Shown: positions 1 to 64,000 of the stretch, piece after piece
Position numbering within the stretch: position 1 is the stretch's first letter
Layout: each line of letters begins with the position of its first letter
From: Methylomagnum ishizawai
GTDB lineage: Bacteria > Pseudomonadota > Gammaproteobacteria > Methylococcales > Methylococcaceae
Reading direction: 5' to 3'
DNA: 64,000 nucleotides
Assembly (NCBI RefSeq): GCF_019670005.1
Contig: NZ_AP019783.1
Coordinates: forward strand, 3,312,150 to 3,376,149
The notes under the pieces: model-generated
The model's input: only the letters and a program-made list of their open reading frames with translations
What the model was told of the DNA's origin: nothing
Databases searched by the model: none
Program-made: the position numbers and the translations under genes

Positions 1-477
1 CCGCCGCCCCAACCGCCCCACCCCCCAGAACAACAAACCGAGGCCCAACAGCCCCGGCCCGATCTGCCGGGTCAGGAACCATTTCACATTCGGCACCCGC
101 GACACGAAACCCCAGAATTGGTGGCGGGCCGCGGAAAAATCGTTGGGCAGGAAACAGGCCCGGTAGCTGTAAAGGTCGCCGTCGAACACGAAGCACATCG
201 CGCCCTCCTTCATGAAGGCATCGACATAGCCGGGCTTGATCGAATAATCGCCATAGACCGCTTGGAACACATGCATCGCCGCCCGGCGGCGGCCACTCTC
301 GGGACCGGGGTTCCGCTCGAACTCGAAGGTATGGTTCTCGCCGGTCTGCTCGACCGTATAGGGATAGCGCTGGCCTTGGTATTCGTAGACATGGTTTTCC
401 CCGGCCCGGCCAGCGGTGGCGAAGGCCAGGGCCAGGAGGGCGAAGGGTCGGAGTCGGGCCGGTGTGATCTGATGCAT
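1..477 (-). CDS. Secreted/membrane hypothetical protein, 3' end beyond window
   Basis: An open frame runs from ATG at 477 to the window edge with no stop (159 codons), so the protein is C-terminally incomplete. It begins with a signal peptide (basic start MHQITPARLR, then a hydrophobic stretch ending near AGRAG). The mature part is rich in Tyr, Phe and charged residues (HVYEYQGQRYPYTVEQ) and resembles no family I can name. A hydrophobic segment, PGLLGLGLLFWGVG, lies at the truncated end, so a C-terminal membrane anchor is likely. AGAGG about 10 bases upstream of the start is a plausible ribosome site. The gene is divergent from the VPEID-CTERM/exosortase E pair; a functional link is possible but unproven. 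Confidence 0.7.
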   Translation of the reverse strand, partial: MHQITPARLRPFALLALAFATAGRAGENHVYEYQGQRYPYTVEQTGENHTFEFERNPGPESGRRRAAMHVFQAVYGDYSIKPGYVDAFMKEGAMCFVFDGDLYSYRACFLPNDFSAARHQFWGFVSRVPNVKWFLTRQIGPGLLGLGLLFWGVGRLGRR

Positions 478-828
478 AGCTTGAAGCCTCTTGTTGTGGT
501 TTTTTTATCCCAGGGCGGGCCTGGGTTTTATGAGTATAAGCGGGGCAAGGGAGCGGACTACAAAACCCGGCCCGGCGCAGCGCCGGGCCGCCCCGATGAA
601 CCGGCACCATGCCGCGCCAACCGCCCCCGGATATGGATTTGGCCCCCAATACCCAGGACCGCCCCATCTTATCCCCTTCCTCCATACGTAATCGCCACTA
701 TGGCGGCGGGGTTGGCGTTTTAGTATAAATTCTCCGCATGGTTAGGTTTGGTCGTATATTTTCCGAACCCAAACCAACCATGCCATTCGACATGCCATAA
801 ACATCGCAGATAACAAGGAGATACGCCT
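478..828. other. Divergent spacer with two hairpins
   Basis: This 351-base gap separates the truncated minus-strand gene from the VPEID-CTERM gene. It holds CCCAGG/CCTGGG (509-525) in the leader of the minus-strand gene and a perfect 21-base palindrome with a central A (569-589, arms GGCCCGGCGC/GCGCCGGGCC). The last 120 bases are more AT-rich and probably carry the promoter of the downstream gene, but I see no confident -35/-10 pair. AAGGAG lies 8-9 bases before the ATG at 829. Confidence 0.45.
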
Positions 829-1056
829 ATGAAAATCCAACATCGCTTGGCGGTGGGACTGGCCGTCCTGGCTTTGTCCATGGGTACGGCCACGGCCAAG
901 CCCTTCGGCCCGACGCCGATAGGCGGGGGCAAACCCTGGCCCAGGGCACCGGAAATCAGCGCCGCCTCGGGACCCGGCGCGGTGGCGCTGATCACCGGGA
1001 TACTTCTGCTCAGGAGCGAGCGCTCGAAAACCCGGCGCTCCTCCGATCCCCATTGA
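829..1056 (+). CDS. Small VPEID-CTERM-type sorting-signal protein, probable exosortase E substrate
   Basis: 75 residues. A signal peptide (residues 1-23, cut after ATA) is followed by a very short mature segment. A tripartite C-terminal sorting signal comes next: APEISAASG (residues 40-48), a hydrophobic helix (GAVALITGILLL) and a basic tail (RSERSKTRR). The family motif is VPEID followed by small residues; APEIS is a near match. The next gene is the matching exosortase E, which supports the call. Almost nothing would remain after both cleavages (about 17 residues), so the product may be a tiny surface peptide. AAGGAG at 820-825 fixes the start. Confidence 0.75.
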   Translation: MKIQHRLAVGLAVLALSMGTATAKPFGPTPIGGGKPWPRAPEISAASGPGAVALITGILLLRSERSKTRRSSDPH

Positions 1057-1197
1057 TCCCGGACCCTGGGATAGCGGCCCGGAACCATGGCCGCCATCCC
1101 GTTCCCCGGACGCCTCCAAGCACCCACCCACCCGCCACGACCCCGTGTGAACGGCCCTAAGCCAGGGTATCGCACCCGCCAATATCTCCCGCGCACC

Positions 1198-2871
1198 ATG
1201 TCAGCAATTATCCGTCCACCCTGGCCATGGGATAGGGGTATCCACTGGCTATTTTTATCCGTCCTCCTCATCGCCGAATTTATCGGCATGAAATCGAATT
1301 ACACGGTACCCAGCCTGTTTTCCCCGATGCCGCGGTTCGCGGAAGATACCTATGGCTCGGTGGCGCTATTCCACCATACCAGGGAAATTTGGAAACTCGG
1401 GCTATGGCTGGGCGGCGGCGGCCTGTTGCTCCTGGTCCCGCGCCACGCCCGCCTGCTCGGGGAATTCCGGCGGCAATCCCGGTGCCATCGTTGGCAAGGC
1501 TGGCTATGCGGCCAGTGCCTAGCTTTCGCGGCCTTGGCGGCGACCACCGCCTATTTATTCGCCGAGCCCACCCAAACCGAGCGCCTGGGCCTGGCCGGGG
1601 CCGTGGCGTGGACCGCGCTGCTGGGCGCGACCCTGTGGCTCTGGCTGCTCGCGTTGGCACCGGGCCGGTTCTGGGTTTGGCTGGTGCGCCATGAAACCCC
1701 GGCTTTGCTGGCGGGCATGGTTTTGGGTTATTGCGCTTCCCGCGTCCTAGAGCAACTGGTATGGCAAGAAGCCCCGCTGGCCCAAAAGGAATTATGGGCT
1801 GCCCTATCCGGTTATACCCTGACGCTGGTCCATACCCTATTGGGTTGGATGTACCCGGATAGGATCTATATGCCGGAATCCGCCGTGGTCGGCACGCCTT
1901 ATTTCGCGGTGGAAATCACCTATGCCTGTTCGGGGATCGAAGGCATCAGCCTGATCGTCGTATTCGTCGCGCTGTATCTCGGCTTATTCCGCAAGGAATT
2001 GAGGTTTCCGCAATCGCTCTGGCTATTCCCCTTGGGTATCGGCGCGATCTGGCTGGGGAACGCCCTGCGTATCGCCGCCCTGATTATCCTGGGCAGCGAG
2101 ATTTCGCCGGAACTGGCCAGCGAGGGTTTCCATGCCCAAGCCGGCTGGATCGTATTGATCCTTATCATCCTGGGTATCTTGTGGATTTCACATCGCTATT
2201 TATCCGCCGTGGAATATACCCGGACGGAGGGCGCGGCGGTGCGGTTGGAAACCGGATTATTACTGCCCTTGCTGGCTTTGCTGGCGGCCACGATGATAAC
2301 TTCGGCCTTTTCCAGCGGCGGCTTCGATAGCCTATACCCGCTGAAAGTGCTGGTCACGCTGGCGGTTCTGTGGCATTGCCGGAGTGCCTACACCCGGCTC
2401 GGCTGGCATTGGGATTGGCGGGCTGCGCTGATCGGTGGCGCGGTATTCGCGGTCTGGATGGCCTTGGAACCCGCCACCGGCGCGGACGGGGCAGGGCTGG
2501 CCCAGGGTTTGGCCGGGTTATCGGATGGGGCGGCGGCTTTGTGGTTGCTATTCCGGGTGTTGGGTTCGGTGGTCGCCGTGCCCTTGGCGGAGGAATTGGC
2601 CTTCCGCGGCTATTTGATCCGCAAGTTGATCGCCCGCGATATCGAAACCGTCCCGCCGGGGCGGTTCGCCTGGGTGTCGTTCCTGGCGAGTTCGGTGCTG
2701 TTCGGGCTGCTGCACGAACGCTGGCTGGCCGGGAGCTTGGCCGGGATGGGGTACGCGCTGGCGTTGTACCGGCGCGGGCAGATCGGGGATGCCGTGGTGG
2801 CGCATATGACCACCAACGGCTTGATCGCCCTGGCGGTGTTGGCGCAAGGACGCTGGGGTTTGTGGACCTGA
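1198..2871 (+). CDS. xrtE: Exosortase E fused to CPBP-family intramembrane protease
   Basis: A polytopic membrane protein of 557 residues. The N-terminal half is an exosortase with the transpeptidase-like triad: Cys244 (in ACSGIEG), Arg291 (NALRI) and His312 (FHAQAGW). The C-terminal part is a CPBP/Abi metalloprotease-like domain with EELAFRG (Glu465-Glu466), FGLLHE and HMTTN. This fusion is the hallmark of the exosortase E/VPEID-CTERM system, in which one enzyme processes a cognate C-terminal signal; the only candidate in view is the gene just upstream. I chose ATG 1198 because the first membrane helix follows it; an in-frame ATG at 1087 would add 37 proline-rich residues. Processing of the adjacent protein is inference; the domain call is firm. 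Confidence 0.9.
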   Translation: MSAIIRPPWPWDRGIHWLFLSVLLIAEFIGMKSNYTVPSLFSPMPRFAEDTYGSVALFHHTREIWKLGLWLGGGGLLLLVPRHARLLGEFRRQSRCHRWQGWLCGQCLAFAALAATTAYLFAEPTQTERLGLAGAVAWTALLGATLWLWLLALAPGRFWVWLVRHETPALLAGMVLGYCASRVLEQLVWQEAPLAQKELWAALSGYTLTLVHTLLGWMYPDRIYMPESAVVGTPYFAVEITYACSGIEGISLIVVFVALYLGLFRKELRFPQSLWLFPLGIGAIWLGNALRIAALIILGSEISPELASEGFHAQAGWIVLILIILGILWISHRYLSAVEYTRTEGAAVRLETGLLLPLLALLAATMITSAFSSGGFDSLYPLKVLVTLAVLWHCRSAYTRLGWHWDWRAALIGGAVFAVWMALEPATGADGAGLAQGLAGLSDGAAALWLLFRVLGSVVAVPLAEELAFRGYLIRKLIARDIETVPPGRFAWVSFLASSVLFGLLHERWLAGSLAGMGYALALYRRGQIGDAVVAHMTTNGLIALAVLAQGRWGLWT

Positions 2872-2874
2872 GCC

Positions 2875-2955
2875 GGTGGCCCGGAGCGATAGCGGAATCC
2901 GGGGGCGGCCCTTCGACCGGAAGCCCGGATTCCGCCGCGCCGCATCCGGGCCACC
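2875..2955. repeat. Nested long inverted repeat filling a convergent gap
   Basis: Two perfect inverted repeats are nested. The outer arms are 11 bases (2875-2885 with 2945-2955) and the inner arms 12 bases (2892-2903 with 2924-2935, GCGGAATCCGGG and its complement). Together they fill almost the whole space between the stop of exosortase E and the stop of gloB. There is no U-tract on either strand, so if it ends transcription it is not a classical intrinsic terminator. Confidence 0.8.
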
Positions 2956-3723
2956 TCAGCGGAAAGCGTCCTTGCGCCGCCGCGTTTCGGCGAACACCCG
3001 CACCGGCTCCGCGCCGCGCACGCCCAGCGTGGCCTGGATTTCCGGGCTTTCCGGGCGGAGGAAGGGATTGGTCGCCCGCTCCTCCCGCAACAACGAAGGC
3101 ACGGTCGGCCTGCCGTCGCGCCTAAGTTCCCGCACGCGGGCCATGCGCTCGACCAGGGCTGGATTATCCGGCTCCAGCGTCAGGGCGAAACGGCCATTGG
3201 CCTCGGTATATTCGTGGGCGCAATAGACGCGGGTCTCGTCCGGCAAGTCGCGGATGCGGCTCAAAGAGTTCCACATCTGTTCCGCCGTGCCGCCCAGCAA
3301 GCGCCCGCAGCCCATCGCGAACAGGGTATCCCCGCAGAACAAGGCCCGGTCGGCCTCGAACCAATAGGCCAGATGGCCCTGCGTGTGGCCCGGCACCGCC
3401 ATCACCTGGGCGGTGATCGCGCCCAGTTCCACCGTATCGCCCTCCCCTAGCGCCACGTCCAGGCCGGGAATATCGCCCCGGTCGCGGGCCGCGCCATAGA
3501 CCTGGCAACCGGTCGCTTGTTTCAACGCCAGGTTGCCATCCACATGGTCCCAATGGTGGTGGGTATTGAGGATGTGGCTGAGCTTCCAGCCGGTTCGTGC
3601 CAAAGCCGCCAGCACCGGCTCCGCTTCCGCCGGATCGACCACCGCCGTGGCCCCGGTGGCCGGATCGCGCAGCAGGTAGACATAGTTGTCCTGCATCACC
3701 AGGACTTGATGGATGTCGAGCAT
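2956..3723 (-). CDS. gloB: Hydroxyacylglutathione hydrolase (glyoxalase II)
   Basis: 255 residues, the usual length. It hydrolyses S-D-lactoylglutathione to D-lactate and glutathione in methylglyoxal detoxification. The metallo-beta-lactamase motif THHHWDH (54-60) supplies His55, His57, Asp59 and His60. His113 (PGHTQGH), Asp132 (FCGDTLF) and His170 (CAHEYT) complete the binuclear metal site. The C-terminal substrate-binding region with RATNPFLR is present. The start lies 3 bases after the stop of the MutS-like gene, and its GGGAGG ribosome site overlaps that gene's end, so the two are co-transcribed. Confidence 0.95.
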   Translation of the reverse strand: MLDIHQVLVMQDNYVYLLRDPATGATAVVDPAEAEPVLAALARTGWKLSHILNTHHHWDHVDGNLALKQATGCQVYGAARDRGDIPGLDVALGEGDTVELGAITAQVMAVPGHTQGHLAYWFEADRALFCGDTLFAMGCGRLLGGTAEQMWNSLSRIRDLPDETRVYCAHEYTEANGRFALTLEPDNPALVERMARVRELRRDGRPTVPSLLREERATNPFLRPESPEIQATLGVRGAEPVRVFAETRRRKDAFR

Positions 3724-3726
3724 GGT

Positions 3727-5334
3727 TTACCTCCCGGTCAAATAACGCGCGATATCTTCCTTGGAAAAACCGATCTTCTTCGCCACCCGGTCGGCGTGGC
3801 TGACCCTGGAAATGCCCTCGATCAAGCGATAGGTCGGCTGCTCGTTCTTGAATTCCACCTGCCGGGCCAGCCCGACCTTCTTCTCCTGGAAGCGGTCCAC
3901 CAGTTCGTGGTTGTGGGTGATAAGGAGGGTGCTGTTGCCCTTCTGGCGGAAGCCGTCGAGGATGTTCATGGAGATTTCGATCTTTTCCTCGTGGGTGGTG
4001 CCCTCCGAGAGCTCGTCCATCACGATCAGGCTTTGCGGACTGCTGCTGAGGAAGATGTCCTTGGTGCGGCGCAATTCGGTGCCGAAGCGGCCTTCGCCGT
4101 CGGCGAGGTGGCTGATTTCCGGCATCTGGTAATAAATGCGGTCGGCGGGCGAGAGTTCGGCCTGTTCGGCGGGGACGTAGCTCCCGATCTGGGCCAGCAA
4201 TTGGGTTTGGGTCAGGGTTTTGCAGAACGCGGTCTTGCCGCCGCTATTGGGTCCGGTGACGAGGGTCAGGCGTTCTTCGCGCAGGGTGAGGTCGTTGCCC
4301 ACATAATCGCGGTTGTCCTTGCCGAGGATGGGATTCCGCACATTCTTCACCACCAGGGTGTGGCGGTCGGTGTCGAGGATGGTGGGCAGGGTCATGGGAT
4401 GCGGAAAGCTTTCCTTGAGGCGGACGAAACTCAGGAGTTCGTCGAGCTTGCCCAGGGAATCCAGGAGGTTCTGGACATCGACGGATTTCTTGAAAATCAG
4501 GCGCAAGGGATAGATGCAGCCGTCGCGGTCGAAGCCACCGACCACGGGGATATACAACAGGGACAGCGGGGCGATGAACAGCCAAATGGTGGGGCCGATG
4601 GAATCGAACATCTCGAACACGATGGGGATGAGTTCCATCAACACCAGGAACATCACGGCGATGAGGCCGAGCAAAGCGGGCTTGAACAGGCTGGGCTTGA
4701 ATTTTATCCCCGGCACGAACCAGCCTTTTTCGGCCTTCGTCACCATACCTTTTTCGGTGCGGTAGGCCGGGCCATAAGCGAGGGCGTAGGCGCGGGATTT
4801 GGAAAATCCCTTGAGGTCGTCGACCAGGGTGGCGAGGTATTCGCTTTGCGGGGTGGGCAGGCGGTGGGCGGCGTCCACCAGGTTCAGCATGAAGCGGGTG
4901 CCCCGGATATAACTGGCGTAGCCGTAGCCTTCGATTTCCAGCTTATGGGCGGGCGAGGACAGCATCCCGACGAAGGTGCCGAACAGGAGGTCGTAGAAGT
5001 CTTTTTCGGTGTCCCTGGCTTGCTTGATGAGGTTTTCCAGGCGTTGGCGGATTTCGCCGTTGGTTTCGATCTCGCGCACGGCGTCTTGCTTGGCGCGGAT
5101 CAGGTTGGCGTCGGCCAGCGGGCGGGTGAGCGAGCGGTAGAGGGTGGCTTGGCCCGCGACGGTGCTGGCGTGGTTGACGCTGTCGAACAGCTTATCGACC
5201 TCCATGGATTGGAAGCTGGCGGGGTCGATGACATTTTGGTTGGCCTTGGCCGGTGGCGGGCGGCGGATCGGTGGGGGTTCGACGGCGTCGGATTGCAGCA
5301 GGGTGGGATACAGGGCGTTCACGATTTCTTTCAT
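3727..5334 (-). CDS. MutS-family ATPase with membrane insertion, no mismatch-binding domain
   Basis: 535 residues. The C-terminal MutS ATPase domain has Walker A GPNSGGKT (361-368), Walker B LIVMDE (Asp440/Glu441) and ITHNHE. Upstream is a helical lever/clamp-like region, and two strong hydrophobic segments lie at about 217-240 and 249-267. The N-terminal mismatch-recognition domain of true MutS (with Phe-x-Glu) is absent, and the protein is far shorter than MutS (~850). It is therefore one of the MutS-related membrane ATPases of unknown role, not a repair protein by default. It heads an operon with gloB. Confidence 0.8.
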   Translation of the reverse strand: MKEIVNALYPTLLQSDAVEPPPIRRPPPAKANQNVIDPASFQSMEVDKLFDSVNHASTVAGQATLYRSLTRPLADANLIRAKQDAVREIETNGEIRQRLENLIKQARDTEKDFYDLLFGTFVGMLSSPAHKLEIEGYGYASYIRGTRFMLNLVDAAHRLPTPQSEYLATLVDDLKGFSKSRAYALAYGPAYRTEKGMVTKAEKGWFVPGIKFKPSLFKPALLGLIAVMFLVLMELIPIVFEMFDSIGPTIWLFIAPLSLLYIPVVGGFDRDGCIYPLRLIFKKSVDVQNLLDSLGKLDELLSFVRLKESFPHPMTLPTILDTDRHTLVVKNVRNPILGKDNRDYVGNDLTLREERLTLVTGPNSGGKTAFCKTLTQTQLLAQIGSYVPAEQAELSPADRIYYQMPEISHLADGEGRFGTELRRTKDIFLSSSPQSLIVMDELSEGTTHEEKIEISMNILDGFRQKGNSTLLITHNHELVDRFQEKKVGLARQVEFKNEQPTYRLIEGISRVSHADRVAKKIGFSKEDIARYLTGR

Positions 5335-5399
5335 GGGGGCGGGAACCTCGTTTTATTAGTGGCAGCTAACCTAGCACTTCGTTGTCCATGGCTTCAACC

Positions 5400-5473
5400 G
5401 GGTTGGGCCGGGACTTGGGTTGGGGTGGGGATTGGGGGGAATGGTTCCGTGGGTGGGATTGTTTGGGGTGGGT
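5400..5473 (+). other. Dense G-tract cluster, potential G-quadruplexes
   Basis: The plus strand has seven runs of three or more G within 5400-5439 (lengths 3,3,3,3,4,4,6) with 1-4 base spacers, and four more at 5451-5472. This meets the usual G3+N1-7 definition at least twice. It lies in the spacer between the MutS-like gene (minus) and the gene at 5554 (plus), directly upstream of both. Confidence 0.7.
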
Positions 5474-5553
5474 GGTTGGCATAACATGCTGGCTTGGAGG
5501 ATTATGCGGGGGCGCATGATTCCTGGCTATCCGTTAATAACATCGAGATCACC

Positions 5554-6105
5554 ATGGGTCAGAGATTTAACGAACTATTCGAAAAACATATCCAGTTCAT
5601 CAATGAACAGAAAATATTTTTTGTCGGAACAGCTACCGCAAATAGCCGTGTGAATATTTCTCCAAAGGGTATGGATTCATTCAGGGTGATTAGCAACTCC
5701 CGTGTTGCTTGGCTAAATGTTACCGGCAGCGGCAATGAAACATCCGCCCATGTACAGCAAGACCCACGAATGACTATCATGTTCTGTGCCTTCGAGGGTG
5801 AACCTTTAATTCTTCGGCTTTATGGTTCGGCAAAGGTCGTCCACAAGGGCGATCACGAATGGAACGATCTTTTTCCTTTATTCAAACCCTTGCCCGGCGC
5901 TCGGCAGATTTTCGACATCGCAATTGATCTCGTGCAAACCTCTTGCGGGATGGCTGTTCCCTATTTTTCATATATGGATGATCGAGAATTGCTTTCCGAC
6001 TGGGCCACAAAGAAAGATGAAGCAGGTTTGAAGCGGTACTGGGAAGAAAAAAACCAAACGAGTATTGACGGGATTCCTTCGTATATTGTCTCTAAAGGCG
6101 GTTAA
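5554..6105 (+). CDS. Pyridoxamine 5'-phosphate oxidase-like (flavin-binding split-barrel) protein
   Basis: 183 residues from ATG 5554 (GAG of CGAGATC 7-8 bases upstream); an upstream ATG at 5494 would add 20 residues with no homologous character. The N-terminal half resembles PNPOx-like split barrels: helix FNELFEKHIQFINEQ, strand FVGTATA, then VNISPKG, followed by RMTIMFCAFEGEPLILRLYG. Such proteins bind FMN, F420 or heme and reduce or bind small molecules; the substrate is unknown here. GC content is clearly lower than in the flanks, which with the nearby repeats suggests acquisition. Confidence 0.75.
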   Translation: MGQRFNELFEKHIQFINEQKIFFVGTATANSRVNISPKGMDSFRVISNSRVAWLNVTGSGNETSAHVQQDPRMTIMFCAFEGEPLILRLYGSAKVVHKGDHEWNDLFPLFKPLPGARQIFDIAIDLVQTSCGMAVPYFSYMDDRELLSDWATKKDEAGLKRYWEEKNQTSIDGIPSYIVSKGG

Positions 6106-6111
6106 GCCCGT

Positions 6112-6147
6112 GCGGTGGAATACGCCGGAGTACCGGCTATTCCGCCT
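6112..6147. repeat. Imperfect palindrome (GGAATA/TATTCC type), left of toxin-antitoxin cassette
   Basis: GGTGGAATACGCCGG pairs imperfectly with CCGGCTATTCCGCC just after the PNPOx-like gene. A related palindrome lies at 7071-7100. Such GGAATA...TATTCC elements look like dispersed REP-type repeats. Confidence 0.55.
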
Positions 6148-6155
6148 TACATCAA

Positions 6156-6192
6156 ATAGCGCACCAATCGCGACCCGATGCGCCCCCTCCGT
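6156..6192 (+). repeat. Direct repeat, copy 1 (flanks toxin-antitoxin cassette)
   Basis: About 35 bases with core CGATGCGCC, starting ATAGCGCACC. It is nearly identical (about five differences and a 2-base gap) to copy 2 at 6913-6946. The two copies bracket the antitoxin/PIN toxin pair. Confidence 0.6.
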
Positions 6193-6244
6193 TCGGCATA
6201 TCCTATAAACTATTCCGCCCCACACCAGCGAGGACACAAACCCC

Positions 6245-6511
6245 ATGAACCCCCAACAAACCCACACTGCGCACAGCCTATATAGGCTTTACGAAAGCCT
6301 GCCCGAAGAAGTTCAAAAATATTTCCTTGAGGAATTGATTCAAAAAAGAAACGCCGAAATCAAGGCATTGACCGCTGCGAGTCCGCCACAACCTGAAAAG
6401 CGTAACCGCGTTATTTTCGGCATCATGGAAGGCGCGCTCGACGTGCCGGATAACTTCGACGACGATTTACCCGATGAGATCACCAATGAATTCTATGCGG
6501 ACAAGCTATGA
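6245..6511 (+). CDS. Antitoxin of PIN-type toxin-antitoxin pair (DUF2281/VapB-like)
   Basis: 88 residues. The N-terminus is helical (SLYRLYESLPEEVQKYFLEE). The C-terminus matches the consensus seen in DUF2281-type antitoxins: FGIMEGALDVPDNFDDDLP resembles FGxxKGxxxxxDDFDxPL. The acidic tail presumably occupies the toxin active site. Its stop overlaps the toxin start by four bases (ATGA), the typical arrangement for a translationally coupled pair. Autoregulation is expected by analogy, but no operator is evident. Confidence 0.8.
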   Translation: MNPQQTHTAHSLYRLYESLPEEVQKYFLEELIQKRNAEIKALTAASPPQPEKRNRVIFGIMEGALDVPDNFDDDLPDEITNEFYADKL

Positions 6512-6894
6512 ACCTGCTGTTAGATACGCATATCCTGCTGTGGCTGTTGGCGAAACCCAAACTTTTACCGACGGCTGCCAAAGCAGCCATTGAACAAGCG
6601 GGTCAGGTGTTTTTCAGCCCGGCCAACCTCTGGGAAATCGGCATTAAATCATCGATCTGGCCCGAATATGGAATTCAACGGATCGAAGCGGTTCACCAAG
6701 GCGCTTTGCGGTCGAACCTGCAAGAATTACCGATCCGCTCGGCAGATACCATGCTTGCCAGCCAATTACCCTCGATCCACCGCGATCCTTTTGACCGCTT
6801 ACTGATCGCCCAAGCCCATAATAATGGCATCCACTTGGTAACGGTGGACGAGAAAATCGCACGATATCGAATGCCATATTTACTGCTTGCATAA
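6508..6894 (+). CDS. vapC: PIN-domain ribonuclease toxin (VapC-like)
   Basis: 128 residues, a single PIN domain. The conserved acidic residues are Asp6 (LLLDTHILLW), Glu43 (NLWEIGIK), Asp93/Asp96 (HRDPFDRLLIAQA) and Asp114 (TVDEKI), matching the Mg-dependent RNase site. The HRDPFDR signature is typical of the Sll0205-like branch that pairs with DUF2281 antitoxins. It overlaps the antitoxin by ATGA. The cassette sits between direct repeats, consistent with mobility. Confidence 0.9.
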   Translation: MNLLLDTHILLWLLAKPKLLPTAAKAAIEQAGQVFFSPANLWEIGIKSSIWPEYGIQRIEAVHQGALRSNLQELPIRSADTMLASQLPSIHRDPFDRLLIAQAHNNGIHLVTVDEKIARYRMPYLLLA

Positions 6895-6912
6895 CTGCTC
6901 TCATAGGACGGA

Positions 6913-6946
6913 ATAGTGCATCCATCGCGCCCCGATGCGCCTCCGT
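6913..6946 (+). repeat. Direct repeat, copy 2 (flanks toxin-antitoxin cassette)
   Basis: Second copy of the ~35-base repeat at 6156-6192, starting ATAGTGCATC with core CGATGCGCC, located 19 bases after the toxin stop. Confidence 0.6.
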
Positions 6947-7200
6947 CCACTCCTATTTTCATATCGTGCGGCAACTACCCGCTTGGCCCGCCGGCAAGAA
7001 AACAATCCGGCACCGATTCCACCGCCAGACCCAAAGCACAAATAGCCCGTAGAGTGCGATCAAGAAACTCGCGGAACGGAATAGCGCCGCGTATTCCGCC
7101 AGATGCGGCCCCCCACGTATAGAAAACCCCGGACAACAAGGTCTAACTAAAATCGGCCTCGTTCCCGCCTCATTGACTTCTGAACCCAGCGGAAAAAATC
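6947..7200. other. Gene-free spacer with REP-like palindrome
   Basis: This is the rest of the 306-base gap between the PIN toxin and the membrane hydroxylase gene. A palindrome at about 7071-7100 (GGAATAGCGC / GCGTATTCC) resembles the one at 6112-6147. No ORF with a ribosome site is visible. Confidence 0.5.
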
Positions 7201-7719
7201 ATGGAAGACCTATCCCTGGATATGATTGGCTTCGTGGCCGGCCTACTGGCGGAAAACGCCGGGGAATGGGCGCTGCATAAATTCATCCTGCACGGATTGG
7301 GCCGGGCACCGGATAGCATTTGGCATTATCACTGGTGCGACCATCACCGCCTCTCGCGCCGCCATGCCATGCTGGACCCCGGCTACCAAACATCGCCGCT
7401 GCACTGGAACACCCACGGCAAGGAAGTTTTGCTGCTACTCGCGATAGCCCTGCCGCACCTGCCCCTGCTGGCGGTCGCTCCCGGCTATGTCGCGGGGGTG
7501 TATTGCGCGCTGGTCGCCTATTACCTCCGGCACCGGCGGGCGCATCGCGATCCCGAATGGGCCAGGCGGTATCTGCCCTGGCACTGGGAACACCACCTGG
7601 GCACCAATCCCGAGGCCAATTTCTGTACCACCTGGCCGGGGTGCGACTGGCTCATGGGCACCTGGAAGCGGACCGGGATCAGTCCTTCGCCGCCGCCGAC
7701 AGATCATCGATATCCATGA
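7201..7719 (+). CDS. Sterol desaturase/fatty acid hydroxylase-superfamily membrane protein
   Basis: 172 residues. Histidine clusters typical of non-heme di-iron membrane hydroxylases are present: HKFILHG (about 24-30), HYHWCDHHRLSRRH (about 42-55) and HRRAHRD...HWEHH (about 110-130). Two hydrophobic segments separate them (LLLLAIALPHLPLLAVAPGYV and a shorter C-terminal one). It is shorter than characterised sterol desaturases (250-300), so the substrate (fatty acid, carotenoid or hopanoid-like lipid) cannot be named. A patatin-like lipase gene lies downstream on the same strand. Confidence 0.7.
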   Translation: MEDLSLDMIGFVAGLLAENAGEWALHKFILHGLGRAPDSIWHYHWCDHHRLSRRHAMLDPGYQTSPLHWNTHGKEVLLLLAIALPHLPLLAVAPGYVAGVYCALVAYYLRHRRAHRDPEWARRYLPWHWEHHLGTNPEANFCTTWPGCDWLMGTWKRTGISPSPPPTDHRYP

Positions 7720-7914
7720 ACCGGGTTATCGCGCCGCCCTCCTCCGGCTTTTTTCCAGAGACACCCGCCCCGTATTGGTTGCCCAAATCGCTCAGGCAAG
7801 GGACAATCGCCCGCGACGGAATCATCCCACTCGCCACGGAACGGATGCGCCATCCAGCGCGGTACATCACAGTCGCCTTTCACCCTACTCAAATCATCGA
7901 CGAGGTATGGATCA

Positions 7915-9792
7915 ATGGCAAAAGAATCCCCATCCACTTTCAGAATCGGGCTGGTCATGGCCGGGGCGGTCTCCGCCGGGGCCTACACCGCCGGCGTCGT
8001 GGATTTCCTCATGGAAGCCCTGGAAACCTGGGAACGCGAGAAGCGCAAAAATCCGAATAACCCCGCAAACCCGGACGAGTTCGAAGTTCCCAACCACACC
8101 GCCCGCATCGATGTCGTGACCGGCGCTTCCGCGGGTTCCATCGCCGGGGCCGTGTTCGCCTCCGCCATCCGCGACCAGAACTATCCCGACCTCCGCCCGG
8201 AAGGCCAGCGCCAACCGACCCGGCTCTACCAAGCCTGGGTGCAAAAAGTCGATATCCGCCCCATGCTCGGCCTGGACGACCTGGAGAAGACCGCCGTCCA
8301 AGACCCCCGCAATTGGTTCCGGCGCACGGCTTGCTGCCTGTTCGGCCGGTGCGGCGACACCCCGCCGCCCCGGCCCGGCGCGGTGGCCTCGATCCTGAAT
8401 TCCGACGCCCTCGACGCCATCGCCAACCAGGTCATCAACGTGGCCTGGACCCGCGCCGACTGGCCGGGCTATCTACGCGCCCCCCTGGCCCTGTACTTCA
8501 CCGTCACCAACCTGCGCGGCGTGCCCTATTCCATCAACTTCACCGGGGAGGAGGGCAGCGTGTTCGGCATGTCCCAGCACGCCGATTACATGAGCTTCCT
8601 CGCCAATAGCGACGGACAGGGACACCCCAGAACCTACCTGCCCCTGGGCCGCATCGGCGAACACGACGGCCTCGGCGGCAATTGGGACATGCTCAAGCGC
8701 TCGGCCCTCGCCAGCGGCGCGTTCCCGGTCGGCCTCGCGGCGCGGGTGTTGGAACGCACCGGCACCGCCGCCTACGACGAACGCTGCTGGGCCATCCCGA
8801 ACTCGCCCCGGCCCGGCGAACCCTGTGTCTGCAAGACCCTGGAATCCATCGAGCCATCCTGGCCCCAGTGCGTCGGGCCGAGGGAATCCTATGTCTACGA
8901 GTTCGTCAACGTGGACGGCGGGGTCGCCAACAACGAGCCGTTCGAACTGGCGCGGCGCTTCCTCGCCAACGACATGGACGCCCTGGCCTGCGCCCCCGGC
9001 GGCACCGCCACCGACAAGCACCTGCCGCGCAGCGCCATCGAGGCCAGCGCCAGCGTGCTGATGGTCGATCCCTTCCCCAACGACCTGACCTACGATTGCG
9101 GCTACGCCCCCGACACCGGCCTGATTCCGGTCCTCAAAAGCCTGGTCGGGGCCATGCTCTCCCAACTGCGCTTCAAGACCGAGGATTTGGAACTGGCCAA
9201 GCGCGGCGATGTGCATAGCCGCTGGATCATCTCGCCCAAGCGCTCGGGGATGGGCCCTGGGAATCCCGCCATCGCCTCGGCCACCCTGGGGGCGTTCGGC
9301 GGTTTCCTGCACTGGCGGTTCCGCGACCACGACTACCAACTGGGCCGCCGCAACTGCCAACGCTTCCTCCAGACCACCTTCCTGCTGCACCGCGACAACC
9401 CGGTGTTCGCGGGCCAGTGGCCGGGCGCGGCCATCGCCCAGTTCGGCACGGAGCGGGAATTCGAGGGCGGCACCGCCACCTTCCTGCCCATCATCCCGCT
9501 CTACGGCGAATGCGCCCAGCCCGTGCCGGAACCCGCCTGGCCCAAGGACGCCCTGACCGATTTCACCGAACTGCATAAGCTGGTCAAGGCCCGAGCCCAA
9601 GCCCTGACCGGGCGCTTGATCGAAACCAACGTCGATAGCTGCCTGGACCGCGGCCTCATGAAACTGGGCCTCGGGATCATCAACCTGCGCCGCCAACTGT
9701 CCGGCAAGGACAACATCATCGCGGATGGCATCATCACCGCCATCAAAGAGGACTTGCAGAAGAACAACCTGTTGAGCAAGAACGCCCAGTAA
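7915..9792 (+). CDS. Patatin-like phospholipase domain protein
   Basis: 625 residues. The N-terminus has the patatin oxyanion-type loop (AGAVSAGAYTAG, 16-27), the nucleophile elbow GASAG with Ser72, and the catalytic-dyad Asp334 in VDGGVANNEP. The second half carries no domain I recognise and makes it longer than minimal patatins (~300). There is no signal peptide, so it is probably cytosolic or membrane-associated, hydrolysing acyl lipids. GAGGT at about 7902-7906 sets ATG 7915. The 195 bases before it contain no convincing gene. Confidence 0.85.
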   Translation: MAKESPSTFRIGLVMAGAVSAGAYTAGVVDFLMEALETWEREKRKNPNNPANPDEFEVPNHTARIDVVTGASAGSIAGAVFASAIRDQNYPDLRPEGQRQPTRLYQAWVQKVDIRPMLGLDDLEKTAVQDPRNWFRRTACCLFGRCGDTPPPRPGAVASILNSDALDAIANQVINVAWTRADWPGYLRAPLALYFTVTNLRGVPYSINFTGEEGSVFGMSQHADYMSFLANSDGQGHPRTYLPLGRIGEHDGLGGNWDMLKRSALASGAFPVGLAARVLERTGTAAYDERCWAIPNSPRPGEPCVCKTLESIEPSWPQCVGPRESYVYEFVNVDGGVANNEPFELARRFLANDMDALACAPGGTATDKHLPRSAIEASASVLMVDPFPNDLTYDCGYAPDTGLIPVLKSLVGAMLSQLRFKTEDLELAKRGDVHSRWIISPKRSGMGPGNPAIASATLGAFGGFLHWRFRDHDYQLGRRNCQRFLQTTFLLHRDNPVFAGQWPGAAIAQFGTEREFEGGTATFLPIIPLYGECAQPVPEPAWPKDALTDFTELHKLVKARAQALTGRLIETNVDSCLDRGLMKLGLGIINLRRQLSGKDNIIADGIITAIKEDLQKNNLLSKNAQ

Positions 9793-9969
9793 GCCCCGGC
9801 GGGTGGGTGCCCCGGCCCCCCCCGCCACGTCCGTGAAATCGACTTCATCCCGCCGTTTGCCTTAGAATTCCCGCCCTTCCCCCCACGCCCACGCGACCAA
9901 GACGCGGCGTCGCGGACGGTCCTGCCGCCCGCACGGGTAAACCCATTCCCACCATCATCCGAATAAGCC

Positions 9970-12900
9970 ATGACCGATTCCCCTAGCACACACCTGACCC
10001 TGGGCCTGCCCGGCTACACCTACGCCGATTTGTACGATCCCGCCCGTTTGGCGGCCCTGGCGGCGGACTTCGATGCCCAAGTCCAAGCCGATAAACCGGA
10101 ACTGTTCGCCGAATTCGAGCAATACCGCGCCACCCACGGCGCAGGCATGAAGCCGGAGCAAATCTCCGATTTGTTGGTCCGCATGGCCCCGGAAGTCGGC
10201 GGCTTCGTGGCCCGCCTGTTCGGCGTCGAGGCCGAGCGGGCCGCGCAGATCGCCGCCATCCGCGCCGATTTCGACGGCGTGTTCGCCTATAAGAACGACA
10301 TCGTCGGCAAGGTCGGCAGCCGCTACAAAGGCGTGGACCCCGCGACCTGGGACGCGGCGGAACTGCGCCAGCGGTTCGCCACCCTGCTGGCCGTCGCGGT
10401 CGAGGACAGCCAGCTCAAGGCCGACCGCGAAGCCGCCGTCTCCGGCCTGGCCGTGGCCCTGAAACAAGCCGCCAGCGAAGGCGCGGACACCGGACTCGCC
10501 GCCACCCTGCGCGGGCGCTTGCTGGCCCACGACAGCGCCCCGGCCCTGTTCGAGAGCCTGTTAAGCCAGGACGACGCCGGACTCGCGGCGGGCCTTTACG
10601 ACCTCGTGTGCCGCTGGACCTTCGCCGCCACCAAGCTCCCCGAATTCCAGGCCGAGGTTTCCGGCTGGGTCAGCTTCAAAGTTCCGGCCAAGACCGATTT
10701 CGCCCACTTGGTCCACCACGCCACCCGCGAGATCGACGGCTATGCCCTCTGGTCCGGCCCCGAGGAACACCACCGCCGCCGCGACGGCTTCGGCCTGACC
10801 GATCCGCGCTTCGGCCAGCGCCGGGTATTGTACGAGGTGGACCATTGCATCTACTGCCACGACCGCGACACCGATTCCTGCGCCAAGGGCATGCGCAACA
10901 AGAAGGACGGCAGCTACAAGACCAATCCCCTGGGCGTCACCATCACCGGCTGTCCCTTGGAAGAAAAAATCTCCGAGATGCACACGGTCAAGCGCGGGGG
11001 CGACAACATCGGCTCCCTGGCCCTCATCACCATCGACAATCCGCTCTGCCCCGGCACCGGCCACCGGATTTGCAACGACTGCATGAAGGGCTGCATCTAC
11101 CAGAAGACCGAGCCGGTCAACATCCCGCAGATCGAAACCAACGTGCTGACCGACGTGTTGTTCATGCCTTGGGGTTTCGAGATTTATTCCCTGCTGACGC
11201 GCTGGAATCCTTTGAACCTCAAGCGTCCGCACGCTTTGGGCTACAACAGTAAGAACGTCCTGGTCGCGGGCATGGGTCCGGCGGGCTATACCCTGTCGCA
11301 TTACCTCCTGAACGAAGGTTTCGGCGTGGTCGGCATCGATGGCCTCAAGATCGAACCGCTGCCGAAAGCACTGACCGGCGACGCCAGCACCCCGCCGCAG
11401 CCGATCCGCGATTTCCGCGACCTCTACGAAGCCCTGGACCAGCGCATCATGCTGGGCTTCGGCGGCGTGGCCGAATATGGCATCACCGTGCGCTGGGACA
11501 AGAATTTCCTCAAGGTGATCTATCTCAACCTGCTACGCCGCCACAATTTCCGCATCTATGGCGGCGTGCGCTTCGGCGGCACGCTGACCATCAACGAAGC
11601 CTGGGATTTGGGCTTCGACCACATCGCCATCGCCTCCGGCGCGGGCAAGCCCACCGTCATCGACCTCAAGAACAACCTGATCCGCGGCATCCGCAAGGCG
11701 TCGGATTTCCTGATGGGCCTGCAATTGACCGGCGCGGCCAAGGAATCCTCGCTCGCCAATATGCAGGTGCGCCTGCCCGCCGGGGTTATCGGCGGCGGCC
11801 TGACCGCCATCGACACCTGCACCGAAGCCCTGGCCTATTACCCGGTGCAGGTGGAAAAGGTGCTGCACCGCTATGAAAAGCTGTGCGCCATCCACGGCGA
11901 AGCCGCCGTCCGCGCCCGCTACGACGCCGAGGAAACCGCCATCCTCGACGAGTTCCTGAGCCATGGCCGCATCATCCAGGCCGAGCGCCAACGCGCCGAG
12001 GCCGCCGGGGAAAAACCCCACTTCCTGCCGTTCCTGGAGGCTTGGGGCGGGGTGACGATGTTCTACCGCAAGGGCATCGAGGATGCCCCGGCCTACCGCC
12101 AGAACGCCGAGGAAATCAAGGAAGCCTTGGACGAAGGCATCCGCCTCGCCCCCGGCATGAACCCGCTGGAAGCCCTCGAAGACCCATACGGCCACCTCCG
12201 CGCCGTGAAGTTCGAGCGGCTGGAATTGCAAGACGGCAAGTGGCGCAAGGCCCAGGAATTGGAAGTGCCGCTCAGGAGCCTGTTCGTCGCCGCCGGGACC
12301 TCGCCCAACACCATCTACGAATCCGAACACCCGGACAGCTTCGAGATGGATAAGAAGTTCTATCAGCGCTACGAGCCGAATTGGGAATCCCTGGGCGCGA
12401 AGGACGGTGATTTCGAGTGGGAACCGATGCACGACCAGACGATGCCCAAGCTGGGCAAGCCCGCGCCGTTCACCTCCTATCGCCGCCAAGGCCGCTTCAT
12501 CACCTTCTACGGCGACAACCATCCGGTCTACGCCGGCAACGTGGTGAAGGCGATGGCCAGCGCCAAGGACGGCTATCCCTATATCGCCAAGCTGTATGAC
12601 AAGGAATTGGCGGCGCTGGACCCGGCCCGCCAAGCCGACCGCGACCAGGAGCTCAAAGCCTTCCAGCACACCCTGGACGACAAGCTCCTGGCCCACATCG
12701 TCGAAATCAACCGGATCACGCCAACCATTATCGAAGTCATCGTGCGGGCGCCCTTGGCCGCCAAGCATTTCTGCCCCGGCCAGTTCTACCGGGTGCAGAA
12801 CTTCGAGGCTTACGCTCCGGTGGTCGAAGGCACCACGCTCCTGGCCGAAGGTCTGGCCCTGACCGGGGCTTGGGTGGACAAGGAACAAGGCCTGGTCTCG

Positions 12901-13653
12901 CTGATCGCCCTGGAAATGGGTTCGTCCTCGCGCCTGCTGGCGCAGTGGAAACCGGGCGACCCCGTCATCGTCATGGGCGTGACCGGCGCTCCGACCGAAA
13001 TCCACGCCGGGCAAACCGTCGCCCTGCTGGGCGGTGGCTTGGGCAACGCGGTGTTGTTCTCCATCGGCAAGGCGCTACGGGCGGCGGGCAGCCAGGTGGT
13101 GTATTTCGCGGGCTACCGCAAGCGCGAGGACGTGTTCAAAATCCAGGAGATCGAGGCGGCTTCGGACGTGGTGGTGTGGTCGGTGGACAAGCTCCCCGGT
13201 GCCGAGCCGATCCAGCCCTTGCGCCCGCAGGATAAAACCTTCGTCGGCAATATCGTCGAGGCCATGGTGGCCTACGCCGAAGGCCAGCTCGGCCCGACCC
13301 CGGTGCATCTGGACGATGTGGACCATCTCATCGTCATCGGCTCAGACCGGATGATGGCGGCGGTGAAAGCGGCCCGCTTCGGCGTCCTCAAGCCCTATCT
13401 GAAACCGCACCACAGCGCCATCGGCTCCATCAACTCGCCCATGCAGTGCATGATGAAAGGCGTCTGCGCCCAATGCCTGTGCAAGCATGTCGATCCCGAG
13501 TCCGGCAAGGAATACTTCGTGTATTCCTGCTACAACCAGGACCAGGAACTCGACCGGGTGGATTTCCCGAACCTGAACGCCCGTTTGCGGCAAAACTCCG
13601 TGCAGGAGAAGTTGTCGGGGTTGTGGTTGGAGTATTTGTTGAAGAAGCAGTAA
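9970..13653 (+). CDS. Giant FAD/Fe-S oxidoreductase: GltD/NfnB-like part fused to PyrK/NfnA-like part
   Basis: 1227 residues. Residues 1-290 are helical and unassigned. A cysteine-rich region follows: Cys293, 296, 304, 328, then 360, 368, 371 and 375, enough for two Fe-S clusters. Next comes a GltD-like flavoprotein with GMGPAGYT (about 434-441) and a second nucleotide-binding site (VIGGGLTAID). The C-terminal ~320 residues are ferredoxin-reductase/PyrK-like: an FAD-binding beta-barrel (CPGQFYRVQNFE), an NAD(P)-binding region (ALLGGGLGNA) and a terminal [2Fe-2S] set, Cys1160, 1166, 1169 and 1187 (an extra Cys at 1171). This order matches NfnB and NfnA in one chain. NAD(P)H:ferredoxin chemistry, perhaps electron-bifurcating, is inferred; the real acceptor is unknown. 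Confidence 0.8.
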   Translation: MTDSPSTHLTLGLPGYTYADLYDPARLAALAADFDAQVQADKPELFAEFEQYRATHGAGMKPEQISDLLVRMAPEVGGFVARLFGVEAERAAQIAAIRADFDGVFAYKNDIVGKVGSRYKGVDPATWDAAELRQRFATLLAVAVEDSQLKADREAAVSGLAVALKQAASEGADTGLAATLRGRLLAHDSAPALFESLLSQDDAGLAAGLYDLVCRWTFAATKLPEFQAEVSGWVSFKVPAKTDFAHLVHHATREIDGYALWSGPEEHHRRRDGFGLTDPRFGQRRVLYEVDHCIYCHDRDTDSCAKGMRNKKDGSYKTNPLGVTITGCPLEEKISEMHTVKRGGDNIGSLALITIDNPLCPGTGHRICNDCMKGCIYQKTEPVNIPQIETNVLTDVLFMPWGFEIYSLLTRWNPLNLKRPHALGYNSKNVLVAGMGPAGYTLSHYLLNEGFGVVGIDGLKIEPLPKALTGDASTPPQPIRDFRDLYEALDQRIMLGFGGVAEYGITVRWDKNFLKVIYLNLLRRHNFRIYGGVRFGGTLTINEAWDLGFDHIAIASGAGKPTVIDLKNNLIRGIRKASDFLMGLQLTGAAKESSLANMQVRLPAGVIGGGLTAIDTCTEALAYYPVQVEKVLHRYEKLCAIHGEAAVRARYDAEETAILDEFLSHGRIIQAERQRAEAAGEKPHFLPFLEAWGGVTMFYRKGIEDAPAYRQNAEEIKEALDEGIRLAPGMNPLEALEDPYGHLRAVKFERLELQDGKWRKAQELEVPLRSLFVAAGTSPNTIYESEHPDSFEMDKKFYQRYEPNWESLGAKDGDFEWEPMHDQTMPKLGKPAPFTSYRRQGRFITFYGDNHPVYAGNVVKAMASAKDGYPYIAKLYDKELAALDPARQADRDQELKAFQHTLDDKLLAHIVEINRITPTIIEVIVRAPLAAKHFCPGQFYRVQNFEAYAPVVEGTTLLAEGLALTGAWVDKEQGLVSLIALEMGSSSRLLAQWKPGDPVIVMGVTGAPTEIHAGQTVALLGGGLGNAVLFSIGKALRAAGSQVVYFAGYRKREDVFKIQEIEAASDVVVWSVDKLPGAEPIQPLRPQDKTFVGNIVEAMVAYAEGQLGPTPVHLDDVDHLIVIGSDRMMAAVKAARFGVLKPYLKPHHSAIGSINSPMQCMMKGVCAQCLCKHVDPESGKEYFVYSCYNQDQELDRVDFPNLNARLRQNSVQEKLSGLWLEYLLKKQ

Positions 13654-13676
13654 ACCTGGGTTCCAACCGGAATCAT

Positions 13677-13713
13677 AGCCCGCGGGGTGGATAGCCTGCG
13701 CGGGCTTTTCTTT
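13677..13713 (+). terminator. Intrinsic terminator after the fusion flavoprotein
   Basis: AGCCCGCG pairs with CGCGGGCT (13677-13684 with 13699-13706) across a 14-base loop and is followed by TTTCTTT. It lies 24 bases after the stop of the flavoprotein gene. Confidence 0.75.
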
Positions 13714-13780
13714 GCCCCTTTCCTGGGCACCGCTTCACCGCCTACAATCCAACGTACTCCACCATACAAGGCCCAAGCCC

Positions 13781-14068
13781 ATGGAAGCCCCCCTCCGCGA
13801 AGTCCAAGCCCACCTGGCCGAATATGTCGCCCGCGCCAAGGCCGGCGAGGAACTGACCATCACCGACAACGGCCTGCCGGTGGCGCGGTTGATGCCCTTG
13901 CCCAAAACCCTGGAGCAACTCGAACGGGAAGCCATCGCCCGCCTGGACGCCCAGTCCTGGATCAGGCCCCCGGTCAAAGACGGCAAGGTCAACGGGGGCG
14001 AGCCACCCATCCCCTGGAATCCGGGTGAAAAAACCCTGTCCGACCTCGTGCTCGAGGACCGGCCATGA
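13781..14068 (+). CDS. Phd/YefM-type antitoxin
   Basis: 95 residues from ATG 13781. The N-terminus has the Phd/YefM pattern (REVQAHLAEYVARAKAGEELTI, then ITDNGLPVARLMP), the DNA-binding fold of these antitoxins. The C-terminal half is Pro/Gly/Glu-rich and ends with a short acidic helix likely to bind the toxin. The longer frame starting at 13712 begins inside the preceding terminator and is rejected. It overlaps the PIN toxin by four bases (ATGA). Confidence 0.85.
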   Translation: MEAPLREVQAHLAEYVARAKAGEELTITDNGLPVARLMPLPKTLEQLEREAIARLDAQSWIRPPVKDGKVNGGEPPIPWNPGEKTLSDLVLEDRP

Positions 14069-14499
14069 TCCTCTATCTGGATACCACGGCCTTCCTCAAG
14101 CTCTATATCGCCGCGCAGGAAAGCCCGGCCATGCATGTGGCGAGCGCCTCGGCCCAGGCCATGTACACCCATTCGCTGGCCTACGCCGAAATACGGGCGG
14201 GCCTCGCCAAGGCGGTACGCGAAAAATACATCACCGCCACCGCGCTGCCCGGCCTGGTCTCCACCTTCGAGGAGGACTGGGCGCGGATGCGGATCGTGCA
14301 GGCTTCCGAAGCCCTGATCCGCCGGGCGGGCGATCTGGCCCAGGGCTTCGGCCTGCGCGGCCACGACAGCATCCACCTCGCCGCCGCCGAGGCGGTGGGC
14401 CGGGCCTTGCCGGAGATGGATTACCGGCTCGCCCTGCTCGATGGCAAGCTGGCCGACGCAGCCCGCGGTTTGGGCATGACCGTATTGAACATCCGCTGA
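14065..14499 (+). CDS. vapC: PIN-domain ribonuclease toxin (VapC-like), second cassette
   Basis: 144 residues. PIN acidic residues are visible: Asp6 (MILYLDTTAF), Glu42 (SLAYAEIRAGL) and Asp101 (RGHDSIHLAAA). The GHDSIHLA signature is common in VapC proteins paired with Phd-type antitoxins. It is coupled to the antitoxin by ATGA. It differs strongly in sequence from the PIN toxin at 6508, so the two cassettes are independent acquisitions, not duplicates. Confidence 0.9.
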   Translation: MILYLDTTAFLKLYIAAQESPAMHVASASAQAMYTHSLAYAEIRAGLAKAVREKYITATALPGLVSTFEEDWARMRIVQASEALIRRAGDLAQGFGLRGHDSIHLAAAEAVGRALPEMDYRLALLDGKLADAARGLGMTVLNIR

Positions 14500-14807
14500 C
14501 CCCGGCGTTTCGCGGATTCCCCAAGCGCCGTCCGTGAATCCGTACCCGGCGGCGGGGCAGGACCGCCCATCCGTGCCACGTCCCCGATCCCCCTGCGCCG
14601 GGCGTAGAGTCCATCCCCCATGGAGCCTGGCCGATGCATCGCCAGGAACCCCCGCGCTCCGCCGCCGCCAATATTTGATTGGCGTACCCGTCTGGCCGAT
14701 CCAGGCGGGAAACCGCCCGCGCCCGCCGAAACCCTGCCCCGCCGCCCTGCTCGCGCCAAATCCCACGCCGATACACGCTAAATCCCGCAAATTCCACTTA
14801 TAAACGC
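14500..14807. other. Gene-free spacer upstream of promoter
   Basis: This is the first 308 bases of a 478-base gap. It includes an inverted repeat CGGATTC/GAATCCG around 14513-14540. Open frames here are short, proline/arginine-rich and lack ribosome sites. I see no gene. Confidence 0.5.
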
Positions 14808-14836
14808 ATGACAAGCGCCGGGAAGTCTTTTATATT
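14808..14836 (+). promoter_or_regulatory. Sigma70-type promoter for the small periplasmic protein
   Basis: ATGACA (14808-14813, five of six matches to TTGACA), a 17-base spacer and TATATT (14831-14836, five of six matches to TATAAT). Transcription would start near 14843, giving a leader of about 135 bases. This is the clearest consensus promoter I found in the window. Confidence 0.7.
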
Positions 14837-14837
14837 G

Positions 14838-14977
14838 GCGTGGGTTGACGCCAAGCCACACAGCGGTACCGCGGGATTTCCCACGCAACCACCACAACGG
14901 CCCTCCGCGCATCAACTTCGCCACCAACAAACAACGACTTGGTTATCCAAGGCGATAACCAGAGGAGAATCGAGAAG
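14838..14977 (+). promoter_or_regulatory. Structured 5' leader with two hairpins
   Basis: GCGTGGG (14838-14844) pairs with CCCACGC (14880-14886) at the very 5' end of the predicted transcript. A second hairpin, GGTTATC/GATAACC (14941-14947 with 14954-14960), abuts the ribosome site AGAGGAG (14961-14967). The structure could stabilise the mRNA or tune initiation. It matches no riboswitch family I know. Confidence 0.45.
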
Positions 14978-15346
14978 ATGAAAATTAAGAACCTCACCAA
15001 GGTACTGGGCGCTTTCGTGTTGACGGGCATCATGTCGGGCAGCGTCTTCGCCGCCGAAAGCGCCGGCGGCGTAGCCGCGGCTTTCGACGACCTGGTCAAG
15101 AACGCCACCGCCGCCGCCGACAGCGCCAAGGCTGGTGACAAGGACGGCTGCCTGAACGGCGCCAAGGCCGCCAAGCAGGACTACAAGCAGCTGACCGGCG
15201 CCGCCACCGGCAAGGCGATGCAGGACACCATCACCAAGCTGAGCCAAGGCAAGGACCTGTGCAGCGAAGGCAAGGTCGCCGAGGCCGCCCCCATCCTGGC
15301 CGAAGTCGCCGCGACCCTGGCCAAGCTGCGTTCCGAACTGAAGTAA
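14978..15346 (+). CDS. Small Ala/Lys-rich periplasmic helical protein
   Basis: 122 residues from ATG 14978; the upstream in-frame start at 14939 falls inside the leader hairpin. The signal peptide is cleaved after VFA (about residue 25). The mature ~97 residues are Ala/Lys/Asp-rich and predicted all-helical, with two cysteines (KDGCLNG and KDLCSEG) that could form a disulfide. The pattern recalls small periplasmic four-helix-bundle proteins (cytochrome b562- or SmbP-like), but no heme or His-rich metal motif is visible. Strong promoter, two ribosome-site-like elements and terminator suggest high, monocistronic expression. Function unknown. Confidence 0.8.
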   Translation: MKIKNLTKVLGAFVLTGIMSGSVFAAESAGGVAAAFDDLVKNATAAADSAKAGDKDGCLNGAKAAKQDYKQLTGAATGKAMQDTITKLSQGKDLCSEGKVAEAAPILAEVAATLAKLRSELK

Positions 15347-15373
15347 GCGGCACCAGCGGCCCAACCGCGCCAA

Positions 15374-15408
15374 GGCCGCGCCCACCCCGGTGGGCGCGGC
15401 CTTTTTTC
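15374..15408 (+). terminator. Strong intrinsic terminator
   Basis: A perfect 13-base stem, GGCCGCGCCCACC with its complement (15374-15386 and 15389-15401), is followed directly by TTTTTT. It ends the transcript of the small periplasmic protein and lies just before the convergent icd stop. Confidence 0.9.
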
Positions 15409-15416
15409 TTCGCGCC

Positions 15417-16652
<1,236 letters not shown>

Positions 16653-16749
16653 GGGGAAACCTCCTGGAAGATAGCCGGGAAACGCGGCCACCGCCCCAGG
16701 GCGATTCCGTCCCGCCAGAAGGCGCTGGCCTCGGCGGGTATTATCCTCC

Positions 16750-18333
16750 TCAGCCGCCCGCTTGGGCGAAATAAGCTTGGATGTACTCGTCGAACGACAC
16801 CCGGTCGGCGGCTTCGACCCGGCGCTGCTCTTCCCAGGATTCCTCCGCTTGGCGGGCGAAGCGCCGGAGGGTTTCGGCGCTCAAAGGCCGGTCGCGCAGA
16901 GTGGCGGCGTGGCGGCGCGATAACCTAAGCGTGTATTCCTCGTAGGACTCGCGGTTGCCGCTCATTTCCTCCAGCAACAGGGCCGACGGGGTTTTGTCGG
17001 GATCGGCGATGAGGGCTTCCTTGGCGTCCAGGCAGCGGGCATAGGGCCGCTCGGGATCGTGGCCGTCCAGCGCCTTCGCCACCGCCCGCATCCCGCCGAG
17101 AATTTCGTAGGCCCAATCCTTCAGCGGCACCTCGCTCCCGGCCCGGAACAACCGGAAGCCTGGGGTGCGCCCGCAGCAGGCGACGGCGAGGCTGTTGCGG
17201 GACGCCTCGGCCTTTTCCGCCGCGCTCAGGAACGGGCTGTCGGCCAGCACGCAGTAGAGCATGAAGATTTCCAGGAAGCGCAGTTCATCCAGGCCGACAC
17301 CGACCGGGCTACGCCAACCCAGGTCCATGCAGCGGAGTTCCAGATAGCGCACCCCGCGCCGCTTCAAGGCCAGGGTGGGTTTTTCGCCCGAACGCGCCAC
17401 CTGCTTGGGCCGGACCGAACTGTAATATTCGTTCTCGATTTGCAGGATATTGGCGTTGAGCTGGCGGTATTCGCCATCGACCTTGACGCCGATGCGCTCA
17501 TACTCGGGATAGGGCTGGCCGATGGCGGCGGTGAGGCTGGCGACATAATCGTCGAGCTTGTCGAAAGAGATATCCAGGCTGGCCTGGCTGTCGTTGCGGT
17601 AGCCGATATCGCTCATCCTGAGCGAGGTCGCATAGGGCCGGAACAGCGTCCCCGAATCGAATTCGGGGAAGGCGGCGGCGATCTGTTCCCGCCCGATGAA
17701 GAACGACTTGGACACGGCGGGCGAGCTGCCGAACAGATAGATCGGCAGCCACACGGTGCGGTGGACATTGCGCACCGCGCCGAAATAACCATCGGCGATG
17801 AACTTGGCTAAAGGATCGGTATTCCCTTCCAGCTTTTGCAGCGCGGGCCACAAATCCTCGTCCACCGAATAATTGAAATGCAGCCCGGCGATGACCTGCA
17901 TGGCCCGCCCATAGCGATAGGCCAGCCCGCGCCGGTAGACATGCTTCATTTGGCCGATGTTGGAGGTGCCATAGCGGGCGATGGGGATGCTGTCGTCGCC
18001 CGCGATGCCACAGGGCATGGAATTCGCCAGCAGGAACTCGTCGCCCAGATGGCGGTAGACGAAGGTATGGAGGTCTTCCAACTGGCCGAGGGCCGTGGCG
18101 GCGTCGGGGCTGGGCGGGGTGATCAACTCGATCAGGGCTTCGGAATAATCGGTGGTGATCGAGGGATGGGTCAGGGCCGAGCCGAGCGCCCGGGGGTGCG
18201 GGGTCTGGGCCAGGGTGCCGTCGGGGGACATGCGGAGGCTTTCCTTCTCCAGCCCCTTGAGGCCGCTACGCAATAGATGATGTTGTCCGGCCTGGCCGAG
18301 TCGGTCCAGCCGGGTTTCGTGGCCTGAATTCAC
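16750..18333 (-). CDS. gshA: Glutamate-cysteine ligase, proteobacterial type
   Basis: About 527 residues from a GTG at 18333, close to the E. coli enzyme (518). It joins glutamate and cysteine with ATP, the first step of glutathione synthesis. Typical segments are [35 protein letters not shown] and [17 protein letters not shown]. The GTG start is chosen because the longer ATG frame (18453) runs through unrelated sequence into the DUF2782 gene. Glutathione from this pathway is the cofactor for the glyoxalase II at 2956. It sits downstream of the DUF2782 gene with a 49-base gap. Confidence 0.93.
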
Positions 18334-18382
18334 GGGGCGTTGATCCTTGGGTTGGAGGGGGTTGGCGCGGCGGGCGGAATCT

Positions 18383-18721
18383 TCACCAGCTGAACAACAC
18401 CCATTGGTTGACGTTGGGGTTCTGCTCGCCGGATTCGAAATTGCGCCGCACATCCATATTGCCGTCGCCGTCCTTGTCCAGCAGATAATAGGCCGGCCCG
18501 ATGATTGGCTTGACCTTGATCATATACAGCCGGTTGTTGATCCGGTGTTCCTCGACCACCTCGCCGCCTTCCTTCCTGATGACGGTGACATCCGGCTCCA
18601 TCGGCTGGCCGCTCTGGACCGGGGGCGGGAGGTCGGGGGGATCGGGCAGGAGTTCCGGCGCGTCGTCGGCATGGACGGGCAGCGCGATCCACAACAACAA
18701 TAGGGCGATAATCCGCAACAT
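18383..18721 (-). CDS. DUF2782 family secreted protein
   Basis: 112 residues with a signal peptide (MLRIIALLLLWIALPVHA) and a proline-rich stretch. The conserved DUF2782 core follows: TVIRKEGGEVVEEHRINNRLY, then MIKVKPIIGPAYYLLD, ending DGDGNMDVRRN...WVLFSW. The family is restricted to Gammaproteobacteria, periplasmic, of unknown function. Upstream of gshA on the same strand. Confidence 0.88.
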   Translation of the reverse strand: MLRIIALLLLWIALPVHADDAPELLPDPPDLPPPVQSGQPMEPDVTVIRKEGGEVVEEHRINNRLYMIKVKPIIGPAYYLLDKDGDGNMDVRRNFESGEQNPNVNQWVLFSW

Positions 18722-18825
18722 GGTAATTCCTTGGCATCCGGGGCTGAATCTACGCCCATGATATTACAGATCGGGGCGTTAAACCCGCCCGCGTCCAAGC
18801 CCCTCCGGTCCCAAGCACCCCGCCC

Positions 18826-20103
18826 ATGGCCGGCGAGCCGCCGCCCCCACCCATCCGGTACATGATGAAATTCCTCCCAGAAACCCGTCTCGCCATCGTC
18901 GGCGGCGGTCCCGCCGGGCTCATGGCGGCGGAAACCGCCGCGGGCCTCGGGGTGTCCGCCGAACTCTACGACGCCATGCCCTCGGTGGGCCGCAAATTCC
19001 TATTGGCCGGCAAAGGCGGCCTGAACCTCACCCACGCCGAACCCTGGGACGCCTTCCTAGGCCGCTACGGCGCGCGCCGGGCCGAGCTCGAACCCCTGCT
19101 CGCCGCCTTCGGCCCGGAGGATTTACGGCGCTGGGCGCTGGGTTTGGGCGTCGCAACCTTCGTCGGCAGTTCCGGGCGGGTGTTCCCGGTCGGGATGAAG
19201 GCCGCGCCGCTGCTGCGGGCTTGGCTGCACCGCTTGCGCGAGGGCGGCGTGGCGTTCCACATGCGCCACCGCTGGCAAGGTTTCGAGCCGGATGGCGGCT
19301 TGCGGTTCGCGACACCGGAAGGGCCGCGCACCGTGCGGGCCGAAGCCACGATCTTGGCCTTGGGCGGCGGCAGTTGGGCGCGGCTGGGTTCGGATGGGGC
19401 TTGGGTGCCGCTGTTGGCGCAACGCGGTTTCCGGGTCGCGCCCTTGCGCCCGGCCAATTGCGGTTTCGATGTGGCTTGGAGCGGATATTTCAGCGGACGC
19501 CACCAGGGCGCGGCGGTCAAGCCGGTGGTCGTCGCCCACACCGGACCGGACGGCGTGGAACAGCGCCGCCAGGGCGAATTCATCGTCACCGCCACCGGCA
19601 TCGAAGGTGGCTTGATCTATGCCCTGTCGGCGGCGATCCGGGACACGCTCGCGGCGGGATTCCCGGCGACCTTGTGGCTGGACCTCGCGCCGGGCCGGAG
19701 CCTGGAACGGCTGGCGGCGGAACTCTCCCGCCCACGCGGTTCGCTCAGCACGGCGAACTGGCTGAAACAGCGGACCGGGCTGGGCGGCGTCAAAGCCGGG
19801 CTGCTGCGGGAAATCCTGCCGCCGGAAACCTTCGCCGACCCCGACCGGCTCGCCGCCGCCATCAAGGCGCTGCCGCTGCGGCCCACGGCCCCACGGCCTT
19901 TGGACGAAGCCATCAGCAGCGCGGGCGGCGTGGATTTCGGCGAACTCGACCACCGGCTGATGCTCAAGGCCAGCCCCGGTCTTTTCTGCGCGGGGGAAAT
20001 GCTGGATTGGGAAGCGCCCACCGGGGGCTATCTACTGACGGCCAGCTTCGCGACCGGCAAGGCCGCAGGCGCGGGGGCCGCCGCTTGGCTGGCGGGGAAA
20101 TGA
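18826..20103 (+). CDS. HI0933-like flavoprotein, TIGR03862 type (NAD(P)/FAD-dependent)
   Basis: 425 residues from the first ATG; starts at 18862 or 18865 (MMKFLPETRLAIVGG) would place the Rossmann motif nearer the N-terminus and are equally credible. GGGPAGLMAAETAA is the FAD-binding motif, followed by GRKFLLAGKGGLNLTHAE, the family signature. The C-terminus SAGGVDFGELDHRLM...FCAGEMLDWEAPTGGYLL closes the FAD site. Related proteins are of unknown physiological role. It overlaps no neighbour and converges on a small membrane protein gene. Confidence 0.88.
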   Translation: MAGEPPPPPIRYMMKFLPETRLAIVGGGPAGLMAAETAAGLGVSAELYDAMPSVGRKFLLAGKGGLNLTHAEPWDAFLGRYGARRAELEPLLAAFGPEDLRRWALGLGVATFVGSSGRVFPVGMKAAPLLRAWLHRLREGGVAFHMRHRWQGFEPDGGLRFATPEGPRTVRAEATILALGGGSWARLGSDGAWVPLLAQRGFRVAPLRPANCGFDVAWSGYFSGRHQGAAVKPVVVAHTGPDGVEQRRQGEFIVTATGIEGGLIYALSAAIRDTLAAGFPATLWLDLAPGRSLERLAAELSRPRGSLSTANWLKQRTGLGGVKAGLLREILPPETFADPDRLAAAIKALPLRPTAPRPLDEAISSAGGVDFGELDHRLMLKASPGLFCAGEMLDWEAPTGGYLLTASFATGKAAGAGAAAWLAGK

Positions 20104-20130
20104 ATCTGGAAAAACACGAATGGCGGGGGT

Positions 20131-20145
20131 GGCCGGAATCCGGCC
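20131..20145. repeat. Short perfect palindrome in a convergent gap
   Basis: GGCCGGAATCCGGCC with a central A lies between the flavoprotein stop (20103) and the convergent small gene (ends 20294). It shares GGAATCC-type arms with the large palindrome at 2875-2955. Confidence 0.5.
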
Positions 20146-20293
20146 CCTCCCCCGCCCCGTTCGGAGTATCCACCGCCCCAGGTCGAACCCCGGCGGGCTG
20201 GAATATCCGGTTGGCTCCGGGTGCTAGATTTGGCTTATGCAGCCAAGCCCAGGCCAAGTATTGGCAGGGTCGCCAAGGCATTAAGCCTTGGGA

Positions 20294-20482
20294 TTATTCG
20301 CGCCCGGAAGGCACGTTAACGGCGCGGTAGGCGGAATTGGCGGAATCTTCGGCGATAGCTTTTTGCGCGGTGACATACTTATCATGCTCGCTACCTTTGA
20401 CCATCATCAAAACGGTCATCACAGCGATAATCACGCCGCCAATGTATAACCAGAAATTATCTTTCTCTTGGTTCTGTTCCAT
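20294..20482 (-). CDS. Small single-pass membrane protein
   Basis: 62 residues: a charged N-terminus (MEQNQEKDN), one membrane helix at about 10-28 (FWLYIGGVIIAVMTVLMMV) and a polar Ala/Ser-rich tail. GAGGT lies about 8 bases before the ATG. Lower GC than its neighbours. No family recognised. Confidence 0.7.
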   Translation of the reverse strand: MEQNQEKDNFWLYIGGVIIAVMTVLMMVKGSEHDKYVTAQKAIAEDSANSAYRAVNVPSGRE

Positions 20483-20673
20483 TGTCTCTACCTCGATCTT
20501 GAATAGTTATTAACCGACGGTCCCATCGACCGCGTGCAAACATTACAGAACTCGGAAAAGGCGTTTCTTGATCCCGGTCAGTTTTTCGGCATAATCCAGC
20601 GGCGGACCCGGCGGTCCGCCGTATCCGGGCCGATTTCCCGCCCCTTCCAACCCCTATTTGGATAACCCGCCCC

Positions 20674-21996
20674 ATGTCCCGACCCTACCGCACCGAACCC
20701 CTGCCCATCCCCGGCCCGCCACCCGGCATCCCCTACATCGTCGGCAACGAGGCGGCGGAGCGCTTCAGCTATTACGGCATGAGGGCGGTGCTGGTGGTGT
20801 TCATGACCCAATACCTGATGGGCACGGACGGCCAGCCCGCCCCCATGGGCGAGGACGAGGCCAAAGGCTGGTTCCACTTGTTCGTGTCGGCGGCCTATTT
20901 CACGCCCTTGTTGGGGGCCTTGCTGGCGGATGGCTGGCTCGGCAAATACCGCACCATCATCGCCCTGTCCCTGGTGTACTGCCTGGGCCATCTGGCCTTG
21001 GCGCTGGACGACACCCGCTCGGGGCTGCTGCTCGGGCAAAGCCTGATCGCGCTGGGGGCGGGCGGTATCAAGCCCTGCGTCTCGGCCCATCTCGGCGACC
21101 AGTTCGCCGACACCAACCGCCACCGGATGAGCCGCATCTATAGCTGGTTCTATTTCGCCATCAACCTGGGCGCGTTCGCCTCCATGCTGGCGACGCCCTG
21201 GCTGTTGCAACACCACGGTCCCCAGGTGGCCTTCGCGGTGCCGGGCCTGTTGATGCTGGCGGCGACGCTGATCTTCTGGGCCGGACGCCATCGCTTCGCC
21301 CACATCCCGGCGGGCGGGGCGCGGCGCCTCAAAGCCAGTTTGGACAGAGCCGGACTCCGCGCCCTGGGCCGTTTGAGCATCGTCTATGCCTTCGTGGCGG
21401 TGTTTTGGGCGCTGTTCGACCAGACGGGGTCGTCCTGGGTTTTGCAGGCGCGGAACATGGAGCGGGAGATCTGGGGGATCGAAGTGCTGCCCTCGCAGAT
21501 ACAAGCGGCCAATCCCTTGCTCATCATGGTGCTGACGCCCAGCTTCTATTACGGGCTTTACCCCTGGCTGGAAACCCGCGTCCGGGTGACGCCGCTGCGC
21601 AAGATCGGGGCGGGGATGTTCCTGGCCGGTCTGGCCTTCGTGCTGGCGGCGTGGCTGCAACAAGGGATCGACGCGGGCGGCAAGCCTTCCATCGCCTGGC
21701 AATTGCTGGATTATCTGATCCTCACCTCGGCGGAAGTGATGGTCTCCATCACCTGCCTGGAGTTTTCCTACACCCAAGCGCCCAAGGCGATGAAATCCCT
21801 GGTCATGGCCTTCTTCATGATGTCGGTGGCGCTGGGCAATCTGTTCACCGGGGCGGTGAATTTCTTCATCCAGAACCCGGATGGCAGCTCGAAACTGGCC
21901 GGGGCGGCCTATTTCTGGTTCTTCGCCGGGCTGATGCTGGGGACGGCGTGTTTGTTCGCGCTGGCGGGCCGCCACTACCGGGAACAGGCGGCGTAG
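20674..21996 (+). CDS. POT/PTR-family proton-coupled peptide transporter
   Basis: 440 residues, a major-facilitator protein of the proton-dependent oligopeptide transporter family. The N-terminal signature GNEAAERFSYYGMRAVLVVF contains the ExxERFxYY motif used in proton coupling. GAGGIKPCVSAHLGDQF and FYFAINLGAF match the second PTR2 signature. At least ten hydrophobic helices are visible. It is slightly shorter than typical members (480-500). Substrate is probably di- or tripeptides. It is alone between divergent and parallel neighbours. Confidence 0.92.
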   Translation: MSRPYRTEPLPIPGPPPGIPYIVGNEAAERFSYYGMRAVLVVFMTQYLMGTDGQPAPMGEDEAKGWFHLFVSAAYFTPLLGALLADGWLGKYRTIIALSLVYCLGHLALALDDTRSGLLLGQSLIALGAGGIKPCVSAHLGDQFADTNRHRMSRIYSWFYFAINLGAFASMLATPWLLQHHGPQVAFAVPGLLMLAATLIFWAGRHRFAHIPAGGARRLKASLDRAGLRALGRLSIVYAFVAVFWALFDQTGSSWVLQARNMEREIWGIEVLPSQIQAANPLLIMVLTPSFYYGLYPWLETRVRVTPLRKIGAGMFLAGLAFVLAAWLQQGIDAGGKPSIAWQLLDYLILTSAEVMVSITCLEFSYTQAPKAMKSLVMAFFMMSVALGNLFTGAVNFFIQNPDGSSKLAGAAYFWFFAGLMLGTACLFALAGRHYREQAA

Positions 21997-22167
21997 AAGG
22001 CCGGAACCGCCGCCGGGCGATAATAATACGGTTATCTCCCCGGCCCGGCCATGATCGACCCAATACCTTTTCCACCCCCCTCATGAAACCCCCTCCCCGG
22101 CCTGGCGGGCTTGACTCGGCGCAGCCCAGGGGATACTTTCCCTGTCCTTTTCCACCCCGTTGACCTG

Positions 22168-22893
22168 ATGTCCGCCAAGCCGCCCTTCCGCCCCGGCACC
22201 ACGCCCAAAATCACCTGCGACGAATGCCGCCTCAGCAAACTCTGCATCCCCAAGGGGCTGACCCAGGAGGAGGTCAATTCCCTGAGCCGGATCGTCCGGC
22301 GCAACCGCACCCTGGGCAAGGGCACGGTGCTTTATCAACATGGCGAATGGCACCACGGCATCCTGGCCCTCAAAACCGGGACCGTGAAACTGGTCAGCCT
22401 GGACCGCCAGGGCAACGAGTATGTGGTGGATTTCCTACTGCCCGGCGATATACTCGGCTTCGATGGTTTCTCGACCCAGCGCCATACCTGTTCCGCCATC
22501 GCCCTGGAAACCGTGAGTTATTGCGAAATACCCGCCCATCAAATCGATATCCTCACCCGCGAAATACCCGGTTTGCTGCAAGTGTTGCTGCAACACTCGG
22601 GCAACCAGTTCGAACTCGGGGTGCAGCGCCTGATTTTGAGCCGCCGCTCCGCCGAGGAACGGCTGGCGAGCTTCCTGGCCCACCTCTCCGAACGCTACCG
22701 GCAGCGCGGATTCTCGCCCCTGGAATTCAGGTTCAGCATGACCCGGCAGGAAATCGGCAATTATCTGGGACTGGCCCCGGAAACCATCAGCCGTTTGCTG
22801 GGTCAATTCGAGGCGGCGGGCCTGGTCGAGGTGCAGAGCAAACTGATCCGCATCCTGGACATGCCGGGCTTGCTATCCTTCTGCGGCCAATGA
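22168..22893 (+). CDS. fnr: FNR-type oxygen-sensing transcription regulator
   Basis: 241 residues from ATG 22168. Cys17, Cys20 and Cys26 (CDECRLSKLC, the C-x2-C-x5-C spacing of E. coli FNR) and Cys119 (VSYCEIP, equivalent to Cys122) provide the four ligands of an oxygen-labile [4Fe-4S] cluster. The cyclic-nucleotide-like barrel follows, then a dimer helix. The helix-turn-helix (about 191-223) has recognition residues Glu205, Ser208 and Arg209 (ETISR), predicting TTGAT-N4-ATCAA sites. I found no such site immediately beside this gene. A 260-residue version from 22111 is less likely. Confidence 0.93.
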   Translation: MSAKPPFRPGTTPKITCDECRLSKLCIPKGLTQEEVNSLSRIVRRNRTLGKGTVLYQHGEWHHGILALKTGTVKLVSLDRQGNEYVVDFLLPGDILGFDGFSTQRHTCSAIALETVSYCEIPAHQIDILTREIPGLLQVLLQHSGNQFELGVQRLILSRRSAEERLASFLAHLSERYRQRGFSPLEFRFSMTRQEIGNYLGLAPETISRLLGQFEAAGLVEVQSKLIRILDMPGLLSFCGQ

Positions 22894-23114
22894 GCGGCAG
22901 GGAATCCGGCCAGAATTGACCGGGGTCAGATTCGGGGCGGTTTTCCCATGACCCGGCTCAGGTCCGGCCTTCGGCGGAAGGCTTATGCTATTTCCCAGGA
23001 TTTCGATGGGTCCGCGCCCACCGCTGGCAGCGGCGGACGCAATCGGCCCCCTCCGCAGACGACGTGCCTCACTGTTTTTTACCTCAGCGGACTTTCGTAG
23101 TTGCTGATTTCGAG
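22894..23114 (+). ncRNA. Possible structured non-coding RNA or fnr 3' region (tentative)
   Basis: The gap of about 420 bases after fnr has no convincing ORF. It contains TGACC/GGTCA (22917-22928) and a compound stem GTCCGC...GCGGAC enclosing CCGCT/AGCGG (about 23008-23038). It ends in a strong intrinsic terminator more than 220 bases after the fnr stop. This fits either a long fnr 3' UTR or a separate small RNA. No known RNA family is recognised. Confidence 0.25.
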
Positions 23115-23150
23115 CCGTCCCGGCCATTCCATCCGGGGCGGTTTTTTTTA
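23115..23150 (+). terminator. Intrinsic terminator
   Basis: CCGTCCCGG (23115-23123) pairs with CCGGGGCGG (23133-23141), one G-U pair, followed by eight T. It lies between fnr and the next small gene. Confidence 0.85.
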
Positions 23151-23315
23151 GCTACCACCGGCCAGGGCCGGGACAATACCTTCCTTCCACCCGCCGGTGT
23201 ATCGCGACCGCCAGGAATGGGTGGTCCCCGTGGAAACCAGCGCCGCGCCAGCGAACCCTACCGCCCGACCAAGGTCTCAACGACTGTTTCCTCCACACCA
23301 CCGGGTAGGTCCACC

Positions 23316-23498
23316 ATGACGATGAAACACGCGGCGAACGGTTTGTTAGGTCTGGGGCTGGCGATGCTGGCCGCTTATTTCGTGATCGGCCTCAGGGCGG
23401 GGGCGGCGTTCGTCCACCATCCTTTCGTGATGCTCGTGGCCGGGGTGGTCCTGGTGCTGGGCGGCTGGGCGGGGCGCTACGTCCTGCCCCGGCTATGA
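23316..23498 (+). CDS. Small two-helix membrane protein
   Basis: 60 residues from ATG 23316. Two hydrophobic segments (GLLGLGLAMLAAYFVIGL and FVMLVAGVVLVLGGWAG) are joined by a short loop. The longer frame from 23064 would cross the terminator at 23115-23150, so the short form is preferred. Its stop overlaps an in-frame ATG at 23495, but the META gene probably starts at 23525. Function unknown. Confidence 0.6.
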   Translation: MTMKHAANGLLGLGLAMLAAYFVIGLRAGAAFVHHPFVMLVAGVVLVLGGWAGRYVLPRL

Positions 23499-23524
23499 TC
23501 CGATTCCACACAGCGGGAGAACCC

Positions 23525-23977
23525 ATGCGCCTTCCCATCAAATCCACTTCCTTGGCCGCGATCCTCCTATCGGCCTGCGCGGCTTGCCAAAGCGGCGGCG
23601 GCAAACCCGCCACGGCCCAGGCCACCCCCGTCGGCACGCCATGGACCTTGGTCCAACTCGGCGGCGAAACCCTCCGGCCCATGCCCGATGCCCGGCCCAT
23701 CGGCTTCACCCTGCTCGCCGCGGATAGCCGCGTCCAGGGCGACACCGGCTGCAACCGCATGATGGGCGGCTATACCCTGCGCGGCGACCGGCTCGGTTTC
23801 GGCCAGGTCGCCGCCACCCGCATGGCCTGCGCCGATCCCGAGGTATCGCGCCGGGAGATGGGTTTCCTCAAGGCACTGGACGAGACCGCCCGTTGGGAAA
23901 TCCGGGGCGGCAGCCTGGAATTATTCGACAAACTGGGCAAACCCTTGGCGCGCTTCGAGCCGCCGTCCCCGCGCTGA
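23525..23977 (+). CDS. META-domain lipoprotein (HslJ-like)
   Basis: 150 residues. The lipoprotein signal ends in LSAC (lipobox) followed by AACQSGGG. The META domain begins at GTPWTLVQLGGE and contains the conserved DTGCNRMMGGY and ATRMAC segments, with the end pattern LELFDKLGKPLARFEPP. HslJ-like META proteins are outer-membrane or secreted and linked to stress or antibiotic tolerance; the role here is not known. ATG 23525 follows GGGAG. Confidence 0.88.
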   Translation: MRLPIKSTSLAAILLSACAACQSGGGKPATAQATPVGTPWTLVQLGGETLRPMPDARPIGFTLLAADSRVQGDTGCNRMMGGYTLRGDRLGFGQVAATRMACADPEVSRREMGFLKALDETARWEIRGGSLELFDKLGKPLARFEPPSPR

Positions 23978-24046
23978 AAGATGGCGGCGCGGGAATGCTT
24001 GATTCCCGCGCCGTCCAAAGCATACAATCACCGCCCTCGACACCCT

Positions 24047-24120
24047 GCGGGTGTAGTTCAATGGTAGAACTTCGGCTTCCCAAGCCGATAGCGTGGGTTC
24101 GATTCCCATCACCCGCTCCA
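24047..24120 (+). tRNA. tRNA-Gly (anticodon CCC)
   Basis: 74 nucleotides with encoded CCA. The acceptor GCGGGTG pairs with CACCCGC. The D-arm is GTTC/GAAC, the anticodon stem TCGGC/GCCGA with loop TTCCCAA (anticodon CCC, reading GGG), and the T-arm GTGGG/CCCAT around TTCGATT. The cloverleaf is complete. Confidence 0.95.
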
Positions 24121-24130
24121 ATAATGAAGC

Positions 24131-24163
24131 AAAAAGGGCTGGCCTCATACGCCAGCCCTTTTT
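24131..24163. terminator. Bidirectional terminator between tRNA-Gly and ppdK
   Basis: AAAGGGCTGGC pairs with GCCAGCCCTTT around a 7-base loop. It has TTTTT on the plus side and TTTTT on the minus side, so it can serve both the tRNA and the convergent ppdK operon, which ends at 24245. Confidence 0.85.
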
Positions 24164-24244
24164 CGTTCCGATCCGCCGCGCCACGGGCAAAAATGGGGCG
24201 GCCAACGCCGCCCCATTCCGCTCCAACAATCCAGCCGAACGCTA

Positions 24245-26980
24245 TTATCGCTCCGCCAACAACTTGGCATGGGCCGCCGCCAGCCGGGCAATCGGCACCC
24301 GGTGCGGCGAGCAGGACACATAATTCAGCCCGAACTCATGGCAATAGCGGATCGAGGTCGGATGCCCGCCCTGTTCGCCACAGATGCCGACCTTGAGGTC
24401 GGGATTGGTCCTACGCCCGAGTTCCACCGTCATTTGCATCAGGACGCCCACGCCCTTCACGTCCAGCACCTCGAACGGGTTGTCCTGCAAGATGCCGCTA
24501 TCGGTGTAGAGCGGCAGGAACTTGTTCTCGGCATCCTCGCGCGAGAACGAGAACGCCGCCTGGGTCAGGTCGTTGGTGCCGAAGGAGAAGAACTCGGCGA
24601 TACCCGCCAAATCCCCGGCCCGGCAGCAGGCACGGACGGTCTCCACCATGCTGCCGAACTTAAACTTCAGGGTCAGGCCGTAGCGCTGCTCGATCTCGGC
24701 GCGGATTTTGTCCACGCCGACTTTCACCCACTTGAGTTCCTGGGCGGTGATGACCTGGGGCACCATGATTTCGGGGCTCACGTCCACGCCATCCTTCACG
24801 CATTCGGCGGCGGCTTCCAAAATGCCGCGGATCTGCATCTCGTAGATTTCGGGATAGGTGATCCCCAGGCGCACGCCGCGATGGCCCAGCATCGGGTTGA
24901 CTTCGTGCAGTTCCCGCACCTTGCGCAGCATCTGTTCCTTCTTGGAGATGACGCTGTTCACCAAATCCTCGCTCAGGTCGGTGTTCACGGTATGGGTGTG
25001 CTGCAAGGCGTTGAGCGCGGCCAGGGCGGCGGCGCGGCCTTTCACCGCGAGGCGGTATTCCTTCAGCCCCTCGATCTCGTCCAGCAATTGCTGTTCGCTG
25101 GGCAAGAACTCATGCATGGGCGGGTCCAAGAGGCGCACCGTCACCGGACGCGGGGCGCAAATCTTGAACATGTCGATGAAGTCCTGGCGCTGCATGGGCA
25201 GGAGTTTGTCCAGCGACGCCTGCCGCTCCTCGGTGTTGCGGGCCATAATCATCTCGACCACGACCGGCAGGCGCTCGCTGGCATTGAACATGCGCTCGGT
25301 ACGGCACAGGCCGATGCCCATCGCGCCGTACTCCATCGCCACGGCGGCCATGTCCGGGGTATCGCCATTGGCGAACACCTTGAGCTTGGCTTCTTCGTCG
25401 GCCCAGCCCAACAGGGTTTTCAGTTCCTCGGAGAACTTGGGCGGGATGGTGGGGATTTCGCCCAGGTAGACATTGCCGTTGCTGCCGTCGATGGTGATGA
25501 TATCGCCTTCCCGCAAAGTGAGGTCGCCGACGCGGGCCAGGCGGGAACGGCTATCGACCTGGATGCCCTCGGCCCCGGCCACGCAGGCTTTGCCCATGCC
25601 GCGGGCCACCACCGCCGCGTGCGAAGTCTTGCCGCCACGGCTGGTCAGGATGCCTTGCGAGGCGAAGAAGCCATGGATGTCCTCCGGCTTGGTTTCCTCG
25701 CGCACCAGGATGACCTTTTCACCACCCCGGCCCAGGAGTTCGGCCTGGTCGGCGTCGAACACGCATTTGCCGCTGGCCGCGCCGGGCGAGGCGGGCAGGC
25801 CGGTCGCCAAGGGCTTTTCCTTGTGGCTGGGATTGAGGCGCGGATGCAGCAATTGTTCGAGGTGGCTGGGATTGACCCGCAGCAGGGCTTGTTCCTTGGT
25901 GATCAAGCCCTCCCCGAACATCTCCACCGAACTCCGCACCATGCCGGTGGCGTTCATCTTGCCGTTGCGGGTTTGCAGGCAATAGAGGACGCCCTTTTCG
26001 ATGGTGTATTCGTAGTCCTGGACTTCTTTGTAATGGGCCTCCAGCTTGTTGCGGAGTTCCACCAGTTGCCGGTACAACTCGGGCATTTCCTTGGCCATCT
26101 CGGCCACGGGCTTGGGCGTGCGGATGCCGGCCACCACGTCCTCGCCCTGGGCGTTGACCAGATATTCGCCATACATCTCGTTCTCGCCGGTGCCGGGGTT
26201 GCGGGTGAAGCCCACGCCGGTGGCGCTGTCGTTGCCCATGTTGCCGAACACCATGGTGACGACGTTGACCGCCGTGCCGTTGGCCATGGCCGGGGTGATG
26301 TGGAATTCGCGGCGGTAGTCGATGGCGCGTTTGCCCATCCAGGAATTGAACACGGCCTTGACCGCGATTTCCAACTGCTCGAACACGTTCTCGGGGAAGG
26401 GCTTGCCGGTGGCGTCGTGGACCACCCGCAGGAAGCGTTCGCTGATGTCCTGCAAATGTTCGGCGCTGAGGCCGATATCGGCCTTGACCCCGGCGGCGCG
26501 TTTCACCTCGTCGAATTCGTGGTCGAACAGATGGTCGTCCACGCCCAGCGCGATCTTGCCGAACAACTGGATGAAGCGGCGGTAGGCATCATAGCCAAAA
26601 CGCTGGTTGCCGGTCTGTTGGATCAGGCCGCGCAGGGTTTCCTGGTTCAGCCCCAGGTTCAAAATGGTGTCCATCATGCCGGGCATGGACATGGCGGAAC
26701 CGGAGCGCACCGACACCAGCAACGGGTTGTCCGCCCCGCCGAAGCTTTTGCCGGTCTGTTGTTCCAGATTGCGGATATGTTCGCCGACCTCTTCCAACAG
26801 CCCCATCGGCAGGGCTTTTTGGTCCAGGTATTCGAGGCAGGCTTCGGTGGTGATGACGAATCCCGGCGGCACATTCAAGCCGATCTGGGTCATCTCGCAT
26901 AGATTGGCACCCTTGCCGCCCAACAATGGTTTGTTGTGACCGTCGCCTTCCGCGAAGGCATAGACGTATTTTTTGCTCAT
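24245..26980 (-). CDS. ppdK: Pyruvate, phosphate dikinase
   Basis: 911 residues, full length. It interconverts pyruvate + ATP + Pi and phosphoenolpyruvate + AMP + PPi. The N-terminal ATP-grasp part begins with YAFAEGDGHNKPLLGGKGANL and contains TGVGFTRNPGTGENEMYGEYL. The phosphohistidine domain has GGKTSHAAVVAR with the carrier His454. The C-terminal PEP-binding barrel has GLCRTERMF and GTNDLTQ, and ends CSPHRVPIARLAAAHAKLL. AAGGAG precedes the ATG. It lies downstream of a cytidylate-kinase-like and an epsilon-subunit-like gene on the same strand. No PPDK regulatory kinase (DUF299) is in the window. Confidence 0.97.
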   Translation of the reverse strand: MSKKYVYAFAEGDGHNKPLLGGKGANLCEMTQIGLNVPPGFVITTEACLEYLDQKALPMGLLEEVGEHIRNLEQQTGKSFGGADNPLLVSVRSGSAMSMPGMMDTILNLGLNQETLRGLIQQTGNQRFGYDAYRRFIQLFGKIALGVDDHLFDHEFDEVKRAAGVKADIGLSAEHLQDISERFLRVVHDATGKPFPENVFEQLEIAVKAVFNSWMGKRAIDYRREFHITPAMANGTAVNVVTMVFGNMGNDSATGVGFTRNPGTGENEMYGEYLVNAQGEDVVAGIRTPKPVAEMAKEMPELYRQLVELRNKLEAHYKEVQDYEYTIEKGVLYCLQTRNGKMNATGMVRSSVEMFGEGLITKEQALLRVNPSHLEQLLHPRLNPSHKEKPLATGLPASPGAASGKCVFDADQAELLGRGGEKVILVREETKPEDIHGFFASQGILTSRGGKTSHAAVVARGMGKACVAGAEGIQVDSRSRLARVGDLTLREGDIITIDGSNGNVYLGEIPTIPPKFSEELKTLLGWADEEAKLKVFANGDTPDMAAVAMEYGAMGIGLCRTERMFNASERLPVVVEMIMARNTEERQASLDKLLPMQRQDFIDMFKICAPRPVTVRLLDPPMHEFLPSEQQLLDEIEGLKEYRLAVKGRAAALAALNALQHTHTVNTDLSEDLVNSVISKKEQMLRKVRELHEVNPMLGHRGVRLGITYPEIYEMQIRGILEAAAECVKDGVDVSPEIMVPQVITAQELKWVKVGVDKIRAEIEQRYGLTLKFKFGSMVETVRACCRAGDLAGIAEFFSFGTNDLTQAAFSFSREDAENKFLPLYTDSGILQDNPFEVLDVKGVGVLMQMTVELGRRTNPDLKVGICGEQGGHPTSIRYCHEFGLNYVSCSPHRVPIARLAAAHAKLLAER

Positions 26981-27055
26981 GGGCTTGTCTCCTTGTGGTT
27001 TGTAGGGGAATCGGGCCGGACACGGCGGTCCGGCGCGGAATTCCTGGGATCGCGC

Positions 27056-27508
27056 CTATAGGTTGCCGCGTTGTTGTTTCAGCCTGTGGACCTCGGCATG
27101 TTCGAGCACCCGGAGTTGCGCCAGGGCCTTGGTCAGTTCCAGCTTGGCCCGGTCGCGTTCGCTGAAGAGGTGGCTGTGCTTGAGGATGCGTTCCGCCTCG
27201 CGCCGGGCGGCGAGGGCGGCGTCGCGGTCGATTTCCTCCGAGCGCAACAGGTGGTCGGCCAGCACATGCACGGTGCTGTCCTTCACCTCCATGAAGCCGC
27301 CGGAAAGGAAGAAGCTTTGCCGCGCCCCGTCCGGGGTTTGGATTTGGACCACGCCGGGCCGGAGCTGGGCCAGGAATGGCGCGTGGCGCGGCAGGATGCA
27401 GACTTCGCCGAGGGCGGCGGGGGCCACCAGCCGGTCGCAAGGACCGGAGTAGATCAAGCGGGCCACGTCGGCGATTTCGACTTGCAGGTGGGTGTGGGGG
27501 GCTGGCAT
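27056..27508 (-). CDS. atpC: Orphan F-type ATP synthase epsilon subunit-like protein
   Basis: 150 residues. The N-terminal beta-sandwich is typical of AtpC (LQVEIADVARLIYSGPCDRL, LGEVCILPRHAPFLAQLRPGVV, FFLSGGFMEVKDSTVHVLAD). A C-terminal helical hairpin follows, with RDAALAARREAERILK. No other ATP synthase gene is nearby, so this is a solitary copy: either a paralogue or an epsilon-fold protein with a regulatory job. It lies 4 bases after the cytidylate-kinase-like gene and 75 bases before ppdK, all one strand, so an operon is likely. Confidence 0.8.
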   Translation of the reverse strand: MPAPHTHLQVEIADVARLIYSGPCDRLVAPAALGEVCILPRHAPFLAQLRPGVVQIQTPDGARQSFFLSGGFMEVKDSTVHVLADHLLRSEEIDRDAALAARREAERILKHSHLFSERDRAKLELTKALAQLRVLEHAEVHRLKQQRGNL

Positions 27509-27512
27509 GGTT

Positions 27513-28232
27513 TCAGGCCGGAAGGACGCGCTGGCGCAGGTCGAAACCCGCTTGCCGCAGGGCGAGCAACACCAAGGACACGGCCCCCCCGGCGGAAATA
27601 TGGTCGGTGTTGATGACCAGGTCGAAGTTCTGGGCGTGTTCCAGCGAGCAATGTTCGAAACTGTCGCCGTAGAGGCTCAGGATCGATTTATGGCGCTTGG
27701 TGTTGACCTCGTAGACCTTGCGCTCGGCTTCCAACTGCGGAATGCCCTGCTCCTCGGCCACGCGCTTGGCGCAGACCAGCTTGGAACCGACGATCCGCAC
27801 CCGGAACACCTTGCGCCCGGACAGGATCAGGTGGGCGCCGCGCCCGACCAGGAGGCAATCCTGCTTGGCGAGTTCCAACACGGTGGCGTAGAGCTGGCGG
27901 CGGTAGGTCCGCATCTCGCCCGCCGTACCGGTCAGGAGGCTGTAGAGGAAGGTCGAAACCCCGGCGGACACGGTTTCGTCCTGGGGCTTGAACTTGAAGG
28001 CGTCGATCTTGGCCTGCTTCGCCACCCGCTCCAGGATTTCCTGGTCGTAGAGCGGGATCGCGAGGCAGGAGGCCAGTTGCTCGGCGATGGCCTCGCCCCG
28101 CGCCCCGTAGTCCCGCGACACGGTGATGAGCAAGGGATCGTGCGGCTGGCCGTTGACATGGCGGGCGTCCTGGGTCCCGAAATCCTTGGCGAGGATGGCC
28201 TTGAGGAAGGTGTGGGGGTCTGGGGTGGACAT
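27513..28232 (-). CDS. Cytidylate kinase-like family protein
   Basis: 239 residues. The segment LLITVSRDYGARGEAIAEQLA is a nucleotide-kinase start with a P-loop variant (SRDYGARGE) seen in the cytidylate-kinase-like family (PF13189). LYDQEILERVAKQ and LLVGRGAHLIL are also family segments, and VYEVNTKRHKSILSLYG resembles the lid region. The substrate is unknown; these proteins are not proven CMP kinases. AAGGA lies 6-7 bases upstream of the ATG. It is the first gene of the presumptive operon with atpC-like and ppdK. Confidence 0.85.
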   Translation of the reverse strand: MSTPDPHTFLKAILAKDFGTQDARHVNGQPHDPLLITVSRDYGARGEAIAEQLASCLAIPLYDQEILERVAKQAKIDAFKFKPQDETVSAGVSTFLYSLLTGTAGEMRTYRRQLYATVLELAKQDCLLVGRGAHLILSGRKVFRVRIVGSKLVCAKRVAEEQGIPQLEAERKVYEVNTKRHKSILSLYGDSFEHCSLEHAQNFDLVINTDHISAGGAVSLVLLALRQAGFDLRQRVLPA

Positions 28233-28580
28233 GGGGCTTCCTTGATGGCGGGAACGGTGGTTCCCGGAGTTCCTGGCCCGGACGGTTGTCGATGCGCCCA
28301 GGTCCGCGCCGCCCTGGAATGCGCCAGTCCCGCCGGGCCTTGGCTTCCGGGGCCGACGCTTGAATTATGGCAGCTAATCACGAAAAGTCATGGGGGCTGG
28401 GCTGTCCGGCCCGCATCAAGTTTCCAGCCTTTACATCCGGCCCACCCGCCGCCCCGCTTCCTCCCGGAATCCGCGTCCCCCGCCCGGAGCATTCCATCTC
28501 CGGTGTCATGCCCTTGTCCACATCGGGGTGTTAGGGTAGGTACCGTCATCATCAATCCCTGATTCTGGCGGAGGTGGAAC
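28233..28580. other. Divergent spacer between the ppdK operon and a small membrane protein gene
   Basis: 348 bases. It should hold the promoters of the minus-strand operon and of the small gene at 28581, but no -35/-10 pair is convincing. A 6-base hairpin GGGAAC/GTTCCC lies near 28250. No gene seen. Confidence 0.4.
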
Positions 28581-28718
28581 ATGTTCGACGAATACGGCTT
28601 CCTGGCGGCTTCCATCATACTCCCGGCGGCGCTGATCTTTCTGGTCCATCGGGCGGTGCGGAAACTCCGGGACGCCACAGCGAACCGCCACCCGCCCAGG
28701 TTCAACGCTTCCCCTTGA
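28581..28718 (+). CDS. Very small single-pass membrane protein
   Basis: 45 residues: MFDEYGF, then a hydrophobic helix (LAASIILPAALIFLV) and a basic tail (HRAVRKLRDATANRH). GGAGGTGGAAC, an almost perfect ribosome site, sits directly before the ATG, which is the main support. The last 17 bases overlap the end of the convergent gene (28702). No family recognised. Confidence 0.6.
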   Translation: MFDEYGFLAASIILPAALIFLVHRAVRKLRDATANRHPPRFNASP

Positions 28719-29256
28719 AATGGGCCAAGAGCTTGATCCGTAACGGCACCGTCATCGCCTGGGGCTGGGTGACGGCGATGGTCCAGGTACTGACATGCAG
28801 GAAGGTGCCCGTGAGCCTGCCGTTCTTCTGTACCACGGCGGTCATCTGGTTCTTGGCGCTGACGAGCGTGCCCCCCGAGAAACTCACCCCATACAAGCTC
28901 CCTTGTTGCAGATATCCGGCGAGCATCGATTCGATCACGGTCTGGGTGGGCGTGCCCTTGATCTTGGCCCCGCTCTGCTTCCACACCCCGGAGAACAGTT
29001 GCGTGGCGAACTGGCCGGTGCCGGGGAAGGCCGGGTCCGGGGTGAAGTTCAGGGTATCGGTCTTCGGCAACTGCGGCAGTTGGAACCGGCCCTGCACCGG
29101 CTGGCCGAACGCGGAGACCTTCGGCTTGGGCCTGGGCGTATACACCAAGCCCCATGTGCCCGCCACATCGTTCTTGGCACCCGCCGCACCGGCCTGGACC
29201 GGCGGCAGCAAGGCCAGCGCCAAGGCCATGAATACCGGGATGAAGCGCTTGGACAT
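28702..29256 (-). CDS. Secreted hypothetical protein
   Basis: 184 residues with a clear signal peptide (MSKRFIPVFMALALALLPPVQAGA). The mature part starts DVAGTWGLVYTPRPKPK, a lipocalin- or calycin-like opening strand, and is rich in beta-prone Gly, Thr and Val segments (GVWKQSGAKIKGTP, LYGVSFSGGTLVSAKNQM, GRLTGTFLHVSTW). I do not recognise the family. Periplasmic or outer-membrane location is likely. Its 3' end overlaps the small plus-strand gene. Confidence 0.7.
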   Translation of the reverse strand: MSKRFIPVFMALALALLPPVQAGAAGAKNDVAGTWGLVYTPRPKPKVSAFGQPVQGRFQLPQLPKTDTLNFTPDPAFPGTGQFATQLFSGVWKQSGAKIKGTPTQTVIESMLAGYLQQGSLYGVSFSGGTLVSAKNQMTAVVQKNGRLTGTFLHVSTWTIAVTQPQAMTVPLRIKLLAHFKGKR

Positions 29257-29356
29257 GGCGGACTCCTCGTGATTGTTAGTGTTGGAACGATCCGGCGGGA
29301 AAGCCGCCCCCCGCCGCGATGCCCCTGAGTGTAGGCCAAAATCCCCGGCCCGGTCC

Positions 29357-29524
29357 TCAGGTGTTGTCCCGGATGAATTCCTGCAATTTACGCAGGAGTC
29401 CCACCGTGGAATACGCCATCACCGCGAACAAAATCCATTCCTGGGGCGACACGCTGCTCGGGTCTTCGTCCAGGACCACGATCCCCGCCACCGACGCCAC
29501 GATCATCAGCAAATAATTCACCAT
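29357..29524 (-). CDS. Small two-helix membrane protein
   Basis: 55 residues: helix 1 LLMIVASVAGIVVL, an acidic loop (DEDPSSVSPQEW), helix 2 ILFAVMAYSTVGLL, and a charged tail (RKLQEFIRDNT). GGGGAG lies about 8 bases before the ATG. A longer frame to 29842 runs antisense through mtfA and is rejected. Function unknown. Confidence 0.6.
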   Translation of the reverse strand: MVNYLLMIVASVAGIVVLDEDPSSVSPQEWILFAVMAYSTVGLLRKLQEFIRDNT

Positions 29525-29624
29525 GCCTCGAACTCCCCATGCAGATTGATCTCGATCACGGGCGTTGTAGACCCGGAAGCCATCGGCTAAATTCCATGCC
29601 CCCGCCGATGCCCCGGACCCGCCC

Positions 29625-30431
29625 ATGCTCCCGTTCTTCCGCCGCCTGTTCGCCCGCCCCGCCGCCGGACCGCCACCGCTGGCCGACCCGCTCTGGGCGC
29701 CTTTGGCCGAACTGCCGATCCTCGTTGGCCTGGACGCCGCCGAAACCTCGAAGCTCCGCCAACTCGCCGCCCGCTTCCTCGCCGACAAAATCATCGAACC
29801 CGCCGGCGGCATGGCGCTGGACGACGGCATCCGCGCCCGCATCGCGGTACTCTGCTGCCTGCCGCTCCTGGGGCTGGATCATGGTTGGTATGCGGGCTGG
29901 CGCACCGTGATCGTCTATCCCGGCGCGTTCGTGCGGCCCCGCTCGCAGTTCGACGCTATCGGCGTGATGCATGAATGGGAGGATATCCTCGGCGGCGAAG
30001 CCTGGGAACAGGGCCCCTTGGTGCTGTCCTGGGCCGATGTCGAAGCCTCCGGGCTGTGCGAGGGCTACAACGTGGCGATCCACGAAATGGCCCACAAGCT
30101 GGACCTGCTCAACGGCCCACCCGATGGCTTCCCGCCCCTGCACCGCGATATGAAACGGCGGGAATGGTCGGCGGTATTTTCCCAAGCCTACCAGGATTTC
30201 AACGCCCGGCTGGACGCGGGCGAGGACACCGCCCTCGATCCCTACGCGGCGCAGGAACCGGGCGAGTTCTTCGCCGTCCTCAGCGAATATTTCTTCGAGT
30301 GGCCGGAACTGGTCATGCTGGAATACCCGGAGGTCTACCAGCAACTCGCCCGTTTCTACCGGCAAGACCCGGCGGCGCGGCTACCGCCCTATCCCCGCCC
30401 CGGCGCGGAACCCGTATTGCCAGCCCCCTGA
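29625..30431 (+). CDS. mtfA: MtfA-type zinc-dependent peptidase (M90)
   Basis: 268 residues, normal for the family. The zinc motif HEMAH (153-157) with Glu154 as the catalytic base is followed by KLDLLNGPPDGFPPL, the M90 signature. The conserved EFFAVLSEYFFEWP helix lies further on. In E. coli MtfA binds and inactivates the Mlc (DgsA) glucose repressor and is an aminopeptidase; no Mlc gene is in view, so the partner here is unknown. Cytosolic. Followed 44 bases later by a DUF3298 gene. Confidence 0.9.
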   Translation: MLPFFRRLFARPAAGPPPLADPLWAPLAELPILVGLDAAETSKLRQLAARFLADKIIEPAGGMALDDGIRARIAVLCCLPLLGLDHGWYAGWRTVIVYPGAFVRPRSQFDAIGVMHEWEDILGGEAWEQGPLVLSWADVEASGLCEGYNVAIHEMAHKLDLLNGPPDGFPPLHRDMKRREWSAVFSQAYQDFNARLDAGEDTALDPYAAQEPGEFFAVLSEYFFEWPELVMLEYPEVYQQLARFYRQDPAARLPPYPRPGAEPVLPAP

Positions 30432-30475
30432 GGCGGCGTTATCTTCGCACGCCCCCCAAAACACCGGACGCCGCC

Positions 30476-31498
30476 ATGAGAAAATCCCTAGCGCTCCTAT
30501 CCGCGCTCTGCCTCCCCGCCCTGGCCCAGGCCGGGGGCGAGGTTTACCGCGTGGTGATCGACGGCCACATCCAGGCCATCGCCAGCCTGCGCCTGAACGA
30601 AGGCCGGTACCATGGCCGGATTTATTACGACGCCAGCGGCGCGGACGGCCTGGAACTGGCCGGGACGGCGGGCAAGGACGGCTTCGAGTGGAAAGAAAGC
30701 CTGTGGACCCGCGCCGACAACGACAGCAAACCCACCGGCACCCTCTCCGGCAAACTGTCCGCCGATGGCAAGACCGGCACCGGCACCTGGAACAGCGCCG
30801 ACGGCAAAAAATCCCTGACCCTGGCCCTGACCCGCCTGGCCCACATCGAAACCCTGCCCAGCCCGGATAGCAATGTCTGGGTCGATTTCCCCAAATTCGA
30901 CGATCCGCGCTACGCCAAGCTCAACGGACTCCTGGCGGGCGAGGCCAAACAGAACCTGGCCCAGAACCTCAAATCGGTACAGGACGTGCGGACCGAACTC
31001 CAAGGCGCTCCGGGCGGATCCGCCGCCGAGGACCGGCTGTCCGCCACCACCTCCTGCGATGTCGAAAGCGTGCTGCCGAACACGGTCAGCCTGTTGTGTA
31101 CCGCCTATGAATATTCGGGCGGGGCGCACGGCAATACCGGGCTGGACGCCCGCGACTACGCCATCGGTGCCGACGGCGCGGTCCGCCCGCTCAAGCTGTG
31201 GGATGTGCTGCAAAAATCCCCGGCCCATATCAACAAGCTCTCCAGCCTCATCGTCGCCGAACTCAAGCGCCAGAAAGCCTCCTCGGTGGTGGACGGCGGC
31301 ATCAAGGATTTCACCAAGGAACTCGACAAGGATGAGCTGAGCTTCAGTATCCTGCCGGCCGGGTTGGCCTTCCATTTTTCGCCGTATGCGGTGGCGAGCT
31401 ATGCCGAGGGCCATTTCCGGGCGGTGATCCCCCACCGGGCGCTGGCGGGGCTTTATCGCCAGGATGGACCGCTGGCTTCGCGCAACGCCAAACCCTGA
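30476..31498 (+). CDS. Secreted DUF3298-domain protein
   Basis: 340 residues. Signal peptide MRKSLALLSALCLPALAQA. Residues about 20-125 form a beta-rich domain of Gly/Asp/Lys repeats (TGTLSGKLSADGKTGTGTW). The C-terminal ~220 residues carry the DUF3298 pattern: YEYSGGAHGNT, then LWDVLQ, and FHFSPYAVASYAEGHF. Related domains occur in RsiV-type anti-sigma/lysozyme-binding proteins and lipoproteins; whether this one binds lysozyme is unknown. ATG at 30476, with a downstream cupin gene 10 bases away. Confidence 0.82.
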   Translation: MRKSLALLSALCLPALAQAGGEVYRVVIDGHIQAIASLRLNEGRYHGRIYYDASGADGLELAGTAGKDGFEWKESLWTRADNDSKPTGTLSGKLSADGKTGTGTWNSADGKKSLTLALTRLAHIETLPSPDSNVWVDFPKFDDPRYAKLNGLLAGEAKQNLAQNLKSVQDVRTELQGAPGGSAAEDRLSATTSCDVESVLPNTVSLLCTAYEYSGGAHGNTGLDARDYAIGADGAVRPLKLWDVLQKSPAHINKLSSLIVAELKRQKASSVVDGGIKDFTKELDKDELSFSILPAGLAFHFSPYAVASYAEGHFRAVIPHRALAGLYRQDGPLASRNAKP

Positions 31499-31508
31499 AG
31501 GCCCGCCC

Positions 31509-31997
31509 ATGTCCGAACCCAAAACCATCGCCGCCGCCGACCTCCGCGCACTCAGCGCCACCGCCGCCGCCCTGCCCCGGCTGCGCAAGAACCTCAACCT
31601 GCATCCGACCTTGGAAGACCCGGTGCAGCGCCTCTTCAACGCCCTGGCCCCCGGTACCTATGTCCGGCCCCACCGCCACGCCGCGTGGGAACTAATGCTG
31701 GCGGTGCGCGGGGCGTTTTCGATCTTGATTTTCGACGATGCGGGACGGGTGGGGGAACGCATCGAGCTTTCCGCGACGCAAGGCGCGCTCGCCCTGGAAA
31801 TCCCGGCCCAGACTTGGCACGCCGCCGTGGTCATGGTCCCGGATACGGTGATGTTCGAGGTGAAACCCGGCCCTTATCGCGCCGTCGCGGAACAGGATTG
31901 CGCGGCCTGGGCACCCGCCGAGGGCGCGGCGGCGGCGGACTTGCTGGAACGGTGGTACCGGACGGCGCGGGCGGGGGAACAAGCACCCGCCTGGTGA
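31509..31997 (+). CDS. WbuC-like cupin protein
   Basis: 162 residues from ATG 31509. A cupin fold with the metal-site motif RPHRHAAWELMLAVRG and the second-motif region QTWHAAVVMVP. NALAPGTYVRPHRH resembles WbuC proteins, small cupins often found near O-antigen or capsule genes. It lies 10 bases after the DUF3298 gene, so probably the same transcript. Enzymatic role unknown. Confidence 0.8.
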   Translation: MSEPKTIAAADLRALSATAAALPRLRKNLNLHPTLEDPVQRLFNALAPGTYVRPHRHAAWELMLAVRGAFSILIFDDAGRVGERIELSATQGALALEIPAQTWHAAVVMVPDTVMFEVKPGPYRAVAEQDCAAWAPAEGAAAADLLERWYRTARAGEQAPAW

Positions 31998-32059
31998 AGG
32001 GGTTTGCAACATATCCGGGTCCCGGCAAGCCTCCGCCGCGAACCACCCGTCCCGGAGGA

Positions 32060-33421
32060 TTACCCCCGCCCTCCCGCGAACAAACCCAAGCCGCCCGGAT
32101 AGTCGTAGCCTGGAAACCAGGGATTGCCCTTCGCGCCGGTCTGCCAGCCCAAGACCTCGGCCAGCACCCGCCGGTAATCGGTGATGACGGCGAGATCGAC
32201 GCCCTCTTCCAATTGCCCGGTCCGCAAACCCGGCCAGGGTCCATAACACCGCCCGCCCGCCACCTTGCCGCCCAACACCGCCATCAAGCCCCCCCGGCCA
32301 TGGTCGGTGCCCTGGCTCTTGTTGTTGGCGACCACCTGGGCGATTTGGTCGGGGGCCTTGGCGGTGCGGGTCCAGACCTTCGCGATCCGCCCGGCCAGTT
32401 CCGGCGGCGCGTTCGGCCCGACGAAGCGGCGGCACAGCTTCCCGGCCAGATGGCGGGCGGTGGCGGGATGGTGGGCGACCAAGTCCAACACCTTGCGGCC
32501 ACCGTCCAGGGCGGCGGCGAAGGGGGTGAATTCCTGGCCCAGCACCCGCTTTTGATAGCCATCGTGCCAGGTCTCGACATAGGCGAAACGCCCGGTGGCG
32601 GGCAGTTTGCGCTGGCCGTCCAAGGCCGTGCCATCCTCGACCGCCCAGCCGGTGAAGGCGCGGGCCGCTTCGTAGACATCCTGGTCGATATAGCCCTCGG
32701 GCCGGCCTTCCACGGCACCCGGCACATCGCGCCAACGGTTGTACTTGTCGTTCAGATAGGCGTCGCGGCCCAGGGTATGCAGCTCGAACAGCTCGCGGGC
32801 GTAATTCTCGTTGGCGGCCCCGGCGCGGGAAGAACGGTTCGACAGGTAATACAGCATCGCCGTGGCACCGGCCACGGCCTCCAGCGAGACGCGGAAATTG
32901 CCCAGGGCGTGCTTGCGAATCACTTCGCGGTCATAGACCGGCAAAGCCACCGCGATTTATAGGGGACCGTAGGCGTTGACATTGAAATGGTCGTGCCAGA
33001 ACTGGACCAGCACCTCGCGCAGGGGATAGCGGCTATAGATGGCACGGATCAAGGTGGCGGCGACCACCTCGTTGCGGGGCCAGGCCCGTTCGGCGGGATG
33101 GAGGGGCTGGGCGTCCAGCAAGGGCCAGAGCGCCCCGATGGGCCGGTCCAGGCTGGCGAGGGGCCGCTGTTCATTGACGGCGGGCCAATGCGCGTCGGCG
33201 GGATATTTGATATTGAGCCGGACCTGGGCGAGGCGCTTGAGGACTTCGGGATCGTCGCCCGGCGGCGGGGCCAATTGCGTTTCCAGCCAAGGCCCGAAAC
33301 CCCGCGCCGCGAACGCCTCCAGATCGGCGGGACCGGGACCATAGCCGAACCGGCCCAACACCAAACGGGCGAATCCGCCGCCCCCGCCTTGCTCCGCCAT
33401 ACCGTGGGACTCCCTTGCCAT
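32060..33421 (-). pseudogene. DUF1800::DUF1501 chimera interrupted by an in-frame stop
   Basis: Reading from ATG 33421, the first part is a DUF1800 N-terminus (ARLVLGRFGYGP, FWHDHFNVNAYGPL) ended by TAA at 32957-32959. The same frame continues without a shift: IAVALPVYDREVIRKHALGNFR and ANENYARELFELHTLGRD are DUF1800. It then switches at QIAQVV/ANNKSQGTDHG to the C-terminal part of a DUF1501 protein (GGLMAVLGGKVAGG, DYRRVLAEVLGWQT). A large in-frame deletion must have fused the ends of a DUF1800-DUF1501 operon like the intact one at 42857-45478. Start codon and stop fit one decayed gene; a sequencing error could explain the stop but not the fusion. Confidence 0.85.
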
Positions 33422-33576
33422 CCTGTCACCGGCCTCGAATCTAGGACCGATCCGGCCCGGAACCGGGCATGATTATGGACGCGGCCCGAACGCTTGCCCA
33501 TCCCCCAGACCCGCGCCAACGCAAACGGGGATGGCATCGCAGCGGGCGACACCATCCCCGTCCGGGATTTCCAGGC

Positions 33577-36500
33577 TTATTCCGCGGCGGGAGCGGGCTT
33601 GGCCTCCTCAGCGCCGGGGTCGGCGGTGGCCGGGGCCGGAGCGGGTTCGGCCTCCTCCACGCCGGGGGTGGCGGCTGCCGCGACCGGCGCGGGCTTGGCC
33701 TCCTCAACGCCGGGGTCGGTGGTTTCCGCGACCGGCGCGGGTTCGGGCGCTGCGACCGCGGCGACCACCTCGGGTTCGGGGGCGGGCGGTTCGGCGACCT
33801 CGGCGGACTCGGGCGTCACAGGCACGGGAACGGCGGCTTCGGAAACGGCGGATTCCGTGGCTGCGGGAACCTCGGGCACTTCGGGCACGGTGGTTTCGCT
33901 TTCGACCATCCCGGACGCGGTGGATTCATTGGAATCTTCGGCCACCGTGGGCGTTTCAAGCCCGGCCACCTCGGACGCCTCGACGGCTTCGGCCGGCGCG
34001 GGTCCGGGCTCATCCGCCACTTCGGCGACCATAGCGACCGCGGGCGCATCGACAGCCCCAGGCCCGGCGGGCTCGGCCTCATCGGGAACCGCGGCCTCCT
34101 CCACCTTGGAAGCGGCTTCCAACATCGTCGGCACTTCCGCCTCGACAACGCCCTCGACCACCGGCGTTCCGGCTTCCGGCGCTTCGGGCACCGCGACCGG
34201 CTCGGGAACGACCGCTTCCGCGCCTTGGAACAGGGAAGCCGCGGCTTCCGGTGCCTCCGGGGTTGGCTCCGCCACGACCGTCTCCGCGCCGACATCGGCC
34301 AGGGCTTCTTCCACATCCTCCGCCAAATCTTCGCCTTCACCCTCGGTGTCGGCGAAACCCGGCTCGCCGGTTCCGTCAGCCGCGGGCTTGTCGCGCCGCC
34401 CTCCCCGCCCACGACGGCGGCTGGATGCCCGGCGCAAAGGATTGCGGCGCACCGGCCGCGACTCGGCCTCGCCCTCCCCGCTGTCGGCGGACTCCGGTTC
34501 CACCTCCTCGGCGACCGGCGCTTCGCCTTCCGCCTGGGGCGGGATCGCCCATTCGGGATCGTCTTCCGAACCCGGTGCCGGGGCGAAGGTGAACGTCACC
34601 CTGGGCGTCCGTTGGGGACGGGAACCGCGCTCGCGGGGCGCGGCCTCGGGAGCCTCGTCCGGTCCGGCGGCGGGAGCTGGCTCGAAGTCCGGCACCTCCG
34701 CCGCGGTTTCGGCGAGGGGCGCGACGGACTCCTCGACGCCTTCCCCGGCGGCGTCCTGGAACGGCTCGGGACCGCGCGGCGCATAGCCATCCCGGCGCTG
34801 GCGGCGGCGGCGCGAATTGCCGCGGCGACCGCCTTCGCGGGATTTGCGCTCGCCGTTCTGGGCCTCGTCGAACGGAGGCACGCCTTCCCGGATTTCTTCC
34901 TCGGGCTCGGGCGGCTCGGCAAAGGCGGGCGCGGGCGGGGCCGGACGCGGCGGCTTGGGTTCCGGGTAGCGCTGCTGCCGGTATTCGCCCCGTGGCGGCC
35001 TGGGTCCACGGGGTTGCGGCGGCATCGGCGCGGGGGGTTGGACCGTGGGTGGAATTTGTGGCGCGGGCGCGGGACTGGGTTCGGCGGCGGCGCGGACTTC
35101 CGGTTCCTCCTCGGGCTTGTTGCCGGTGAGGATGGTCCAGAAGCGCTTGATCAAGCCACCGCCGCTGGCGCGCGCCACCGTGTCGACGGTGGGCGCGGGC
35201 TGGGTCGGCATGAATTCCTTGACGGCGGGTTCGGTGCCACCATTGCCGCCCTGGGGTTCCCGGCCATACTTGGCGGTTTCGGGTTCGGCGGGCTTGGCGA
35301 TTTGGTAGCTGGGCCGCTTCTCGACCTCCTCTTCCGGGCCGGAGGTGCGGACGCGCTGAACCTCGTAGGCCGGGGTTTCCAGCTGCTTGCTGGGCACGAT
35401 GATGATGGAGACGCTATGGCGCTTCTCCACATCCTGCACGCTGGGCCGCTTCTCGTTGAGCAGGTAGGTGGCGGAATCCACCGGCAGATAGGCGATCACC
35501 TTGGCGGTGTTCTTCTTCATCGCCTCTTCTTCGATCAGGCGCAGCACGGCGAGCGCCAAGGATTCCACGCTGCGCACCGAACCCTGGCCATGGCAGCGCG
35601 GGCAGGTCAAGAGGCTGGATTCGCCCAAGGAAGGCCGCAGGCGCTGGCGCGACATCTCCAACAGGCCGAAGCGGGAAATCCGCCCCAGTTGGATGCGGGC
35701 GCGGTCGGCCTTGATGGCGTCGCGCAGGCGGTTCTCGACCGCCCGCTGGTTGCGCGACGCCATCATGTCGATGAAGTCGATCACGAACAGCCCGCCCAGG
35801 TCGCGGAGGCGCAATTGGCGGGCGATCTCGTCGGCGGCTTCGAGATTGGTGTTGAGCGCGGTTTCCTCGATATCGCCGCCCTTGGTGGCGCGGGCCGAGT
35901 TGATATCGATGGCGGTCAGGGCTTCGGCGTGGTCGATCACGATGGCACCGCCGGACGGCAAGGGCACTTCGCGGGCGTAGGCCAGTTCGATCTGGCTTTC
36001 GATCTGGTAGCGGCTGAACAGCGGCACATTGTCGCGGTAGAGCCGGGCCTTCTGGATGAACTGCGGCATCACCTGCTGCAAGAAGCTCTTGACCAGCTTG
36101 AAGGTGGGTTCGCTGTCGATGAGGATTTCATCGATATCGCCGCGCAGATGGTCCCGGAGGGCGCGGATGATGACATTGCTTTCCTGGAACACCAGGAAGG
36201 GCGCGGTCTTCTCCTTGGACGAGCGCTCGATGGCCTCCCACAGTTGCAGCAGGTAGTTCAAATCCCACTGCAATTCCTCGGCGGATTTGCCGCCGCCCGC
36301 CGTGCGCACGATCAGGCCCATGCCCTCGGGGATTTCGAGCTGGCTCATCACCTCGCGCATATCGGAGCGGATATCGCCCTCGATGCGGCGGGAAATGCCG
36401 CCCGCCCTGGGGTTGTTGGGCATCAGCACCAGATAGCTGCCCGCGAGGCTGATATAGGCGGTGAGGGCCGCGCCCTTGGTCCCGCGTTCTTCCTTCTCGA

Positions 36501-36813
36501 CCTGGACGATGACCTCCTGGCCTTCGCGGAGCAGGTTCTTGATTTCGCGGCGGGTATAGTCCTCGTCCAGGGAGCCCCCGAGATAATTGGGGGTGATTTC
36601 CTTGAAGGGCAGGAAACCGTGGCGCTCCGACCCGAAGTTGACGAAAGCGGCCTCCAGGCTGGGTTCCACGCGGGTGATGATGCCCTTGTAGATATTGGCT
36701 TTTTTCTGCTCCTTGGAAGGGACTTCGATATCGAAATCGTAGAGTTTCTGTCCATCCACCAACGCGACCCGGAGTTCCTCGGGCTGCGTGGCATTGATTA
36801 GCATTCTTCTCAT
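33577..36813 (-). CDS. rne: Ribonuclease E
   Basis: 1078 residues from [10 protein letters not shown], the standard RNase E/G start. S1 domain in residues about 35-125 ([19 protein letters not shown]), then the RNase H-like and 5'-sensor regions. Catalytic Asp303 and Asp346 regions are [16 protein letters not shown] and the following [13 protein letters not shown]. The Zn-link CPRCHGQG is at about 404. The C-terminal ~450 residues are Pro/Ala/Glu-rich low complexity, the degradosome scaffold. Endonuclease of mRNA decay and rRNA/tRNA processing. The frame extends upstream to 37080, but conservation begins here. Divergent from rluC, as in many Gammaproteobacteria. Confidence 0.95.
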
Positions 36814-37475
36814 TCGGCTGTTCCTTTGGCGTCTTCCCGTGAAAGCCGGGCAAGTGGTCTCGCAGCCATTGTTATTTTGGGTCAAGGCTTGACCTTCGAT
36901 GCGCCCTGGGGGGAGTCTCACCCCCGCCGGGCGGGGCCGCATCCCGCTGGATGCGGGGGGCGTCACTTGCCGGCCTTCCGGGCCGCGTGATGTTCGCTCA
37001 TCGTGGGTCGAGCGAAAAAACCCTTTACGTCGTACCTGGCCAGGTCCATGGGCAAACACCGCGGCGGCGGAACACCCCACCCGCCCCGGCCGGCACCTGC
37101 GCGCCGGGGGAAACCAGCCCAGGAAAACCGTTCACGCGGGAATTCGTAAGCGCCCGCACGCGGCACCGGGCCGTGTGGTGTCCGGTCGGCCACCGAAGGG
37201 GGCGGGTATGGAAACGGCGTTGGATGCGTGCCGTGGCGTGAATGGGATGTCTGCCTCCCATAACCGCGGGCGGATCCGCATGGACTGGGATGGATCGGGC
37301 TGTAGGGCGGCGGGGATAGCGCCGTTCCGCGATGATGGTTATTCCCTGGCCGATCCCCGTCCCCCACTTTGGGTATCGGGCGGACTGGGCCGGGATCGAA
37401 TAACAACCATTGGCAACTATAGCAATCCCCGGCGAAAGCATCAATTTAAGCGGCGAAACTGCTATTATGCCGGCC
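36814..37475. other. Divergent rne/rluC intergenic region with structured rne leader
   Basis: 662 bases without a gene. Next to rne are GC-rich inverted segments (about 36905-36960, for example GCATCC...GGATGC), consistent with a long structured rne 5' UTR such as E. coli uses for autoregulation. The rluC-proximal end is more AT-rich, with a -10-like TATTAT near 37463. Open frames here have no ribosome site. Confidence 0.45.
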
Positions 37476-38426
37476 ATGAACGCACCACCCACCGGCAGCG
37501 CCGTGCTATGGCTCGACGTGGACGCGGAAACCGCGGGCCAACGTATCGACAACTTCCTGTTCACCCGCCTCAAGGGCGTCCCCAAAAGCCACGTCTACCG
37601 CATCCTCCGCAGCGGCGAAGTGCGCCGCAACGGCGGGCGGGTCCAGCCCAAGGACCGCTTGGAGGCCGGCGACAAAATCCGCGTGCCGCCGATCCGGCTG
37701 GCCGAACGCGAAACCCCGGAAATCCCGGGCCGCGCCCTCCGCAACCGCATCGAAGGCAATATCCTCCACGAAGACGAGGACCTGCTGGTCATCAACAAGC
37801 CTTCCGGGCTGGCGGTGCATGGCGGTAGCGGGCTGAGCTTCGGCGTGATCGAGGGCCTTAGGGAAATCCGGCCCGAGGCGCGGTTCCTGGAGCTGGTCCA
37901 CCGCCTGGACCGCGAGACTTCCGGCTGCCTCCTGATCGCCAAGAAACGCAGCGCCCTGCGCATACTGCACGAGCAATTCCGCGACGACACGGTGAAAAAA
38001 GTCTATCTGGCGCTATTGGCCGGTGCCTGGGCACGGACGCGCTGGATCGTCGATGCGCCCTTGCAGAAGAACGTGCTGCAAAGCGGCGAGCGGCTGGTGA
38101 AGGTCGCCCGCGACGGCAAGCCCTCCGTGACCGAATTCCGCCGCAAGGAGCGCTACGCCCAAGCCACCTTGGTCGAAGCCCGGCCCATCACCGGACGCAC
38201 CCACCAAATCCGCGTCCATGCCCAATCGATGGGCCATCCGGTGGCGGGCGACGAGCGCTACGGCGACGGGAACGCCAACCGCGAACTCAAGCAACTGGGC
38301 CTCAAGCGGTTGTTCCTGCACTCCGCCGCGACCACCCTGCGCCATCCCCGCACCGGCGCGGTCTTGCAGTTCGAAGCCCCCCTGCCCCCGGAACTCGCCG
38401 ACTTCCTCAACACCCTAGCCCGATGA
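37476..38426 (+). CDS. rluC: 23S rRNA pseudouridine synthase RluC
   Basis: 316 residues from ATG 37476 (an ATG three codons earlier is equally possible). The N-terminal S4 RNA-binding domain includes RIDNFLFTRLKGVPKSHVYRI. The catalytic motif HRLDRETSG has Asp145, matching E. coli RluC Asp144. GRTHQIRVH and GDERYG are further family motifs. It makes pseudouridines at 955, 2504 and 2580 in E. coli numbering. It overlaps the HAD gene by ATGA. Confidence 0.95.
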   Translation: MNAPPTGSAVLWLDVDAETAGQRIDNFLFTRLKGVPKSHVYRILRSGEVRRNGGRVQPKDRLEAGDKIRVPPIRLAERETPEIPGRALRNRIEGNILHEDEDLLVINKPSGLAVHGGSGLSFGVIEGLREIRPEARFLELVHRLDRETSGCLLIAKKRSALRILHEQFRDDTVKKVYLALLAGAWARTRWIVDAPLQKNVLQSGERLVKVARDGKPSVTEFRRKERYAQATLVEARPITGRTHQIRVHAQSMGHPVAGDERYGDGNANRELKQLGLKRLFLHSAATTLRHPRTGAVLQFEAPLPPELADFLNTLAR

Positions 38427-39073
38427 AACAACGTTTCGATTTGCTGGTTTTCGATTGGGATGGCACCCTGTTCGATTCCATAGGCTGGATCGTCGAATGC
38501 CTACAGTACGCGACCAAGGCCGCGGACCTGCCGGTCCCTTCCGAGCCCTTGGCCAAATCGGTGATCGGACTCAGCATCCAGGCGGCCATGGACGCCCTCT
38601 GTCCGGGTTCCACCCAGGCCCAGGTCGACGCCCTGGTCCGGCATTACCGCGAGTATTACCACACCCGCCCGACCACGGTGGACGGGCTGTTCCAGGGCGT
38701 GCCCGAGCTGCTGGACGCGCTGCGGGCGCGGGGCTATCGGTTGGCCGTCGCCACCGGCAAGAACCGCAATGGGCTGAACCACGCCCTGGCCGCGACCGGC
38801 ATGGGCGGCTTGTTCCACGCCACCCGCTGCGCCGACGAAACCGCTTCCAAACCCCATCCCAAGATGCTGTTCCAGCTGATGGACGAACTCGCCATCCCGC
38901 CCGGACGCACCCTGATGATCGGCGATTCCCTGCACGACCTGCGCATGGCGGACAACGCCGGCATCGCCGCCATCGCCGTGGGCTGCGGGGCCAACACCCT
39001 GGACGAACTGGCGGAACTCAAGCCGCTGCTCTGCCTCGAAACCACACGCGAACTCCTGCCCCTTTTGACCTGA
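38423..39073 (+). CDS. HAD-IA phosphatase (Gph-like)
   Basis: 216 residues. HAD motif I FDWDGTLFDS (nucleophile Asp10, Asp12), motif II region AVATGKNRNG, Lys in ASKPHPKML, and motif IV GDSLHDLRMADNAG. This is the conserved partner of rluC in Gammaproteobacteria, often annotated as phosphoglycolate phosphatase-like, but its substrate is unverified. Coupled to rluC by a four-base overlap and followed by sppA. Confidence 0.92.
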   Translation: MKQRFDLLVFDWDGTLFDSIGWIVECLQYATKAADLPVPSEPLAKSVIGLSIQAAMDALCPGSTQAQVDALVRHYREYYHTRPTTVDGLFQGVPELLDALRARGYRLAVATGKNRNGLNHALAATGMGGLFHATRCADETASKPHPKMLFQLMDELAIPPGRTLMIGDSLHDLRMADNAGIAAIAVGCGANTLDELAELKPLLCLETTRELLPLLT

Positions 39074-39113
39074 GTCCACCCCCAACCCCGGATGCTTCCG
39101 GCGAGGTCTCCCC

Positions 39114-40097
39114 ATGAGCGAAACCCACGAACCCACCCCCCCGCCCGCCACCCCGACGCCCTGGGAGCGGGAAACCCTGGAAAAAGTCCTGATGGCCTCC
39201 ATCGCCGAGCAACGCCGGGCGCGGCTGTGGGGCATCTTCTTCAAATCGCTGCTGATGGTCTATCTGGCCGTGATCCTGTGGCTGGGCGCCCAACCCCTGA
39301 TGGACCTGCGCGGCGGTGGCGACGGCAAGGGCCATACGGCGGTGGTCGACGTGGTCGGCACCATCGCGCCGGGCCAACCCGCCAGCGCCGACACCATCAT
39401 CCAGGGCCTCCGGGCCGCCGCCGAGGACGCCAACACCCAAGGCATCGTGCTGCGCATGAACACGCCGGGCGGCAGCCCCGTGCAATCGGCCTATGTCTAC
39501 GACGAAATCCGCCGCCTGAAACGCCTGAAACCCGGTATCCCGATCTACGCCGTGGTGGCCGATATGTGCGCCTCGGGCGGCTATTACATCGCCTCCGCCG
39601 CCGACAAGATTTTCGTCAACAACGCCAGCGTGGTGGGTTCCATCGGTGTCATCATGGGCGGTTTCGGCTTCGTCGACGCCATGGGCAGGCTGGGCGTGGA
39701 GCGCCGGGTGATGACCGCCGGGGCGCACAAGGCCATCCTCGATCCGTTCTCGCCGGTCGATGAAATCGCCAAGACCCATATGCAATCGGTGCTGGACACC
39801 GTCCACCGCCAATTCATCGACGCCGTGAAGCAAGGCCGGGGCGACCGGCTCAAGGAAACCCCGGACATGTTCTCGGGACTGGTCTGGACCGGGGCGGACG
39901 GCATCAAGCTCGGCTTGGCGGACGAGGTCGGCGACCTCCGCCATGTGGCCGAGGATGTCATCGGCGCGAAGAAGACCGTCAATTTCACCCCCGACCAGAA
40001 CTTCCTGGACCGCATCGGCCACCGTTTCGGCACCGCCGTGGGCTCGTTCCTGTGGAACGCCCTCGACAGCGCCGCCCCACAAGCCCGTTTGCAATAG
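39114..40097 (+). CDS. sppA: Signal peptide peptidase SppA, short form (S49)
   Basis: 327 residues. One N-terminal membrane segment (SLLMVYLAVILWLGAQP) anchors it facing the periplasm. The serine/lysine dyad is Ser154 (CASGGYYIAS) and the Lys in GAHKAILDPFSP. It has one protease domain, unlike the duplicated E. coli SppA. It degrades cleaved signal peptides in the membrane. Fourth gene of the conserved rne-rluC-HAD-sppA neighbourhood. Confidence 0.92.
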   Translation: MSETHEPTPPPATPTPWERETLEKVLMASIAEQRRARLWGIFFKSLLMVYLAVILWLGAQPLMDLRGGGDGKGHTAVVDVVGTIAPGQPASADTIIQGLRAAAEDANTQGIVLRMNTPGGSPVQSAYVYDEIRRLKRLKPGIPIYAVVADMCASGGYYIASAADKIFVNNASVVGSIGVIMGGFGFVDAMGRLGVERRVMTAGAHKAILDPFSPVDEIAKTHMQSVLDTVHRQFIDAVKQGRGDRLKETPDMFSGLVWTGADGIKLGLADEVGDLRHVAEDVIGAKKTVNFTPDQNFLDRIGHRFGTAVGSFLWNALDSAAPQARLQ

Positions 40098-40108
40098 GAG
40101 TCCGCGCC

Positions 40109-40711
40109 ATGGCCCAGACCGAACCGGCGTTCGAGATCGTCGAGGAAACCCCGGTCTACCGGGGCTTCTTCCAGCTGACCCGGCTCAAGCTCCGCCACAC
40201 CCTCTACCAGGGCGGCTGGACCGGGGTTTTGGAGCGGGAATTGTTCCACCGGGGCCGCGCCGTGGCGGTGATCCCCTACGATCCGGTGGCCGACCGGGTG
40301 GTCCTGGTCGAGCAATTCCGGGTCGGCGCCCTGGGCGTCAAGGAAAACCCCTGGCTGTTGGAAATCGTGGCCGGGGCCATCGAGGCGGGCGAAAGCCCGG
40401 AGCAAGTCGCCCACCGCGAATGCGCCGAGGAAGCGGGCTGCGCCGTGCGCGAATTGATCCGTATCGGCGAATTCTTCCCGACGCCGGGCGGCTGTTCCGA
40501 GCGCATCACCCTGTTCTGCGGCCTCGTCGACAGCGCGGGTTTGGGCGGACTGCACGGGCTGGCGGAGGAACACGAGGACATCCTGGCCAGCGTGGTGGAT
40601 TTCGCGGAAGCCCTGGCCTGGGTCGAACAAGGCCGCATCGACTCGGCGGTGCCCATCATCGGCCTGCAATGGCTGGCCTTGAACCGGGAGCGGCTGCGGG
40701 CCGCCTCCTGA
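40109..40711 (+). CDS. nudF: ADP-ribose pyrophosphatase
   Basis: 200 residues from ATG 40109 (AGGAG 8 bases upstream). The Nudix box (about 89-111) fits G-x5-E-x7-REUxEExGU: GAIEAGESPEQVAHRE followed by CAEEAG. It starts FEIVEETPVYRGFFQLTR and contains LELFHRGRAVAVI-like strands, as in NudF. It hydrolyses ADP-ribose to AMP and ribose-5-phosphate. Possibly co-transcribed with sppA. Confidence 0.92.
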   Translation: MAQTEPAFEIVEETPVYRGFFQLTRLKLRHTLYQGGWTGVLERELFHRGRAVAVIPYDPVADRVVLVEQFRVGALGVKENPWLLEIVAGAIEAGESPEQVAHRECAEEAGCAVRELIRIGEFFPTPGGCSERITLFCGLVDSAGLGGLHGLAEEHEDILASVVDFAEALAWVEQGRIDSAVPIIGLQWLALNRERLRAAS

Positions 40712-40885
40712 TCCGCCAGTCTTGGCACCCCATATTTGCGTCATTTCAAACATATATTGCGCGATATAACCCACCCGGAACGCCGCCCCCGCCCTACCCA
40801 TTTGATTCGCAAACGTCCCGCCCGGATGGCTCGGAATGTGCTGTCGCCCTTTTCCATGCCGATCTCCCACCCTTCCGAGCCAGCC

Positions 40886-41383
40886 ATGATAACTACACGC
40901 CGTTTGATTGCATCGATTTTCGCCGCCGCCCTCGGCGCGACCGCCCAGGCCGCCACCGAAGGCCCGGTGCCGAGTTGCCCGGCCACGGCCCTGGGCCAAT
41001 CCCACACCCTGGACCCGGCCCAACTCAAGGGCAAGGTCGGCTATATCGATTTCTGGGCCTCGTGGTGCGGACCCTGCGCCCAGTCCTTCCCGTTCATGAA
41101 CGAACTGCACCGGGAATTCCAGGCCCAGGGCTTGGAAATCATCGCCCTGAACCTGGACGAGGAGGCCCAGGACGCCCAGGACTTCCTTAAGAAGTATCCG
41201 GCCAGCTTCCCCATCGCCTCCGACCCCCAGGGCAAATGCCCGCAGAAATTCGACGTGAAGGCCATGCCCACCAGTTTCCTGGTGGATAGGCAGGGCAAGA
41301 TCCGCCATGTGCATATGGGCTTCCGCGACGGCGACAAGGCCGCGATCAAACAGCAAGTGCAAGCGCTCTTGAACGAGCGCTAG
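40886..41383 (+). CDS. TlpA/ResA-type thioredoxin-like periplasmic protein
   Basis: 165 residues from ATG 40886. Signal peptide MITTRRLIASIFAAALGATAQA. The redox motif is WCGPC (Cys61, Cys64), and the following KAMPTSFLVDRQGKI contains the cis-Pro. An extra CPQ motif (GKCPQKF) is present. It is a reductase-type domain of the TlpA family. It is first of an operon with DUF4266 and DUF3570 genes (11-base gap to the next). The upstream in-frame extension to 40736 is not conserved-looking. Confidence 0.88.
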   Translation: MITTRRLIASIFAAALGATAQAATEGPVPSCPATALGQSHTLDPAQLKGKVGYIDFWASWCGPCAQSFPFMNELHREFQAQGLEIIALNLDEEAQDAQDFLKKYPASFPIASDPQGKCPQKFDVKAMPTSFLVDRQGKIRHVHMGFRDGDKAAIKQQVQALLNER

Positions 41384-41394
41384 GCGGAATCCCG

Positions 41395-41616
41395 ATGAAC
41401 TCCACACTACCGGCCCTCGCCCTGCTCCCCGCCCTGCTCTGCTCGGGCTGCGCCCTGCCCAAGGTCGCGCCCTGGGAGCGCGGCACCCTCGCCAAACCGC
41501 AAATGGCCCTGGACCCGGACGGCCTGGACGCGGCCCTGAAACGGCATACCGCCGCCTCCAAGGAAGCCGCCTCGGGCGGCTACGGCGTCGGAGGGGGTGG
41601 CTGTGGCTGCAACTAA
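41395..41616 (+). CDS. DUF4266 small lipoprotein with Cys-Gly tail
   Basis: 73 residues. Lipobox LCSGC (Cys19) after a hydrophobic signal. The motif APWERGTLAKPQMALD is the DUF4266 core. The protein ends in GGYGVGGGGCGCN, a Gly-rich tail with two cysteines that could bind a metal or be modified. It overlaps the next gene by 14-20 bases, so translation is coupled. Usually found with TlpA-like and DUF3570 genes, as here. Function unknown. Confidence 0.85.
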   Translation: MNSTLPALALLPALLCSGCALPKVAPWERGTLAKPQMALDPDGLDAALKRHTAASKEAASGGYGVGGGGCGCN

Positions 41617-42820
41617 AACCGGCCCGGCGCGGCTCGCCGCCTTCACCGCCGCCGCCCTGGCCCTGCCGGGGATGGTGCCCAGGGTCCAGGCCGAAGGCTT
41701 GGACCCGGAGATCGACACGGCTTTTTCCCGCTACGAGGAAAGCGATGGCCGGATGCGGGTGGATGTCTACCAGGCGGTGGCGGCCTCGCCGGTGGGCGAC
41801 CGCTGGAACATCAAGGCCAACGGCGTCAAGGATGTGGTTTCGGGGGCGTCGCCGGTCGCCTATGGGCTCAGCCGCGGCCAGCCGGTGCAAATCCGCTCCC
41901 GCGCCTCGATCCGCGACGTGCGCGACGAGGTCGACCTCGGGGCCAGCTACGCCTTCGACCAAGGCACGCTGTCCGTGGACGTGGGCCGTTCCAGCGAGAA
42001 CGACTACACCTCCGACTTCTTCAACCTCGATGGCCGCTGGGACATCAACGACAAACTCACCACCCTGGCGGCGGGCTTCGGTTTCGCCTCGGACCAGGTC
42101 TGGGCCGTCACCAACGCCGGCAAGGGCCAGCACCAACGGATACCGGGCTCGGGCGGCGACAAATCCACCTTCCAAAGCCTGCTGGGCATCACCCAAGTCC
42201 TCGACAAGAATTCGCTGCTCCAGGCCAACCTGACCTATACCCACGGCGAGGGCTATCTGGCCGACCCCTACAAATACGCCCTGGTGGTCGATCCCAGCCC
42301 CGCCGTCGTCTGCGACCCGGAATACGCCTACACCCTGAGTTGCTATACCCTGGATTCGCGCCCTTCGAACCGCGACCAATTCAACCTGCTGCTGCGCTAT
42401 GTCCGCGACTTCCCGGAACTCAACGCCGCCGCCCTGCACTTCGATTACCGCTTCTACGCCGACACCTGGGATATTTCCGCCCACACCTTCGAGGCGGCCT
42501 GGCACCAACCGGTCTACGCGGGCTGGGTCCTGGTGCCGCATGTGCGCTATTACTCGCAATCGGCGGCGGAGTTCTACCAACCCTATTTCCAGACGGCGCG
42601 CAGCGACGGGCACTACTCCACCGACTACCGCATGGCCGATTTCGGCGCGGTGGGCGGCGGGGCGCAATTGCACAAGGAATTCCTCGACCGGCTGCGGGTG
42701 GCGGCGGCGGTGGATTTCTACAAGCGGGAACAGGGGATGGGGATGCAGCAAGGTCCGGGCACGGCGCTGGACAATTTCACCTATTCGGTGTTCACGGTCA
42801 GCCTGAACCTGAAGTTCTGA
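41603..42820 (+). CDS. DUF3570 outer-membrane-type protein
   Basis: About 405 residues. The GTG at 41603 has GGAGGG 7 bases upstream; another GTG at 41597 is possible. After a signal peptide (ending near RVQAEG) it is a series of amphipathic beta strands with aromatic ends (SYAFDQGTLSVDVGRSSENDY, LNAAALHFDYRFYADTWDISA), ending in a Phe-terminated strand (VFTVSLNLKF), the hallmark of outer-membrane barrels. DUF3570 proteins co-occur with DUF4266 and TlpA; in other genomes an ApbE flavin transferase may be nearby, but none is in this window. Confidence 0.85.
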   Translation: MAATKTGPARLAAFTAAALALPGMVPRVQAEGLDPEIDTAFSRYEESDGRMRVDVYQAVAASPVGDRWNIKANGVKDVVSGASPVAYGLSRGQPVQIRSRASIRDVRDEVDLGASYAFDQGTLSVDVGRSSENDYTSDFFNLDGRWDINDKLTTLAAGFGFASDQVWAVTNAGKGQHQRIPGSGGDKSTFQSLLGITQVLDKNSLLQANLTYTHGEGYLADPYKYALVVDPSPAVVCDPEYAYTLSCYTLDSRPSNRDQFNLLLRYVRDFPELNAAALHFDYRFYADTWDISAHTFEAAWHQPVYAGWVLVPHVRYYSQSAAEFYQPYFQTARSDGHYSTDYRMADFGAVGGGAQLHKEFLDRLRVAAAVDFYKREQGMGMQQGPGTALDNFTYSVFTVSLNLKF

Positions 42821-42825
42821 GGGAA

Positions 42826-42853
42826 GCGCGGCCCAGGCCCGTTGGGGCCGCGC
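42826..42853. terminator. Convergent-gap hairpin (possible bidirectional terminator)
   Basis: GCGCGGCCC (42826-42834) pairs with GGGCCGCGC (42845-42853) and fills nearly the whole 36-base gap between the DUF3570 stop and the DUF1501 stop. No U-tract on either strand. Confidence 0.45.
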
Positions 42854-42856
42854 CGA

Positions 42857-44089
42857 TCAAGTCCGCAACAGGGTCAAACCGGCGTCGGCGGGCGGCGCGA
42901 AGCCGGGAAACACCGTGGCCAGCTGGGCCGGGGCCAGCCCGAGGTGTTGGCGCAGCACCGCGTCCAGCACGGCGCGGAAATCGGTGGTCACGGCCAGGTC
43001 CCGCGCCTCGTACAGGTCCTCGTCGTCCAGGCCCGGCCAGCGCCCCCACACCTTCCCGCCATCGACCCGCCCGCCCAGCAACCACATCACGTTGCCGTGG
43101 CCGTGGTCCGTGCCCTGGCTGCCGTTCTCGCGCACCGTGCGCCCGAACTCGGACATCAGCGCCACCACGGTCTGCGGATAGCTATTCCCCAGGCCCTCGA
43201 CCAAGCGGGCCAGGCCCTCGCCCAAGGCACCCAGCTTCTTCGCCATCGGCCCGGCGACCCCGCCCTGGTTGACATGGGTATCCCAGCCGCCCACCGACAG
43301 GAAGGCCAAGCGGATTTCGGGATCGGCGTGGATCAAGCGCCCCAATTCCAGGGCGCTGCCCGCGAAATTCCGGGCCGGTACCGCCCCGCCATCGGCGGCG
43401 GCCATCTCCTTGGCGAAATCCTCCTGGATCCGCCGCCGCGCCGCCGCGCCCTCGCGATAGGCCTGGGCCAAGGCCACATCGCCCGCGTACAATCGCTCGA
43501 ACACATCCTGGCCGGAATCCCCGCCCGCCGCCTTGGGGGTCGCCGACCCCAGCGCCACCGTCGCCACCGGCCGGCCTCCCCGCAGTATCCTGGGCAGGGC
43601 GATATCCGCGTTCACCGCCTTGACCGGGGAAATCCGGTCCGGCAAGGCACCGATGAGCCGGTTCATCCAGCCATCCTGGGTCTTTTTATTGCCGGGCTCG
43701 CCGCCCTCCATGTAATCCTGGGCATCGAAATGGGAACGGGTCGGATCGGGCGAACCCGAGGCGTGGACGAAAGCCAGGGTCTTGTCCTTCCAAAACGGCA
43801 ACACGGCCTCCAGCGCCGGATGCAAACCGAAGCGCCCATCCAGATCGAACGCCCCGCCCTCGCGTCCAGGGGCCGGGATCGCAAGCGTGGGCCGCCCCCG
43901 GTAATAGGCCGGGTCGCGGTAGGGCACAACCACGTTCAAGCCATCGATGGCACCGCGCAGGAAAATCACCACCAGCCGCCGGGGTTCCGTGCCGGGAGGC
44001 ACCGCGGCCCGGACCCAAGCCACCGGCAAGGCCAACGCGGCCGCGCCACCCACCAAACCCGCCAGGAATTCGCGCCGTCGCATCGCCAA
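42857..44089 (-). CDS. DUF1501 family Tat-exported protein
   Basis: 410 residues. A twin-arginine signal (RRREFLAGLVGG) is followed by VIFLRGAIDGLNVVVPYRDPAYY, the family start. Metal-site-like segments are FVHASGSPDPTRSHFDAQDYME, GGWDTHVNQGG and GSQGTDHGHGN. DUF1501 belongs to the alkaline phosphatase/sulfatase-like fold; activity unknown. It begins three bases after the DUF1800 stop, forming the typical two-gene operon. Confidence 0.9.
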   Translation of the reverse strand: MAMRRREFLAGLVGGAAALALPVAWVRAAVPPGTEPRRLVVIFLRGAIDGLNVVVPYRDPAYYRGRPTLAIPAPGREGGAFDLDGRFGLHPALEAVLPFWKDKTLAFVHASGSPDPTRSHFDAQDYMEGGEPGNKKTQDGWMNRLIGALPDRISPVKAVNADIALPRILRGGRPVATVALGSATPKAAGGDSGQDVFERLYAGDVALAQAYREGAAARRRIQEDFAKEMAAADGGAVPARNFAGSALELGRLIHADPEIRLAFLSVGGWDTHVNQGGVAGPMAKKLGALGEGLARLVEGLGNSYPQTVVALMSEFGRTVRENGSQGTDHGHGNVMWLLGGRVDGGKVWGRWPGLDDEDLYEARDLAVTTDFRAVLDAVLRQHLGLAPAQLATVFPGFAPPADAGLTLLRT

Positions 44090-44092
44090 CCC

Positions 44093-45478
44093 TCAATATC
44101 TCAGGAACTCGGGACTCGCCAACACCAAGGCGAGGCGGTCCGCAGGAGGCGCGGCATCGAGCGCCGCCAAGGTTGGCGGCCCGAAAAAGCCGCCCAGGGC
44201 CGACCGCAGCCTATCCACGTCCGGTGCCGCCTTCATTTCCCTAGGACTCATGCTGCGGGTCAGGTTGACGGCAAAATCGATCCTACGCATCAGGGCGTCG
44301 GGATTCAGCCAAGCCTCTTGGGTCAGATGATAACCATCCGGCGTCGGACAGCCATACAAAGGCATCCCCCATTGCTGCAACAGGCCCGCCAGCGTCTCGG
44401 GATCGCTCACGGTAATATCCAGCAGCCTCAGGCAAGACACCAAATATCGGAACGGGGTTTTGAATTTGACGCCATAATAACGCCCATCCCAGAATTCCTC
44501 GCTGGCGAACAAGGTCGTCAAAATAGCCCGGATATCGCCATCGGTTTCTTGGAAACGCCGGGCCAATTTCTCCACCAAGGCGGCGGGCGGATTATCCGCC
44601 ACGAACAACTGGGCGAGTTTATAGGAAATATGCCGAGCGGTGGATGGATGCCCGGCCAGGAAAGCCAGGGTTTCCTCGATTTCCTGCCGGTCCTTCCCGG
44701 CCACGGGCCGACCGAGCAATACTTTCCCACCGGTATCATGCCTTTCCGGATCGAAGAAAAACACCGACGGCCCATCCTCCCTGCCCAGATTCTTCAGCCC
44801 CCAACCCGTTAAAATCCGGGCCAATTCGCGCACATCCTGTTGCCCATACCCGCCGTCCACGCCCAAGGTGTGCAATTCCAAAAGCTCGCGGGCATAGTTT
44901 TCATTGATTCCCCTGGATTTGCCGGCCGCGGTGGGGTTCCTGGGAGCCACATTCCGCCAATTATCCAGGTAGAACAACATAGCGGGATGCCGCGCCGTAG
45001 CGGAGAGCATGTCGCGGAATTTCCCGAACACGAAAGGCCGGATGGCATCCCGTTCATAGGCGCCCACCCAAACACGGACCGGCCCTTTCTCGAGGAAAAC
45101 ATTGAAATGGTTGAACCAGAAATCCACCAGGATTTCCTGTAGCTGGCGGGGACTCTGCACCGCCCGGAGCAATCGCGCGGAAGCCGCTTCGACCGTGGGT
45201 AGACGGGTGAGCCTGCGTAGGCGGCGCTGTTCCTCGCCCTGGAATAGCGTGGCTTTACGTTTGATCGGTGGACCGTATTCACGGAACAGCTCCGTGGTTT
45301 GCAGGCGCAAAGTCCCCAAAGAAGATAAGCCGGCCTGGAGCGAAGGTGGCTCGGGCAGGGTTTCCGGATTCAACTGGTTATGGATGAACGCTTCGAAACC
45401 CTGACGGCGCACGGAATCCATCTCGGCCAGGGAAAAACCGAGGCCCAACCGGCGGAGCGAGTGTAAAGGCTTATCCAT
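44093..45478 (-). CDS. DUF1800 family protein
   Basis: 461 residues from ATG 45478. It contains family segments RRLGLGFSLAEMDSV, FWFNHFNVFLEKGP, YERDAIRPFVFGKFRDML, NENYARELLELHTLG and ARHISYKLAQLFVAD. Mostly helical, function unknown; it is nearly always paired with DUF1501, suggesting a secreted two-component unit. Its HFNV...NENYARELLELHTLG region aligns with the broken copy at 32060-33421, which helps interpret that pseudogene. Confidence 0.9.
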   Translation of the reverse strand: MDKPLHSLRRLGLGFSLAEMDSVRRQGFEAFIHNQLNPETLPEPPSLQAGLSSLGTLRLQTTELFREYGPPIKRKATLFQGEEQRRLRRLTRLPTVEAASARLLRAVQSPRQLQEILVDFWFNHFNVFLEKGPVRVWVGAYERDAIRPFVFGKFRDMLSATARHPAMLFYLDNWRNVAPRNPTAAGKSRGINENYARELLELHTLGVDGGYGQQDVRELARILTGWGLKNLGREDGPSVFFFDPERHDTGGKVLLGRPVAGKDRQEIEETLAFLAGHPSTARHISYKLAQLFVADNPPAALVEKLARRFQETDGDIRAILTTLFASEEFWDGRYYGVKFKTPFRYLVSCLRLLDITVSDPETLAGLLQQWGMPLYGCPTPDGYHLTQEAWLNPDALMRRIDFAVNLTRSMSPREMKAAPDVDRLRSALGGFFGPPTLAALDAAPPADRLALVLASPEFLRY

Positions 45479-45782
45479 GGTTGATGGCAATCGATATTTT
45501 TAAGTAACACTTCAAAAGAGCAGCGTTATAGAGGCTTGAGAAAATCCAGGCATCATAAAATTGATGCGGGCTTTCATGTTCAGAAAACACAAGGGATTAA
45601 CAAAATACGAAAGCCCACTTCAAAAGATGAAATGGGCTTTAGCCTCTAGATCAGGTGCGCCTCACCCTTTAATCCGGCCCCAAGAGCCAGGATTTCCGGT
45701 CATATTGACCATGCATATGGACGGAACACGACAAATATTTTCAACCCGCCAGCCCTGTCAAAACCAACCATTCCGCCGCTGA
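45479..45782. other. Gene-free spacer with a probable terminator
   Basis: 304 bases between the DUF1800 start and the HU-like stop. Apart from the hairpin annotated at 45610-45640, no gene or repeat was seen. GC content drops sharply here relative to the left flank. Confidence 0.5.
45610..45640 (-). terminator. Probable terminator of HU-like gene
   Basis: AAAGCCCA/TGGGCTTT stem (45610-45617 and 45633-45640), with further pairing inside. On the minus strand it is followed by a T-rich stretch (TCGTATTTTGTT). Confidence 0.5.
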
Positions 45783-46073
45783 TTAGGACTCTGTTTGAAT
45801 GGCATCGGCTTCGCCGGGTGCACCCAGTTTGCGAGGCTTAAATGAAACCCTTTTTCCAACCGTAGTTTGACCATCGACCTCGCGCTGAAATTGCTTAATG
45901 TGGAATCGACCGAAACCACCTATTGTAACAACCCCTTCTTCAGCATCATCTATTTTTTTGGCGATTTCAAAAAGCGCTTCCCGCACAACTTTCACGAGCT
46001 TTTTATCCGTAATACCTGAAACAGCCCCTGGGTTCGCCACTTTAATTGCTTCAACCAATTCGTCAATTTTCAT
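45783..46073 (-). CDS. HU-family DNA-binding protein
   Basis: 96 residues from ATG 46073 (GGTGA about 5 bases upstream). Histone-like fold: MKIDELVEAIKVANPG helices, VTIGGFGRFHIKQFQ at the start of the DNA-binding arm, and VGKRVSFKPRK. The canonical RNPxTG arm motif is altered (REVDGQTTVGKRV), so it is a divergent HU/IHF-type protein. It stands at the left border of the AT-rich sulfotransferase block, and such proteins can silence AT-rich acquired DNA; that link is inference. Confidence 0.85.
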   Translation of the reverse strand: MKIDELVEAIKVANPGAVSGITDKKLVKVVREALFEIAKKIDDAEEGVVTIGGFGRFHIKQFQREVDGQTTVGKRVSFKPRKLGAPGEADAIQTES

Positions 46074-46200
46074 ACAATTCACCATAGTTATACTAGAATA
46101 GGAAATACAACCCAAATAAAACCATTTATTTTATTCTTTATTACACCCTAAAAGCACCCCTCGAATTATAAAAAAATTTATCCACCCAAAACCCTATCGA

Positions 46201-47073
46201 CTATTTAAAGAAATGAGGAGACTCGCTAAGTTTTGTCAGACGAGGGTCAATATCATAACCAAACATAGAAATACTTTCTTGAGTGAAATATTTTTCGATA
46301 GCATCAATAAAAAAATCTTCGCATACTACTTTTTTTATATCATACTTTTTTCGATAATCATTCATTGTATTCCCATCCTTTTTAGCAGATTCATTTATCA
46401 TCTGAAGAAGTGGAAAATCTTCCGATATAATACTCCTTACTCTATCTAAATATTTATCAGGCGAATTAATAAGCGACTCGTACTGGATATGAATAAAATG
46501 CTCCGCATAGTCGGACAACTCAACGTAACCATTAATTTTATCTCTATATAATTCCAATACGCTATCAAAAATAGTTTTATCAACCCAATCCCTAGCACAC
46601 GAGACCCAAGGCATTTCCAAAAAATCCTCAAATCCTATTTTTTTTATTTTCACACCAGTAAGATTATGATAACAATTTTTATAAAATGATTTAACCCAAA
46701 AATATGGGTGTTTAGTAATTACAATAAATAATGTTTTTTTAAATCTATTCTTATCATGAAGGAGAATACTTTTATTTGGCCTGCAATGCTTCCAACCCAA
46801 GCACTCATATCTATCATAATGAACCGCATCATCATAAATCCTTTCCCGAATTAATTTTTTAATATTTTCATCAACAGCCCCAGCTTTAGGTAAATATTTA
46901 GATTTCAAATCAGCAAAACGCTTAAGATAAGGTTCGCTATCATTTTTAAATCCTCTCATTATAAAAGAAGATGGTAATTCTTGTATCACACCTTGATTCT
47001 TAAAAATTTCAGAAATCAAGTTGGTGCCAGTATTTCTTTCTCCATAAATTTTTAAAAACTTAATTTTACGCAT
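46201..47073 (-). CDS. Sulfotransferase-like protein
   Basis: 290 residues, extremely AT-rich coding (far from the genome norm). The N-terminal strand-loop LKIYGERNTGTNLISEIF (about 7-24) resembles the PAPS 5'-phosphosulfate loop. TLFIVITKHPYFWVKSFYKN resembles the 3'-phosphate-binding segment (R/K-HP...S). The family assignment is by motif; the acceptor is unknown, but neighbours suggest polysaccharide. Confidence 0.65.
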   Translation of the reverse strand: MRKIKFLKIYGERNTGTNLISEIFKNQGVIQELPSSFIMRGFKNDSEPYLKRFADLKSKYLPKAGAVDENIKKLIRERIYDDAVHYDRYECLGWKHCRPNKSILLHDKNRFKKTLFIVITKHPYFWVKSFYKNCYHNLTGVKIKKIGFEDFLEMPWVSCARDWVDKTIFDSVLELYRDKINGYVELSDYAEHFIHIQYESLINSPDKYLDRVRSIISEDFPLLQMINESAKKDGNTMNDYRKKYDIKKVVCEDFFIDAIEKYFTQESISMFGYDIDPRLTKLSESPHFFK

Positions 47074-47252
47074 ATCTATACATCTATTTTAAAAATAAAT
47101 ATTTTCTAGCAAGGTAGCGTTCAAAAAACTACCATATAAAGACAAAATAATCCATTTTTGGACCCACCACTCACCAAAGGAAGCGCAATCATTATTAAAC
47201 CCCCCCAGTTTTTTCCAAGCTATTTATGCCCATAAAAAGTATTGCAATCAGA

Positions 47253-48227
47253 CTAATCCGAAATCAGATTTAAGAGCCTTGTCCCAATACCTGGTATTAT
47301 TCCATCAATAGTATATGCAACATCATTAAATGTAGCGATAATAGCTTTTTTCTCATAAAACTCTTGTTTCCGCTTAAAAAGAGAAGTTCTCTCAGGAAAA
47401 TAGCTTTCACAAACCAACTTATTAGATTCCATGCATTTTTTATCAACCGCTTCAATCAACTCCAAATCCCAATAGATCCCGCAAACCAGAGAGGGATTAA
47501 CTGCAGCAGCTTTACCCAACACCTCATAAAGCTTTCGACCACTAATTATAGACTCAAAGCCCACCATATTAAGTCGTCGCTTAAACTCCAATAAGATACC
47601 ACCAATACTAGGATTTCGCTCCTCAACATCAAAAGCAAATCTGCTTTTTTCCAATCCTAGTACTGAGATAAAATCCGCCCTCACATCAGCATCAACAAGC
47701 TCTTTTCGATCATATATCCGAACTAGTATATGACTTTTAGGAAAAGCGCTTTTCCATGACTTTAAAAAACTAAAATAATCATAAAAAAAACGTTTCTCAT
47801 ATTCATCAATAGTTAAAGTAATTTTTTGATTCTGTACGGCTTGTGCATATGATGATATAAGATATTCGAATTGCTCACGAATATATACTACAATAGTCAC
47901 AGCAGGCCCAAACAGACTTTCAACTATATTTGGCTTTATCCCCTGAAAAGCCTCACTGCTCAATAAAATCTTTGATGCCCCATCAATTTCTTTCAATAGC
48001 AACTTATATTCCTTATCTAAGACCATCCACTCTTCATCAGAACACTTCCGCTGATAACTATTCTTAAAATACTCTGCGAGCGAATGATGCGCAACCTTCG
48101 GTGTTCGCATGGATTTAGGATACAAATACCCTAAATTAGCCAAAATATTTTCATTTCTCACAAGAAAATGCTGCAATGACGAAGTGCCACTTTTATGGCG
48201 ACCAATGTGCATTATAATTTCCCGCAT
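47253..48227 (-). CDS. Sulfotransferase-domain protein
   Basis: 324 residues from ATG 48227 (GGGGA 8 bases upstream; the frame from 48266 is longer by 13 residues). MHIGRHKSGTSSLQHFL carries the PAPS loop GRHKSGTSSLQ (9-19). TIVVYIREQFEYLISSYAQ resembles the 3'-phosphate site. AT-rich like its neighbours. Predicted to transfer sulfate from PAPS to an unknown acceptor, probably a glycan. No PAPS synthesis genes in view. Confidence 0.8.
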   Translation of the reverse strand: MREIIMHIGRHKSGTSSLQHFLVRNENILANLGYLYPKSMRTPKVAHHSLAEYFKNSYQRKCSDEEWMVLDKEYKLLLKEIDGASKILLSSEAFQGIKPNIVESLFGPAVTIVVYIREQFEYLISSYAQAVQNQKITLTIDEYEKRFFYDYFSFLKSWKSAFPKSHILVRIYDRKELVDADVRADFISVLGLEKSRFAFDVEERNPSIGGILLEFKRRLNMVGFESIISGRKLYEVLGKAAAVNPSLVCGIYWDLELIEAVDKKCMESNKLVCESYFPERTSLFKRKQEFYEKKAIIATFNDVAYTIDGIIPGIGTRLLNLISD

Positions 48228-48276
48228 TTTTATTTCCCCATTAGTATTCAGAACAAACCATATCAAGATAAATCAA

Positions 48277-49875
48277 TCAATTTAACTTACGGTCATTCCA
48301 AATTGCTGTTGCAGCATCATATAAAATCAAATCGTTACCATTTTCCTGCTCTATTCGTGAATAAAGCTCATCTCCTAACTGTTCACGCAATATAATTAAT
48401 TTCTGTTCCAGAGTAACATCTGAGCTGCTTGTAGCATTATCGCGCACTGATTCGCATTTAAAGCCAGGGAAGTCAGTTTTAAGCCAAGATTCCAATCGCA
48501 ATATAGACTCATCAAATTGCTCTACCAACCCGAAGAAAGGAAGTTCCGCAAGCGCTTTAAGCGCTCTAGTCAACTCAGGCAATAGCCGCTTTTCAGGACT
48601 GTTAAACCATGCCGCTAAACGCATTGTTTGATAATTCTTAAATAAACGATCATGATCTAAACGCCATTCTACATAGGCCCGCAAGCCAAGCTGTTTAGCT
48701 TGGTTAGGTCCAGGACCATCTTTTTCTTGTCGCCGTTCAAAATTATATACCGAAGAAATACGATCTAAAGGATGTCTTAAAAATAAAACCGGATATATAT
48801 TTGTACCATCAATTTCCGGAGAGCTAATATCAGCCACATGAGAAGATATCGCTATAACTTCCGTTCGAGATTTAATTAATGCAGAAAGCGCCTCAGGAGA
48901 GGCATTGCTACCATTTCCCTCCCATTTAATCCAAGCTGTCCGTCCAAAATTTTTATCTAGTATCCTATCAACAGATGACCCTGCATTTTTATATATATGA
49001 TAATGCACAATAACTTTCCGATTACCTCTTAAATCTGGTTGAATTTTACTTTGAGCATCATTAGAACTTTTTTCATTTTTTTGTTTTTTCAACTCATCAG
49101 CACTCTTATTGTCATCAACTTTTTCAATCCTACCCTCCAAAAAAAACTCATAAATACCCTTTATTTTAGAATACCTTGGCTGTTCCAATCTTTTTTTATA
49201 GTCATTTACTTTCTTATTATAAAGCCCAAAATTAACCACATCGACGGCTCTGGATATTTCTTCTTCACTGGGAAATATTTCAAGCCATGATGCTAACTTA
49301 CGAAGTTGACCCTCTTTATCATCTAGCACTTCTTTATAATTTATAATATAGAATTTTTTATTATTATCACCGAGCGTCTTAAGCAAGTTCTCATAGTATA
49401 CCTGCCAAAGCTGTATGCCAAAATTTTCCGTGAGCTGATGTCGATGGCTAAGAGATTGGGCAACTTCAAACGGGTTTCTAACACATACCAAATACTTCCC
49501 CGACGGAACCAACTCACACCAAAACGGTAAAGTTAAACATAACCTAGGGTCTTTAATAGCCCAAGGCGCATGGCTATCTAGCATATCTAGTAACTCACGA
49601 GTTGAGCCGACTAGCTTTTGATATGAAGGAATGGTATCAATCCTATTCCAAAACTTCTCGTTAAGCGGCCTGGGCCAATCCCAACTTGCATGTGCCAAGC
49701 TAAGTAATTGGTTGTTAATACCTACCACATCAAGACGCTCACAGAAACCTTCTGGATTTGAAGGCTTTGGAGGTAGCATATCCTTTGCTTCCCCTAAATA
49801 ATAGCCTAGTGCACTCAATATACGCGCCACCATGGACGTTCCTGAACGATGCATGCCCAGAATAAAAATACTCAT
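48277..49875 (-). CDS. Tandem sulfotransferase: two different domains in one chain
   Basis: 532 residues. Domain 1 (about 1-245) has FILGMHRSGTSMVARIL (PAPS loop at 7-14) and YLVCVRNPFEVAQSLSHRH. A charged Lys/Asp/Ser linker covers about 250-285. Domain 2 (about 286-532) starts VIVHYHIYKNAGSSVDRIL (PAPS loop about 291-305) and contains PVLFLRHPLDRISSVYNFE. Domain 2 closely resembles the following gene product (VILHYHIFKNAGTSVDRML), so it likely arose by duplication and fusion. Start abuts the stop of the upstream gene. Confidence 0.85.
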   Translation of the reverse strand: MSIFILGMHRSGTSMVARILSALGYYLGEAKDMLPPKPSNPEGFCERLDVVGINNQLLSLAHASWDWPRPLNEKFWNRIDTIPSYQKLVGSTRELLDMLDSHAPWAIKDPRLCLTLPFWCELVPSGKYLVCVRNPFEVAQSLSHRHQLTENFGIQLWQVYYENLLKTLGDNNKKFYIINYKEVLDDKEGQLRKLASWLEIFPSEEEISRAVDVVNFGLYNKKVNDYKKRLEQPRYSKIKGIYEFFLEGRIEKVDDNKSADELKKQKNEKSSNDAQSKIQPDLRGNRKVIVHYHIYKNAGSSVDRILDKNFGRTAWIKWEGNGSNASPEALSALIKSRTEVIAISSHVADISSPEIDGTNIYPVLFLRHPLDRISSVYNFERRQEKDGPGPNQAKQLGLRAYVEWRLDHDRLFKNYQTMRLAAWFNSPEKRLLPELTRALKALAELPFFGLVEQFDESILRLESWLKTDFPGFKCESVRDNATSSSDVTLEQKLIILREQLGDELYSRIEQENGNDLILYDAATAIWNDRKLN

Positions 49876-50664
49876 TTATTTTCCTTTAATCTTTGCAGAA
49901 TAAATTTTAGAGAATAGCCCAAGAGAATATTCGTATAAACGCAAGTCCAACTGATTACGCATTACCAAAGATGTGTAACTTGTCTCATCCAAAAGCCCTC
50001 TAATATATGAGACTTTATCACAAATAGTCAGCTCTTTATCTTGCAACATGTTTTCATGATATTCATTAAAAATAAGATCAGGAAAATCCGCAAAAAGCAC
50101 TTTTTTAAATAACTTTAAAGATTCAGCATAACAATCAACAATACCAAAATACCCAACTTGAGCAATAAACTGGCGGGCACTTTTTAAAGCTTCTTCATCT
50201 TTTCTCAGTCCTTCAGATAGGAAGGCCGATGTGTTGCAATAATCTTGATTAGCAAGATGAAAAGTTTGGAAATCTTCGATTGCATTTTTTCTAAAAAACT
50301 GAAACTTCTCCGCAACATAATCAGAAAACTTCCCAATTGGGATGCCATTTCCTTGTTGCTTTTGCCACTCAAACAAATAAGCCGAATAAGCCCGATCAAT
50401 AGGATGACGTAAAACTATTATTGGAAAAACTTTTAAAAATTTCGATGATGGCAGCGGAGGAACCACTTGATGAGAAGAGAAGGCAACTACATCAGGGTGA
50501 TCCAATATAAACGCCTCCATCTCAAAAGCCGATATCTTTTCTCCACTTTCAGACTTGTCGTAGTTCAGCCAACAGTTACCATATGACTGCTCTAACATGC
50601 GGTCTACAGAAGTACCAGCATTTTTGAAAATATGATAATGAAGAATAACTTTACGTTTAGCCAC
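49876..50664 (-). CDS. Sulfotransferase family 2-like protein
   Basis: 262 residues. VILHYHIFKNAGTSVDRML (6-24) is the PAPS loop of the Sulfotransfer_2 group, and FPIIVLRHPIDRAYSAYLFEW is the 3'-phosphate-binding segment. It is clearly related to the C-terminal domain of the next gene, whose start codon follows its stop directly. Golgi-type relatives in eukaryotes sulfate glycans; the bacterial acceptor is unknown. AT-rich. Confidence 0.82.
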   Translation of the reverse strand: MAKRKVILHYHIFKNAGTSVDRMLEQSYGNCWLNYDKSESGEKISAFEMEAFILDHPDVVAFSSHQVVPPLPSSKFLKVFPIIVLRHPIDRAYSAYLFEWQKQQGNGIPIGKFSDYVAEKFQFFRKNAIEDFQTFHLANQDYCNTSAFLSEGLRKDEEALKSARQFIAQVGYFGIVDCYAESLKLFKKVLFADFPDLIFNEYHENMLQDKELTICDKVSYIRGLLDETSYTSLVMRNQLDLRLYEYSLGLFSKIYSAKIKGK

Positions 50665-50874
50665 GACAATCCGTACCTGTCCATAACCAAAACTCTAAAC
50701 CAAGGGCTGCATCAGCATACCCACAAAACCTATTCAACAATTCCCGATCAACTCAAAAACCATCTATCATGGAGCCTTCTAGGATCAAAAATAGATTATC
50801 ACTTGCGATACCAAAGATTTAAACTCACATGAGTTTAAGCCATCCATGGCTAAAATTCCCTAGCATCAAGTCAA

Positions 50875-53800
50875 TTACTGCTCGGCAAAAATGCCTACTT
50901 GCGCCAAAGCTTCCCCCATTAATACCCTAGCCTGTTCGAAACTATACTCAAAAGAAGCAAACTTACGAGCTGCTTCAGAGCACGCATGCCATTTCGCTTC
51001 GTCTTCGTACAACTCAGCGATAGCATCTACCCACGCTTCGGATTTAGCCACTATGCGTGCTTCCAAACCGTCCCGCAAACCAATCCCCTCGGCAGCGACT
51101 GGGGAAATTACGCTAGGTACTCCATAAGCCAAGGCTCCAACTACCTTACCTTTTAATCCAGCTCCAGTTTTGAGCGGGGCGACAAAAACACGGCAAGTAT
51201 TATATACCTCCGCAACATCCTCTACCCACCCCTCGACTATAACATCATCCGCCTTCAAAACGTCAAAACTTTTAGGGGGATTGCTTCCATAAATCCGAAA
51301 ACATACGCCCGGTAAGCGCTTACGAAGCAAAGGCATAACCTCATGCACGAAAGTCTCCACCGCCTCTACATTCGGTGGGTGACCATAACCGCCTAAGAAA
51401 GCAATATCGCTGCGATGACCGAACTCAGGGATATTCTCTGGCACATCAACTACCCATGGGCATTTCGCGACTTGAGAAGAATCCAAGTTATGTGAAAGTA
51501 TGACTGCATGTTCGACTTCATTATAAGAGAGGGTCAAGTCCACTTGCCTCATAACGGCCAACTCGGCATCCCGGGTTCTGAGCGCCTGCGACATGATATT
51601 CTGATCATGGTTCGCGATAGCAAGGCGCAGTTCACGTAAGAAGTGCAAATCCGCGTTATTAAATGCTATCCGTGCCGCAGGGGCATACTCCCTGATTGAT
51701 TCAATATATTTTTCAGCAACCGTATAGCGCGTAATATATACCAAATCAAACTCCCGTCCCCTAGCCTTCAAAAGCTCTAGCGGCGAGGTTGCAAACGGCG
51801 CATAGACACACTCTACCCCCATCCGTTGCAACTCTTCGGTATATCTCCCTAAATAAGCCATATTTTCAGGAATAAACGTGAGCTTGCAGCCAAAGGATTG
51901 CAGCAGACGCATTTCCTGAATCGCTGCGTAGCTACCCGCATCTTTATCCGGGGTCGGCGTAGTAGCATCAATCACTAAAACCCGATACCGAACATTCCTA
52001 TCCTTGTTCAGTTCGACATCAACTCCCACCACACCATTGTAATAACAAGCGGGTACATGACGCTTCTTAAACTTTGGGCGGTTAATTTCTTGGTATCGCT
52101 TCATTCCCGAACTAGTGCTGGTCCCGCTACTCACCCCTTCATAGTGAATGATTTCACAAAACGGCGTATAAACGGTACGCAATCCCTTGGCTCGCACGCG
52201 GAATGCTAAGTCCGTGTCCTCGAAGTAAGCTGGTGCAAACATTATATCAAAGCCGCCTAACTCATCCCATAACGGCTTCGGTAACATAATACAAGCACCC
52301 GAGAGGTAATCTACATCGCGTACATAGTTATAACGGGGATCATATGGGTTAGCCCCCCTTCCGTAATTCCATGGATCGCCAGTATTCCAAACAATCCCAC
52401 CTGCCTCTTGCAAGGTGCCATTCGGGTATACCAGCTTAGCGCCAACCATACCAACCCGCTGCTGATCATGGAATATCGATAACATCTCATCCAGCCAACG
52501 GGCACCTACCTCGGTATCATTATTCAACATTACAATATAATGCCCACGCGCAACCGATCCGCCGCGATTGGAACTCCGAACAAACCCCTGTGCCGACTCA
52601 TTACGTAATAAAGTTATTCCAGAGACCAAATTATTGATAGTTAGAGTCTCATCTTGAGAACCGTCATCGACAACAATCACTTCAAAGCTGACTTTATTAG
52701 GAGAAAGAATCAGCGAAGCAAGGCAGTTATAAGTTACCTCAAACTTATTATGAACCGGTATAACAATGGATACATCAGGGTTATCTATCTTAGGGAATGC
52801 CAAGGAAGGAAGATATCTTGCTCCCTTAGGAGTTTGCATAACCGCATGCAAAACATGTTCATGGGCGTCATAAATCTGGCCCAAACGTCTCCTCAGGGCC
52901 GGCTCAATGGACTCATCCTGACCAAGCAAGGAAAATTGATAGCGCAAAGATTCATAACGTTTTGCCGCGTTCGTAGCAATAAGCTGTCCCCGCAAATGGC
53001 CACCGCCGTATTTAAGTAAAGCGTCCTCCGGGGTTAATATATAAGGTAATGCTTGGACACATTCGCCCAGAATGTCATCGTTTTCATCCTTAACGATGAA
53101 ATGATGGACCCTACTATCAAAAAGACGTGAAGGCAGTGGAATATTGAAACGTGCCGCATCCGGATCCTCCATGGGTTGGTCAGCGCGGCCTTGAGCGACT
53201 ATATCCCTGCCCTCCCAAACACTAATATCTGCTCCAAAAACCGATGGATACTCCCTAGCAAGCCATCCCGTGAGCGATGCTCCATGGACACCATCTATCC
53301 ATGAACGCAGCGTCATATCCAATTCATATTCCAATGCGCCGGGGCTAAGCTCTGATCCTGTAAGGGATTCCTTGATCACAATAGTATGAATCTTGCCATC
53401 CCTACATTCCGGTGGCAATTCGAAAGAAAATCCATGGTCACCTTTTCCGACCTGAACTTCGACTAAATCCGGCCTTTCCTGATTAGCAGACCCAAGCCCC
53501 ATTAAAGTCCCATCGACCCATAGTTCAACTGGAACGTGCTGGTCAGGCCCATTCTTATTCCACACCCATCCATATGCCATACCACCTCGGACCATATCCA
53601 CATTCCCCTCAATCAATGGAGGCTCTGGGGTAGGAACCGAATCCTCCTTAGCAAGAGGACTTGATAATCCGCCATGTGGCATGGCAGTTTGCGCCTGGAT
53701 AGACGGATCGATAGTTTCGGTACCAGGCAAAACACCTTGGAATCCAGCGGACTCCGATTCTAGCAGAATCGTCAAATCCGACGCGGCAGCCACCTCAATA

Positions 53801-54402
53801 CCTCCAGCCGCATCAACAATACCAGATAACTCATCGGTGTCAGTGCCAGCCTTTTCCAAATTAGTGGCACTCGGCAATTCGGTGGCATCTGTGCCAACTC
53901 CAGTGGAAACAGATAAGTTGGTGCCTAAATCATCAGTTGATTTAATTATATTGGGCATGTTTTTTTCAAGCGCATCTTGCTTGGATGTCGTAGATATTTC
54001 ACGTTGGGCCATGTTACGAAAATCCAGCTTATAAGTAGATGGGCCGACAAAAGTATCGGTATCCGCGATACGTACGGCCACCTCAACCTTTTCGGATGAA
54101 ATAATTTGAACAAGCTCCGGATACTCAGCAAGGTGTGCATCCAGGCTTTCGGCAATATTCAAGGAAAACCCATATGGTTGGTCCACCCCAGTTTGCTGCA
54201 CAATATCAGGGCGCAACTGGTCAACATCGAAACCCACAATAACTTGTCCATTAATCAACAACTCCAATCGAAGTTGCTCATCGGGAGATTTATTATTGAC
54301 AACCCAACCCGATAAATATTCTTCATTGATCTTGTCAATATTTCCGGAATATTTTTTATTTCGGCTTTTGGGGTTGTTCGCAGCAAACTTTAACTCGCTC
54401 AA
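50875..54402 (-). CDS. Large modular glycosyltransferase: accessory modules, GT2, GT4-like
   Basis: 1175 residues. Three accessory modules: about 22-125 (YLSGWVVNNKSPDEQL, DQLRPDIVQ, YGFSL), about 268-370 (AYGWVWNKNGPDQHV, NQERPDLVE, HGFSFEL) and a divergent one about 371-460 (LTGWLARE). Modules 1 and 2 are separated by a Thr/Ser/Ala-rich linker. A GT2 domain (about 542-790) has SIVIPVHNKFEVTYNCLAS, VVDDGSQDET and LNNDTEVG (acidic metal motif), plus a late EDTDLAFRVRAKG. The last ~330 residues are GT4-like (FLGGYGHPPNVEA, APLKTGAGLKGKVVGALAYG). Two glycosidic linkages by one polymer-assembly enzyme is the likely role. GC is intermediate. Confidence 0.85.
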   Translation of the reverse strand: MSELKFAANNPKSRNKKYSGNIDKINEEYLSGWVVNNKSPDEQLRLELLINGQVIVGFDVDQLRPDIVQQTGVDQPYGFSLNIAESLDAHLAEYPELVQIISSEKVEVAVRIADTDTFVGPSTYKLDFRNMAQREISTTSKQDALEKNMPNIIKSTDDLGTNLSVSTGVGTDATELPSATNLEKAGTDTDELSGIVDAAGGIEVAAASDLTILLESESAGFQGVLPGTETIDPSIQAQTAMPHGGLSSPLAKEDSVPTPEPPLIEGNVDMVRGGMAYGWVWNKNGPDQHVPVELWVDGTLMGLGSANQERPDLVEVQVGKGDHGFSFELPPECRDGKIHTIVIKESLTGSELSPGALEYELDMTLRSWIDGVHGASLTGWLAREYPSVFGADISVWEGRDIVAQGRADQPMEDPDAARFNIPLPSRLFDSRVHHFIVKDENDDILGECVQALPYILTPEDALLKYGGGHLRGQLIATNAAKRYESLRYQFSLLGQDESIEPALRRRLGQIYDAHEHVLHAVMQTPKGARYLPSLAFPKIDNPDVSIVIPVHNKFEVTYNCLASLILSPNKVSFEVIVVDDGSQDETLTINNLVSGITLLRNESAQGFVRSSNRGGSVARGHYIVMLNNDTEVGARWLDEMLSIFHDQQRVGMVGAKLVYPNGTLQEAGGIVWNTGDPWNYGRGANPYDPRYNYVRDVDYLSGACIMLPKPLWDELGGFDIMFAPAYFEDTDLAFRVRAKGLRTVYTPFCEIIHYEGVSSGTSTSSGMKRYQEINRPKFKKRHVPACYYNGVVGVDVELNKDRNVRYRVLVIDATTPTPDKDAGSYAAIQEMRLLQSFGCKLTFIPENMAYLGRYTEELQRMGVECVYAPFATSPLELLKARGREFDLVYITRYTVAEKYIESIREYAPAARIAFNNADLHFLRELRLAIANHDQNIMSQALRTRDAELAVMRQVDLTLSYNEVEHAVILSHNLDSSQVAKCPWVVDVPENIPEFGHRSDIAFLGGYGHPPNVEAVETFVHEVMPLLRKRLPGVCFRIYGSNPPKSFDVLKADDVIVEGWVEDVAEVYNTCRVFVAPLKTGAGLKGKVVGALAYGVPSVISPVAAEGIGLRDGLEARIVAKSEAWVDAIAELYEDEAKWHACSEAARKFASFEYSFEQARVLMGEALAQVGIFAEQ

Positions 54403-54612
54403 GCAGTCCTCCTACAAACTAAATAATTAAAAAGCCAAGATAGCGATCTATAAAAAACCACGCTTAAAAACAACACACCCATGCCTATTTCAGGTTAACC
54501 GCTCCCATAGCACGGCTTGCGAAATCACATGATATAATATCATGCTTTATTTCGATTTTAGGCATACATCGCCATTTCTACTTTTGGTTTATAATCCTTT
54601 TGTTTTGCTATT

Positions 54613-55545
54613 TTAGCGCTTATATGTGAGCTTGGATTTTTTATTTTGCTGTGTTTTTTGCTTTATTGCCATCGACCCCACATTCAACATCAAAAGACGC
54701 TCCTTGTATATATCCCATACTATCGGCCAATTATCTGGCACAGGCGCCAAAATATTCCTGACAACTTTATTGCGGGACAACTGATAAAATACCTCAGCCA
54801 CGATCAATCCTTCAATTTCCCCCACATGACTCAGTTGGCTAAACGAATTTGTGTTGTGTATGCGATAAAGATATAAATCCTCATCCACATAAACTGGCTC
54901 ACATTCGAATATCGCCCTCAACACGAACTCCCAATCATGCACATAGAGCAATGGCTTGAATTGACCAATCCGTTCGTATAATTCTCGCTTAAACACAAAG
55001 TTTCCAGTTGAAACCGCCATATTCTGGGCCAAAAATCCAAAACTTAAAGCCGGAAAGTTAGCAGAAACCTGATCTGCGAAATCAAACACATTCCTCAGGG
55101 AGTCGGGCAGTCTCCAAGGAGGAATGGCCATATTATTATCATCAATGGCCCTGACCTTGGAAAAGGCGAACTCCGTACTATTAAGTTCCATAGCCTCAAC
55201 CAGTTTAGAAATTCGCTCTGGATGATATAAATCATCCGAGTTCATTAAACTGATAACCGTACCTTTGGATTCCCGGATACCACGGTTAATACTAGCATGC
55301 GCTCCCGAATTCGTTTCATTCTTCAAGAGGAGTACCGACGCAAATCGGGAATCCACTTCGGGAGATGACAGCCACTCCGCAGCCACCTCCAGAGTAGCAT
55401 CGGGCGAACAATCATCCACAATCACAAGTTCCAAATTCGGGTAGGTCTGCTCCGCAACCGACGACAAAGCCGCCACGATATAGCTAGCATGTTTATAGGC
55501 CGGAATAACAACACTGACTAATTCATGGTCTGTTGGGTTAGACAA
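54613..55545 (-). CDS. Family 2 glycosyltransferase
   Basis: 310 residues with the GT-A start VSVVIPAYKHASYIVAALSS, LVIVDDCSPDATLEVA, NRGIRESKGTVISLMNSDDLYHPER (acidic metal-binding motif DD) and the acceptor region HDWEFVLRAIFECEP. Its start overlaps the stop of the WbsX-type gene by 8 bases, so translation is coupled. Donor and acceptor sugars unknown. The 210-base gap after it (54403-54612) holds no gene. Confidence 0.9.
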   Translation of the reverse strand: MSNPTDHELVSVVIPAYKHASYIVAALSSVAEQTYPNLELVIVDDCSPDATLEVAAEWLSSPEVDSRFASVLLLKNETNSGAHASINRGIRESKGTVISLMNSDDLYHPERISKLVEAMELNSTEFAFSKVRAIDDNNMAIPPWRLPDSLRNVFDFADQVSANFPALSFGFLAQNMAVSTGNFVFKRELYERIGQFKPLLYVHDWEFVLRAIFECEPVYVDEDLYLYRIHNTNSFSQLSHVGEIEGLIVAEVFYQLSRNKVVRNILAPVPDNWPIVWDIYKERLLMLNVGSMAIKQKTQQNKKSKLTYKR

Positions 55546-58081
55546 CTCTCAAAACTCCATCGAATAAGGTTTCTATATTTTTTTGCTCAGCACGTTGAAA
55601 CACTCCCATGCGGTATTCCCCCGCATCCAGCTGGGATAACTCCCCATAAAAATGGTAGCCTGCATAGAGCGTAACGGATTCTCCCATTTCCGGAAATGTA
55701 TTCGCTACATCTTCGCGTTTTGCCCTTCCTATGACCGAAGCGAAATAGCGTTTCCGATTATTTACATGCTCAAGGAAAAATAGCGTGGCGCTTTGGGCAC
55801 CCACATGGGCTTCGGGAGCAATGCACCAACCCGCGAACAAAGCACAGCGTCGATGGTCGAGCGTGATATGTTCATGCAGCGCTTGGTTATTTACTGTATC
55901 CAATACCCCATGGCCTCCTCCTTTGACATTATGGTTATATTCCAGTATCGAAGAAGGAATTGGGCTAAAGATCACCCGATTAAATTCCAAAGGGGTTTTC
56001 ATCGAATGTAACCGCCTTAAATATTGCAACGAGCGGTCGCGCGCCAGCAATTGCGATTCAATATCCGATATCCAGTCTTCCAACTCCGAACCGCTCAATG
56101 AACCCTTCGCACGGGCATAATCGGCCAATATCCGCCAATCACTACGTCCGGTTAATCCACGTCGGGTGGATTCAAGATAGGCTCGTCCATGGCGTATATC
56201 CGGCTCCAGGTGGGCACCTTCGGCCCATTCATTCCAAGCATTAATGAATATAAACCTTTCGCCGGCAGGCAATGCGTTACGGGTTTCCTCCACTATCGCA
56301 CGCAACCACATCTCATAGGTTTGCGGCTCCGAGTCCACAAACAGGCTGGCCCGTTTACCACGCCGCGGGGTATTATCCCAACCAGGAATAATTCCACGAT
56401 AGCGTCTATAAGGGGCTGGTTCCCTCAGCATCACTTGGATAGCGTACTGGCGATAATCATAAATCCCACCACTGAAGTCCTTATCCAAATCCTCTATTTC
56501 ATTGGTTACAGTCTCTGCCGGGGAGATATTCAAAGGCGGAAATTCAATCGAAGAATCGAAACCACTTCCATAGGGATCGTTAAACCCGGTAAATTCGACA
56601 GCCGCCAGATGGATATTAGGCAATCCCTCGTCCGCACAGATTTTGCGCCATACCGCAGCCGTGCGCTTTGGATCGGGAAAAAGATTTACCCGATATACAA
56701 CCAACAGTGGCGCACCATTAATTTGAATATAGCGGGGGTCTTTGAGTATCGGAATAACATCCCGGATGAACGCAACATCCGTTTCCGGGGTATGTTCTTG
56801 TTTCAACAAGACCTCGTCTTCCGAACCATCCCACCGTTTGGACCAACTTTCATTCGCCCAGCAGATACAAAATGGAAAATCGGGGCTACCGGATTTAAGC
56901 ATATCATCCAGGGGACGCTCCAGGATGCGGCGTCCCGCGAACCAATAATAATAGTAGCAAAAACCATAAATTCCGTATTCCCTGGCGAGCTTGGCTTGGG
57001 CTTCACGCAATTCCGGCAGGCGAAGATCATAAAAACCCAATTCGCCCGGTATATGGGGTTGTTCATGGCCCGGAAAAGAAGGTTTGGCCTGGGTAACATT
57101 GGTCCATTCGGTAAACCCAGGCCCCCACCAAGCGTCGTTTTCAGGGATAGGATGGAATTGAGGCAAAAAGAACGCGATTGCCTTCACATTAGCCGCGACC
57201 TCGTTCTCGACCGGGTCCTTGTCCAAAAAGGTTTCCACCGCTATTTTCTTGGCCGATCCCGACATAGGTACCGGTTGGGGATTGCACCACCCCAATAAAT
57301 CTCCCACGCTGGGCCATTTCCCCTTCAAATTGACCAATACGAGATTGGTTCCCTCGATCTGCACTAATAATTCGCAGGGGATATCGCGGTCCAATTGTTT
57401 CAGTTCGGGAGGGAGGCTAACACGGTTCCATTTGAGGTGGAATCCGCAAGCGGGCAAGGGAACGCCCGCGCTGGCCGAAACATCGTTACGGCTGAATACC
57501 GTATAAGCCGTACCAATGATCCGGCTCCGTAGCAAAACCCTGATTTTCAGGGGGTCGGATGGTTTGGCAAGGTTGACAGCCCAGCCTTGGATACCGTTTC
57601 CATCGATGATATCGAGGCAACCGAAATACCCTTGTTTAGCGCCCTGGATGCCATCAAATGAAATATATTGAACCGCCACCCCCAGGCTTTCCCGCAATTC
57701 TTCAATATCCAGGTAATCGGCGGCATGGCGCAGGTGATCGACCAAACTGCGGGATATTTTCGCCTGGTCCTCGAGGCGATATGCCAACGCCACGGACCCG
57801 GCATCCGACTCGAATTCGATCATGCCCTCTTGGTCGAGGTTTTTCGCCTTCATCAGCAACAGGAAGTCGGTTCCCCTGGCCGCCTCGGTTTGTGGATAGA
57901 AGCCCGAGCTATCGCGGTTGAAGCGGTAGATATTCTTGATGAGGTTCTTGCGGACCCCTGTGACCTTTATCGATTTCACAGGCGCATCGGCATCGCCAAT
58001 CGTGCCCGCGATCACCAGTATTCCTTTCACCAACAAAGCCAATTGGATTTCAGCTCGCAATCCCTTTTCTTGCTCAGTCAT
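55538..58081 (-). CDS. WbsX-like (GH99-like) protein with accessory module
   Basis: 847 residues. The central region (about 299-640) has the WbsX signature: IAFFLPQFHPIPENDAWWG, GFTEWTNV, YGFCYYYYWFAGRRILE, CWANESWSKRWDG and FINAWNEWAEGAHLEPD. These proteins are glycosyltransferase- or GH99-like enzymes of O-antigen and capsule loci. Residues about 150-262 form one copy of the accessory module (IQGWAVNLAKPSDPL, CGFHLKW). The first 130 and last 200 residues are unassigned. Neighbouring GTs support a polysaccharide role. Confidence 0.85.
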   Translation of the reverse strand: MTEQEKGLRAEIQLALLVKGILVIAGTIGDADAPVKSIKVTGVRKNLIKNIYRFNRDSSGFYPQTEAARGTDFLLLMKAKNLDQEGMIEFESDAGSVALAYRLEDQAKISRSLVDHLRHAADYLDIEELRESLGVAVQYISFDGIQGAKQGYFGCLDIIDGNGIQGWAVNLAKPSDPLKIRVLLRSRIIGTAYTVFSRNDVSASAGVPLPACGFHLKWNRVSLPPELKQLDRDIPCELLVQIEGTNLVLVNLKGKWPSVGDLLGWCNPQPVPMSGSAKKIAVETFLDKDPVENEVAANVKAIAFFLPQFHPIPENDAWWGPGFTEWTNVTQAKPSFPGHEQPHIPGELGFYDLRLPELREAQAKLAREYGIYGFCYYYYWFAGRRILERPLDDMLKSGSPDFPFCICWANESWSKRWDGSEDEVLLKQEHTPETDVAFIRDVIPILKDPRYIQINGAPLLVVYRVNLFPDPKRTAAVWRKICADEGLPNIHLAAVEFTGFNDPYGSGFDSSIEFPPLNISPAETVTNEIEDLDKDFSGGIYDYRQYAIQVMLREPAPYRRYRGIIPGWDNTPRRGKRASLFVDSEPQTYEMWLRAIVEETRNALPAGERFIFINAWNEWAEGAHLEPDIRHGRAYLESTRRGLTGRSDWRILADYARAKGSLSGSELEDWISDIESQLLARDRSLQYLRRLHSMKTPLEFNRVIFSPIPSSILEYNHNVKGGGHGVLDTVNNQALHEHITLDHRRCALFAGWCIAPEAHVGAQSATLFFLEHVNNRKRYFASVIGRAKREDVANTFPEMGESVTLYAGYHFYGELSQLDAGEYRMGVFQRAEQKNIETLFDGVLRVV

Positions 58082-58323
58082 GTCATTACCCGAATGTGCG
58101 CTCTATATTCAAAACCCAAGGACGAACCGGAAGAACACGCGCGAATATCCCATTCGCCAGCGCCGATCCTAGCCGTATAGTCCTGATCAAAATTTTCCGG
58201 GGGAAGCCATCCCACCCTGCCCTTCCAGGCACCGAAGCGGGAATCAAAACGAGGGCGATCCATGCGGGATGGTATGGGCAAGGCTAATAGATAAACCTTG
58301 CCGACCTCAGATGCCTTGTTGAA

Positions 58324-59442
58324 TTATAACCATCGACTAATCACCGGACCCATGGGCAAGGGATCGTCGATCAAATCCTTGGCGTGACGGTGGTGGGATT
58401 CGAATATCGAGGTGATCGCCGATTCCCCCCCTTCCTGGTAAATCCGATACCATATCTTCCAGTGATCCCCACCTATGTCCTTCTTGCCCATGGCCTCGGC
58501 GGCCTCGATGGCCCGTCCGCCATTGATCACCTTTTTCCTCGCATGTTCCTGAGAGCGTAGGAAATATTCGCGGTAATGCAAGCCCAGCCGTAAACCCCCC
58601 GCATAGGATTTTATATCCTGGCCGCGAAAAGTCGCCACATGGTTGCCCTGGCCTATTTCCAAAAACGGATGGCTCCTAACCACAATCTTGGAGGAATTGT
58701 GGGAAAGACGCTCCCGGTAACGGAACCGCCGGAACATGGGTTGCTGTTTTTCCAGTGCATAAAACTCGCGGGTGGGCGCGTACTGCGCCTTGGGCAATAA
58801 TAGCGCATTCACGGTTTCCGGCACGGCCGCCAGTATTCCGGCCAAAGGTTTTTCGGCACAGAGGAATTCGTCGGCGTCGATGGGAAATACCCAGGCCACC
58901 TCGGGCCACAGGCTGCAAGCGACCCGGAATCCCGCCGTGGTGAACTCGGACTGCAAATGCCCGACGATGGGATCCTCCATGACGATGACCACGGCATCCT
59001 TGAAGGTCGCGGCGAAAAACCCGATTTCCCCCCGGGTGTTGTCGGTCGATAGATTATCGATCAACACGAACCTGCGGAACCCCAAACTATAATGCCATAG
59101 CAAGTTGATGAAAATTATATCTTCTTCGTCCTTGACCATCGACACATAGGCGACTTGCGGCAGGGGCGGGCCGTACCATACCAAGCGGTGCTGTCCGGCG
59201 AGGTCGCTCCCCGCCAAGTCCTGGGAGAGCACCCACATCCGGCTATCGCGGTCGATACCCTCGATGTTGAGTAATTCGGCATACCGGCCCATCACGAACA
59301 GCGCGTAGGCCAACATTTCCTTCATCTGCGCGTCCTGCCGGATGGCCTCGGTGGCCTCGCCATAAAGCCGGGGCACCTCTTCCCAACGACCGGCTTGCAG
59401 GGCGGACCGGGCCAAGCCCAGATATTCCTGTAACCCGCTCAT
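58324..59442 (-). CDS. GT2-like glycosyltransferase with N-terminal helical repeats
   Basis: 372 residues from ATG 59442; a TTG start at 59493 would add 17. Residues about 1-75 are TPR-like helices (YLGLARSALQAGRWEEVPRLY). The catalytic part starts VAYVSMVKDEEDIIFINLLWH and has LIDNLSTDNT and FPIDADEFL (Asp-x-Asp type metal site), matching the Glyco_tranf_2_4 group. NHVATFRGQDIKSYAGGLRLGLHYREY and the following HARKKVINGG are also typical. Acceptor unknown. The 240-base gap to WbsX (58082-58323) holds a doubtful short ORF only. Confidence 0.82.
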   Translation of the reverse strand: MSGLQEYLGLARSALQAGRWEEVPRLYGEATEAIRQDAQMKEMLAYALFVMGRYAELLNIEGIDRDSRMWVLSQDLAGSDLAGQHRLVWYGPPLPQVAYVSMVKDEEDIIFINLLWHYSLGFRRFVLIDNLSTDNTRGEIGFFAATFKDAVVIVMEDPIVGHLQSEFTTAGFRVACSLWPEVAWVFPIDADEFLCAEKPLAGILAAVPETVNALLLPKAQYAPTREFYALEKQQPMFRRFRYRERLSHNSSKIVVRSHPFLEIGQGNHVATFRGQDIKSYAGGLRLGLHYREYFLRSQEHARKKVINGGRAIEAAEAMGKKDIGGDHWKIWYRIYQEGGESAITSIFESHHRHAKDLIDDPLPMGPVISRWL

Positions 59443-59504
59443 CGCCACCACCCCGCGCGGCCCCGCCCGGCCCGGATTGCCATCGTCAACCAAATTTCCA
59501 GCAT

Positions 59505-60467
59505 CTATTTATGCGATCCTTCCGGCAACATCCATCGGCCACTAAAAGGCGTTCCGGGGATTTCATGGGGACCGAATTTGAAGGACTCTTCCGGTCCGCC
59601 GTTGCTCAAGGCATTCCTGAGATGGAAACTGCCATTGGAACCGTCATAGCATCCGACACCATCGACGCCATCCCCGTTCCAATCCCCGGCGATGGGCAGA
59701 CAGCCAGGGCCGACCCGGTCCAACCGCAATTTATGCTGGAACGGCCCCTCCGACAAATTGTCGCGCAAATAGAAGGTAGCGGTGGCGGGGTCGAACAAGC
59801 CGATGCCGTCGACGCCGTCGCCATTCCAATCCCCGGCGACCGGCAACCACCCCTTGCCCTGGCTGCCGAACGCGAATTCGAGTTCGGGCAAGGCGGGCGC
59901 GGTAAGTTGGTTCCGCAACATGAATACACTGCGGTCGGGATCGTAAAAGCCCACGCCATCGAGGCCATCGCCGTTCCAATCGCCGACCAGGGGTATCCAA
60001 TTGGAATCATGGGGACCGAAGGGAAATTGTATCTCGGGTTCGCCGATGGAATCGCTGCGCCATAGGAAGAAGTACCGGCTGGGGCGGTGGAAAAAGCCGA
60101 TGGATTCGATCCCGGTCCCCAACCAATCCCCGTACAAAGCGAAGGATACGCCGTCGAGCCGCCAAGGCAGCAAGCGCCCCACACTGCCCCGGTAGGGGTC
60201 CCTGATGACCGCCACGCCGGGATTCTGGAACAGCAAACCCACCGTGCTTTTCGGCTTGGCCGTCAGGTTATCCAGCAGGAATACATCGCGGATCCGCAAG
60301 GGAGCCTGGGGTGCGGCCGAGATGGACGCCGCCATTTCCGCTTCCAGCAATTCGGCATAGGGCGAGGGCTGGGGGATTTCCGGCGGGGGTGGTTCGGGAA
60401 GGACGGTCTTGTCCTTGGTTTTCCCTTTGGAAAACGGAAAAGCCTTAAAAATATCCTTGAGACTCAT
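59505..60467 (-). CDS. FG-GAP/VCBS-like repeat protein
   Basis: 320 residues without a signal peptide. N-terminal ~75 residues are Lys/Pro-rich. Then at least four ~45-residue repeats with GDWLGTGIESIGFF, GDWNGDGLDGVGFYD, GDWNGDGVDGIGLFD and GDWNGDGVDGVGCYD. The DxNxDGxD core is a calcium-binding loop like those of integrin FG-GAP/beta-propeller repeats. It lies among glycosyltransferases, so a carbohydrate-binding or scaffold role at the surface is possible, though the export route is unclear. Confidence 0.75.
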   Translation of the reverse strand: MSLKDIFKAFPFSKGKTKDKTVLPEPPPPEIPQPSPYAELLEAEMAASISAAPQAPLRIRDVFLLDNLTAKPKSTVGLLFQNPGVAVIRDPYRGSVGRLLPWRLDGVSFALYGDWLGTGIESIGFFHRPSRYFFLWRSDSIGEPEIQFPFGPHDSNWIPLVGDWNGDGLDGVGFYDPDRSVFMLRNQLTAPALPELEFAFGSQGKGWLPVAGDWNGDGVDGIGLFDPATATFYLRDNLSEGPFQHKLRLDRVGPGCLPIAGDWNGDGVDGVGCYDGSNGSFHLRNALSNGGPEESFKFGPHEIPGTPFSGRWMLPEGSHK

Positions 60468-60546
60468 CGGGCTTCCGGATTGGTTGGGCTACGCGGCACG
60501 GCGCTGGGTGGGTTCGGGAGCATAGGCGGTCCCGTCCCCGTCGCGC

Positions 60547-63500
60547 TCAGCCACCGCCGACAGCCCGCTTCGCCACCCCCAGGGTGGTTTCGGCGGTTTC
60601 CACGGCGACGTCGGCGCTCAAATCATAATAATCTTTCAGTATCTCGGGAGGCTCCCAACCAATCACCGCCGCCGCGGGAAACGCGGGTTCGGCCTCGAAC
60701 AGCTTCATCAGTGTCCGGTTGATACGCCGGGGGCTGGCGGTCAACGGCAGGAGCCGACCGGCCTTGGTACGCCGTATCCGCTCGCCGACCGCGCCAATAT
60801 CCAGGGCCAGGGGATAGAGTCCGTTCTGCCAAGCCTCGGACAAGGCGAAACAATAGGTTTCGGGCCAAGGACTCAGGAACAAGGCGATCCTGGCTTGGCT
60901 GGCCTCGATCAGGCGCGGCAGGTCTTCGCGTTGATAAGCGCCATAGATCGACACGTTACCGAACCGGCTGAACGCCTGGTCATCTCCGGTATAGCCGATA
61001 ATCACGAACCTCAAGGGCAGGCCTTCCTTTTCGGCGTTGCGGACGCAGCGCAACAGGATATCGCTGCCCTTATGCACGCCTATCGCGCCGATGACCGCCA
61101 CGGTATAGGGTTCGCCCTTGCGCACCGCCGGGATTTCGCAGCGCGGTTCCAGATGCGGCAAGACCCGGAGATTCGACAGCGGGAAATGCTCGCGGAAACG
61201 TTGCGCCACATCCTCGCTGGGCGCGAAGATCCGGCGGGCCTGGCCCAGGACTTCGCCATAAACGGCCCGCCACGCGCCCACATCGCTGCCGAACTCCGCG
61301 TATTTGTCGTCGAGGTCGTGTTCCAAGCCATTGAGCTTCACACAGCGGGTACAGGCTTCCGGGGTGAATTGCGACGCGCCACAGTAATAGCCGGTTTCGT
61401 CGATCATATTGATACGCGGACAAATCGGCAGGTAATCGTGCGCGGTGAAATCGTAGGCCGTCCCCAACAGCCGGGGCAATTCCCAAATGCGCTTGGGATA
61501 ATGCATGGTTTGATGGTAATGGATATGCCAAACGCGGAGATCGCGCAGGTCCTGGGTCAGCCGCTCCCAATCCTCTGGATACCGATAATGAATCGTATAA
61601 GGCAGGCCATGGCAGACCAATTGCCAGCGCTCGGCGGTTACCGACATCAGTTCCAGTACCGGCACACCTTCCCGCGCCAAACCCGCCGCCAAGTAATCCG
61701 CCGCGCTTTGGGTGCCGCCGCCCAGGCTATGGATCACGAACAGCATATAGCGCGGGGCGTGTTCCCGCAGCAAGGCTTTGGAAACCGGGTTACGCGCCTG
61801 GGCCATCGGGTCTTGGACGATGAAGCGCTGGATGGTCGCGGCATAATCGGGATAAAGCCCGTTCAACTTGGCCAGGTTGCGCTGAATCTGGTCCTTCTTG
61901 TTCTCGGCGAAGGAAACCCCGCCCTCATGCTCGACAAACACATCACAGGCCGCCACATGCCGCCATCCCAAGGTGGCGGCGCGTAGGCAGAAATCGTTTT
62001 CCTCGCCATACCCCTTGCCCCATTGGGCCTCGTCGAAATAACCGATCTCGTCCAAGGTATCGCGCTTGATGTACATACAAAACCCCACCGCCGTGGGGAT
62101 ATCCACCACCAGCCCAGGGTTGGATTCCGCGAACAAGGCGTCCAAACGCTCGACCGAAAGACCGGGCGGGATCGGGTTTTCCCGGCAAAATCCGGGGAAA
62201 CTGCAAATCGTGGCGTTATTGGACAAAGGCGTGGCGGTACCGATGTTTTCCGCATGGTAAGCGGCCCCCCGCAAGCGATCCAGCCAAGCGCCCGCCACCG
62301 CCGTATCCGAGTTGAGCAAAACCACGTCGCGGCCCGGATGCAAGCGCATCCCGCGGTTCACGGTTCCGACGAACCCCAGATTGTCCTTGTTTTCCAGATA
62401 GGTGAACCGCCGCGCCTGGGCGAGGTTCCTCAGTTCGGCGCTCAAATCGGCATCGGGGCTGGCATCGTTGATGACCACCAATTCCATCGGCGTTTGGCAG
62501 TGGGCGGCGGCCAGTACGCCGGCAATACAGCGCAGCGCGTCTTCCCGCCCCAGATAAACCGGCACGATCACATCCACGATGGGCTGGCGGTCGTGGTGGC
62601 CGGGCAACTTGACCAGGGAAGCCAGTTGTAGATCGATCCGGCCAGGGATACGCTTGGCCCGGCGCAGTTCGTTCGTCGCCTTGGCGATGATTTGGGTACG
62701 CAGCCAAGTGGTGACATCCTCGTCGAAGGCCAGCCCGCCCGCCAAGCTTTGCCAACGCGAACGGTCGTTCAAAATCTCGGCGAGGGTGGTCAGGGAACGC
62801 AGGGCGATGTCGTAAGGGGTATAGACAATGCTCGGACCGAGTACCCGGAGTTCGGTGCCGGCCAGGCGCAGGTCCAAGGTGAGGCTGGCGCATTCCCAAC
62901 TCTGCGGGCGTATCCTGAATTCGAAACCGCTACGGCTGCCGGGCTGTTCCGCGATATCGGGGCGGACCTGGTCGGCTTTGATGACGGCGGTATGGAGGCC
63001 GTTCACGAACAAATCCAGGGCTACCGGCCGGTTGGGGGCGCTGGTATTGACCACCCAACCACTGACCCGCTCGACGCCCGTGGTATCGACATAACCGCGA
63101 TAGCCGGCCTGGATTTTAAGCGTCTGGCCTAGGCGTTTGGGCTGCCCCGCCTTGCCCACCACCTCGATTTGGATCGAATGGGGCTGGGTATCGAACACCT
63201 TATCCGGCAGGGTTCCCCGGAAATCATAACGGCCATCGGCCTGTGCCAAGCCGATCTGGCCGTCGGGAATCTCGCCCTCCCGTTCCCCGTCGATCAGGAG
63301 GCGCAAATACGGGCGCTGGTTCTTGGTGGAAGCGCATCTTTCGCGCACCCAGCCCACCAAATAGCCATCCTCTTCCAAGCGGAAATCGCCATCGTACTCC
63401 CCGCCGCCCAGTTGGATCGGGCTACCTGGCAATTCATTGCCGGTCTCCAAGCAGTGGAATCGGTATTGGCGGGTGGCTCCGTTCAACAAATCCTCGTCCG

Positions 63501-64000
63501 GTTGCCAAACGAAACCGCAATTGCCATAGGCCCGCAACTCGCTATCGACCCGCGGCAGGTGGGCCTGGGTTTCGCCGACCTTGTCGCCGTCCACCGTCAC
63601 GGCCAATTTGACGGGATGGTGTGGCCGGTCGGGATGGAAGGCCCACCCGAAAACCCGGCCCGCCCGGATACCCTCGACTTTACCCAGCAACCGGGCGGTC
63701 TCCCGTTGAAGGGCCGGGGCATCGCCTAACTGCGGACCGAAGAGCGCGACCGCATAACCTTTGAGGATGGTTTTTTCACCCTCGTAGCCCGCGAAAATAG
63801 CGCCCAGCCAATCGCCCAAGGTGTGGTGTTCTGCCAAGGGCAGTTCAGGGAGTTGGAACGGTGCATGGCGGGTTTCACCCACCTCCAGTATCCATACCCG
63901 ATCCCGGCGCCAATGGGGGGCCAGCGACCGGGAGAAGAAATGCAGGAATCCGCCTTCCAGCAAAGCCTTCATGGTCTCGGGAAAATTGCCGGACCTCACT
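60547..64000 (-). CDS. Large modular glycosyltransferase (5' end beyond window)
   Basis: At least 1150 residues; the frame is open to the right edge, so the true start is outside (a GTG at 63999 is not trusted). Numbering from that codon: three accessory modules at about 105-205 (VFGWAFHPDRPHHPV), 205-300 (LVGWVRERCASTKNQRP) and 300-400 (VSGWVVNTSAPNRPV, ADQVRPDIAEQ, GFEF). GT2 domain about 474-720 (DVIVPVYLGREDALRC, VINDASPDAD, LNSDTAVAGAW, GYGEENDFCLRAA). GT4-like domain from about 750 (YMLFVIHSLGGGTQSAADYLA, GAIGVHKGSDILL, SPWPETYCFALSEAWQNG). Architecture parallels the 1175-residue enzyme at 50875. Confidence 0.85.
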   Translation of the reverse strand, partial: VRSGNFPETMKALLEGGFLHFFSRSLAPHWRRDRVWILEVGETRHAPFQLPELPLAEHHTLGDWLGAIFAGYEGEKTILKGYAVALFGPQLGDAPALQRETARLLGKVEGIRAGRVFGWAFHPDRPHHPVKLAVTVDGDKVGETQAHLPRVDSELRAYGNCGFVWQPDEDLLNGATRQYRFHCLETGNELPGSPIQLGGGEYDGDFRLEEDGYLVGWVRERCASTKNQRPYLRLLIDGEREGEIPDGQIGLAQADGRYDFRGTLPDKVFDTQPHSIQIEVVGKAGQPKRLGQTLKIQAGYRGYVDTTGVERVSGWVVNTSAPNRPVALDLFVNGLHTAVIKADQVRPDIAEQPGSRSGFEFRIRPQSWECASLTLDLRLAGTELRVLGPSIVYTPYDIALRSLTTLAEILNDRSRWQSLAGGLAFDEDVTTWLRTQIIAKATNELRRAKRIPGRIDLQLASLVKLPGHHDRQPIVDVIVPVYLGREDALRCIAGVLAAAHCQTPMELVVINDASPDADLSAELRNLAQARRFTYLENKDNLGFVGTVNRGMRLHPGRDVVLLNSDTAVAGAWLDRLRGAAYHAENIGTATPLSNNATICSFPGFCRENPIPPGLSVERLDALFAESNPGLVVDIPTAVGFCMYIKRDTLDEIGYFDEAQWGKGYGEENDFCLRAATLGWRHVAACDVFVEHEGGVSFAENKKDQIQRNLAKLNGLYPDYAATIQRFIVQDPMAQARNPVSKALLREHAPRYMLFVIHSLGGGTQSAADYLAAGLAREGVPVLELMSVTAERWQLVCHGLPYTIHYRYPEDWERLTQDLRDLRVWHIHYHQTMHYPKRIWELPRLLGTAYDFTAHDYLPICPRINMIDETGYYCGASQFTPEACTRCVKLNGLEHDLDDKYAEFGSDVGAWRAVYGEVLGQARRIFAPSEDVAQRFREHFPLSNLRVLPHLEPRCEIPAVRKGEPYTVAVIGAIGVHKGSDILLRCVRNAEKEGLPLRFVIIGYTGDDQAFSRFGNVSIYGAYQREDLPRLIEASQARIALFLSPWPETYCFALSEAWQNGLYPLALDIGAVGERIRRTKAGRLLPLTASPRRINRTLMKLFEAEPAFPAAAVIGWEPPEILKDYYDLSADVAVETAETTLGVAKRAVGGG

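Follow-up and report, generated by a model that had tools for sequence, protein, structure and literature searches.

A repeated module of about 95 residues was found in seven copies across three sugar-polymer enzymes, all encoded on the minus strand of the window, by which we mean the whole analysed stretch of 64,000 nucleotides. The module is best explained as an accessory Ig/FN3-like beta-sandwich forming a new family that is distantly related to Big_7-type bacterial Ig domains. It is widespread and unnamed in the libraries searched, a new family inside a known kind of domain. The enzymes that carry it are best explained as part of a cluster resembling that for exopolysaccharide II (EPS II, wgd/wge) of Sinorhizobium meliloti, with a type I secretion system (T1SS) and an RTX protein. 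For the function we favour, with a probability of roughly one half, that the module tethers enzymes to their glycan substrate and to each other or the inner membrane, in a TarS-like manner.

The first host enzyme is a glycosyltransferase (GT) of 1175 residues (GT1175, 50875..54402, minus strand) with three modules, a GT2 domain (residues 545-757, PF00535 8e-19) and a GT4 domain (residues 999-1134, PF13692 2e-21). Its copy 1 lies at 54022..54351 (residues 18-127; external profile E 3e-13, iterated profile 1.9e-20), copy 2 at 53323..53613 (residues 264-360; external profile E 3e-23) and the divergent copy 3 at 53074..53307 (residues 366-443; external profile E 8e-4), all on the minus strand. The WbsX protein of 847 residues (55538..58081, minus strand) carries one module at 57338..57628 on the same strand (residues 152-248; external profile E 5e-9, iterated profile 4.4e-14) and PF14307 at residues 302-638 (Pfam 6.8e-136). 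In the third host, GT1150 (60547..63999, minus strand), Pfam identified GT2 and GT4 domains besides three modules, located on the minus strand at 63409..63687 (copy 1, residues 105-197; external profile E 3e-15), 63139..63396 (copy 2, residues 202-287; external E 1.8, iterated 2.5e-10) and 62824..63102 (copy 3, residues 300-392; external E 1e-13). The preliminary description had assigned GT1150 a length of 1150 residues. This has to be corrected, as the window edge cuts the frame, which extends to 1326 codons in total and gives about 1323 residues from an ATG. That the modules are joined to unrelated catalytic domains was borne out by the Pfam assignments to GT2+GT4 (PF00535, PF13692) and WbsX (PF14307). 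Their position N-terminal to the catalytic domains holds for the enzymes of the window but not for the family, in which the module is C-terminal in sulfotransferases and in certain further proteins.

To avoid circularity, the external profile was built solely from 51 copies belonging to other organisms, and E values were scaled to 5,000 proteins. Against this profile six of the seven copies scored 17-80 bits and GT1150 copy 2, the most divergent one, 6.7 bits; the top score among 900 shuffled sequences derived from the three proteins was 4.5 bits. When one protein was left out, modules from the remaining two recovered the first two copies of GT1175 and the third of GT1150 with E <=2e-9, and the remaining four copies were recovered weakly or missed. 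The seven segments proposed earlier profiled unevenly: five had an external E <=5e-9 and GT1175 copy 3 had 8e-4, but GT1150 copy 2 was weak at 1.8. For this copy E values of 3e-10 and 3e-8 were obtained with iterated profiles, which contain it or close orthologues of it. Together with its orthology clade (100/97), these profiles support GT1150 copy 2 as a true module. The sevenfold repeat described in the three enzymes was in this way upheld for all copies by the external profile, the iterated profiles and the clustering with orthologues.

Three other segments have a likeness by eye (GW ... RxDV ... G[FY]xF) to the module, namely the C-terminus of the WbsX protein (window 55541-55870) and parts of WgeB and WgeF of locus L129. 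The WbsX segment (GWCIAPEAH...REDV...GYHF) was rejected as an eighth copy, with an hhalign probability of 0.6% and no profile match. The GW look-alike in WgeF gave a profile E of 25 or worse and that in WgeB was not matched in the profile search. None of the three has profile support; they are possibly a remote sister domain. The Wge and Wgd names at L129 were assigned by comparing gene order and content with published work (PMC3233446, PMC12542648), as the record lists products alone.

We used AlphaFold2 to predict the fold. With 58 aligned copies, GT1175 copy 2 was modelled at pLDDT 93.3 and pTM 0.82 as an Ig/FN3-like domain of seven strands with short helices between them. In a tandem model of GT1175 copies 2 and 3 (pLDDT 89.6) the divergent copy 3 kept the strand order of copy 2. 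The models, which cover these two copies, agree with the beta-sandwich suggested in the preliminary description, and unrelated folds were not seen. Among the structural matches listed, the best were generic Ig/FN3-like domains, often accessory in carbohydrate enzymes, with best Z values of 7-9 (top 9.0 at 3.1 A), identities of mostly 3-15% and a best Foldseek E of 0.015. The residues conserved in the alignment (G, GW, RxD(L), GxGxxGF) probably occupy core or turn positions and would then be structural. An aromatic platform is typical for many carbohydrate-binding modules; no conserved one stands out in the module alignment.

Searches of Pfam-A and NCBIfam gave no match to the module regions at E<=1 with whole proteins and scattered single ones at E<=10. 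No solved structure matched the module in a PDB sequence search, and our literature search found no description of it. The earlier statement that the module belongs to no named family thus stands within Pfam-A, NCBIfam and the PDB sequences, with a remote tie to Big_7 (PF17957) only. The two appear to have the Ig-like beta-sandwich fold in common, judging from the models. Two secreted relatives that the module profile detected (L161 and L164) exceed the Big_7 cut-off across the same stretch, and hhalign of the module family against one of them gave a probability of 77%. At the Big_7 cut-off of 24.1 bits, in contrast, none of the 13 copies in the genome of the window was matched, and the genome-wide best of 14.6 bits fell outside the modules. 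The module also differs from Big_7 by its GW/RxD/GxGxxGF signature and by its use within cytoplasmic enzymes.

The module enzymes stand in a row of minus-strand genes. Two sulfotransferase-like genes adjoin them at 48277..50664 (PF13469 3.7e-15; PF03567 7.7e-8), both without a module, and a GT2 protein, equally without a module, is encoded at 54613..55545 (PF00535 1.5e-30). The segment 58324..60467 encodes a GT2_4-type protein of 389 residues (PF13704 1.3e-8) and an FG-GAP-like protein of 320 residues, whose PF13517 match (3.4e-5) falls under the curated cut-off of that family. The latter (59505-60467) has repeated GDWNGDG motifs and sits between the module GT and the GT2_4 gene. Just beyond the window edge, immediately upstream of the 1326-codon GT and in the same orientation, follow genes for an RTX protein (PF00353 3.5e-21), an HlyD protein 32% identical to WgdB, a T1SS ABC protein 36% identical to WgdA, and a GT4 (L132:802-6226).

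A similar arrangement of T1SS ABC, HlyD and a small RTX protein beside GT genes is found in the EPS II cluster of S. meliloti (wga/wgd/wge, formerly exp), in which WgeE (formerly ExpE5) carries the module with a profile E of 1e-25. WgeE was listed as a putative membrane protein in a proteome study of 2025 (PMC12542648). WgdA and WgdB (ExpD1 and ExpD2) are the exporters of WgeA (ExpE1), which binds calcium; mutation of expD blocks EPS II, which requires WgeA together with its T1SS (PMC1403797). The two loci differ in gene order and enzyme set. On the EPS II replicon the profile finds the module solely in the tail-anchored WgeE, whereas at the window locus it is found in transferases, with WbsX and sulfotransferases added. 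These additional enzymes suggest a glycan other than the galactoglucan of EPS II. A comparable pairing is known from Vibrio vulnificus, where the RTX and T1SS genes of cabABC-brp are co-regulated with EPS genes, adjacent to them judging by locus tag, and the RTX protein CabA is a secreted biofilm-matrix protein (PMC9888727).

WgeE-like proteins consist of a module, a linker and a C-terminal hydrophobic helix predicted as membrane anchor. Genes for T1SS ABC and HlyD were found near 13/13 of the tail-anchored module genes detected in other genomes versus 1/40 control GT2 loci (p 2e-11), counted in fetched stretches of 6 to 10 kb either side of the gene; the 13 proteins are phylogenetically non-independent, with 6 from Acetobacteraceae and several close pairs. 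A T1SS link for the module family as a whole was weak (10/72 loci against 1/40 in the control, p 0.09) and was not retained. In the subclass of three-module GTs, a T1SS adjoins in the genome of the window and in two others (G003, G037), and an RTX gene in a further one (G009). Only the tail-anchored subclass shows a strong T1SS association; among the three-module GTs it is discernible. A WgeE-like tail-anchored protein was not found in the genome of the window, where all 13 copies belong to other architectures.

These 13 copies are spread over seven proteins. Besides the three enzymes described above, the carriers are a methyltransferase, a GT2_4/GT92-GT61 protein and two proteins with two modules each, one of the GT2_4 type and one without a catalytic domain. 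In the sampled genomes the module was detected in 9/38 of the family, 13/370 of the class and 40/397 of the phylum Pseudomonadota, which are probably underestimates because the profile was built from the copies of a single genome, that of the window. Relatives occur among Acetobacteraceae, Rhizobiaceae, Methylosinus, Gallionellales, Paraglaciecola, Patescibacteria and Clostridia. Phage records gave no match to the module consensus at E<=0.1. The clostridial copies lie behind signal-peptide-like N-termini, beside SH3_3 or 3D domains, and the module therefore acts outside the cell too; use mostly inside the cell is the best explanation for Pseudomonadota. Proteins of Clostridia and Patescibacteria that look secreted or are membrane proteins, and that have SH3_3, 3D or Kre9_KNH domains next to the module, were noted at L123:2946-4406, L125:4741-6636 and L114:5713-9159.

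Among 59 sampled module proteins of other genomes, GT2 (PF00535) was matched in 25, GT4 (PF13692) in 14, a sulfotransferase domain (PF03567) in 5 and Hint_2 in 3, and acetyltransferase, radical SAM, TPR and AIDA models were matched singly. Partners elsewhere include WbsX, RgpF, GT61 and a methyltransferase, and more Hint_2/GT4 fusions and TPR proteins were present among the named loci. The common thread of the partners is that they are enzymes acting on surface glycans. Proteins joining the module to Hint_2 (hedgehog/intein-like) were observed at L120:4147-7626, L098:2296-7971, L105:3106-6285 and L096:4783-6516, with GT4 in two of them and AIDA adhesin repeats in that of L120. Such fusions unite an adhesin-like part, a possibly self-processing domain and a transferase on a single chain. 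Sulfotransferase-like proteins of 320-340 residues with a C-terminal module were seen at L159, L177, L204, L155:13265-14227 and similar loci.

Two-module proteins without a recognised catalytic domain recur across several genera and are possible scaffolds. Proteins of this kind with 300-400 residues and a low-complexity or coiled-coil-like tail were noted on the second contig of the genome of the window (L012:12796-13998) and at L144, L029, L184, L185 and L127.

A tree was built from 40 modules. In it, each copy of the three-module GT clusters with its positional counterparts in other genera and not with its sister copies. Copy 1 groups with L036 at 98/88, copy 2 is supported at 100/97 and copy 3 at 97/84, values that are rough because the bootstrap had not fully settled. 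The long-branched first copy of L043 is an exception without settled placement. The clustering by position argues that the three-module array is old and that each position has been kept distinct.

We consider tethering and assembly the best reading. It is favoured because the module rides on enzymes with a common polymeric substrate and on small anchored or coiled-coil-like proteins, and because TarS offers a precedent. The homology and fold of the copies, their T1SS neighbourhood and the conservation position by position in the three-module GT count in its favour as well. The module is appended, singly or in tandem, to enzymes that build or decorate surface glycans, and small proteins with a coiled-coil-like part or a tail anchor, WgeE among them, have it without an enzyme domain. 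It would hold the enzymes on the shared polymeric substrate and bring them together or fix them at the inner membrane, and so raise local concentration and processivity. Successive transferases and sulfotransferases could thereby work along one chain. In TarS, an intracellular GT2 of Staphylococcus aureus, stacked tandem Ig-like domains of the CBM type mediate trimerisation and affect processivity (PMC5156392). The likeness lies in stacked Ig-like domains (CBM48/CBM68-like) on an intracellular GT2 with a polymer substrate; the difference is that these domains are C-terminal in TarS. TarS was not seen among the PDB sequence matches or the structural matches listed, and as the latter list is incomplete this does not count against the comparison. 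The proposal of the preliminary description, that the module binds the growing glycan or docks enzymes together, is consistent with the partner enzymes and the stand-alone, apparently membrane-anchored copies. Its idea of the locus as a single assembly machine gains support from the T1SS/RTX/GT neighbourhood held in common with the EPS II operon, and we still regard it as an inference. Against tethering stand the generic structural matches, the structural-looking residues among which no aromatic platform stands out, and the weak T1SS link over all module loci, and the secreted SH3_3 and 3D neighbours would equally fit a mere spacer.

Ranked after this reading is docking or oligomerisation alone, in which the copies would pair mutually or with tail-anchored and coiled-coil-like module proteins, gathering enzymes at the membrane without contact to sugar. 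It is a tentative alternative of clearly lower probability. Proteins that lack a catalytic domain, whether WgeE-like or with two modules, would suit it well, as would the trimerisation role in TarS and the conservation position by position in the three-module GT, but many genomes have a single module enzyme with no scaffold copy detected, and the secreted copies of Clostridia, with SH3_3 or 3D domains as neighbours, lack a partner of this kind.

A spacer role is ascribed to many of the FN3 or Big modules that occur in secreted enzymes. That the Ig-like module likewise merely sets the distance between catalytic domains would agree with its generic Ig/FN3 fold, its mostly structural conserved residues and its varying copy number. 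We nevertheless consider this unlikely and rank it third, since one would not expect an inert spacer to be paired with just a membrane anchor, or to be conserved position by position in the three-module GT, and in several proteins the module lies at the extreme C-terminus. Least of all do we expect that the cluster glycan becomes attached, while still in the cytoplasm, to the RTX protein that leaves through the adjoining T1SS: RTX and T1SS genes do adjoin module GTs in the genome of the window and in the tail-anchored subclass, and EPS II does depend on WgeA and its T1SS (PMC1403797), but no evidence of a glycosylated RTX protein was found and a secreted matrix protein such as CabA is a simpler account of the RTX/EPS pairing (PMC9888727).

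A bolder reading is a module-based assembly line made up of transferases, sulfotransferases and a WgeE-like tail-anchored scaffold, which would have one Ig-like docking domain in common and be physically coupled to the T1SS and the RTX protein. This reading is rather improbable; if true, it would account for the dependence of S. meliloti EPS II on a protein secretion system. The module itself is a widespread domain so far missing from the description of polysaccharide enzymes in bacteria, whose annotation usually ends at the catalytic domain, and it marks out a recurrent type of T1SS-RTX-glycan locus. WgeE, an uncharacterised component of a long-studied operon, is now tied to a family, and its role becomes testable.
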